A stretch of DNA of 34,672 nucleotides from Planctomycetaceae bacterium (GTDB lineage: Bacteria > Planctomycetota > Phycisphaerae > Sedimentisphaerales > UBA12454), in NCBI GenBank assembly GCA_021371795.1, contig JAJFVK010000012.1, positions 1 through 34,672 of the forward strand. The letters are read 5' to 3'. The first letter of the stretch is position 1; every line of letters begins with the position of its first letter. Of this stretch, positions 1-34,672 are shown in pieces. A program made the translations under genes and the position numbers. The notes beneath the pieces were generated by a model. The model was not told the origin of the DNA, searched no databases, and was given only the letters and a program-made list of their open reading frames with translations.

Positions 1-45
1 CAGAACGAATACCAAAGGTATGATACAACAGACTTGTGGACATAG
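1..45 (+). CDS. Possible 3' end of a truncated plus-strand gene
   Basis: The first 14 codons are open in frame 1 and end at a TAG at 43-45 (the last residues read YDTTDLWT). A strong terminator hairpin begins at the last codons and runs to 107, as expected for the end of a transcription unit entering from the left. Only 14 residues are visible, so no product can be named. The same stretch could instead be the 3' part of a structured RNA, because ATACC and GGTAT at 10-22 can form a small hairpin. Confidence 0.3.
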   Translation, partial: QNEYQRYDTTDLWT

Positions 46-107
46 CTTTATACTCCAATAGGTGGTTTATTTTTTTCCACCTATAATAATGCTATGTCCT
101 TTTTTTG
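38..107 (+). terminator. Compound intrinsic terminator, two nested stems plus T-run
   Basis: The outer stem GGACATAGC (38-46) pairs perfectly with GCTATGTCC (91-99) and is followed by eight T (100-107). A second perfect 8-bp stem, ATAGGTGG (58-65) with CCACCTAT (77-84), lies inside it. The T-run on the plus strand shows it ends transcription coming from left of the window. Confidence 0.8.
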
Positions 108-466
108 CAACCCTACCAACTCATTTGCCGGAAGAGCCTAAAATTTTCGCAGGTTTTCGCTTGCGCAAATTTTTAAACATACTATATGTAGTTGTCAGTT
201 GTTAGTTGATAGTCGATAGTGCGCGTTCTTGAACACAAAATCGCGCAAGGCGCAAGTTTCGCAAATAAAAAAAATTATTAAATCACAGTAAAACGCACTG
301 GAATAAGTTAAATTGATATAAAATGGCAGCGAAATCGTAAGAAATAACAAAAATTGAAAATCGGTGTTTGTGAAACTTGCGGATTTTTTATAAGTGAAAA
401 ACGAATACGTCCCCGTTCGGGGATCTCCGCTTAGCTTCGACGAAAAGTGACGGATTGCATAAAAAA
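108..466. other. Intergenic region with no supported gene
   Basis: Between the two terminators I see no ribosome-binding site with a convincing frame. An open frame on the minus strand (195-515) crosses the nifJ terminator and has no family features. The region holds a short AT-rich repeat (198-213, see 30041-30056). It also has a tight hairpin at 410-423 (TCCCC/GGGGA) whose surroundings, read on the minus strand, resemble the dispersed element at 4660-4702. Confidence 0.5.
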
Positions 467-490
467 ACCCGGCAACATACGTTGTCGGGT
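467..490 (-). terminator. Bidirectional intrinsic terminator after nifJ
   Basis: The stem ACCCGGCAAC (467-476) pairs with GTTGTCGGGT (481-490) with one G-U pair and an ATAC loop. It is flanked by seven A on the left and six T on the right, so it can work in both directions. It lies about 30 nt past the nifJ stop and is probably its terminator. Confidence 0.88.
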
Positions 491-518
491 TTTTTGTTTT
501 ACTATAAATAATCAACGA

Positions 519-3500
519 TTATTTATTTTCTGTTTTCTGGCAGTTGCCGCACTGAAGATTCGCAAGCTGCTGAATGAGATTAAATCTTTCAGCAACATCC
601 TGCGTTGCAAGTTTCATCAACTTTTCTGCAACTTCAGGTTTTGAATCCTTCAACATACGGTATCTGTTCTCGCTGTAAGCATAATCAACGAAATTAGCCG
701 TCGGAGCTTTCGAATCCAACTGCAACGGATTCTGGCCTGCTGCCTTCAAATCAGGATTGTATCTGTACAACGGCCAATAACCGCTTGCGACAGCCTGTTT
801 CTGATGCTCATAGCCATCGAGCAGATTGTAGCCGTGTGCGATACAATGTGAGTAAGCAAGAATAAGAGACGGGCCGTTATAGCTTTCCGCTTCGGCGAAG
901 GCCTTTACGGTCTGTGCCATATTCGCACCAAGCGCGACTCTGGCGACGTAAATATTTCCGTAAGTCATCGCGAGCATTGCCATATCTTTCTTGCCCATAG
1001 TTTTGCCTGCTGCTGCGAATTGTGCAACCGCGGCTCTTGGAGTCGATTTTGACATCTGACCGCCAGTGTTCGAATATACTTCCGTGTCAAGAACGAGAAT
1101 ATTAATATTCTTGCCGCTTGCAAGGACGTGGTCAACGCCGCCGTAGCCGATATCATAAGCCCAGCCATCGCCGCCAAGTGCCCATACGCTCTTGCGAACG
1201 AGATAATCAGCAACTGTTAAAAGCTGTTTGCATTCCGGACAGTCTTTTCCGCCGCAAGCATCTTTGAGCTTCTGAACTCTTGCTCTTTGTTTTTCAATTT
1301 CAGCCTGTGCCGGGTCGTTGGCAATCGCAGCCTGTTTTATTTCTTCGGCCAATGCCTTGTCAACGCAGCCTTTGCCTGCGGCAGCGGCAACTAACTCTAC
1401 CGCGAACTCTTTGAACTTATCAACTGTAAGTCTCATACCCAGAGCGAACTCCGCGTTATCTTCAAACAAGCTGTTGCTCCATGCGGGGCCTCTGCCGTTC
1501 TGATTTACAGTGTAAGGCGTTGTCGGCAGGTTTCCGCCGTAAATCGACGAGCAGCCTGTCGCGTTACCAATCATAGCTCTGTCGCCAAATAACTGCGTGA
1601 GCAATTTAACATACGGCGTTTCGCCGCAGCCTGCACATGCGCCGGAGTATTCGAACAACGGCTGAACAAGCTGGCTTCCCTTTACCGTATTAGTCTTGAA
1701 CAATGACGGGTCGGTATTTGGAATCGACAGGAAGTGAGCGTAATTTTCTCTTTCGGACATTCTTAACGGTTCCTGCAGAGACATATTAATCGCTTTTTTG
1801 CCGGTCGGCTGTTTGTTAGCGTCTTTTTCAACGCCCGGACAAGTCATAACGCAATTTCCGCAACCTGTGCAGTCTTCCGGTGCGACCTGAACGGTGAATT
1901 TCATACCGGCCAGTTCTTTGCCTTTCGCTTCGGCGCACTTGAATGTCTTCGGTGCTTTTTCAGCGTATTTCGCGTCATAAGCTTTAACTCTTATCGCTGC
2001 GTGCGGGCAAACGAGTGAGCACTGTCCGCATTGAATACATACTGTCGGTTCCCAAACAGGAATGTGAACGGCAATATTTCTCTTTTCGTATTGTGTTGTG
2101 CCGCTTGGGAATTTGCCGTCGATTGGCATCTTGCTGACCGGGATTTTATCGCCTTTGTCGGCAATAATTTCGCCGAGAACTTCTTTGACGAATTTCGGTG
2201 CATCGGCAGGAACGGCCGGCGGCATCTTTGTTTTGCTTGTTACTGAAGCCGGAACTGTAACTTCGTAAACTTCGCTCAAAGCCGCATCAACAGCGGAGTT
2301 ATTCAAATCGACAACTTTCTGGCCTTTTTTGCCATAGCTCTTTTGAATAGCTTTCTTGATCGCTTCGACTGATTTTTCAATTGGAATAATGCTGCTGATT
2401 TTGAAGAACGCGGTCTGCATAATCACGTTGATTCTCGAACCCATTCCTAATTTTTCAGCGATTGAAGTCGCGTCCATGCAATAGAATTTAACTTTCTTAT
2501 TGACGATTTGCGTTTGAAGTTCGATGGGCAATGTATTCCATATACTGTCTTTGCCGTGCATGCTTGTCATCAGGAATATGCCGCCGGGCTTGATATTTCC
2601 AAGCATATCGTATTTTTCGATGAAGCTCGAATTATGACATGCGACAAAATCAGCCTGACGAATCAGGTATGGTCTGCGAATTATGTTTTTGCCGAACCGA
2701 AGATGCGATACGGTTTTTGCACCGGCTTTTTTCGAATCGTAAACGAAATAGCCCTGTGCGTAGTTGTCTGTCAAATCGCCGATGATTTTGATTGAGTTTT
2801 TATTTGCGCCGACTGTTCCGTCCGAACCCAGACCATAGAACATAGCGGTATAAAGACCTTCGGCCGGAATATTGAACGAATCATCAACAATCAGACTCTT
2901 GTTAGTAACATCGTCTTCGATACCAACCATGAAATGGTTCTTCGGTGCACTTGCGTCGAGATTGTCAAATACTGCCTTTACCATCGCAGGTGTGAATTCC
3001 TTTGAGCCAAGGCCGTATCTGCCGCCGACGACCAGCGGATACTCTTTGAACGGTGCGTACTTGTCGGCCATTGCTTCGCCGATACCTGTGCGAACATCCA
3101 TATATAAAGGTTCACCAAGTGAACCCGGCTCTTTTGTTCTGTCGAGAACCGCGATTTTCTTAACTGATTTTGGAATCGCAGCCATAAAATCTCTGTTGCT
3201 GAAAGGTCTAAAGAGTCTGATTTTCAAAACACCGACTTTCTCACCTTTAGACACGAGATATTCAACTGTTTCGTGAGCTGTTTCGCCGCCGGAGCCCATA
3301 ATGATAATGATTTTTTCAGCATCAGGAGCGCCGACATAATCGAACAGGTGATATTGTCTGCCGACAACTTTCGCAAATTTGTCCATCGTTTCCTGAACGA
3401 TTTGCGGAACGGCATCATAAAATTTATTAACTGTTTCACGACCCTGGAAATAAACGTCCGGGTTCTGACTTGTTCCTGAAATCTGTGGATGGTCAGGACT

Positions 3501-4121
3501 CAATGCACGCTGCTTGTGAGCGGCAACCAGAGAATTGTCAATCATTTCACGCATCTGATCGTAACTAATCTCTTCAACCTTCTGTATTTCGTGACTCGTT
3601 CTGAAACCATCAAAGAAATGCAGGAACGGAATACGCGATTTCAAAGTCGCCTGCTGCGATATCAACGCCATATCCATAACTTCCTGAACACTTCCGGAAC
3701 ATAACATCGCAAAACCTGTCTGACGACAAGCCATAACGTCTGAATGGTCGCCGAAAATCGACAGTGCCTGACATGCCAGCGAACGCGCAGTAACGTGGAA
3801 CACGGTCGGCGTAAGTTCTCCGGCGATTTTATACATGTTTGGGACCATCAACAAAAGCCCCTGCGATGCGGTGAATGTTGTTGTTAAAGCACCTGCTACC
3901 AGTGCGCCGTGAACTGCACCGGCTGCGCCTGCTTCTGACTGCATTTCCGTAACACTTGGGATTGTACCCCAAATATTAGTCTTGCCGGCCGCAGTCTTGG
4001 CGTCAGCAAGCTCGCCCATAACCGAACTTGGTGTGATCGGATATATGGCGATGACTTCATTCGTGGCGTGGGCCACGTGAGCGGCAGCTGTATTGCCGTC
4101 AATCATAACTCTGTTCGACAT
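519..4121 (-). CDS. nifJ: Pyruvate:ferredoxin (flavodoxin) oxidoreductase
   Basis: This enzyme oxidatively decarboxylates pyruvate with CoA to acetyl-CoA and CO2, passing electrons to ferredoxin or flavodoxin in the cytoplasm. At 1200 aa it has the usual length of the one-chain homodimeric enzyme. It shows the pyruvate-binding YPITPSS motif at residues 27-33. Two 4Fe-4S clusters follow: CIQCGQCSLVCP near 695 and CTGCGNCVMTCP near 749. The cysteine-containing CAGCGETPY near 827 and the thiamine-diphosphate motif GDGWAYDIGYGG near 985 come next, then TEVYSNTGGQ. An AGGAG sits 7 nt before the ATG, which fixes the start. It is transcribed alone, from a likely promoter at 4345-4372 through an unusually structured leader of about 215 nt, and ends at the hairpin at 467-490. 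It suggests an anaerobic or facultative host. Identity is very secure. Confidence 0.98.
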   Translation of the reverse strand: MSNRVMIDGNTAAAHVAHATNEVIAIYPITPSSVMGELADAKTAAGKTNIWGTIPSVTEMQSEAGAAGAVHGALVAGALTTTFTASQGLLLMVPNMYKIAGELTPTVFHVTARSLACQALSIFGDHSDVMACRQTGFAMLCSGSVQEVMDMALISQQATLKSRIPFLHFFDGFRTSHEIQKVEEISYDQMREMIDNSLVAAHKQRALSPDHPQISGTSQNPDVYFQGRETVNKFYDAVPQIVQETMDKFAKVVGRQYHLFDYVGAPDAEKIIIIMGSGGETAHETVEYLVSKGEKVGVLKIRLFRPFSNRDFMAAIPKSVKKIAVLDRTKEPGSLGEPLYMDVRTGIGEAMADKYAPFKEYPLVVGGRYGLGSKEFTPAMVKAVFDNLDASAPKNHFMVGIEDDVTNKSLIVDDSFNIPAEGLYTAMFYGLGSDGTVGANKNSIKIIGDLTDNYAQGYFVYDSKKAGAKTVSHLRFGKNIIRRPYLIRQADFVACHNSSFIEKYDMLGNIKPGGIFLMTSMHGKDSIWNTLPIELQTQIVNKKVKFYCMDATSIAEKLGMGSRINVIMQTAFFKISSIIPIEKSVEAIKKAIQKSYGKKGQKVVDLNNSAVDAALSEVYEVTVPASVTSKTKMPPAVPADAPKFVKEVLGEIIADKGDKIPVSKMPIDGKFPSGTTQYEKRNIAVHIPVWEPTVCIQCGQCSLVCPHAAIRVKAYDAKYAEKAPKTFKCAEAKGKELAGMKFTVQVAPEDCTGCGNCVMTCPGVEKDANKQPTGKKAINMSLQEPLRMSERENYAHFLSIPNTDPSLFKTNTVKGSQLVQPLFEYSGACAGCGETPYVKLLTQLFGDRAMIGNATGCSSIYGGNLPTTPYTVNQNGRGPAWSNSLFEDNAEFALGMRLTVDKFKEFAVELVAAAAGKGCVDKALAEEIKQAAIANDPAQAEIEKQRARVQKLKDACGGKDCPECKQLLTVADYLVRKSVWALGGDGWAYDIGYGGVDHVLASGKNINILVLDTEVYSNTGGQMSKSTPRAAVAQFAAAGKTMGKKDMAMLAMTYGNIYVARVALGANMAQTVKAFAEAESYNGPSLILAYSHCIAHGYNLLDGYEHQKQAVASGYWPLYRYNPDLKAAGQNPLQLDSKAPTANFVDYAYSENRYRMLKDSKPEVAEKLMKLATQDVAERFNLIQQLANLQCGNCQKTENK

Positions 4122-4152
4122 AATATGCTCCTATAAGCTATTAAAATAAATA

Positions 4153-4291
4153 TACCCTTCAGGGTAGTAAATTCCCGCGATTAAAAAAGTACGTTTTTAT
4201 TCTCAAAGCACTTACCCGCGGATTAGCGGGAAAATTCAATCGCAAACAATATAACGGTTATGTTCGGCAACCTGTACTCCTTGCGGCTGCC
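4153..4291 (-). promoter_or_regulatory. Structured 5' leader of nifJ with mutually exclusive hairpins
   Basis: Read on the minus strand, the leader has a 7-bp stem GGCAGCC/GGTTGCC (4285-4291 with 4266-4272, one G-U) whose loop carries AAGGAG. Next come TTCCCGC (4226-4232), GCGGG (4215-4219), AAGTGC (4208-4213), GTACTT plus a T-run (4192-4183) and GCGGGAA (4172-4178). TTCCCGC can pair either with the near GCGGG or with the distant GCGGGAA. The distant pairing would enclose the weak AAGTGC/GTACTT stem with its T-run. A palindrome TACCCTTCAGGGTA lies at 4153-4166, about 30 nt before the ATG. The pairings are visible; a regulatory role is inferred. Confidence 0.45.
4223..4270 (-). CDS. Possible 15-residue leader peptide in the nifJ leader
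   Basis: AAGGAG at 4277-4282 (minus strand) stands 6 nt before a TTG codon at 4270-4268. The frame runs for 15 codons (MPNITVILFAIEFSR) and stops at a TAA at 4225-4223. That stop lies exactly in the loop between TTCCCGC and GCGGG, so a ribosome ending here would interfere with the competing hairpins. There is no run of one amino acid as in classical biosynthetic attenuators, although two ATA codons occur. A chance ORF is quite possible. Confidence 0.3.
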   Translation of the reverse strand: MPNITVILFAIEFSR

Positions 4292-4344
4292 TTGTGCATT
4301 GAGACTATCCACAATCTCGAAAATCCGAAAATTTTGAATAATTC

Positions 4345-4372
4345 ATTGTATATATATAAGGATAAATGGCAA
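4345..4372 (-). promoter_or_regulatory. Candidate sigma70-type promoter of nifJ
   Basis: On the minus strand TTGCCA (4372-4367) and TACAAT (4350-4345) are 16 nt apart, giving a predicted start of transcription near 4338 and a leader of about 215 nt. Both hexamers differ from the consensus by one base. Confidence 0.55.
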
Positions 4373-4437
4373 ATCTTTTTTTAGGATGCGTAAAATGAGT
4401 AAAATTTGTGCAAAGAAAAATGTGAACCCAGTTTGCT

Positions 4438-4608
4438 TTAGGTGTGCAACTGGCTTTTACCCTTGAACTCGCCGCACCAGTAGTCCTCTTTTACAAGCAC
4501 ATAATCTTCAACGAGTTTGGGGTATCGATGACATACGCCGTATTTTACTTCTGCCGGCTCGTTGTCCCACTCCCAAAACCTACATCCTTTGCATATTTCT
4601 AACGGCAT
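4438..4608 (-). CDS. Small four-cysteine (CxxC) protein, unknown function
   Basis: A 56-residue frame starts with MPLEICKGCRFW and contains GVCHRYPK and YWCGEF. The Cys pattern is CxxC, then one Cys beside a His, then one more Cys, as expected for a small metal-binding (probably zinc) knuckle. TAGGAG is 6-7 nt before the ATG at 4608. An in-frame ATG six bases upstream (4614) is too close to this Shine-Dalgarno sequence, so 4608 is the better start. It stands alone between the nifJ promoter and a dispersed repeat. I recognise the general type (short bacterial proteins with CxxCxFW, CHRYP and WCGEF-like motifs) but not a function. Confidence 0.75.
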   Translation of the reverse strand: MPLEICKGCRFWEWDNEPAEVKYGVCHRYPKLVEDYVLVKEDYWCGEFKGKSQLHT

Positions 4609-4659
4609 AACCATCTCCTAACTAAAATCAAATATCAAAAATTAAATATCAAAATTATT

Positions 4660-4702
4660 GAGATTGCTTCGTCGTCCCGAAGCGGGACTCCTCGCAATGA
4701 CA
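4660..4702. repeat. Dispersed REP-like hairpin element
   Basis: The core GTCCCG-AAG-CGGGAC (4674-4688) is flanked by ATTGC (4663-4667) and GCAAT (4694-4698), so the whole unit folds as a long interrupted hairpin. Read on the minus strand it has the pattern CATTGCGAGGAG…GACGAAGCAATCTC, which I recognise as a widespread bacterial intergenic repeat. An AT-rich spacer with two copies of AAATATCAAAA lies on its left (4630-4656). No gene overlaps it. Confidence 0.7.
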
Positions 4703-4749
4703 TTTTTTAGAGACCGTTACATTATAATAATAATTCTGCATGAAGTAAA

Positions 4750-5565
4750 CTAATATCCCGGTCCCCAAAACGCGGGTGATTCGTTCGCCGTCGGCAAAGT
4801 CAGCTTCGGCCAAAATAAAAATTTGCCGGTCTTGTAATTCGACGGAATATATTTTTCATCGGCATCAACCTCTCGGCCTTTGATATTTCCGACGTGGCCA
4901 TCAACGTAACTTACATTCATAGACTGGCTATGATAAAAACCGCTTGTCATTCTGTGATGGCCGTCGCGTCTGACAGTAAAATCCTGTACATTCTTATGCT
5001 CGGCATCATAAATCTGCGAAGCGTAACTCGTTTCCGTCATCAGCATACAAGATGACGGCTGCGGGATTTGAGCGTAAGTGAATCCGCCTGCGGGCCCAAG
5101 TTTGAGCGGCGGGCCAGACCAATAAACCTCATTGTCGGAACAAAGGCCGTTCAATGCGTATGATGTAAGCGTTTTACCGTGAGGATAATTATAAAAGCCG
5201 GTCGGGTACGGGTCTTTGTCTTTGGGGCAAAACCATATCTTCGGCGAATTAGCGAAAATATCTTCTACCGTATTTATGCTTACTTTCTTTGAAACATACG
5301 GCAGGAGACTTACAAACCACGTTTTCGATATGTTATCTTTCGTTGGTTTGAAAAAAAATTCCCTTGCGGTTATAATTTGATTCTGCCAATCAACAGCATA
5401 AGCGCCCATCGCAATCGAAATCTGTCCCAAATTTTTCGCGCAGACAATTTTGGCGGCATTCGCTCTGGCACGATTCAGCACAGGCAGTAAAATCGCCAGC
5501 AGCGCAGCGATGACCGAAATCACCACGAGCAATTCGACCAACGTAAAAGCAAAACGTTTTTTCAT
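4750..5565 (-). CDS. Prepilin-type N-terminal cleavage/methylation protein with H-X9-DG motif
   Basis: This 271-aa protein begins MKKRFAFTLVELLVVISVIA. That is a type IV prepilin/pseudopilin leader cleaved before the F in FTLVELL, followed by one hydrophobic helix, so it should be exported and anchored like a pseudopilin. Near the C-terminus HSQSMNVSYVDG fits the H-X9-DG motif of prepilin-associated proteins that are abundant in planctomycetes. The open frame extends 44 codons upstream, but that part lies inside the previous gene; the prepilin leader fixes the start at 5565. The preceding gene's TGA ends one base before this ATG and no clear Shine-Dalgarno sequence is seen, so translational coupling is likely. 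It is the last gene of the rho operon. The exact partner or secretion machine is unknown. Confidence 0.88.
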   Translation of the reverse strand: MKKRFAFTLVELLVVISVIAALLAILLPVLNRARANAAKIVCAKNLGQISIAMGAYAVDWQNQIITAREFFFKPTKDNISKTWFVSLLPYVSKKVSINTVEDIFANSPKIWFCPKDKDPYPTGFYNYPHGKTLTSYALNGLCSDNEVYWSGPPLKLGPAGGFTYAQIPQPSSCMLMTETSYASQIYDAEHKNVQDFTVRRDGHHRMTSGFYHSQSMNVSYVDGHVGNIKGREVDADEKYIPSNYKTGKFLFWPKLTLPTANESPAFWGPGY

Positions 5566-5566
5566 A

Positions 5567-6436
5567 TCAAAAACCGCTCTGCCAGTTAATCGCCAATACG
5601 GCCAAATCGTTAAAATCCACGCTTTGACTATTATCAAAATCCGCCGACAAATTCTGGCCGCTCTGCCGCCATTGATTCGCGAACAACGCAAAGTCAATCA
5701 TATCGACAACATCATTCTCATTCAAATCGGCGACATTAACGCTTCGACAATCGATATCGACCTGATCAATCATCGCCGCCCCACCAACAGGATACGATGA
5801 ACTCGGCGGCAACTGAAAAACAGTCAGCTTTATATATTCCTGAACAGGCTGTTCATCAAATTTATATATGCCAGTAAATCTGTACCATCTGCCGGTGTCG
5901 CCTGTCGGTTCGCAGGCATCCACAACCGTTTCGCATATGGTCGTTACGCCCTGCGTATCAGTAAAGCCTGCATCGCGGGCAAGCTGAATATCATAATTTT
6001 TTGCACCATCATCGCTGCGGGCAAAATATGTCATTTGTATCCACAGGCGTCTTTGCCAATACTCGCATTGGCCGCCGTCAGGAACATAAAACGTCAGAGT
6101 CGTATCCGTCATACCGCCGTAAACACCTACTCTTGTTGACGACAAACCGCCCCTCGGCACATACATCCAGAATGCCAAAAATTCATTAGCATAATCCACA
6201 GCCTTCAACCGCGGAGTGTTGTAATCGTGAATGTCGGTGTCGCTGAACGAATTTATCCAGGTCGGTTCGCCATCCGGCTTTGCGGGAATATTTGGCTCGT
6301 CGTTTTTATCATGGCCAAAGTCCCAGCTCTGATGCGTATAATCCCGGCTCGACTGCCATTGCGGAGGATTAAAATAATCCGCGTGCAAAGTGCTGACGCA
6401 AATTAATAAAACAAATATTATAAATATCCTGTTCAT
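5567..6436 (-). CDS. Secreted protein with C-terminal dockerin-like repeats
   Basis: This 289-aa protein has a signal peptide (MNRIFIIFVLLICVSTLHA). The unrecognised body of about 200 residues is rich in aromatic and beta-type sequence and could be a carbohydrate-binding or jelly-roll fold. At the C-terminus are two EF-hand-like loops: DLNENDVVDMIDFALFANQW and DFDNSQSVDFNDLAVLAINW. This is a full type I dockerin-like module that binds calcium and may tether the protein to a surface partner. The ATG is 4 nt after the rho stop codon, with a purine-rich AGGTAAGAGA just before it, and the next gene follows after one base. Co-transcription with rho and a pseudopilin is clear from spacing; a functional link is not. 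Confidence 0.82.
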   Translation of the reverse strand: MNRIFIIFVLLICVSTLHADYFNPPQWQSSRDYTHQSWDFGHDKNDEPNIPAKPDGEPTWINSFSDTDIHDYNTPRLKAVDYANEFLAFWMYVPRGGLSSTRVGVYGGMTDTTLTFYVPDGGQCEYWQRRLWIQMTYFARSDDGAKNYDIQLARDAGFTDTQGVTTICETVVDACEPTGDTGRWYRFTGIYKFDEQPVQEYIKLTVFQLPPSSSYPVGGAAMIDQVDIDCRSVNVADLNENDVVDMIDFALFANQWRQSGQNLSADFDNSQSVDFNDLAVLAINWQSGF

Positions 6437-6440
6437 TCTC

Positions 6441-7541
6441 TTACCTCGCCATGCTTTTTAGAAATTCTTCATTGGTCGGATATTTTTGCAGCAGTTTGTC
6501 CATCGCCTCAATCGCCTCTTTAGGTCTGTAACTCGACAGCACCCTTCTCATCGTCGAAAGCCCTTTCATATCCTGCGGGCTATACAAAATTTCTTCCTTT
6601 CGCGTACCGCTTGCAGGAAGGTCTATCGCAGGAAATATTCTCGCCTCGGCAAGCGAACGATCAAGAACTATCTCGCTGTTGCCAGTCCCTTTAAATTCCT
6701 CATGAATCAACTGGTCCATTCGTGAGCCGGTATCGACAAGTATGGTAGCGATAATCGTAACCGACCCGCCGTTCTCGACATTCCGTGCCATTCCAAAAAA
6801 ACTTCGCGGTATATCCAATGCACCGACCTCTATGCCGCCGGACATAACTCTGCCCGTCCCCGCCCCCCTGCGGTTAAACGACCTGCCCATCCGTGTCAAA
6901 CTATCCACAAGAATCACAACATCCCTGCCGCATTCGAGTTCAATTTTTATATTCGCAAGCAGCAACTCCGCAAGCGCAATATGCTCGGCGTTAGTTCCAT
7001 CGATAGTACTTGCCAGAACATCCGCCGCTTTTATTTTCCGCCTGAAACTCGTAACCTCTTCAGGCCTTTCGTCTATCAACAGCACAATCACGTGCGCTTT
7101 CGGGTCGTCATAAAGAATTGCTTCTGCGATTTGGCCGAGCAGTACTGTTTTACCGGCTTTGGGCGGCGCGATTATCAAGCCGCGAGTTCCCCGCCCTATC
7201 GGCGCAACAAGATCAACTATCCGCATACTGCGCTCGCCGCTTTTGGCGAGATTAAACCGCTTGTCCGGATTCACCGCGACAAGGTCATTAAAAGGCTTGC
7301 GATTTTGAAAATCTTCGGGCTTTAAGCCGCATACCGAATCGATTGCCGATAATTCTTTCCTGCCGCCGACAGTATTAAACGTACCAGCTATTACCGCCCC
7401 TTCGGCAAGCCTATATTGGCGCATCATCTGCGCAGGCACAATTATATCCGCAGGACTCGGCCGCAGCGACCTTTCGACACTGACCAAACGTCCTGTTCCA
7501 TTCCTATCAAATTTTAAAATTCCACTGGCAATATCCGGCAT
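6441..7541 (-). CDS. rho: Short divergent transcription termination factor Rho
   Basis: Rho is a hexameric RNA-dependent ATPase that ends transcription of untranslated RNA. The 366-aa chain has Walker A APPKAGKT (K131), catalytic IDERPEEV (E158), Walker B VVILVDS (near 208-214), an R-loop-like region around 221-240, and the SGTRKEE arginine finger (R314). It lacks the N-terminal helical domain of about 50 residues found in E. coli Rho and starts directly in the cold-shock-like domain. There, the aromatic RNP motif GFGFLR of E. coli is replaced by GTGRLV (residues 15-20), so the primary RNA site should differ. GGAG is 10 nt before the ATG and no upstream in-frame domain is evident. It heads an operon with a dockerin protein and a pseudopilin. 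It may be a second, specialised Rho, but the rest of the genome is not visible. Confidence 0.93.
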   Translation of the reverse strand: MPDIASGILKFDRNGTGRLVSVERSLRPSPADIIVPAQMMRQYRLAEGAVIAGTFNTVGGRKELSAIDSVCGLKPEDFQNRKPFNDLVAVNPDKRFNLAKSGERSMRIVDLVAPIGRGTRGLIIAPPKAGKTVLLGQIAEAILYDDPKAHVIVLLIDERPEEVTSFRRKIKAADVLASTIDGTNAEHIALAELLLANIKIELECGRDVVILVDSLTRMGRSFNRRGAGTGRVMSGGIEVGALDIPRSFFGMARNVENGGSVTIIATILVDTGSRMDQLIHEEFKGTGNSEIVLDRSLAEARIFPAIDLPASGTRKEEILYSPQDMKGLSTMRRVLSSYRPKEAIEAMDKLLQKYPTNEEFLKSMAR

Positions 7542-7705
7542 TAAATCAATTCTCCAAATTGTTTTTCAGGGAAAATTAGAAAAATATTTATCCGAAAAGA
7601 TGCAGAGACTTGCACGCCGCAGGCGAGGTCAGATCCCTCCGCTCGCATTTTTTTGGATGTGTTCTTTTAAATAGGTAAACGTCTCTAATTATTTATTCAG
7701 TATTT
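7542..7705. other. Short intergenic region with GC-rich hairpin repeat-like segment
   Basis: Between the AT-rich three-gene unit and rho lies a GC-rich stretch (about 7612-7651) with GCGAG/CTCGC complementarity, next to seven T on the plus strand. Read on the minus strand it could act as a terminator-like hairpin for the upstream unit, but the T-run is on the wrong side. It looks like another intergenic repeat copy. Confidence 0.35.
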
Positions 7706-8338
7706 TTATTTTTGCCAATCATACCTGCTTACTGTTGGATCATTTTTGGAATAGATATCCATCTCTTCTTTACTAAGTGGGTACCATTCATCATACGCAT
7801 ATCTTCGATAAAAATGAGCCAGGCGTTCTCTGAAATGGTCATTTGCAACAGGTTTCAAACAGCCTTTACGTAACTTAATAAACATTACAAGGTCATCTCG
7901 CAATACACGTATCGTGTTTAAAAAATCTACAGCCATTCTTTTGTCAAACCCTAGTTTATTATCCGGAGGTAGATAAAACCATTTTAACTTCCACCGAGCG
8001 TGTTGCGTTATGATACTAATCATACTGCTTAATTTAATAGCAGTAGCTGCATTTTTTTCAACTTGATCAAACTCTTTAATTTCACAAAGTGTAATCGATT
8101 CTCCCCAACGCGTATCACAATTTTGACTGACAACTATAGCAGGAACCGGTAAAACAGATAAAACTGTTGGGGTAGGTTCTTTCTTATCCCAAATAGCATC
8201 CCAAGGGGTGTTTATAATATCATTAGAAGGTTCTATTACTGCTAAACCCGTTGCAAGCTCAATTTGTACTTTGGGAATACCTAAAAAAATATCACCCTGT
8301 CTAATAGGCTTATCTTCTTTAGGAAATTCATATATCAT
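7706..8338 (-). CDS. Unknown protein with SQNCD motif, third gene of a TIGR04255 unit
   Basis: This 210-aa soluble protein has no signal peptide or membrane segment. It has an acidic N-terminus (RQGDIFLGIPKV), a central hydrophobic strand leading to VVSQNCDTRWGE near residues 69-80, and a basic, aromatic C-terminal third. I do not recognise the family with certainty. The SQNCD element beside a hydrophobic strand resembles short proteins found next to accessory or defence-like genes, but this is only an impression. It starts 13 nt after the preceding gene, so it is the last member of the three-gene unit, and it shares that unit's low GC. Transfer from elsewhere is plausible. Confidence 0.72.
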   Translation of the reverse strand: MIYEFPKEDKPIRQGDIFLGIPKVQIELATGLAVIEPSNDIINTPWDAIWDKKEPTPTVLSVLPVPAIVVSQNCDTRWGESITLCEIKEFDQVEKNAATAIKLSSMISIITQHARWKLKWFYLPPDNKLGFDKRMAVDFLNTIRVLRDDLVMFIKLRKGCLKPVANDHFRERLAHFYRRYAYDEWYPLSKEEMDIYSKNDPTVSRYDWQK

Positions 8339-8351
8339 TATTCATCACCAA

Positions 8352-8672
8352 TTAAATTTCACTATCTTCATTTTCTCTTAAAAAAATTTCATGACGTTTT
8401 TGCGATCTTTTGGCAGCGTTCATCGCCATTCTACGAGCTTGTTCTAACGTTATTTTATATCTTGCGGATACTACATAAGTATTAAAAACTTCACTGTGAA
8501 CTTCAGGTTGCACAGTCAATACATCTGATATTTCAGCATTAGTTGAACAAGAAGACATTTTGTAAAGTTCTTCAGGTGGTACTTTTATAACATTCTTTTC
8601 TATATTGCTTGCTACAGGAGCGGAAGATATATCATCCTTTTTTAAGTCTGAACTATTGATGTCTTTATCCAT
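8352..8672 (-). CDS. Small unknown protein, middle gene of a TIGR04255 unit
   Basis: This 106-aa hydrophilic protein has a disordered, Ser/Asp/Lys-rich N-terminal half. The C-terminal helix is strongly charged (near residues 73-100, with YKITLEQARRMAMNAAKRSQ). No family is recognised. The helix could bind a partner or nucleic acid; such a layout is common in antitoxin-like or adaptor proteins, but nothing here proves that. Its ATG overlaps the end of the upstream TIGR04255 gene by 8 nt, so translation is probably coupled. Base composition is as AT-rich as its neighbours. Confidence 0.65.
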   Translation of the reverse strand: MDKDINSSDLKKDDISSAPVASNIEKNVIKVPPEELYKMSSCSTNAEISDVLTVQPEVHSEVFNTYVVSARYKITLEQARRMAMNAAKRSQKRHEIFLRENEDSEI

Positions 8673-9444
8673 TTCGTGAAAACTCCGTTCTCAAATCACC
8701 TTCAATAATATTTTGAAACCATTTATGAACTACGTTATGAGCCGAATCTATCCAAGTTTCGAACTTCTGTGGCATTTCATCAATATCATCATTTTCTGAC
8801 TTCAATATTTGTTCCCAAATCAATGCCGGTTTTCCTTCTCGTGTTCCAGTAGAAAAAGCCAAAGTGGCCATTCCTGCTGGTTGATGACATCTTAAAGACG
8901 TTTGCCATTTAAGACCAGTTGGCTTTTTTTCAAAATTTTCATCCTGAATTATAAAATTCGGCAATTTAACAGGTGTATGCATACTATCACTAATAAAATC
9001 TAAAATATTTACTTGAGAACAGTCTACTTTTACAGCATCTATATATCTTAATACAAGATTTTTAATTTTAAGTTCTTTGGGATTGGGATGTATTTCAAAT
9101 AAAGCATTTATAGCATTAATTGGCATCGGCTTAAATTTTTCAAAGGTTGTATATCCATCTGATTGATTGATGGTCATTATTCCAGGGCCTATTTGAATTA
9201 AAGGCCATGAATTTTCTGCAACACGAAAACGGTGTTTAACAACTGAACCAGTAATCTCGTCTGGTATTGAAGATGCCGGTAAAGCTTCATGAAATGGATA
9301 ATCTTTTTTTATCTTTTGATAAAAACTTCCGAGAAGCAATTGATAATAAGGATCGGGATTCTGTTCTGATGTTTTCTCCATTGCCCATCTTACTTCGACC
9401 AAAGCTTCTACAATGGGAGGATTCGGTAACTGTACTTCTGCCAT
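8665..9444 (-). CDS. TIGR04255 family protein, first gene of an AT-rich unit
   Basis: This 259-aa protein opens with NPPIVEALVEVRW (residues 7-19) and contains WPLIQIGPGIMTINQ followed by GYTTFEKF. These are hallmarks of the sporadically distributed TIGR04255 family, whose biochemical role is not established. It is soluble, without signal peptide or membrane segments. AAAGGA lies 6 nt before the ATG at 9444, and a very good promoter stands at 9476-9503, so it heads a three-gene transcription unit. The unit is clearly more AT-rich than rho on one side and the ABC-F gene on the other, which suggests horizontal gain. Family assignment rests on motif memory, not a search. Confidence 0.8.
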   Translation of the reverse strand: MAEVQLPNPPIVEALVEVRWAMEKTSEQNPDPYYQLLLGSFYQKIKKDYPFHEALPASSIPDEITGSVVKHRFRVAENSWPLIQIGPGIMTINQSDGYTTFEKFKPMPINAINALFEIHPNPKELKIKNLVLRYIDAVKVDCSQVNILDFISDSMHTPVKLPNFIIQDENFEKKPTGLKWQTSLRCHQPAGMATLAFSTGTREGKPALIWEQILKSENDDIDEMPQKFETWIDSAHNVVHKWFQNIIEGDLRTEFSRNG

Positions 9445-9475
9445 TTAATATCCTTTGTTTAAATAGGAATAATGC

Positions 9476-9503
9476 ATTATAACATAACAAAAGAAAAAAG
9501 CAA
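9476..9503 (-). promoter_or_regulatory. Promoter of the TIGR04255 unit
   Basis: On the minus strand TTGCTT (9503-9498) and a perfect TATAAT (9481-9476) are 16 nt apart, with the ATG about 32 nt past the -10. This is one of the best promoters in the window. Confidence 0.72.
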
Positions 9504-9761
9504 TCCCTCAATGCAAGAGTAATTGTAGCCTGAAAAAGGGGAAAAACAATAAAATTGTAAAAATGAAGATTTGAGATTTAAAATTTGCGATGCGAAATAT
9601 TGGGGCGGCAGAAGAAAACTATCGAGGATGCCCCCCCCCCCCCCCCGCAGGCAAGGAGTCTAAATTGGTATGGTCGGCAAGCTATAGATTTTAGTTACAT
9701 CTCTTCATCAAGATATAATTTTTTGGGGGAAAAGTTTATAAAAATTCTGTATAATGTCCCA
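9504..9761. other. Intergenic region upstream of the ABC-F gene
   Basis: This segment holds an AT-rich start (9540-9600), a GC-rich repeat-like part with the poly-C tract, and a TATAAT at 9750-9755 directly before the ABC-F start. A frame from 9585 is open into the ABC-F gene, but it runs through the poly-C tract (giving a Pro run) and has no homology-like features. I treat it as non-coding. Confidence 0.5.
9631..9646. repeat. Homopolymer of 16 C
   Basis: Sixteen consecutive C lie 115 nt upstream of the ABC-F start, within a GC-richer island of repeat-like appearance (about 9600-9660). Such tracts are prone to slipped-strand length change and to sequencing error. Confidence 0.9.
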
Positions 9762-11705
9762 ATGCCAATAATAAGTTTAAAAAATATACATACGTCATTC
9801 GACTCGCAGACGATTTTTGACCGGCTGGATTTGAAGATATACCCCGCTGAAAAAATCGGGCTTGTCGGCAGTAACGGGTGCGGAAAAACTACGCTGCTGA
9901 AACTAATTCTCGGAATAATACAGGCCGACGCGGGCGATATTCACCAGCGAAAAGGCCTTCGAATCGGATATCTGCCGCAGGAACCGGTCTTCACCGGCGA
10001 AAAAACCGTACTCGAAGAGCTGCACAGCGGCGCACAGGAAATACTCGACCTGCAAAAAAGGCTGCACGACGCAGCCGAAGAGTTAAGCTCGCTTTCCGGC
10101 GAAGAATTACACTCTGCAATGCAGCAATACGAAAGACTGTCCGGCGAATTTGAAATCGCAGGCGGCTATAAATACGAAACGAAAATAAAAGAAATCGCAT
10201 CCGGTCTTGGTCTTCAGGAAAAACATTACACCTTAAAAACAACGCAGTTAAGCGGCGGGCAGCTATCACGACTGGGACTTGCCAAAGTTTTGCTTGCCGG
10301 CTCGAACCTGCTTTTGCTCGACGAGCCGACAAACCATCTGGACTGGGACGCAACACAGTGGCTTGAAAAATTCTTGAGGAGTTATAACGGCGCGGCGATG
10401 ATTGTCAGCCACGACAGATTTATGCTCGACAGGCTCGTTTGTAAAATCGTGGAAATCAGAGACAACAAAGCAAATGTTTTCACCGGCAATTACAGCACGT
10501 ACAGACTGGAAAAAGAAAGACGCGACCTTGAACTGGAGCGTCAATACGAACAACGAGCGGAATTTGTCGAAAAGACCCGCGACTTTATCGTTCGCAATAT
10601 AAACCGCAAAGGAAGCAAAAAGGTCGCACAGGGCCGACAAACCCGACTCGACACCCTTCTAAAGAAGAATCCAGACTTTCTGGAAAAACCAACGTCGTCA
10701 AGGGAACTTAGTTTTAAATTCGCCGAGGTGGAAAGCAAAGGCAAGCGAGTGGATGCCGCGGTAAATTGCAAAAATATTACAAAAAGTTTCGGCAGCCTGA
10801 CGCTGTTTGAAAATTTAAGTTTCGAACTTATGACCGGCCAGCGAATGGGTATCATCGGCCCTAACGGCATGGGTAAAACAACGCTGCTGAAACTGGCGAT
10901 CGGCCAAATCGAGCCGACCGCGGGAAAAATCACGATTAAGCCGTCACTTTCGGTGGGCTATCTCGACCAGGCGGGAGCGGAGCTTGATTCGGAAAATACC
11001 GTGCTTGAAGAGGCGATGTCTGTCATTCCTGAAATGCTGCCCGAACAGATGCGCAGACGCCTCGGCGCGTTTTTGTTTGTCAAAGATGATGCGTTCAAGA
11101 AAGTCGCCGACCTTAGCGGCGGAGAACGAAACAGGCTTGCGCTTTGCAAACTCGTTTTGTCCGAGCCGGAAGTTTTAATTCTCGACGAGCCGACAAATCA
11201 CCTTGATATCCCAAGTATCGAAGCGCTTGAAAATGCGCTGCAGGATTACGCCGGTACAATCATAATCATAAGCCACGACAGGTTTTTCCTCGATAGAACA
11301 GTCCGACGGCTTATTGTGCTCGGTGCGGACGAACTTGGGAAAATGGCACCTGGTAAATTTGAATTTATCGACGGCTCATTTCGTCAATATACCGAACTTT
11401 TAGAGCAGAGAGCTTTGGCACGAGAAACTCAAAAGCAGTCTGCGTCAACGAAAAAATCAACGCAGGACAAGCCGCGAAAGACGACCCCACCGGAACTGAA
11501 ACAATTTAACGGCTGGCAGGTGGGAAAAATTGAGCAGGCAATTGAGAAAACCGAGACGGAGATTAAGAAACTGCACGAAAGCTTCGGCGATGAAAAAATT
11601 TATAAAGATTATAAACTGCTCGCGCAGGTACATGCCCAAGCCAAAGAAAAAGAGCAATACCTCGAACTGCTTTACAGGGTATATGAACTAAGAACAAGCA
11701 ATTAG
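9762..11705 (+). CDS. ABC-F family ATPase (Uup/EttA-like)
   Basis: ABC-F proteins are soluble twin-ATPase translation factors that bind the ribosome; some give antibiotic resistance. The 647-aa product has NBD1 with Walker A GSNGCGKTT (near residue 35), LSGGQ near 163 and LLLLDEPTNHLD near 183. NBD2 has GPNGMGKTT near 366, LSGGE near 451 and VLILDEPTNHLD near 473. A charged linker lies between them (about 240-330), and a Lys/Glu-rich C-terminal coiled coil follows (about 580-647). There are no membrane segments. The open frame begins 59 codons earlier, but family proteins start at MPIISLKNI-like sequence, so 9762 is chosen. No Shine-Dalgarno sequence is seen and a TATAAT ends only 6 nt upstream, so the message may be leaderless. 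The subfamily cannot be fixed by eye. Confidence 0.93.
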   Translation: MPIISLKNIHTSFDSQTIFDRLDLKIYPAEKIGLVGSNGCGKTTLLKLILGIIQADAGDIHQRKGLRIGYLPQEPVFTGEKTVLEELHSGAQEILDLQKRLHDAAEELSSLSGEELHSAMQQYERLSGEFEIAGGYKYETKIKEIASGLGLQEKHYTLKTTQLSGGQLSRLGLAKVLLAGSNLLLLDEPTNHLDWDATQWLEKFLRSYNGAAMIVSHDRFMLDRLVCKIVEIRDNKANVFTGNYSTYRLEKERRDLELERQYEQRAEFVEKTRDFIVRNINRKGSKKVAQGRQTRLDTLLKKNPDFLEKPTSSRELSFKFAEVESKGKRVDAAVNCKNITKSFGSLTLFENLSFELMTGQRMGIIGPNGMGKTTLLKLAIGQIEPTAGKITIKPSLSVGYLDQAGAELDSENTVLEEAMSVIPEMLPEQMRRRLGAFLFVKDDAFKKVADLSGGERNRLALCKLVLSEPEVLILDEPTNHLDIPSIEALENALQDYAGTIIIISHDRFFLDRTVRRLIVLGADELGKMAPGKFEFIDGSFRQYTELLEQRALARETQKQSASTKKSTQDKPRKTTPPELKQFNGWQVGKIEQAIEKTETEIKKLHESFGDEKIYKDYKLLAQVHAQAKEKEQYLELLYRVYELRTSN

Positions 11706-11707
11706 CC

Positions 11708-11735
11708 AATTCCGCTGGTTTGCCGCTGGAATTTT
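11708..11735 (+). terminator. Weak hairpin after the ABC-F gene
   Basis: AATTCC (11708-11713) pairs with GGAATT (11728-11733), followed by TTAAAAA rather than a clean T-run. It lies 2 nt past the stop, between convergent genes. It could be a weak terminator. Confidence 0.3.
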
Positions 11736-11747
11736 AAAAATATTCTG

Positions 11748-13715
11748 CTATACCCTGATAGGCAACACTACAAAAGTCTGGCCCTGCCGGAAAAGCTTTC
11801 TTTGAAGCGCAAAAACAGTATGGTTGTGCAGCAAACGTGTAACAATTGATTCGTGGTCAAACACAAGCTGACCGCCGAAAAATACCGAGTTTGGAAATTT
11901 GGAAGCTGTTTTATCGGCCAGTTCACTTGTTGTTTCAACCACATCTGTGCCGATATCCGTAAGAAATTCAGAATAATATCCCAAACGTTTCATACAATCG
12001 ACGTAACGTTTCGATTCATTATCGATGAATTCTTTTAATTTTTCGATTTCACCAGAGCCTTTGAAATTACCCGCATCGACAACGCCTGCGTTAATGAATA
12101 CATAATTTTTAAACGAGCCTTCAAACATACGATTAATCGACAGAAGCGTATGAACACCCAGACCGTTAAAACCACTGACAAAAATAACCGCGGTTTTCGC
12201 AGTATTATCACAAACAACGGCCTGCGGTTCAGGCTTACTTTGGGAATTAGATTCGAATTGTTCGGCTAATTTGCGAAGCCTTGTCAGTTTAAGCATTACG
12301 CCTCTGTAATGGCCGCGAACGGCAAATGCGAACGCAACAAGCAAACCAGTGGCAACAAGTGTAACCCAGCCGCCATCCCAGAATTTTACAATACTCAACA
12401 ACACAAGAATAAAAAGCGTTAAACAAAAACCAACACCATTAATACTTAATTTGTAGAACCATTTACGTTCAGTTTTTCTATCATTCCACCAGTGCTTTAT
12501 CATACCCAATTGCGATAACGTAAATGTGATGAAAACATTGATACTGTAAAGCACAACAAGGAACCCCACTCTTCCGCGAGTAGCTAAAATTAAAACAATC
12601 GCGGAAATCCCCATAATCATAACACCGTTTTGCGTAACAAGCCGACTACTTAATATTGAAAAACGCGAAGGAAACCATCTGTCAACGGCCATATTCGACA
12701 TAATTCTCGGGCCGTCCAAAAAGCCCGTCTGTGCAGCAATACACAACAGTGCCATAGATGAAATCATTGTTACCCATACAAACCCCTGTCCTAGGCCGTT
12801 AGGCCAATTGGCAGTCATCTTTTCGACAAGTGAGGCATTTAAAGTTTTTCCTGATTCCAAGCCTACATTATACAGCAGGTAAGATAAAAATAATCCGCCG
12901 ACAACAAAAACCAGTGACACCGCCATATATACCATTGTTCGTCGGCCTGTAGCAACTTTTGGCTCCCGCAGCAAAGGCAGTCCGTTGCTTACCGCTTCAA
13001 TACCTGTATATGTACCTGCACCAACGCTGTAAGAGCGTATCAGCAGCATAAATATTCCCCACGATCCGATTTGCGAATGTGCAGTACGTAAATCGGTACC
13101 GACTTGATTTACAATTAACGGCACACTTCCCACGTGAGTCGCAATCGTATATAAAATGGTAAACAGATATGTTGCAAGAAAAGTAAAAAACACAGGCATA
13201 CAAAAAGTTACCGATTCTTTTACGCCTCGCAAATTGACAACTATCATAATCATAGTTATTGCAACCGCGAACGGAACTTTCACTGAAAGCCAATGAGGCG
13301 GCAAAATCGAAAACAACGCATCCGTTCCGCTGGATATGGAAAGAGCGATTGTCAAAACATAATCTATCAGAAGCGCACAGCCTGAAATTGCGCCAAATGT
13401 CGGCGAAAGTAATTTGCTGGCGACCAGATAACCACCACCGCCACCGGGGAAAAGTTCGATAATCTGCGAATAACTTGCGCAAAGTACCATAATTGTTATC
13501 ATACAGGCAAGGCCTACAAACAATGACAATACAGAATGTTGACCAAGCGACCTAAATGATTCTTCAGGACCATAACATGATGAAGACAAACCATCAGCGC
13601 CAAGACCTACCCATGCAAGCAATGCGATTAATGAAATGTTGTGAAACACTTTTTTGTCATACAGGTCTTTTGCTTTGCCGACAAAAATATCTTTCACAAG
13701 GTTTCTATTGTTCAT
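11748..13715 (-). CDS. KimA-like APC-superfamily potassium transporter
   Basis: This 655-aa protein has about 12 hydrophobic segments in residues 25-470. It matches the KimA/YdaO type of K+ importer through GLGADGLSSSCYGPEES (near 36-52), SYSQIIELFPGGGGGY, LIDYVLTIALSISSGTDA and VNLRGVKES. A cytosolic C-terminal domain (about 505-655, with VIFVSGFNGLG) follows, as in KimA dimers. An AAGGGA lies 6 nt before the ATG. Upstream are a c-di-AMP riboswitch and a strong promoter. Second-messenger control of K+ uptake is established for this family in Firmicutes, and this context supports K+ rather than amino acids as substrate. Transport specificity is inferred; the APC fold is secure. Confidence 0.88.
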   Translation of the reverse strand: MNNRNLVKDIFVGKAKDLYDKKVFHNISLIALLAWVGLGADGLSSSCYGPEESFRSLGQHSVLSLFVGLACMITIMVLCASYSQIIELFPGGGGGYLVASKLLSPTFGAISGCALLIDYVLTIALSISSGTDALFSILPPHWLSVKVPFAVAITMIMIVVNLRGVKESVTFCMPVFFTFLATYLFTILYTIATHVGSVPLIVNQVGTDLRTAHSQIGSWGIFMLLIRSYSVGAGTYTGIEAVSNGLPLLREPKVATGRRTMVYMAVSLVFVVGGLFLSYLLYNVGLESGKTLNASLVEKMTANWPNGLGQGFVWVTMISSMALLCIAAQTGFLDGPRIMSNMAVDRWFPSRFSILSSRLVTQNGVMIMGISAIVLILATRGRVGFLVVLYSINVFITFTLSQLGMIKHWWNDRKTERKWFYKLSINGVGFCLTLFILVLLSIVKFWDGGWVTLVATGLLVAFAFAVRGHYRGVMLKLTRLRKLAEQFESNSQSKPEPQAVVCDNTAKTAVIFVSGFNGLGVHTLLSINRMFEGSFKNYVFINAGVVDAGNFKGSGEIEKLKEFIDNESKRYVDCMKRLGYYSEFLTDIGTDVVETTSELADKTASKFPNSVFFGGQLVFDHESIVTRLLHNHTVFALQRKLFRQGQTFVVLPIRV

Positions 13716-13802
13716 TTTATTCCCTTTAAAAAAATTGCGCAGAAAAATTGCGTCAAAAATAATAAATGGGAACCATGGACCTTATACCAAATAAGGCCTA
13801 TA

Positions 13803-13945
13803 GGATTGCCCTTCCAAATGCCGACGGAGTTAGCTGACGGGCTCGACTTTAGAAGTAGTCTTGTCATCTGTTACCAGTAGACGTACGCCCCGTCCTTAAT
13901 CAAGGAAAGCGGGTTCCCCGCATTCGATGTCAGGAAGGACACCAA
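13803..13945 (-). ncRNA. c-di-AMP (ydaO/yuaA-type) riboswitch
   Basis: On the minus strand the leader carries GCGGGGAACCCGC (around 13908-13920), GGGGCGTA (around 13885-13892) and the highly conserved GAGCCCGTCAGCTAAC (13829-13844) followed by TCCGTCGGC. These are in the order and spacing of the ydaO-yuaA aptamer. CCTTCC (13938-13933) can pair with GGAAGG (13815-13810) to close the structure. This class binds cyclic di-AMP and usually shuts off K+ uptake or cell-wall genes when c-di-AMP is high. Downstream, GGTTCCC (13774-13768) is perfectly complementary to aptamer GGGAACC (13918-13912). A CCTTAT/ATAAGG hairpin (13780-13796) also precedes the start. The expression platform is therefore probably within 13722-13800. 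Boundaries are approximate. Confidence 0.9.
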
Positions 13946-13962
13946 ATTTAGGCTGTGTGAAT

Positions 13963-13991
13963 ATTAGAACAACAAATCAACACTTTGTCAA
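13963..13991 (-). promoter_or_regulatory. Promoter of the riboswitch and KimA-like gene
   Basis: On the minus strand a perfect TTGACA (13991-13986), a 17-nt spacer and TCTAAT (13968-13963) place the transcription start near 13956, just before the riboswitch. Confidence 0.85.
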
Positions 13992-14096
13992 TACTCTAAT
14001 CTGGTCGAGTGTATCGGTAATCAGAAATGAAATAATTATAAGAGCAACTGCAATCGGCCTCTTCAGCACCTCACTTTTATTGGGATTAAAAAAGGC
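13992..14096. other. Divergent intergenic spacer
   Basis: This short stretch separates the KimA-like promoter (minus) from the tRNA promoter (plus). No gene or conserved structure was seen. Confidence 0.4.
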
Positions 14097-14124
14097 TTGA
14101 TAATTTTCACGAAAAATGGATAAT
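14097..14124 (+). promoter_or_regulatory. Promoter of tRNA-Val
   Basis: TTGATA (14097-14102) and GATAAT (14119-14124) with a 16-nt spacer put the transcription start about 7 nt before the mature tRNA. Confidence 0.6.
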
Positions 14125-14137
14125 GGCAAATCTTTTG

Positions 14138-14211
14138 GGGCGGTTAGCTCAGTTGGCTAGAGCGCATGCTCGACACGCATGAGGCCACAGGTTCAAGTCC
14201 TGTACCGCCCA
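14138..14211 (+). tRNA. tRNA-Val (GAC)
   Basis: A 74-nt cloverleaf: acceptor GGGCGGT/ACCGCCC, D-stem GCTC/GAGC, anticodon stem CATGC/GCATG with loop TCGACAC, and T-arm ACAGG-TTCAAGT-CCTGT, then discriminator A. CCA is not encoded. Anticodon GAC reads valine codons GUC/GUU. The base before the anticodon (position 33) is C, where almost all tRNAs have U. The stems are perfect, so this is a real gene by structure. Confidence 0.93.
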
Positions 14212-14392
14212 CTGCCTTCAGGCAGAAAAGCTCTGGAAGCGTTAAACTGCAATCCCCGCTTCCGCCGGCTGCTTGCTTTCACAATATACCGCTTTTAAGT
14301 CTTGTTATGACAATGAATTATGCAAAAATAATATTTACACCATACGCAATGCCCCTATTTTGAAAAAACATCATAAATCCTGTAAATTTCAG
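14212..14392. other. Spacer after tRNA-Val
   Basis: No gene was seen. A short open frame that begins inside the tRNA gene (14166) is an artefact. The region leads into the strong promoter at 14393. Confidence 0.45.
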
Positions 14393-14420
14393 TTGACATT
14401 GAGAAACAACAGGCTATAAT
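14393..14420 (+). promoter_or_regulatory. Strong promoter of the PEP-CTERM gene
   Basis: Perfect TTGACA (14393-14398) and perfect TATAAT (14415-14420) with a 16-nt spacer. The predicted transcript has a leader of about 160 nt before the ATG at 14587. Confidence 0.9.
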
Positions 14421-14586
14421 AACCCCGTATCCTGAGTAAGTCCGTATTAGGGACGAGACAACGACAGAGTGGGAAAGAAGGCTGAAAACATCAACAGTTC
14501 GTACGCACTGGGAGAAGGCATTTCCTATTCTTCTTTTCATATATTTCTAATGGAATTTTTTAATTTTATGTTTAGGAGACGAGAAA

Positions 14587-15297
14587 ATGAAGATGACACG
14601 TATATTATGTTTGTTAGTGGGGATTTTGTTGGTTCCGGTCTTGGCGCAAGCTTGTATCATTAATTGCTCGATTGCTATCAGCGGCAGTGATGGTACAAAT
14701 GTGAACGTCGGCATCGATGATGTAAAAACTGTATTTGTCGATGATGAAGGGGTTACCCATTTTGTGTTTAATATTCCGGCTACTACCGGCGGCGAATCAG
14801 AAATCACTAGTTTAGTGCTGAAAGCCAAGGAAGACCCCGAAGTCGGCATTGAATTCGGCGTTCGCGCGGGAAGTTCGGATACAGAATACACTATTTTGTC
14901 CGGTGCGGTGACTTTTGCCGCGTTAGAAAACGCTGTTGGTTATGCTTCGGCAGGCATTACATTGACCGACAGGGAAGCGGTAGGAGCAACGATTACGGGG
15001 CTTTTTGACGGCGATAAAGTGCATCAGGCAAAGTATAACGGCACACCCGTGTTCGCGAGTTTAGTAAACGGTTTTGGAATCACCGGTGGTACCCTGACAA
15101 CCAGCGAAGCTGAACCGAGTACCGGCGATGAATTGATAAGCGGTACGCTTACAAGCATAGAATCAGCATTCCATTTTATACTTTCTGCCAATGATTCAGC
15201 ATCCGGAACAAGTACATTTATGGTTACTCCAATTCCAGAGCCGGCAACACTTGTAATTCTTGGACTTGGCGGCTTATTGCTTCGCAAAACAAAATAA
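14587..15297 (+). CDS. PEP-CTERM sorted secreted protein
   Basis: This 236-aa protein has a signal peptide (MKMTRILCLLVGILLVPVL, cleavage likely after AQA near 22). The Gly/Thr/Ser-rich beta-type body has no recognised enzyme motif. The C-terminus PIPEPATLVILGLGGLLL followed by RKTK is a classical PEP-CTERM signal: a PEP motif, one hydrophobic helix and basic residues. Such proteins are processed by an exosortase and usually delivered to the surface or an exopolysaccharide matrix. AGGAG lies 8 nt before the ATG. It is a single-gene unit with a strong promoter, a leader of about 160 nt and a terminator at 15335. The leader contains a GTCC/GGAC hairpin (14440-14454) but no riboswitch class I recognise. 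Confidence 0.92.
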   Translation: MKMTRILCLLVGILLVPVLAQACIINCSIAISGSDGTNVNVGIDDVKTVFVDDEGVTHFVFNIPATTGGESEITSLVLKAKEDPEVGIEFGVRAGSSDTEYTILSGAVTFAALENAVGYASAGITLTDREAVGATITGLFDGDKVHQAKYNGTPVFASLVNGFGITGGTLTTSEAEPSTGDELISGTLTSIESAFHFILSANDSASGTSTFMVTPIPEPATLVILGLGGLLLRKTK

Positions 15298-15334
15298 TCA
15301 CTATCCTAATGGTGATTTAAGTACATATTTTGCC

Positions 15335-15367
15335 AAACGGCAGGGAATTTTTTCCTGCCGTTTTTTT
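15335..15367 (+). terminator. Intrinsic terminator of the PEP-CTERM gene
   Basis: CGGCAGGGAA (15338-15347) pairs with TTTCCTGCCG (15351-15360, one G-U), preceded by AAA and followed by seven T. Confidence 0.93.
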
Positions 15368-15837
15368 ATGTATTTTCCCCTCCCCTCTAAAAAACACTCA
15401 TTAATTTTCATCATTTGCCGGCACAACGGACGATACTAATAAAACTACTGCTGCATTTGGAAATTTTTAAAATATGCACTTGAAGAATTTAAAAAATGTG
15501 TTAATAAGAAACCCTTAAATGCAAACAACGACAGACACTTTCAAAAAAACACCGATAATTCAACATGAAAAACTGATATCGTACAAAATAGCTGAATACA
15601 GCAAGTTTTAAATAAAAGTGCATACGCAGGCACAATCAGCATGATCCGCTCATAAGTATCTTTCAAGTCGATGGGGAAAAGTTTGGGTTACATGTGGTTT
15701 TTGGAGAATGCCATACAGGGACGGCTCTGTCCTGAAAAGGCGGTTTCTGTTTTATCATTGCAGACAGGTTTGTACTCTTCTGATTGCAAGGTTACCCAGA
15801 GTAAAAATAATTACGGGTTGTTTTATAAGGTTAAAAA
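15368..15837. other. Intergenic region upstream of the PKD/hydrolase-like gene
   Basis: About 470 nt without a supported gene. A CAGGGAC…GTCCTG hairpin (about 15715-15735) lies about 100 nt before the next gene. A short open frame from 15708 overlaps the next start in another frame and has no features. No good promoter was found by eye. Confidence 0.45.
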
Positions 15838-17475
15838 ATGAAAATATTCACCATTTTGGCAACATTGTTTATTTTCATCGCGCCATCAGCTATGGCATCG
15901 GATTCTCCGGTCGGCTGCATTCCAATAGCTGATGCCGGAATGCCGAGATATGCGGCAATGGCGGCTGTTACTTTAGATGGTTCGAAATCATACGACCCGG
16001 ATAAATCAGGAAATTTGACTTATGAGTGGACACAGCTTTCCGGACCAATAGTAAATATTGTCAATGCACAAACGGCTAATCCGGTTGTAGGGCCGTTTAC
16101 ACAAATTGATTATACAAAACAGGAGTGTATATTCCAATTGGTGGTCAGCGATGGCGTCTATACAAGCGACGCAGATGCTGTCAAGATTGTTATTGTAGCT
16201 TCATTGCCGGGAACAACAATGGAGATTACTAATACTACTGCCGGAGTGACACCACTGACGACAAGTAAGACCATAATGACAATTGAAAATCCTCCTTTTG
16301 ATATTCAAAAACCTACCTTTGTATTTTTTGGCGGCGGCTATCCGCCTACGGGAGCCGGATCTAACTGGGTCACTGTTGCGGATTGCACAACACAGGCAAA
16401 AGCGGCATGGTTTAATAATACAAATGTATTAAGCTGGAGACAGCAGCAGGACGATAATTTCAGTACGTACTATAAGTGGCGGCATGTTGTTGACTTGTTT
16501 TTGGTATATATGTCAAGAATCGCTCCAAACTATGACAAACAAATTCAAGCCGCCGGTTTCAGCAGCGGTTCGCATCCTGCAATGGAACTTGGAGTAACGA
16601 TAAATACGGTTTACGCTGAACCAAGATACGCAATTAATCATTTGACTTTCCTTGACGGCACTTTTGGCAATCAGGGAATTGTTGACACTTATCTCACAAG
16701 TGCGCTGCCAGGAGAAAAATGCTGGCTTGATGTGTATGCCGGAACAGGGGATTATTTCAATGGGCAATTAAAAGTCCAGGTGGCTCCCGACATACATACC
16801 GCTCCGGTGTTTTGGTATAGGGAAGCCGCGGCAACAATCAGACAAACATCCTATGACCAAGGCAAAGTCGGCGGACCTTATTGGTCGGTATTGGGACCGG
16901 GTAAAAATTTGCAGCTTTTTACATGGACCGCTGACAAACAGGCAAAATATTGGTATAAGGTTCATAATTTGGCCTGGGATGATTTTTCAAATCCATTAGA
17001 TTTTTATGACGAAGCTATATATCCGGCAAATCTGCCGCAGCCGGTAACTTTGCTCCAGCAGGTTGGGGCTTCGCTCAAATCTGGAATAGTTTTTACGTGC
17101 CAGCCTTGTATGAATGCCGTCGGATACCAATTGCTATTTGGCAATTCACCTGAAAACATGACTTATGTTGCGTCGAATGCCTCCTCTGCCCCGCCGACAG
17201 AGCCAATTCATTCAATTCCACCCGGAATAAAATATTGGACTGTAAAAGCGAGCGACAAGTATGGCTCGACGATTCATGCCGACCCTGTTCCTGTAATCAG
17301 TACTGATATTGACAAAAGCGGGTTTACAGATATGAAAGACTTTTCACTCTTGGCAGAACAATGGCTGAAAACGGGATGCAAGGCTCCATATTGGTGCAAT
17401 GGTGCAGATTTAAATTTTGACGGCTCTGTTTCTTTTGACGATTTATCACTGTTGAGTCAGGATCGTTTGAAATAA
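15838..17475 (+). CDS. Secreted PKD / alpha-beta-hydrolase-like / dockerin protein
   Basis: This 545-aa multidomain exported protein starts with a signal peptide at 1-20 (cleavage likely at AMA-SDS). A PKD/Ig-like domain spans about 30-125 (LDGSKSYDPD, LTYEWTQLSGP, FQLVVSDG). The central domain (about 150-395) contains the hydrophobic strand FVFFGGGYPP and GFSSGS, fitting the nucleophile elbow GxSxG with S242, so it is probably an alpha/beta hydrolase fold (esterase or peptidase). A fibronectin-like stretch near 400-480 follows. The end is a two-loop dockerin: DIDKSGFTDMKDFSLLAEQW and DLNFDGSVSFDDLSLLSQD. AAGG precedes the ATG. The substrate is unknown; surface polysaccharide or ester chemistry would suit the dockerin context. 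Confidence 0.82.
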   Translation: MKIFTILATLFIFIAPSAMASDSPVGCIPIADAGMPRYAAMAAVTLDGSKSYDPDKSGNLTYEWTQLSGPIVNIVNAQTANPVVGPFTQIDYTKQECIFQLVVSDGVYTSDADAVKIVIVASLPGTTMEITNTTAGVTPLTTSKTIMTIENPPFDIQKPTFVFFGGGYPPTGAGSNWVTVADCTTQAKAAWFNNTNVLSWRQQQDDNFSTYYKWRHVVDLFLVYMSRIAPNYDKQIQAAGFSSGSHPAMELGVTINTVYAEPRYAINHLTFLDGTFGNQGIVDTYLTSALPGEKCWLDVYAGTGDYFNGQLKVQVAPDIHTAPVFWYREAAATIRQTSYDQGKVGGPYWSVLGPGKNLQLFTWTADKQAKYWYKVHNLAWDDFSNPLDFYDEAIYPANLPQPVTLLQQVGASLKSGIVFTCQPCMNAVGYQLLFGNSPENMTYVASNASSAPPTEPIHSIPPGIKYWTVKASDKYGSTIHADPVPVISTDIDKSGFTDMKDFSLLAEQWLKTGCKAPYWCNGADLNFDGSVSFDDLSLLSQDRLK

Positions 17476-17509
17476 TTTGCAAAATTTAGACCAATTATCA
17501 GGACAACTA

Positions 17510-18382
17510 TCAGCTCTTTAAAATCTTAAATATTTCAGCGTATTTTTTACTGATATATTTCTCCGGCGTCCAGACAGCCAAATCCAGACTCTTTCTGCAA
17601 TGGCAGGTTTCGTCGCAGAATATCCTTTTAGACCGCAAAACCGCGTCGATAAGTTTTATTGTATTTGCCGTCGCGTCATTCAAATTGCCGATAATCTCCT
17701 TCAAAAGTTCCTGCGGAGCGGCGTTTTTCTTTTGCGGCCGCCAGCAGTCATAATCGCTGACCATCGAAATCAGCACATAGCACATCTGCGCTTCGCGGGC
17801 AAGTTTCGCTTCGGGCATTGCCGTCATACCAATCAAATGACCGCCCCATTGTTGGTGCATCAGCGATTCGGCTCGTGTGGAAAATTGCGGCCCTTCCATA
17901 CAAACATACGTCCCGGATTTGTGAACCGTCGTATTTACGCTTTTTGAAACATCGGCGACGACTTTTCTCAATCTTTCGCAGCATGGTTTTGCCATTTCAC
18001 AATGAGCAGCAGCGATGCCGTCGAAGAAAGTATTTTTGCGTTTGAAAGTCTTGTCGATGAACTGGTCAACAATGACAAGGTCTTTTGGTTTCATTTTCGC
18101 AGTAAGCGAACCAACAGCCGTAGTCGCGATAACAGTTTTAACGCCCAATTTTTTCAGCGCGTAAATATTGGCCGCGAACGGAACAATCGAGGGATTAAGT
18201 TTATGCCCCGCTCCGTGTCTGTTGAGAAACGCCAGTTTTCTGCCGGCAAAATCGCCGATTATAATTTTGTCGCTCGGCCTGCCGAACGGCGTTTTAACTT
18301 CAACTTTGCGAACTTTCGCAAGCTGCCGTTCAAAAACATCGCCGAGTCCAGAGCCGCCTATCAAGCCGATAATTTCCTGCAT
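17510..18382 (-). CDS. mtnP: S-methyl-5'-thioadenosine phosphorylase
   Basis: This 290-aa enzyme phosphorolyses 5'-methylthioadenosine to adenine and 5-methylthioribose-1-phosphate in methionine salvage. It starts MQEIIGLIGGSGLG and has phosphate-site NRHGAGH (near 54-60), TTAVGSL, DQFIDKT, CMEGPQFSTRAE (near 173-184), GMTAMPEAKLARE and SDYDCW (near 217-222). The DYDCW and MPE motifs are those of MTAP rather than plain purine nucleoside phosphorylase. The C-terminal CHCRKSLDLAVWTPE is typical of bacterial MTAPs. The frame extends 20 codons upstream, but that overlaps the preceding gene; family N-termini and the TAA one base before fix the start at 18382. It is coupled to two membrane-protein genes. 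Confidence 0.93.
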   Translation of the reverse strand: MQEIIGLIGGSGLGDVFERQLAKVRKVEVKTPFGRPSDKIIIGDFAGRKLAFLNRHGAGHKLNPSIVPFAANIYALKKLGVKTVIATTAVGSLTAKMKPKDLVIVDQFIDKTFKRKNTFFDGIAAAHCEMAKPCCERLRKVVADVSKSVNTTVHKSGTYVCMEGPQFSTRAESLMHQQWGGHLIGMTAMPEAKLAREAQMCYVLISMVSDYDCWRPQKKNAAPQELLKEIIGNLNDATANTIKLIDAVLRSKRIFCDETCHCRKSLDLAVWTPEKYISKKYAEIFKILKS

Positions 18383-18383
18383 T

Positions 18384-19091
18384 TTACAACTTCCAGTCCG
18401 ACGAGCCTTTGACCAATTTATTTTGAATAACCACGCCGACAAACGTTACAAATATCAGCATTGTCGGAACGAACCAGTTATATTCATTGACCAGCGAGTA
18501 AACAAAACCGGCGTCTGTTGTTTTCGGCGTATTCTGAAACTTTTCGTACAGATGCGCAAGTGCAAGCATACCGGTAATTATCAGCACAGCTCCGCCGAGA
18601 CTGGTAAAAAGCATTACAGAAATTTTAAATACGATAAATGAAATCATACCTCCCGCGACAACGCCGATGATAATTCCCGCCCAGATATACTGCTGCGGCA
18701 AACCAATCGCATACCAGATGCAGCCTGTAACAATACCGCCTGCCGCTGCGCCGAGAATACTGACCGCCCAGTGCATAAACGGAATAGACAGCACAGCAAG
18801 CGTAAGCAGTCCAAGAATACCGCCCCACATCTGTCCACTCGCACCGCCGCCCATTTTGGCCCCGAGATGCATTCCGGCGAACAGGCCGACCATTCCAAAA
18901 CTAACGACTGCCAGAATCTTAAAAATTCGCCAGCCGTATATAAGGTAGATTGCACCAAAAGAAACAGCGATAAGCGCCTCAAGCCAGCTTAATTTGGCAA
19001 TCTGCTGCCAAAAAACATCCATTTCGATTATCTGGCTCGAATGCGACTGTTGTTTGGTCGCCGCTTCAGCGAGAACAAAGAATAAATTCAT
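18384..19091 (-). CDS. Glycine-rich polytopic membrane protein (TMEM198-like)
   Basis: This 235-aa protein has about seven hydrophobic segments, many with glycine patterns (GAIYLIYGWRIFKILAVVSF, GLFAGMHLGAKMGGG, GAAAGGIVTGCIW). The layout resembles DUF4203/TMEM198-type proteins of unknown function. It overlaps the upstream gene by 4 nt (ATGA) and is followed after one base by mtnP, so the three are co-transcribed. The upstream gene has a similar repeated Gly/TM pattern, which suggests a pair formed by duplication and perhaps a heteromeric complex. A role in transport of nucleosides or methylthio compounds is conceivable from context, with no direct evidence. Confidence 0.8.
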   Translation of the reverse strand: MNLFFVLAEAATKQQSHSSQIIEMDVFWQQIAKLSWLEALIAVSFGAIYLIYGWRIFKILAVVSFGMVGLFAGMHLGAKMGGGASGQMWGGILGLLTLAVLSIPFMHWAVSILGAAAGGIVTGCIWYAIGLPQQYIWAGIIIGVVAGGMISFIVFKISVMLFTSLGGAVLIITGMLALAHLYEKFQNTPKTTDAGFVYSLVNEYNWFVPTMLIFVTFVGVVIQNKLVKGSSDWKL

Positions 19092-19879
19092 TTTTTATCT
19101 CCATTTTTTTCCGGCGAAGGTTTTTGGGTCTGTTCCGCCGCCGGTGGCGAAAGCACAAGCTGAACCATAGTGCCGAAAATGAGCATAACAAAAACAATAA
19201 CCGCGTAAATAGGCACTTTACCTGAAATATAACTGACGAGCCTGAACCCTTTGTAAAAGAGCAGCATAATCAGACCCGCGAAAATCACAGCCGAACCGAG
19301 CGAAGAAGAAATAATCGCTATAAACACCCGCGGCATAACAACAGCGGCAAAACCGGCAAGCAGCATCGCAAGAACCGCTGCGCCGATGGAAATCAACGAC
19401 GCTGATTTTATATTTTCAATCATCGCGGACAAAACAAACCTTCCGGTCGTGCGGGTTATCTCGATACATTGCGAACAACCTATGACAACGCCCGGCTGTT
19501 CATACTGCGGCCAGCGCGTATAATTTTGCGCAGCAGACTCGGCATTTACATGACCGCAAACCGACGCGACAATAATCAGTACAAACACAACAATCATCAC
19601 AACGCCGAAAATTCCAAGTGTAAATTTTTCAACCAGCGCACCAACTGCCATCCCTATAATAGATACAATCAGCATCATTACACATCCGTAATCGCCAAGG
19701 CACAAAGCTATCGCGGCAAATATTATACCGCCGGCCGTCGCGCCGAGGACTTTACGCCATCGCAGACCTGCCAGCCAAATACACAGACCAACCGCAACAA
19801 CAGCCATACCGGGGACAAACATCACCCGGCTGTCAAACTTCGCAGCAAGACTTTGATAATATTCTATCGCTTCGTACAT
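19088..19879 (-). CDS. Polytopic membrane protein, first gene of the mtnP operon
   Basis: This 263-aa protein has about six to seven transmembrane segments. The N-terminal half repeats the pattern seen in the next gene (VLGATAGGIIFAAIALCLG, IGMAVGALVEKFTLGIFG). A periplasmic or loop region near 110-150 contains two Cys (GCSQC), and the C-terminus is charged (about 240-263). No enzyme motif is visible and I do not recognise a function. Stop and start of the next gene overlap as ATGA. Upstream, the start codon at 19879 has no strong Shine-Dalgarno sequence. The divergent BrkB gene begins 232 nt away. Confidence 0.78.
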   Translation of the reverse strand: MYEAIEYYQSLAAKFDSRVMFVPGMAVVAVGLCIWLAGLRWRKVLGATAGGIIFAAIALCLGDYGCVMMLIVSIIGMAVGALVEKFTLGIFGVVMIVVFVLIIVASVCGHVNAESAAQNYTRWPQYEQPGVVIGCSQCIEITRTTGRFVLSAMIENIKSASLISIGAAVLAMLLAGFAAVVMPRVFIAIISSSLGSAVIFAGLIMLLFYKGFRLVSYISGKVPIYAVIVFVMLIFGTMVQLVLSPPAAEQTQKPSPEKNGDKK

Positions 19880-20049
19880 AATAAACGTCGCTCTTTACCG
19901 GTCGTTTCCGCCGCGGCTCCAACGCTCGCGGCTCTGATTTTTATATTTTTAGAGATACCCGTATCTTTTATCGGTCTAATATAGGCAAAATCTTGAATAT
20001 GGGTAAAATAACAGATAACAAAATGATTTGAAACAAGAAATTGTAAGTC

Positions 20050-20078
20050 TTGCAATATCGGCAGGATATGTGTAGTAT
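20050..20078 (+). promoter_or_regulatory. Candidate promoter of the YihY/BrkB gene
   Basis: TTGCAA (20050-20055), a 17-nt spacer and TAGTAT (20073-20078) lie 34 nt before the ATG. They are inside the divergent intergenic region shared with the mtnP operon. Confidence 0.55.
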
Positions 20079-20111
20079 TACAATCTCAAAACTTAAACGG
20101 AAAGAGATTCT

Positions 20112-21428
20112 ATGCTCACAAAATGGCTCGATTTTATTAAAACGGATATTTGGCGAATGCGTCAGAGGGATTTGCCCCGCAAAAAATCTTTCATAATTGG
20201 ATTCATAAGAATAATTGCGCTGGCGTTTCGCGGCTTCAGTGAAAACAAATGCGGCTTCAGGGCTTCGGCACTGACTTTCTATACCCTGCTTTCGATTGTG
20301 CCGGTTATCTCGCTGATGTTTGCGATTGCCAAAGGTTTCGGCCTGCAGGAACATCTCAAAAAGCAGCTGATTGAAAAAATGCAGAACCAACAGGAAGTAA
20401 TTACAAAGATTATCAGTTTTTCCGATGCGATGCTCGCAAAGACAAGCGGCGGTATTATCGCCGGCATCGGCGTTGTGTTTTTGTTCTGGACGATTATAAG
20501 CGTATTGAGCAATATCGAAAATTCCTTCAACGATATTTGGGGAGTTGTAAAGCCGCGAACGTTCGGCAGAAAATTCGGCGATTACCTTTCGATGATGCTT
20601 GTCTGTCCTTTCCTTTTAATTATTTCAGGAAGTTTAACTGTTGCCGTCGGCAGTCAGATTCAAAGCCTGATGACAAAAATACCTATGCTGCAAAATCTCG
20701 GCCTGGCATTTTGGCTTCCGCTTAAAATTCTGCCTTATGTAACAATATGGATACTTTTAACATTCATATTCGTTTTAATGCCCAATACAAAAGTAAAATT
20801 CTCCTCGGCCATTATAGCAGGTATCGTAGCAGGCACACTTTTCCAGTTCACTCAATGGATATACGTCAATTTCCAGATAGGCGTCGCGAAATACAACGCT
20901 ATCTACGGCAGTTTCGCGGCGATTCCTTTATTTTTGATTTGGCTGCAAACAAGCTGGCTCATTGTTTTGTTCGGCGCAGAGGTTTCGTTCGCGCATCAAA
21001 ATGTCGAGACTTACGAATACGAACCGGATTGTATGTCGGCAAGCAAGGCGTTTAAAACTCTGATTGCGATTCTTATCGCACAGCGAGTTGTGAAGAGATT
21101 TTGCAATGAGGAAAAACCCGCCGATGCCCCGATGTTTTCGCACGAGCTGGATATACCAATTCGGTTAGTAAGACAGGTTCTGTATCAGCTTACGGAATCC
21201 GGAGTATTGTCGGAAGTCAAAAACACGTTTAAGGAATTCGCGTATCAGCCCGCGACCGATGTTGACAAGATGACTATAAAGTTCGTAATCGACCGGCTCG
21301 ACAACCGCGGCACGGCAAACGTCCCTGTGCTAATGACAAAAGAACTGGAAAAATTGACGCAGAGCCTTCGCCAATTCGGAACGATAATTGAAAAGTCGGA
21401 AGCGAATATTCTTTTGAAAAATCTATAA
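20112..21428 (+). CDS. YihY/virulence factor BrkB family membrane protein
   Basis: This 438-aa inner-membrane protein shows the family signature FRASALTFYTLLSIVPVISL near residues 48-67, then five further hydrophobic segments up to about 300 (SGGIIAGIGVVFLFW, LLIISGSLTVAVG, IWILLTFIFVLMPN, IPLFLIWLQTSWLIVLFGAE). The soluble C-terminal part (about 310-438) looks like a winged-helix domain (FSHELDIPIRLVRQVLYQLT). The family was once misnamed RNase BN and its function is unsettled. A GGAAAGAG precedes the ATG. It is a single gene; tRNA-Leu follows on the opposite strand. The extra C-terminal HTH-like domain occurs in many longer family members. Confidence 0.92.
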   Translation: MLTKWLDFIKTDIWRMRQRDLPRKKSFIIGFIRIIALAFRGFSENKCGFRASALTFYTLLSIVPVISLMFAIAKGFGLQEHLKKQLIEKMQNQQEVITKIISFSDAMLAKTSGGIIAGIGVVFLFWTIISVLSNIENSFNDIWGVVKPRTFGRKFGDYLSMMLVCPFLLIISGSLTVAVGSQIQSLMTKIPMLQNLGLAFWLPLKILPYVTIWILLTFIFVLMPNTKVKFSSAIIAGIVAGTLFQFTQWIYVNFQIGVAKYNAIYGSFAAIPLFLIWLQTSWLIVLFGAEVSFAHQNVETYEYEPDCMSASKAFKTLIAILIAQRVVKRFCNEEKPADAPMFSHELDIPIRLVRQVLYQLTESGVLSEVKNTFKEFAYQPATDVDKMTIKFVIDRLDNRGTANVPVLMTKELEKLTQSLRQFGTIIEKSEANILLKNL

Positions 21429-21445
21429 AGTGGCGCATAAAAAAA

Positions 21446-21529
21446 TGCGGATGAAAGGAGTCGAACCTTCAAGAGCGTAAGCTCACAGGTACCTGAAACC
21501 TGCGCGTCTGCCAATTCCGCCACATCCGC
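21446..21529 (-). tRNA. tRNA-Leu (CAG)
   Basis: An 84-nt tRNA with acceptor GCGGATG/CATCCGC, anticodon stem CAGGT/ACCTG with loop TTCAGGT (anticodon CAG), a long variable arm (TGAGC-TTAC-GCTC) as in leucine tRNAs, and a normal T-arm loop TTCGACT. The discriminator is A; CCA is not encoded. Confidence 0.95.
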
Positions 21530-21598
21530 AGTAAGCCCCATAGTTTACCAGTTTTAATACCGCGGTCAAGTAAAAATATCTGCCGTTAAAAGCACGGT

Positions 21599-23179
21599 TT
21601 ATTGCACGCAGTTGGCATCTTTCGGGTCGCCGCATTTAAGCCATTCAGAAGCCAAATCGGCAAAATCCAGAAAATCAACAATGCAATCGCTGTTCAAGTC
21701 AAAATTAAGCTTACACGGATAAATTCTAAATACATTATTGCTTGCATCAGCCGCACCGGACACACCCGCGTCTCTTACGCGCAGTCGGCATTGCGATGAA
21801 TTCGCATCCGCGACAGTCCACTCATACGAGCCTGTATCAACTACTGTTCCAATAGTCGTCCATGTACCAGCATTATCAACAGAATAATCGAGCGTTACAG
21901 ATTCTATCGGCCCAGTACTGTTCCAGGTAATATCATAAGCTGAACCGCCGGAAAGATTTTCTCCGCCGTTTGGCGTAAGCAGAGTCAGCGTGCCAAGTTC
22001 GGTATATTCAAATATATAAGCCGAGCCTGAATTGATTCCGAAATCATCGTCATTCACATCACCGCACATCATATAAGTTCCATCAGTGCAAACGCTGCCG
22101 CCAAAGAAATCGTCGGTGGAACTGTACGCAGCCGTTATTTTTTGCGAGCTTGTCCAGTTGCCTACGCTATACATATAAGCCGCGCCGTTATCATTTCCCG
22201 GTGCGCCTATGAGAATTGAATTTCCGTTTATTGAAACAGACCGTCCGAACATATCGCCGGCCAGACCGTTCAAAGGTGTAAGTTCAGCCGGACATTCCCA
22301 TCCTGTGAATTTGTATCTGTATATATATGCCGAGCCTGATTCAGTGCCGGCGCCGGAGCCGACATTACCATTCGATGCGCCGACAACCGCATAATCACCA
22401 CAGATAGCAACGGAGCATCCGAAGTTATCGCTTGTGGCGGCATCATAAGCTTCAACCCTGTAACTGCTCGATTGCCAGATGCCGCTGCTTTGCCCAAAGA
22501 AATAAGCAGCCCCCCTGCTGTTTTCCGTATATGCTCCGACAATCATACGAGTGCCATACATAGAAACTGAACAACCGAACCGCGCGGAAGCCGCTTGAGT
22601 AGATGAGACTAAACGGCTGGATTCGGTTTCGCTTGTTGTATCGCTGACAGTAAAAATGTAGATAGAACCTTTCTTGCCGTTGTCCCCTTCTGCACCAACT
22701 GCCGCCCAATTACCGTATATCGTAACAGATTGGCCGAACAAATCTCCGCTTAATCCGTCCGATACTTTGACTCTTTTATGCTGCCCCCATACAGAACTGG
22801 TGTTTTTATGAAATATGTACGCTGCGCCTTTATTGCTGTTTGCCTTGTTGGCACCGACGATTATATAATCGCCGTTGATAGCAACGGAAATTCCGAAGCA
22901 ATCTCCTGCCGCGCCGTCGGAAGCTGTAAGTTTTTGCTGCTGTGTCCACGCGCCTGAAACACGTCTATAAACATAAGCAGCGCCTTTTGAACTCTCATCC
23001 GCATACGCGCCTACAACCGCCCAATCACCGCTGACAGCGACAGCACATCCGAAAGAATCACCCAGTACGCCGTCAGAAGCATTAATTTTTTTAGGCAGCC
23101 AGGCATAACCGGCAAAAACCGCAGATGTACAAATACAAATGATTACAACAGCATAAACAAGTTTAATTGCGTTATTCAT
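21599..23179 (-). CDS. Secreted FG-GAP repeat protein with C-terminal single dockerin loop
   Basis: This 526-aa protein has a signal peptide at 1-23 (VVIICICTSAVFAG). Seven FG-GAP-type blades follow between about 33 and 390; each contains a variant of GDxFGxSVxxxGdyxxvGA (for example GDSFGCAVAVSGDWAVVGA). They probably fold as an integrin-like beta-propeller. An Ig/fibronectin-type domain covers about 400-485 (PNGGENLSGGSAYDITW, VTLDYSVDN). The end is one calcium loop, DLNSDCIVDFLDFADLASEW, followed by LKCGD. It likely binds ligands on the surface. A perfect promoter (23258-23286) lies upstream, and AGG is present before the ATG. Only one dockerin half is present, unlike classical two-loop dockerins. 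Confidence 0.88.
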   Translation of the reverse strand: MNNAIKLVYAVVIICICTSAVFAGYAWLPKKINASDGVLGDSFGCAVAVSGDWAVVGAYADESSKGAAYVYRRVSGAWTQQQKLTASDGAAGDCFGISVAINGDYIIVGANKANSNKGAAYIFHKNTSSVWGQHKRVKVSDGLSGDLFGQSVTIYGNWAAVGAEGDNGKKGSIYIFTVSDTTSETESSRLVSSTQAASARFGCSVSMYGTRMIVGAYTENSRGAAYFFGQSSGIWQSSSYRVEAYDAATSDNFGCSVAICGDYAVVGASNGNVGSGAGTESGSAYIYRYKFTGWECPAELTPLNGLAGDMFGRSVSINGNSILIGAPGNDNGAAYMYSVGNWTSSQKITAAYSSTDDFFGGSVCTDGTYMMCGDVNDDDFGINSGSAYIFEYTELGTLTLLTPNGGENLSGGSAYDITWNSTGPIESVTLDYSVDNAGTWTTIGTVVDTGSYEWTVADANSSQCRLRVRDAGVSGAADASNNVFRIYPCKLNFDLNSDCIVDFLDFADLASEWLKCGDPKDANCVQ

Positions 23180-23257
23180 CTTCCAAACCTAAAGAGTGAT
23201 TATTGATTGAATTCCCCACATTCTTCCAGTGAACCTCGGGATTTTTACGAAAACGGT

Positions 23258-23286
23258 AGTATACCATTCCAAACATTGTTTGTCAA
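23258..23286 (-). promoter_or_regulatory. Promoter of the FG-GAP/dockerin gene
   Basis: On the minus strand perfect TTGACA (23286-23281), a 17-nt spacer and TATACT (23263-23258). Confidence 0.88.
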
Positions 23287-23318
23287 GAATAAATTGCGAC
23301 TAAGAAATCCTCTAATTA

Positions 23319-24941
23319 TTATTCTGTTCCGTTGATTTTCTCGCTCTTATCGATAAGCACAGCATCAATACTTATCGGTTCGTTGGCATCATCCATCGTA
23401 GAGAACACCAGAACGAACGGCTTACACATTTCGCCTGAAACGCTTCTGAAGCCTGCGGTCATTTTTCCATTATCTTTTACCGCATCGCCGCAGTTAAAAG
23501 CTATCGCGTAAACTTTGGCAGGTTCTAATTTCACCGGCAGCGTCCAGTTTTTGCCGGACTCGTCGAACACTGGCGTCCCAGTAAGTGCCGGCAGCACGCC
23601 CTGCTCAAACGACGAATAAAACCAGTTCGTGGTATCCATCGGCTCACTAAACTGAATCGTTATGCTGTCAACAGACAAAGAATTTACATCCTGAACGTAC
23701 AACTGCGGCAACGATTCAACAATTTCAGGCATCTGCTTTTTTTTATCCGCTTTCCGAACAGCAGAACCATTGCTAATATCACGAATCATATTCGACGAAC
23801 GAACTGCCGGTATTCGCTGATTAGCGAAATTTCTTATCACAAAATCAAAATGCTGGATTGCGTTTTCGTTATCACCCATCTCGAAATAACATAAGCCCGC
23901 TCTATAATACGCCTGCGCAAGATATTTAGTATTAGTATCTGACGTATTACTGTCGATTATGCGCCTATATATATCGACAGCTTTCTGATATTCATTTTTG
24001 GATTCCTGGAAAATCGCGTCGCGGAAATAAGTCTCGATACTCTTATCAGCAGTTTGTTCCGCCACAGACACCGTTTGCTGCGGCTCGGTATTCTCCTGCC
24101 TGCGGATTTTTTCTTTTACCGCTTCGCCGTCAAGCCGCTCGATAACTCTGACGATTTCCTTTTTGGCAGCCGTTTTTTCTTTTTCATAATCGAAAAGATT
24201 TTCTCCGCCTGTGAAACCGATTTTCAAATGCTCAATTTTATCAAAATACAACGGCAGCAGTTCATTATTTATAAATTTAACCCTATCGTAATTGCATCTT
24301 TCGGCAAGCTGATACAATCCGTTTTGCCTGATATAGTCAAGCAGATATACCATCCTCTGGCCGTTCAAGAGAAAATGCACTGTCTGCTCATCGATTTTTT
24401 CAAATCCTTCTGCTCTCTTGAATTTCGCCGGCAAATTGAAAAGTATATCCAGCCGTAAATTATTGAGCATCACCGCGGTATCTGACGCGAAAAGGTTGTA
24501 ACGCAAAGGAGAATTTTGCTTTTGCCATTCTTTCTCTTCGGCCTGTGATTTCAGAGTTTTCAACCCAACAATCCTGTTGTTTGCGTCTTCGAGCCACATT
24601 GCCTGAAGATTACATTTAAGTTGGCCGAAATGGATTGCAACTTCGTCAACTGATTTGAAAAAAGCCTGACCTTTGAAATAATATTTGCCGCTCGGCAAGG
24701 CTCTCCATTCAACATCGCTCCATGCATCAATGCCTTCGGATTTAAGGAGTGATTCTTTTATCAGCAGAAGATAACTTCGGTAATCCTGACAGCCAACACC
24801 ACACGGGTCGATAACAGTTTCCAAAGATATCTTTCCCGAGCCGTCAGGATTTAGAGACACAGTCGCCTGTCCCTGAATGCATCCTGCAACGGGCAACAGA
24901 GAAAAAACTACCAGAATTAACAGCCTGTTAATATGTTTCAT
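23319..24941 (-). CDS. Lipoprotein with TPR and Ig-like domain
   Basis: This 540-aa protein has a lipoprotein signal peptide with lipobox VAGC (C21). A beta-rich N-terminal region (about 25-260; TVSLNPDGSGKISLE) has the look of a LppM-like or similar lipoprotein domain. A tetratricopeptide stretch follows near 315-370 (AYYRAGLCYFEMGDNENAIQ). The C-terminal SbsA-type Ig-like domain spans about 415-510 (SITIQFSEPMDTTNW). It should sit in a membrane facing the periplasm or outside. The start has no strong Shine-Dalgarno sequence but gives a perfect lipobox. A moderate promoter is at 24976-25004. Cellular role unknown. Confidence 0.82.
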   Translation of the reverse strand: MKHINRLLILVVFSLLPVAGCIQGQATVSLNPDGSGKISLETVIDPCGVGCQDYRSYLLLIKESLLKSEGIDAWSDVEWRALPSGKYYFKGQAFFKSVDEVAIHFGQLKCNLQAMWLEDANNRIVGLKTLKSQAEEKEWQKQNSPLRYNLFASDTAVMLNNLRLDILFNLPAKFKRAEGFEKIDEQTVHFLLNGQRMVYLLDYIRQNGLYQLAERCNYDRVKFINNELLPLYFDKIEHLKIGFTGGENLFDYEKEKTAAKKEIVRVIERLDGEAVKEKIRRQENTEPQQTVSVAEQTADKSIETYFRDAIFQESKNEYQKAVDIYRRIIDSNTSDTNTKYLAQAYYRAGLCYFEMGDNENAIQHFDFVIRNFANQRIPAVRSSNMIRDISNGSAVRKADKKKQMPEIVESLPQLYVQDVNSLSVDSITIQFSEPMDTTNWFYSSFEQGVLPALTGTPVFDESGKNWTLPVKLEPAKVYAIAFNCGDAVKDNGKMTAGFRSVSGEMCKPFVLVFSTMDDANEPISIDAVLIDKSEKINGTE

Positions 24942-24975
24942 TTCAAATTTTCAAAAAACTTTCTAACAAGTCCGA

Positions 24976-25004
24976 AGTCTAACCCATCTCCGGCATTTTC
25001 TCAA
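24976..25004 (-). promoter_or_regulatory. Candidate promoter of the lipoprotein gene
   Basis: On the minus strand TTGAGA (25004-24999), a 17-nt spacer and TAGACT (24981-24976); the ATG is about 35 nt downstream. Confidence 0.5.
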
Positions 25005-25167
25005 CTTAATTGAGCCGTGCTTTTCGACTTCTTTTAACTTATTGTAGTTACAACAGTAATGGATTTCAGTACTAATACATCGGCCGATCAAAGCCATAAT
25101 ATTTATATATGGATTCGACAAATATGCAAAAAATTTACTGCTGTGCTACTAATTTACCAATTTAATA

Positions 25168-25194
25168 TTGACAAAGTACGATTTATAGTTAAAT
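25168..25194 (+). promoter_or_regulatory. Candidate promoter of the HTH-receiver gene
   Basis: A perfect TTGACA at 25168-25173 is followed after 15 nt by TTAAAT (25189-25194). The -10 is weak, so the exact start is uncertain. Confidence 0.4.
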
Positions 25195-25259
25195 TGGGCA
25201 GAAAAGGCAACATAGGATGGAAATAGAATATGGATATTCAGTAGCGAGGACTAAAAAGT

Positions 25260-25832
25260 ATGGATACGACAAAAGAATTGTACACGACGGGCGAAGCTGC
25301 GGATCTTTGTAACCTCAGCCAGCAAACTATTATCAGGTGTTTTGATTCTGGAAGACTTCGCGGTTTTCGCATTCCAGGTTCCAAGTTCAGAAAAATTCCG
25401 CGCGACAGTCTGATGAAGTTTATGAAGGAAAACAACATTCCTATTATGAATCTTCAGACCGGACGCAGGCGTCTGCTGATAGTTGACGACGATGCGGAAA
25501 TTGTTGAGCTTATGACAGATGTACTCGCACGCGACGGCAGGTTTGAAGTACGAACTGCTTCGACAGGTTATGACGCCGGTATTATGACGCAGAAGTTCAG
25601 GCCTGACTTGATACTGCTTGACTATATGCTGCCGGACGTCAACGGCAATATCGTCTGCAAGACCATCAAGCAGGACCCGGAGTTCGCTAACACAAGAATT
25701 ATCATTATCAGCGGCGTTATTAATCAGACTGAAATTGACGACCTGCTGAAAGCCGGCGCGGAGTCGTTCGTTAAGAAGCCTTTCAATATTACAGACCTGA
25801 TTGAAAGAATCGCGACTACTCTCCAGGCTTAA
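25260..25832 (+). CDS. Response regulator with N-terminal excisionase/MerR-type HTH
   Basis: This 190-aa protein has an N-terminal DNA-binding domain of the excisionase/helix-turn-helix_17 type (residues 5-60: YTTGEAADLCNLSQQTIIRC, with GRLRGFRIPGSKFRKIPRD as the wing). A receiver domain (about 70-190) follows, with acidic residues at 76-78, phospho-acceptor D121 in LILLDYMLPD, S151 and K173 in KKP, all intact. It is therefore a phosphorelay regulator that probably binds DNA. The order (HTH first, receiver second) is the reverse of most response regulators. GAGG lies about 9 nt before the ATG. An HDOD-kinase gene follows after 66 nt, the natural partner. Confidence 0.92.
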   Translation: MDTTKELYTTGEAADLCNLSQQTIIRCFDSGRLRGFRIPGSKFRKIPRDSLMKFMKENNIPIMNLQTGRRRLLIVDDDAEIVELMTDVLARDGRFEVRTASTGYDAGIMTQKFRPDLILLDYMLPDVNGNIVCKTIKQDPEFANTRIIIISGVINQTEIDDLLKAGAESFVKKPFNITDLIERIATTLQA

Positions 25833-25898
25833 CGACAGGAATATTGGTTTAGCCGTTGCCGGAACGGCGATGATTTGTACACGGAAGAAGACAGATAG

Positions 25899-28004
25899 AT
25901 GGCAAGTATTTTACCAAATGTTTCCGCGCGAAACGCGGCGTTTGCACTGTATCAGCTCGACACACCCGCTGTTCATCCAGACAGCGTGATTCGATGTATA
26001 AAAGCTATTAACGAATATAAACCCGCTCTGGCTTCTGTCGCCCAAACCGACCCCGCTGTCGCCATCGCCCTTGTGAATCTTTTCAGGCAGCACAATATCG
26101 AATTCAATTTTGAAAACCTGAATTTCGAACAGTGCGTCAACGAAATTCCCACGAATAAAATTCTAAAAACATTTCTGAATATAAAGACATTCGACATCAC
26201 CGGCTTTCATTCGCAGATTCCGATTGCGAAGATGAACGGTATTTCCGCAGTTCGCGCATACACGGCCAAACTGATTGCCGCCCAAACGAATATGAATGAA
26301 AGTCTGGCGTTTTTTGCCGCCCTGTTTGCCGACATTGGCTTGCTCGCTCTTGCCGAGCTTTACCCCAAGAGTCTTGCCGGAATGTACGAAGACGCTGCCG
26401 GCGATTCTCTTTCGCTGCTTCGGATGGAAAAAGAAAATCTCGGTCTGACGCACAATGTAATTTCTCGTCAGCTCGCTCAAAAATGGCTGCTTCCGCAGGT
26501 TGTCGCCGATTGCGGCTGGCTCTATTGCAGTCCCGCAGCCGACAAACTCGAAACACTGCCGAATTTTGAATATATTATGATTGTCCGTCTGGCTGATATT
26601 ATCGCCAAAAACATCGACAACGGCGGAAGCATCACAATCCCCTCCGCGATTCCAATCAGCCCTGATGATGTGAACGAAATAAATGAAAAGGCCCGGAATT
26701 TCGCCTCGCAGTTAAACACCGCCGAGGAAAAACCTGAAAGCCAGATAATCAAACAAGCGTTGATGACGCTGCTCGACAAACCCGTAGAGCAAAACATTAC
26801 CGATTTTCAAAATAATGTCTGGAACGCAGTCAAGCCCGTGGTTTCGACCATTGAAGCGGCCGGAATCATCTGCGGCCTGATATGCAAAAAGTTGAATGTG
26901 CAAAAAGCCTGCATATATCTCAACGCCGGCTACGAAGCGGTAAAAACCATCGGCGACAATACGGAATTTATGACGTTTGAAGCCATGCCGACAAATCAGC
27001 AGATAAATTTCGCGGATGCGGGCACAACACAGATAAAATTAGATGCCATTGGTCAGATGTTTCTGCAAACGATGCAGGATTTGGATGTTTTGGCGATTGC
27101 AAATATAGTTACGCAAGTATTAACGTCGAAATCGGCGGAAGAATATAATCTTTCGATTGCACAGGCACTGCTGGAAAACTTCACACCGGCAGTTCGACCC
27201 ACACAACCCACACCGCCAACCACGCCCGCACCGCAGCCGATGATACCGCCTTTGCAGCCGCAGGCAAAACCGCAGTCATCGCAAACACCGCCGACACAAC
27301 AGACAACTGTTCAAACGCCGCAGGAGCTTCAGGAACGAATTGCTGAAATCGCCGCCGGCGCCGCGCACGAACTGAACAATCCGCTTACGGTAATTTCCGG
27401 CAGAGCGCAGCTTCTCAAGCAACAGGAAACTGACCCGACAAAACGATTGATGCTCGAGCAGATAACCGAAAAGACCGGCCAGGCTTATGAAATCGTCGGC
27501 CAGCTTATGAGTTATGCCCGCCCGTCAAGCCCGCAGATTAGAACGGTTTCGCCGTTTATAATGATTAATAACTGCATTGAAAAAGTAAACGCTCGTTATC
27601 TGGATGAGCCGGTCGATATCACAATCGACAGCAGCATTGAGAATCTTAGCGATATCGAAGTCGATTCCGAACAAATCGTCGAAGCTATCTCGCAGATAAT
27701 GTACAACTCACTGGAATCGTATGAAAGCGGCAACGGCCCTGTCATAATTTCCGGCAGCGAACATGTCCAAGGCTTTGTAGAAATCCGCATACAAGACCAG
27801 GGTTGCGGCATGAGTGAAGAAACATTACAAAAAGCCGCCGAGCCGTTTTACTCCGACAAGCCTGCCGGCCGCCAGCGTGGAATGGGTCTTGCTTTGGCCG
27901 CGAGCCTCCTGCAAAACAACGGCGGAAAAATATCATTCGATAGCCAAATCGACAAAGGCACAACAGTATCTGTCCAACTGCCCAAAACCGGTAAGTCCGA
28001 ATAA
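25899..28004 (+). CDS. HDOD-domain sensor histidine kinase
   Basis: This 701-aa cytosolic kinase has an N-terminal HDOD domain (about 15-215), in which the usual HDIG-like position reads FADIGLLALAEL, so no phosphodiesterase metal site is present. A GAF-like segment follows (about 290-425). A Pro/Thr/Gln-rich linker spans about 430-475. HisKA comes next with AHELNNPL (phospho-acceptor H490). The HATPase domain spans about 565-697 with N-box QIMYNSLES, DQGCGM and GMGLALAASL. There are no membrane segments, so the input is probably internal. GGAAG lies 11 nt before the ATG. Genes before and after probably form one signalling unit with it. Confidence 0.9.
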   Translation: MASILPNVSARNAAFALYQLDTPAVHPDSVIRCIKAINEYKPALASVAQTDPAVAIALVNLFRQHNIEFNFENLNFEQCVNEIPTNKILKTFLNIKTFDITGFHSQIPIAKMNGISAVRAYTAKLIAAQTNMNESLAFFAALFADIGLLALAELYPKSLAGMYEDAAGDSLSLLRMEKENLGLTHNVISRQLAQKWLLPQVVADCGWLYCSPAADKLETLPNFEYIMIVRLADIIAKNIDNGGSITIPSAIPISPDDVNEINEKARNFASQLNTAEEKPESQIIKQALMTLLDKPVEQNITDFQNNVWNAVKPVVSTIEAAGIICGLICKKLNVQKACIYLNAGYEAVKTIGDNTEFMTFEAMPTNQQINFADAGTTQIKLDAIGQMFLQTMQDLDVLAIANIVTQVLTSKSAEEYNLSIAQALLENFTPAVRPTQPTPPTTPAPQPMIPPLQPQAKPQSSQTPPTQQTTVQTPQELQERIAEIAAGAAHELNNPLTVISGRAQLLKQQETDPTKRLMLEQITEKTGQAYEIVGQLMSYARPSSPQIRTVSPFIMINNCIEKVNARYLDEPVDITIDSSIENLSDIEVDSEQIVEAISQIMYNSLESYESGNGPVIISGSEHVQGFVEIRIQDQGCGMSEETLQKAAEPFYSDKPAGRQRGMGLALAASLLQNNGGKISFDSQIDKGTTVSVQLPKTGKSE

Positions 28005-28186
28005 CAATGGCTGTTTAGTTTTGCCCACAATCGCCGCTTAAACACACTTTTCACTGCCCGCAAACAGTCTGTTTATTGGACGTTATTTAAACGAACAAAA
28101 TAGTAAATCCCTTCTTAAATGACATCATAATTATGCCGAAGTAGAGAATAATGAAATGATATTATGTCCTTTAAGGAGACTGACTT

Positions 28187-28831
28187 TTGAAGGAAGAAAG
28201 AAATATTAGGCTGCGTAAGGTTGTCAGGAAACTCAACCAGGTCAAGAGATCACAAAAAAAACAGATTGACATTTTATGTAATGACATCCTAACTGCGCAC
28301 GCTGATTTTATAAGTCATCTGAAAAACTTTCAGTTCGCCGCTGATTTTTACGAGAACATTCTGGGCATAACAAATTCCGAACAGCTTGCCCGAAATGTCG
28401 GCGAATATCTGACGACCAATCTGAATGATATAAATATGGCGATAGTGTTTATGTTTTCCGGCCGTCCGCAGATTTATATTTACTCCACCGACACAGCACT
28501 TGAGGACATCCCTTCGCAAATAGGTCCGTATATGACGCCGCGAATGGTGCAGTTAGTCTGCCAGACCGGCAATATCTGCACATCCGACCAGTTATGCGAA
28601 ATGGGTTTCTTCGCGTCACCGGCAGTTTTGAAAAAAATATCATTGGCCGCAATCGGCCTTAACACCGCCGGGCCTGCATTGGGTATGCTTGTACTTTATC
28701 GTTCTGTTCAGCAGCCGTTAAGCAAATGCGAGTTGACGAAAATCGCTTCGGTAACGCCGGGCCTTTCAACTGCACTTAAGAATATGCAGAGCAGCGAAGC
28801 AATGGCAAACGCGTTTCCGCCCCACGCATAA
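28187..28831 (+). CDS. Unknown GAF-like protein after the HDOD kinase
   Basis: This 214-aa soluble protein has a basic coiled N-terminus (about 1-35), then an alpha/beta region ending with ALGMLVLYRSVQQPLSKCE near 165-185. That pattern is common in GAF sensor domains, so a small-molecule or partner-binding role is suggested but not proven. It starts at TTG: AAGGAG lies 8 nt upstream and no suitable ATG is nearby. It follows the kinase by 182 nt in the same direction and ends at a terminator. It may be an accessory sensor of the preceding two-component pair. Confidence 0.75.
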   Translation: MKEERNIRLRKVVRKLNQVKRSQKKQIDILCNDILTAHADFISHLKNFQFAADFYENILGITNSEQLARNVGEYLTTNLNDINMAIVFMFSGRPQIYIYSTDTALEDIPSQIGPYMTPRMVQLVCQTGNICTSDQLCEMGFFASPAVLKKISLAAIGLNTAGPALGMLVLYRSVQQPLSKCELTKIASVTPGLSTALKNMQSSEAMANAFPPHA

Positions 28832-28842
28832 AAAAAATGTAG

Positions 28843-28871
28843 GGGCAGACCTTTGTGTCTGCCCTTTTTTT
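28843..28871. terminator. Bidirectional terminator between convergent genes
   Basis: GGGCAGAC (28843-28850) pairs perfectly with GTCTGCCC (28857-28864), loop CTTTGT, followed by seven T and preceded by a run of A (28830-28837). It can serve the unknown gene on the left and the M29 peptidase on the right. The sequence TAGGGGCAGACC…GTCTGCCC also looks like a known dispersed bacterial repeat. Confidence 0.88.
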
Positions 28872-29966
28872 CTAAATCACAAATTTCCCATTCTTATAAA
28901 TCTTCTGTCCATCTGCAATGATTTCGCCATCATTCATATCCGCCAGCAAATCCCAGTGAATCGCTGATTCGTTCACGCCGCCGGTTTCCGGATAAGCTGC
29001 GCCAATCGCCATGTGAATTGTGCCGCCCATCTTCTCATCGAACAGCATATTCTTCGTGAATTTATTCGCACGCTCATTATTACCAATCGCCGCTTCGCCG
29101 AACCGCCTTGCGCCGGGCACATCGAGAATCTTGTTTAACAATTCCTGCCCTTTTGCCGCGGTGCCTTTGACAACTTCGCCATTTTTAATCTCCAACGAAA
29201 TATCTTCAATTTCCTGCCCCATATAAATGCCCGGATACGAGAACCGCACAAAACCGTTCACAGAATCTTCCACCGGCCCGGTAAAAACTTCGCCGCTTGG
29301 CATATTAAACTTGCCGCACGAGTTAATCCATTTCCTGCCGGCAGTGCTAAACTTCACGTCGATATTTTTGCCTTTGAATTGAACAGCTTTTTTCGTATTG
29401 AGCAAATCGACAATTTTCTGCTGCTGACTTTCGAGCTTGTTCCAGCAAGCGACAGGGTCAGGCTCATTCAGAAAACAAACGTTATAAACAAAATCAGCAT
29501 ATTCGCTCTGACTCATTCCGCACTCCTGCGCCTCGGCACAGGTCGGATAAACGCACAGCGTCCAGCGAAACGTCCCATCGGCAGACCGCTGCATAAATGT
29601 TTTATTCAGCCCCGCTCTTGCGGCACTTGCCTTCTGTTTTTTCTCGGCAGGTGTGTTTTGCAGTTCTTTGACATTGAACGGCGCAATAACATTCAACAGC
29701 GCATCATAATTTTCATAAACGTATTTCGTTATCGGCGAAACATACTCAAGCTGACTGTCGGATGCGTTGTTGTAGAATATTTTTTCGGTACCATTCAGCG
29801 CGACTCTAAATTCCGGAAACGCGCCGACCTTCAGAGCTTCGGCATATACTTCCTTGAGCAATTCCTCGGCAAGATAAGTCGATGAAAGCAGCACCCTGTC
29901 GCCCTTTTTGAGCGCCAGTGAGTAATTGACCAGTAACTTCGCGTATTTATTCATAATATCCGACAT
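28872..29966 (-). CDS. M29 family aminopeptidase
   Basis: A cytosolic metallo-aminopeptidase of 364 aa, the usual length for the thermophilic aminopeptidase/AmpS family, removing N-terminal residues from peptides with a two-metal site. Visible family motifs are KKGDRVLL near the N-terminus, NMPSGEVFTGPVEDSVNG (metal-ligand Glu), FGEAAIGNN, and GTIHMAIGAAYPETGG with ESAIHWD (His and Asp ligands) near the C-terminus. AAGGA lies about 10 nt before the ATG. It is a single gene, divergent from the AEC transporter across a short AT-rich spacer, and ends at the shared terminator at 28843. Confidence 0.94.
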   Translation of the reverse strand: MSDIMNKYAKLLVNYSLALKKGDRVLLSSTYLAEELLKEVYAEALKVGAFPEFRVALNGTEKIFYNNASDSQLEYVSPITKYVYENYDALLNVIAPFNVKELQNTPAEKKQKASAARAGLNKTFMQRSADGTFRWTLCVYPTCAEAQECGMSQSEYADFVYNVCFLNEPDPVACWNKLESQQQKIVDLLNTKKAVQFKGKNIDVKFSTAGRKWINSCGKFNMPSGEVFTGPVEDSVNGFVRFSYPGIYMGQEIEDISLEIKNGEVVKGTAAKGQELLNKILDVPGARRFGEAAIGNNERANKFTKNMLFDEKMGGTIHMAIGAAYPETGGVNESAIHWDLLADMNDGEIIADGQKIYKNGKFVI

Positions 29967-30040
29967 AAAATTTATTCCTTTATTTTGCGATTGGTATATA
30001 GTATTTTCATATACTAAATACTATATACAATATACTGATA

Positions 30041-30056
30041 ACTATCAACTAACAAC
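30041..30056. repeat. Copy of short AT-rich intergenic repeat (also at 198-213)
   Basis: ACTATCAACTAACAAC occurs here and, inverted, at 198-213. Both are next to ATAGTAT-type AT-rich sequence (30000-30040 here, 178-190 there), as if part of a longer degenerate spacer element. Confidence 0.5.
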
Positions 30057-30060
30057 CAAT

Positions 30061-31020
30061 ATGGAAATTTTTATAAATTCGTTCAGTTCGACGTTCCAGG
30101 CCGTGCTTCAAATACTGCTCATCGCCCTGGCCGCCGGCGTGCTTATGCGCAAAAATATCCTCACACAGGAGCAGCTTAAGGCAATTTCCGCACTGTGTGT
30201 TCGCGTACTGCTGCCCTGCCTGACATTCTCGAATATCGTTATCAATTTCCACCCTGATAAACTCAAAATCTGGCCGCTGATTCCGATATCCGCTGTGATA
30301 ATGGTCGGCTTTGGCCTTTTGTTTGCAACGGTTTTATTTTGGCCGAACATAAACGACAAAAAGCATCTCTTCGCACCCGCCTCGCTGCAAAACGCAGGTT
30401 ATTTAATTTTGCCGCTCGGCAAATTTTTGTATCCCGACCGGTTCGACGAATTCGCGATGTATTGTTTTCTCTACATCCTCGGCATAAGTCCGCTGCTGTG
30501 GTCGATGGGCAAATATCTCGTCAGTTCGCTGCCAGACGAAAAGCCAACACTCGCCGGCCTGTTCACGCCCCCATTCATTGCGAACATCGCGGCCGTACTG
30601 ATTGTGCTTTTGAAACTTCAATGGCTCATTCCGAATGTAGTATTGAATTCCACAGATTTGCTTGGTTCGGCGGCCGTGCCTGTGGCGACATTTGTCCTGG
30701 GCGCAGTTTTGGGCAGTATAGTTTTCAGTATTAAATCTTATGTCGCCGATGCCATAAAAGTTTTAATTGTCAGACTCGTCCTCGTACCAATCATTACTAT
30801 TGGAATTTTACTGCTGATCGGCCTGAATAAAAATTATCCGCTGCTGTGCGATTTGCTCGTTTTGCAGTCTTCGTCATCGCCGGCAACCGCGATTATTTTG
30901 CAAATCAAACACTACGGCGGGAAAGAACAGCAGCTCGGCTCGATTTTGCTTCTTTCATACATTGCGTGCATTATAACTATACCATTCTGGCTTGCAGTCT
31001 GGAAAATGATTATCGCATAA
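30061..31020 (+). CDS. AEC family transporter (auxin efflux carrier type)
   Basis: This 319-aa inner-membrane protein has about ten hydrophobic segments, the usual length and topology of AEC transporters. Motifs are AAGVLMRKNILTQEQLKAIS near 25-44, LLPCLTFSNIV, and the C-terminal LQSSSSPATAIILQIKHYGG near 268-287. The family exports or imports organic anions such as malate; the substrate cannot be told here. The frame opens 45 codons earlier, but that stretch runs through the AT-rich divergent spacer and is not family-like, so 30061 is preferred. No Shine-Dalgarno sequence is seen. Confidence 0.88.
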   Translation: MEIFINSFSSTFQAVLQILLIALAAGVLMRKNILTQEQLKAISALCVRVLLPCLTFSNIVINFHPDKLKIWPLIPISAVIMVGFGLLFATVLFWPNINDKKHLFAPASLQNAGYLILPLGKFLYPDRFDEFAMYCFLYILGISPLLWSMGKYLVSSLPDEKPTLAGLFTPPFIANIAAVLIVLLKLQWLIPNVVLNSTDLLGSAAVPVATFVLGAVLGSIVFSIKSYVADAIKVLIVRLVLVPIITIGILLLIGLNKNYPLLCDLLVLQSSSSPATAIILQIKHYGGKEQQLGSILLLSYIACIITIPFWLAVWKMIIA

Positions 31021-31073
31021 TCACCCCCTAAAAAGCACAATAGTTCAATAATTTAACCGTTTATAGCAAGATA

Positions 31074-31103
31074 GTTACATTTCTTTTTAGTACACTTTAT
31101 ACA
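31074..31103 (+). promoter_or_regulatory. Candidate promoter of the URO-D family gene
   Basis: GTTACA (31074-31079), an 18-nt spacer and TATACA (31098-31103) lie 40 nt before the ATG. Confidence 0.4.
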
Positions 31104-31143
31104 TAAGTTTCGTTAATTTTCGTTTTTTGAAAAGGTATAGAGT

Positions 31144-32268
31144 ATGAGTCGCGAGTTTTACATCGAGATGGCAAAATCAGGACTTGCTTTTCCAATTGGG
31201 GCGGATTTAGTTTTAAAAGAATATAAAGACCATGAAGAAATCCTGCGGGATGGTGTTCGTCTCGGCCACGTAATTGCCGAGGCCGCCAGACGCTTTAAAA
31301 CACCTCTTGCCGTGCCGGTTATGGATTTGATGCTCGAAAAGGCGCTGATGCTTCGCGCGTTAGGTATTGCCGAGGCTGATATTCCCACCTGGCATTTCGC
31401 AGGCTGCCCAACCGCCGAACAGTTGAACACAATCCGCACAAAAATTCACGGCCCGCTCGACCCGCGTTTGCAGGCGAACGTGGACGCCATAAAATTCATC
31501 GCAGACAACACCGACCTTGTGCCGGTTGGTATGAGTATAGGCCCGTTTTCACTTATGACAAAATTGCTTTCAGACCCCATTACGCCCGTTTATATGGCAG
31601 GAACAGGTTTGTCGGCGGAAAACGACTCGGAAGTGAAAACCGTTGAAACGCTTATGGAATTGGCAGTTGAAATTATTCTGTGTTCATTGAAAGCACAGAT
31701 ACGGGCAGGCGCAAAAGCAATTTTTATCGCGGAACCCGCCGCGAACAAAGTCTATATTTCGCCAAACCAGATGGCACAAGGTTCGGACGTTTTCGACAGA
31801 ATGGTTATGAAATATCTTCGCAAAATTAAATCCGAACTCGACGCTGCCGGCGTGGATTTGATTTTCCATTGCTGCGGAGAATTAACTAACGAAATGCTCA
31901 AGGCGTTTACTTCGCTGCAGCCGACGATGTTGAGTCTCGGCTGTTCACGCAAACTATGGGAGGATGCCGCGATTATTCCAAAAGACATTGTGCTGTATGG
32001 AAATTTGCCGTCGAAGAAATTCTTCTCTGACGATTCGATTACATTAACTGAAGTCAGACGCAATGCTTTAGAGCTTCACGAGAAGATGAAGACAACAGGC
32101 CATCCGTTTATCCTCGGCACGGAGTGCGATGTGTTAAACGTCCCCGGCTGCTGTAAAACGATTATGTCAAAGGCAATGGCGATAGTCGATTTCAACCGTC
32201 AGAACACCGAAGCGGATAATCTGAAATTCCCATCGCCTGACAAAAAGACAATTACCGTCAGCGCGTAA
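31144..32268 (+). CDS. Uroporphyrinogen decarboxylase / MtaA-type methyltransferase family protein
   Basis: This 374-aa cytosolic protein has the URO-D TIM-barrel pattern (MSIGPFSLMTKLL near 133-145, IFIAEPAAN near 198-206, VLYGNLPSK). It carries H242-x-C244 in IFHCCGEL and C328 in GTECDVLN, matching the zinc-binding HxC…C of cobamide methyltransferases such as MtaA/MtbA. Members with this zinc triad move methyl groups between corrinoid proteins and thiols, so a C1 role is more likely than haem synthesis. AAAGG lies before the ATG. No corrinoid-protein gene is in the window, so the partner is unknown. Family assignment is sound; the reaction is inferred. Confidence 0.88.
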   Translation: MSREFYIEMAKSGLAFPIGADLVLKEYKDHEEILRDGVRLGHVIAEAARRFKTPLAVPVMDLMLEKALMLRALGIAEADIPTWHFAGCPTAEQLNTIRTKIHGPLDPRLQANVDAIKFIADNTDLVPVGMSIGPFSLMTKLLSDPITPVYMAGTGLSAENDSEVKTVETLMELAVEIILCSLKAQIRAGAKAIFIAEPAANKVYISPNQMAQGSDVFDRMVMKYLRKIKSELDAAGVDLIFHCCGELTNEMLKAFTSLQPTMLSLGCSRKLWEDAAIIPKDIVLYGNLPSKKFFSDDSITLTEVRRNALELHEKMKTTGHPFILGTECDVLNVPGCCKTIMSKAMAIVDFNRQNTEADNLKFPSPDKKTITVSA

Positions 32269-32275
32269 AGAAAAA

Positions 32276-32309
32276 TTGGTGTCCGACCGTTTGAGCCAGA
32301 CACCCCAAT
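32276..32309. terminator. Hairpin between convergent genes
   Basis: GGTGTC (32278-32283) pairs with GACACC (32299-32304), extended by ATTGG/CCAAT-like flanks with a small bulge. It lies between the URO-D family gene and the dockerin gene. No T-run follows, so termination strength is doubtful. Confidence 0.4.
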
Positions 32310-32350
32310 CGCTAATTATTATGAATCACCGCTATTCGATGTTTTTTAAA

Positions 32351-33373
32351 TTACGGACAATTTGAATTAGACATATCGTTGCACTTGAGCCAATTTTCGG
32401 CCATTTCCGCAAAATCGACAAAGTTGACATAGCAGTCTTTATTTATATCGCCAGGCAAATACGAGAGACCGCAGTTGTCGGCCGTACTGAACTTCCACCT
32501 CCAGCCTTCCGACTTTATCTCCGGATTTGCACCGTCCGGATCATAGCAGTCAACACGCCAATAATAATCCTGAAATGAGTCAAGCGAACTAACAACAACA
32601 GAACTGGCATCCTGCTTATTGAGGATTTTTGTGTTTGTTCCCGGCATATTCGGGTCCGTACCGAACCAGACATCGCATAGAATAGTATCGCCGCTCTGAC
32701 GAGGAGCAGGCCTGTCCCACGACAGCGTAGCTACATCAAACGGAATAAGATTAATCGCACCATTTGTAGGTCCGGGATTCGACGCACCATAACGGTAAGT
32801 AACTGATACATCGTCCCAGTTAATAGAGCCTATGTGAGTATCTGGGCCAATACTGCCTGCCGTCAAGCCTAAAAAAATCCTGCCGTAAGCAGCCTCAAGT
32901 GGCGCGGTCGAGGCGCCGGAAATAAACTTCCATGTATCATAGGGATCGGGAGTACCACTGGCGGGATCGCCATAAAAACGCCCTACTTCTTCATCGAAAA
33001 TCAGAGTATTGGCGTCATCATACCACTCGACCTTGAAAATAGCGTCCCTGCCCGAAAGACCACCACCATCGCTTGAGAGAGTAATTGCCCACACACTAAA
33101 ATCGTACTCATTGCCCCCTACAACAGGAAAATCCTGGAACATACCTGTATCATCCAACCATTCTTTCACAGCTTTGACGCCGCTTTTTACCGCATTAGCA
33201 TCATTGTGACACTCGCCATTTGTGCCGTAAGTTGCCCAGCCTGGAATCAGAACAGTCTCAAACCTGCCTAAATCACCCTGTTCAAAGCCGGGGCTTAGCA
33301 ACGCATTGGCCAAGGCGTTGCCGGCAGCAAAACCCATAACTAATATCACCAATAGGACAATCTTTTTCTTCAT
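32351..33373 (-). CDS. Secreted dockerin-loop protein, tandem paralog A
   Basis: This 340-aa protein has a signal peptide (MKKKIVLLVILVMGFAAGNA; cleavage after ALA). A beta-sandwich, carbohydrate-binding-like domain spans about 24-195 (LLSPGFEQGDLGRFE, YDFSVWAI, NWDDVSVTY). A fibronectin-III-like domain covers about 200-300 (LSWDRPAPRQSGDTILCD, DYYWRVDCYDPDG). One calcium loop at the end reads DINKDCYVNFVDFAEMAENW, then LKCND. AAAGGA before the ATG at 33373 and the identical start in paralog B fix the start; the frame opens 7 codons earlier. It is the second of two tandem paralogs and ends beside the hairpin at 32276. Confidence 0.86.
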   Translation of the reverse strand: MKKKIVLLVILVMGFAAGNALANALLSPGFEQGDLGRFETVLIPGWATYGTNGECHNDANAVKSGVKAVKEWLDDTGMFQDFPVVGGNEYDFSVWAITLSSDGGGLSGRDAIFKVEWYDDANTLIFDEEVGRFYGDPASGTPDPYDTWKFISGASTAPLEAAYGRIFLGLTAGSIGPDTHIGSINWDDVSVTYRYGASNPGPTNGAINLIPFDVATLSWDRPAPRQSGDTILCDVWFGTDPNMPGTNTKILNKQDASSVVVSSLDSFQDYYWRVDCYDPDGANPEIKSEGWRWKFSTADNCGLSYLPGDINKDCYVNFVDFAEMAENWLKCNDMSNSNCP

Positions 33374-33471
33374 AATATATCCTTTCATTAACATGACAAG
33401 ACACTCAACTTTTTTCAGCCGAGCACTCCAATCGTCAATTCATAAAAATCGTTATTAAGATGATTTTAAAA

Positions 33472-34503
33472 CTATTGACAATTCGAATTAGACACATCGT
33501 TGCATTTGAGCCAATTTTCGCCCATTTCCGCAAAATCAGCAAAGTTGACATAGCAGTCTTTATTTATATCGCCAAGCATATACGAAAGATAGCAGTTATC
33601 GGCCGTATTGAAAGTCCACGTTTGGCCTTCCGACTTTATCTCCGGATTTGCACCGTCCGGGTCATAGCAGTCAACACGCCAATAATAATCCTGATTTGAT
33701 GCAAGCGAACTAATCGCAACAGAACTGGCATCCTGTTTGTTCAGTATTTTAGTGTTAGTTCCAGGCATATTCGGGTCTGTACCGAACCATACGTCACAAA
33801 GAATAGTATCTCCAACCTGACGAGGAGCAGGTCTGTCCCACGACAACGCAGTTACTTCAAACGGAATAAGATTGAGTGCGCCATCTTCAGGTACAGGGTT
33901 CGACGCACCGTAACTGAAACTAACTGATGCATCATCCCAGAAAATTGAGCCTTTAATCTCAAACGCACCGTCGTGTCTATCCAAGTACAAACGAACTCTG
34001 CAGGTAACCGCCAGAGGCGGCGATGTCCTGCTGCCGGAAATAAACTTCCACGTATCATAGGGATCGCAGGGCTCTCCTACAACTTTCGCACCATAAAAAC
34101 GCCCTATTTCTTCGTCGGAAATCAGGGTACTGCCCGCATCGTACCACTTGACATGGAAAACCGCATCAGCGAAGCGAAGACCAAGATCATCTCCTGAGAA
34201 AGCATAAGCCCAGACGCTAAAATCGTACCTATTACCCGCGATTACAGAAATATCCTGGTATAAAGAGGTATCATCCCACCATACTTTCACGGCTTTGGCA
34301 CCGCTATGTACAAAATCGTTCGCTGAGGTATTACCAGTATGCCAACCCTTTGTGCCGACAGTCGTCCAGTTCGTCACATTCGGAGGATCAAACCTGCCTA
34401 AAGCACCCAACTCAAAGCCGGGGTTCAGCAAATCATTGGCCAAGGCATTGCCGGCAGCAAAACTTATAACTAATACCACTAATAGGACAATCTTTTTCTT
34501 CAT
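33472..34503 (-). CDS. Secreted dockerin-loop protein, tandem paralog B
   Basis: This 343-aa protein has the same architecture as paralog A: signal peptide (MKKKIVLLVVLVISFAAGNA), beta-sandwich domain (about 24-200), fibronectin-like domain and one calcium loop DINKDCYVNFADFAEMGENW then LKCND. Signal peptide and last 130-140 residues are nearly identical to paralog A even in DNA, while residues about 40-195 have clearly diverged. AAAGGA precedes the ATG. Spacing to paralog A is 98 nt, so co-transcription is likely. Ligand unknown; a sugar-binding surface role is plausible from the fold type. Confidence 0.86.
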   Translation of the reverse strand: MKKKIVLLVVLVISFAAGNALANDLLNPGFELGALGRFDPPNVTNWTTVGTKGWHTGNTSANDFVHSGAKAVKVWWDDTSLYQDISVIAGNRYDFSVWAYAFSGDDLGLRFADAVFHVKWYDAGSTLISDEEIGRFYGAKVVGEPCDPYDTWKFISGSRTSPPLAVTCRVRLYLDRHDGAFEIKGSIFWDDASVSFSYGASNPVPEDGALNLIPFEVTALSWDRPAPRQVGDTILCDVWFGTDPNMPGTNTKILNKQDASSVAISSLASNQDYYWRVDCYDPDGANPEIKSEGQTWTFNTADNCYLSYMLGDINKDCYVNFADFAEMGENWLKCNDVSNSNCQ

Positions 34504-34533
34504 AAAATATCCTTTCCTTAATTATAGCAAGAC

Positions 34534-34565
34534 AGGGCGCTCAATTTTTTGTGATTGAGCGCCCT
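34534..34565 (-). terminator. Long hairpin after the PEP-CTERM gene end
   Basis: AGGGCGCTCAAT (34534-34545) pairs perfectly over 12 bp with ATTGAGCGCCCT (34554-34565). It lies 17 nt past the stop of the partial PEP-CTERM gene and before paralog B. A T-run is absent on the minus strand, so it may be a processing or partial terminator hairpin. A TATAAT (34526-34521) just after it could start a separate message for paralog B. Confidence 0.55.
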
Positions 34566-34582
34566 AACAATTCAAATACCAA

Positions 34583-34672
34583 TTATTTCCTGCGTCTTGC
34601 AAGGAACAAGCTGCCCAATCCCAACAGGGCCATAGTTACTGGTTCCGGAACATAAACCATATTCGCGAACTC
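34583..34672 (-). CDS. C-terminal end of a PEP-CTERM protein (cut by window edge)
   Basis: The last 29 codons are visible and end at TAA 34585-34583. They read VYVPEPVTMALLGLGSLFLA followed by RRRK: a PEP motif, a hydrophobic helix and a basic tail. This is a clear exosortase sorting signal. The rest lies beyond the right edge. It is in the same direction as the two dockerin paralogs. Confidence 0.88.
   Translation of the reverse strand, partial: EFANMVYVPEPVTMALLGLGSLFLARRRK

Follow-up and report, generated by a model that had tools for sequence, protein, structure and literature searches.

Does the three-gene unit that lies between a rho gene and an ABC-F ATPase gene in a planctomycete genome form one functional system, and what would such a system do? 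The unit was analysed within a stretch of DNA of 34,672 nucleotides, which is referred to as the window. It consists of a gene for a TIGR04255 protein (gene 1), a gene for a 106-aa protein (gene 2), and a gene for a 210-aa protein (gene 3). A sequence-only reading of the window had proposed that the three genes could be one functional system, with a toxin-antitoxin-like system among the options. The unit is probably a mobile toxin-antitoxin module with three parts, and the TIGR04255 protein would serve the antitoxin much as a SecB-like chaperone serves the antitoxin of a TAC system.

According to the available part of PMC5105189, the antitoxins of TAC systems carry a short stretch that makes them depend on a dedicated chaperone, and antitoxins that work without a chaperone lack this stretch. 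The available part of PMC11618068 describes CmdTAC, whose chaperone also senses a phage capsid protein. Other three-component ideas are discussed in PMC2701414 (2009), as far as its available part goes. TIGR04255 and DUF6941 were not found mentioned in the literature searched. Judged by titles and the beginnings of abstracts, none of the literature found on tripartite or three-component systems describes the TIGR04255 class; many subscription papers lie outside the scope of that search.

The three-gene unit in the window

The positions of the three genes and of the other features of the unit are shown in Table 1. All three open reading frames named by the sequence-only reading are present on the minus strand. 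The protein of gene 1 is a member of TIGR04255 as had been claimed, with a match of 117.9 bits (E 6.2e-34) at a cut-off of 30 in which its residues 5-255 align to positions 1-251 of the 252-position profile. The proteins of genes 2 and 3 match no family in Pfam or NCBIfam, where the best Pfam match had an E of 0.068, below the cut-off; neither partner is thus placed in a housekeeping family by this search. No PADLOC model of a known anti-phage system is matched by any of the three proteins.

Table 1. Features of the three-gene unit. Positions are those of the window.
Feature	Position	Strand	Basis or remark
Gene 1, TIGR04255 family, 259 aa	8665-9444	-	NCBIfam match; proposed antitoxin helper (chaperone-like)
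Gene 2, 106-aa protein, proposed modular antitoxin	8352-8672	-	ORF between gene 1 and gene 3
Gene 3, 210-aa QGD...QxCD protein, proposed toxin (MazF/CcdB fold)	7706-8338	-	ORF and predicted model
Proposed toxin-binding tail ITLEQARRMAMNAAKRSQKRHEIFLRENEDSEI, C-terminal ~35 residues of gene 2	within 8352-8672	-	Tail similarity to relatives
Inserted DNA missing from relatives, between rho and the ABC-F ATPase gene	7586-9730 (approximate)		Ends placed by eye
TATAAT (9476-9481) overlapping the perfect 12-nt palindrome ATAATGCATTAT (9469-9480)	9469-9481	-	Lies ahead of gene 1; might be a promoter/operator (lead only)

The genes had been described as overlapping. This is true of genes 1 and 2, which overlap by 8 nt, and not of genes 2 and 3, which are separated by a gap of 13 nt. 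The small gene directly upstream of the candidate toxin gene in one operon is the layout of type II toxin-antitoxin systems. The described AT-richness is evident from the GC content, which is 0.35 in the inserted DNA and 0.45 in the remaining window; none of 283 equally long stretches has a GC content this low. The strong promoter that had been attributed to the unit was not recovered. The TATAAT sequence upstream of gene 1 has no good -35 box, the promoter scan called nothing there, and five promoter-like sites were found in the region against 9.9 in shuffled sequences. The palindrome that overlaps it would be expected by chance with a frequency of 3% in 100 nt. A run of about 16 C lies at 9634-9649, between the upstream region of the cassette and the ABC-F gene. 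Two further proteins were recognised by eye at 4750-6436, one that has a prepilin-type N-terminus and one that ends in dockerin-like repeats.

Insertion at an empty site

The cassette is flanked by rho on one side and by the ABC-F ATPase gene on the other side. The rho gene was matched in five of the 13 family genomes, including the genome of the window. In all four of the other genomes, which belong to the same genus, the site is empty, and rho and the ABC-F gene are adjacent and divergent. The gap between both genes is 113 nt in L158 and 85 nt in L160, compared with 2220 nt in the window. Neither a transposase nor clear terminal repeats that mark the insert were seen at the locus. The unit appears to be mobile DNA that was acquired by the planctomycete genome.

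Co-occurrence of the three genes

The sequence-only reading had suggested asking whether the three genes co-occur elsewhere, and they do. Counting the window, the 210-aa protein or a relative of it is encoded at ten loci; a weak match (G267, at L004) with two in-frame stops is excluded from this count. All three genes are present in the same order in eight of the ten loci, and genes 2 and 3 stand together in all ten, the middle gene always upstream of gene 3. Gene 2 lies between the TIGR04255 gene and the toxin candidate in 8/8 trios. The order and spacing of the trio are the same in Planctomycetota and Actinomycetota. This shared gene order in other phyla, together with the site that is empty in four of four relatives, indicates that the unit is more than a chance assembly, and the proposal of one functional system survived both refuting conditions that the sequence-only reading had named, since the genes do co-occur and neither partner is of a housekeeping family.

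TIGR04255 is missing at L007 and L008 (Acidobacteriota). The middle protein there has 63 residues and corresponds to the C-terminal tail only, compared with 106-143 aa in the eight trios. The QxCD proteins of L007 and L008 have an additional C-terminal domain, and a gene for a HerA-like ATPase, recognised by eye, lies directly downstream of the two-gene form of L008 (7256-8956).

Two other genomes among 392 of the phylum carry a relative of the 210-aa protein, with one of these matches weak and dropped, as did four others among the 161 genomes of the order. The species genome collection contributed four loci (Acidobacteriota, Pirellulales, and Amycolatopsis). Plasmid records contain no relative of gene 2 or gene 3 and two distant TIGR04255 genes, one in a prophage with two small genes and one near VapC and Cas6. 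Phage records contain no relative of gene 1 or gene 3. Viral contigs contain no match to the trio's own families and nine matches to a distant QxCD family, of which eight are readable; the remaining locus (L134) is not interpretable and was excluded. The front gene of the eight readable loci encodes DUF6941 in four, TIGR04255 in three, and a 231-aa protein without assigned family in one. On prophage-like contigs (L129-L132, about 3035-4606), the DUF6941 gene is followed by a small gene 2 and then by a gene 3 of the QxCD family.

Predicted fold of the 210-aa protein

The AlphaFold2 model of the 210-aa protein was built from an alignment of 13 sequences that includes the distant members from viral contigs. 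The two branches of that alignment matched each other as profiles with a probability of 98% (E 6e-14). The model has a pLDDT of 84 and a pTM of 0.73. With VIA-align, all of the best 50 PDB entries are MazF or CcdB, with Z from 12.1 to 8.8 and an rmsd of about 2.5-4.2 over 94-121 residues. With Foldseek, the best match is a MazF (E 2.4e-4), and nearly all of the 50 chains listed are described as MazF or mRNA interferase. The 210-aa protein is therefore predicted from its model to have the MazF/CcdB toxin fold.

The family has a signature of its own. Q14, G15, D16, Q72, C74, D75, E171, and P187 are invariant in the 13 aligned sequences, where E171 is the Glu of the C-terminal helix. A link to MazF was not detected in sequence, neither with Pfam, including PemK_toxin (PF02452), nor by profile comparison, in which five MazF proteins of planctomycetes were matched with a probability of about 1% (E 0.05-0.13). 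The catalytic residues of MazF are the Arg of an RP motif and a Thr. The Arg-Pro of the sheet before QxCD is present in four of the 13 aligned sequences and is Leu-Pro in the window. Since the motif is not conserved, RNase activity of the MazF type cannot be assumed, and the chemistry of the candidate toxin may differ.

TIGR04255 cassettes with different genes 3

TIGR04255 is present above the cut-off in 66 of the 392 Planctomycetota genomes, at 85 places, 77 of which were examined. In 63 of the 77 loci, the TIGR04255 gene is followed on its own strand, after 60-1100 nt, by a gene 3 that belongs to a recurring family. This fraction is a description of the loci, since the gene-3 HMMs were built from the same loci; the informative result is that no member of the gene-3 families was found elsewhere in the 619 kb. 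The 63 loci consist of PIN (10), MazF (1), QxCD (16), DUF7689 (5), small HicA-looking (3), and class B (28) genes 3; the labels HicA-looking and class B, like M48-like and VapB/MazE-like tail below, were given by eye or are presumptive.

Ten of 83 loci were dropped from the tables of genes 2 and 3 because the gene chain was absent or doubtful (L058, L064, L073, L085, L087, L090, L092, L097, L109, and L117). Among the remaining 73 cassettes, gene 1 overlaps gene 2 in 66, and the distance from gene 2 to gene 3 is within 30 nt in 71. Pfam recognises PIN in eight and PemK/MazF in one of the 73 gene-3 proteins, and the assignments of five PIN proteins and the MazF protein were read protein by protein. 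A search of solved structures with the MazF protein of L062 gave no match. Different toxin families are exchanged at gene 3 beside TIGR04255 genes that are related to each other.

Fourteen of the 77 loci have no classified gene 3. At L087, L092, L097, and L109, a solitary TIGR04255 gene is followed by a gene for an M48-like peptidase without a gene 2. DUF7689 (Pfam, 5/73) is the gene 3 of L053, L054, L056, L057, and L066 and is a candidate toxin family. The genome of the window itself carries a second TIGR04255 cassette (L051, contig C8, 53934-54659), whose gene 2 encodes a 158-aa 'GWDG' protein and whose gene 3 belongs to class B.

The two parts of gene 2

The tail of the window's gene 2 is common to L049 (z 11.5). 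It also resembles the antitoxin-like protein of L007, which has 63 aa (z 4.2, reached by 0/500 shuffles). In some trios, gene 2 resembles the L007 tail only weakly, and the similarity is reached by 40/500 (L048) and 17/500 (L050) shuffles.

Relatives without TIGR04255 were sought for three toxins, and the gene upstream of each was read, with L145, L146, and L152 left out. The upstream proteins have 61-82 aa in L139 (PIN), L151 (MazF), L163 (PIN), and L166 (PIN), and no TIGR04255 was found in the flanks of these four loci. The tail of L139 matches that of the L075 PIN cassette (z 21.5), the tail of L151 matches that of the L062 MazF cassette (z 16.6), and the tails of L163 and L166 match that of the L072 PIN cassette (z 17.6 and 8.2); each match was reached by 0/1000 shuffles. 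Antitoxins of the same toxin therefore share their tail in these relatives, while for the window itself the corresponding value is only the z of 4.2 against L007. Most other PIN and MazF relatives have differing upstream proteins. The VapB tail gave matches of only E 0.9 in plasmids, the one inspected adjoining a peptidase gene, and one irrelevant match in genomes. None was found for the MazE-like tail in plasmids.

The N-terminal part behaves differently from the tail in L046 (QxCD) and L062 (MazF). Their TIGR04255 proteins are 68% identical and residues 7-71 of their gene-2 proteins are alike (z 12.7), whereas the tails differ and each tracks its own toxin. The N-terminal parts of L009 and L062 are also similar (z 5.1), and gene 2 of the window has no similarity to that of L046 (z -0.1). 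Taken together, the tail and N-terminal comparisons show for these relatives that one end of gene 2 goes with the toxin and the other with TIGR04255. Gene 2 is thus modular in its relatives, and the tracking of TIGR04255 by the N-terminal part is demonstrated in one clear pair, L046 and L062.

A hydrophobic segment in gene 2 was considered as a universal mark of chaperone binding and was rejected, as it is missing in the window (maximum 0.59). A segment above 1.6 is present in 13/27 QxCD and 10/54 other cassettes, and in 11/81 gene-1 and 17/81 gene-3 proteins used as controls.

Alternative readings of the unit

The TIGR04255 protein could also be read as the DNA-binding autoregulator of the operon, which would replace the usual DNA-binding domain of the antitoxin in an otherwise ordinary type II pair. 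Its model is of moderate confidence (pLDDT 71, pTM 0.76) and has a duplicated alpha/beta fold. TATA-binding proteins are the best Foldseek matches in the PDB (E 2.3e-5, at a TM of only 0.28), early transcription factors are matched in the viral library, the palindrome overlaps the -10 box upstream of gene 1, and a DNA-binding family was not recognised in the window's own gene 2. However, the palindrome was not found upstream of the other seven trios, and the TIGR04255 proteins are mostly acidic, with a mean net charge of -2.7, -5 to -15 in the eight trios and positive values in 22 of 81 proteins. A Pfam HTH domain is retained in two of the 73 gene-2 proteins beside TIGR04255, so TIGR04255 is no simple substitute for a DNA-binding domain, and we consider the autoregulator unlikely. 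A guanidino or protein-arginine kinase-like enzyme, similar to McsB, that would modify the antitoxin or the toxin is suggested by VIA, which ranks arginine kinases, creatine kinases, and McsB highest (Z 9.9 to 8.0, rmsd 3.7-5.0, 180-197 residues). Against this stand the moderate confidence of the model, an identity of 3-9%, and the alignment of 72 TIGR04255 members, in which R133 is the only Arg above 70% and no set of phosphate-binding arginines is conserved; the other conserved residues are mostly aromatic or structural. A kinase is very improbable on this evidence. The mostly structural conservation and the mostly acidic proteins make an enzymatic and a DNA-binding role less likely, and we infer by analogy with TAC that TIGR04255 is chaperone-like rather than regulatory or enzymatic. 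Membership of TIGR04255 in SecB was not supported: SecB is not among the fold matches listed by Foldseek and VIA, and a comparison of the TIGR04255 sequence with the PDB gave no convincing match.

That three accessory genes merely travel together with no functional link would fit the lack of a named family for both partners, but it is scarcely credible beside the co-occurrence, namely the order and spacing that Planctomycetota and Actinomycetota share, the fixed spacing in 63/77 TIGR04255 loci, and the two-part gene 2. The trio may instead be a phage-defence system in which TIGR04255 or DUF6941 senses infection and frees the toxin, like CmdC in CmdTAC, a precedent for a chaperone as sensor in the available part of PMC11618068. 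This reading is compatible with a toxin-antitoxin module, and it draws on the cassettes of prophage-like contigs and on the gene 3 of other cassettes, which is weakly like the PADLOC candidate PDC-M32B (5/73, best 5.6e-6). The proteins of the window have no PADLOC match, however, and its neighbours are housekeeping genes (rho and the ABC-F ATPase gene) rather than a defence island, which leaves defence possible but somewhat doubtful.

Discussion

The toxin-antitoxin reading of the trio is well supported. The predicted fold, the interchange with MazF and PIN, and the antitoxin-like tails give strong support to the toxin-antitoxin-like option that the sequence-only reading had raised. In the proposed mechanism, the 210-aa protein would be the toxin, as a divergent member of the MazF/CcdB fold. 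The 106-aa protein would be the antitoxin, whose helical, charged C-terminal tail may sit on the toxin and block it. The TIGR04255 protein would be the dedicated helper of the antitoxin, which it would hold or stabilise by binding to the N-terminal part of gene 2. Loss or diversion of the helper would make the antitoxin fail and leave the toxin free to act. Counting against this reading are the lack of a sequence link between the 210-aa family and MazF, the Leu-Pro in place of Arg-Pro in the window, the dissimilarity of the window's gene 2 to that of L046 and its missing hydrophobic segment, the weak L007 tail similarity of some trios, the differing upstream proteins of most other PIN and MazF relatives, the absence of SecB from the listed fold matches, the 14 TIGR04255 loci with no classified gene 3, and the five of eight readable viral loci that have another protein in front.

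The trio resembles the SecB-type TAC systems of PMC5105189 and PMC11618068, as described in their available parts, in its three genes and in the helper that is kept while the toxin family varies. The helper-linked antitoxins also carry an extra stretch that is missing in helper-free copies, which are L007 and L008 here. Unlike in TAC, the helper is TIGR04255, which is not recognised as SecB, the gene order is helper-antitoxin-toxin, and the extra antitoxin stretch is N-terminal rather than C-terminal, so that it does not correspond to chaperone addiction as known from TAC. Since this stretch lies at the opposite end and a likeness to SecB was not found, the trio is not classed as a SecB-type TAC and is filed here as a novel variant among tripartite toxin-antitoxin systems.

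The trio shares the predicted toxin fold with the type II systems MazEF/PemIK and CcdAB, and a true PemK/MazF occupies gene 3 of L062 beside the close relative of the L046 helper. It differs from them in the 210-aa protein, which has no detectable sequence similarity and carries the invariant QGD / QxCD / E-P signature, in the antitoxin without a recognised DNA-binding domain, and in the third gene. VapBC systems are comparable through the PIN genes 3 of 10/77 TIGR04255 cassettes, whose tails recur in TIGR04255-free PIN pairs, whereas PIN is not the toxin of the window. The PADLOC candidate PDC-M32 is comparable to the class B cassettes, whose gene 2 is similar to the end of PDC-M32A and whose gene 3 is similar to PDC-M32B (E 0.003-0.05 apart from the best match); the resemblance is weak and is absent for the window's proteins. 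The class B cassettes with this resemblance include L094 and L071.

We tentatively suggest, at somewhat less than even confidence, that a large class of tripartite toxin-antitoxin systems has TIGR04255 as its hub. As an antitoxin chaperone (or sensor) outside SecB, it would have captured PIN, MazF, QxCD, class B, and DUF7689 toxins by swaps of the antitoxin tail alone, with DUF6941 as its stand-in in some prophages. If this is true, TIGR04255, a sporadic family without an assigned job, would acquire a role. Chaperone-style control of antitoxins would have arisen outside SecB, and several families without a known role (QxCD, class B, and DUF7689) would be predicted to be toxins.
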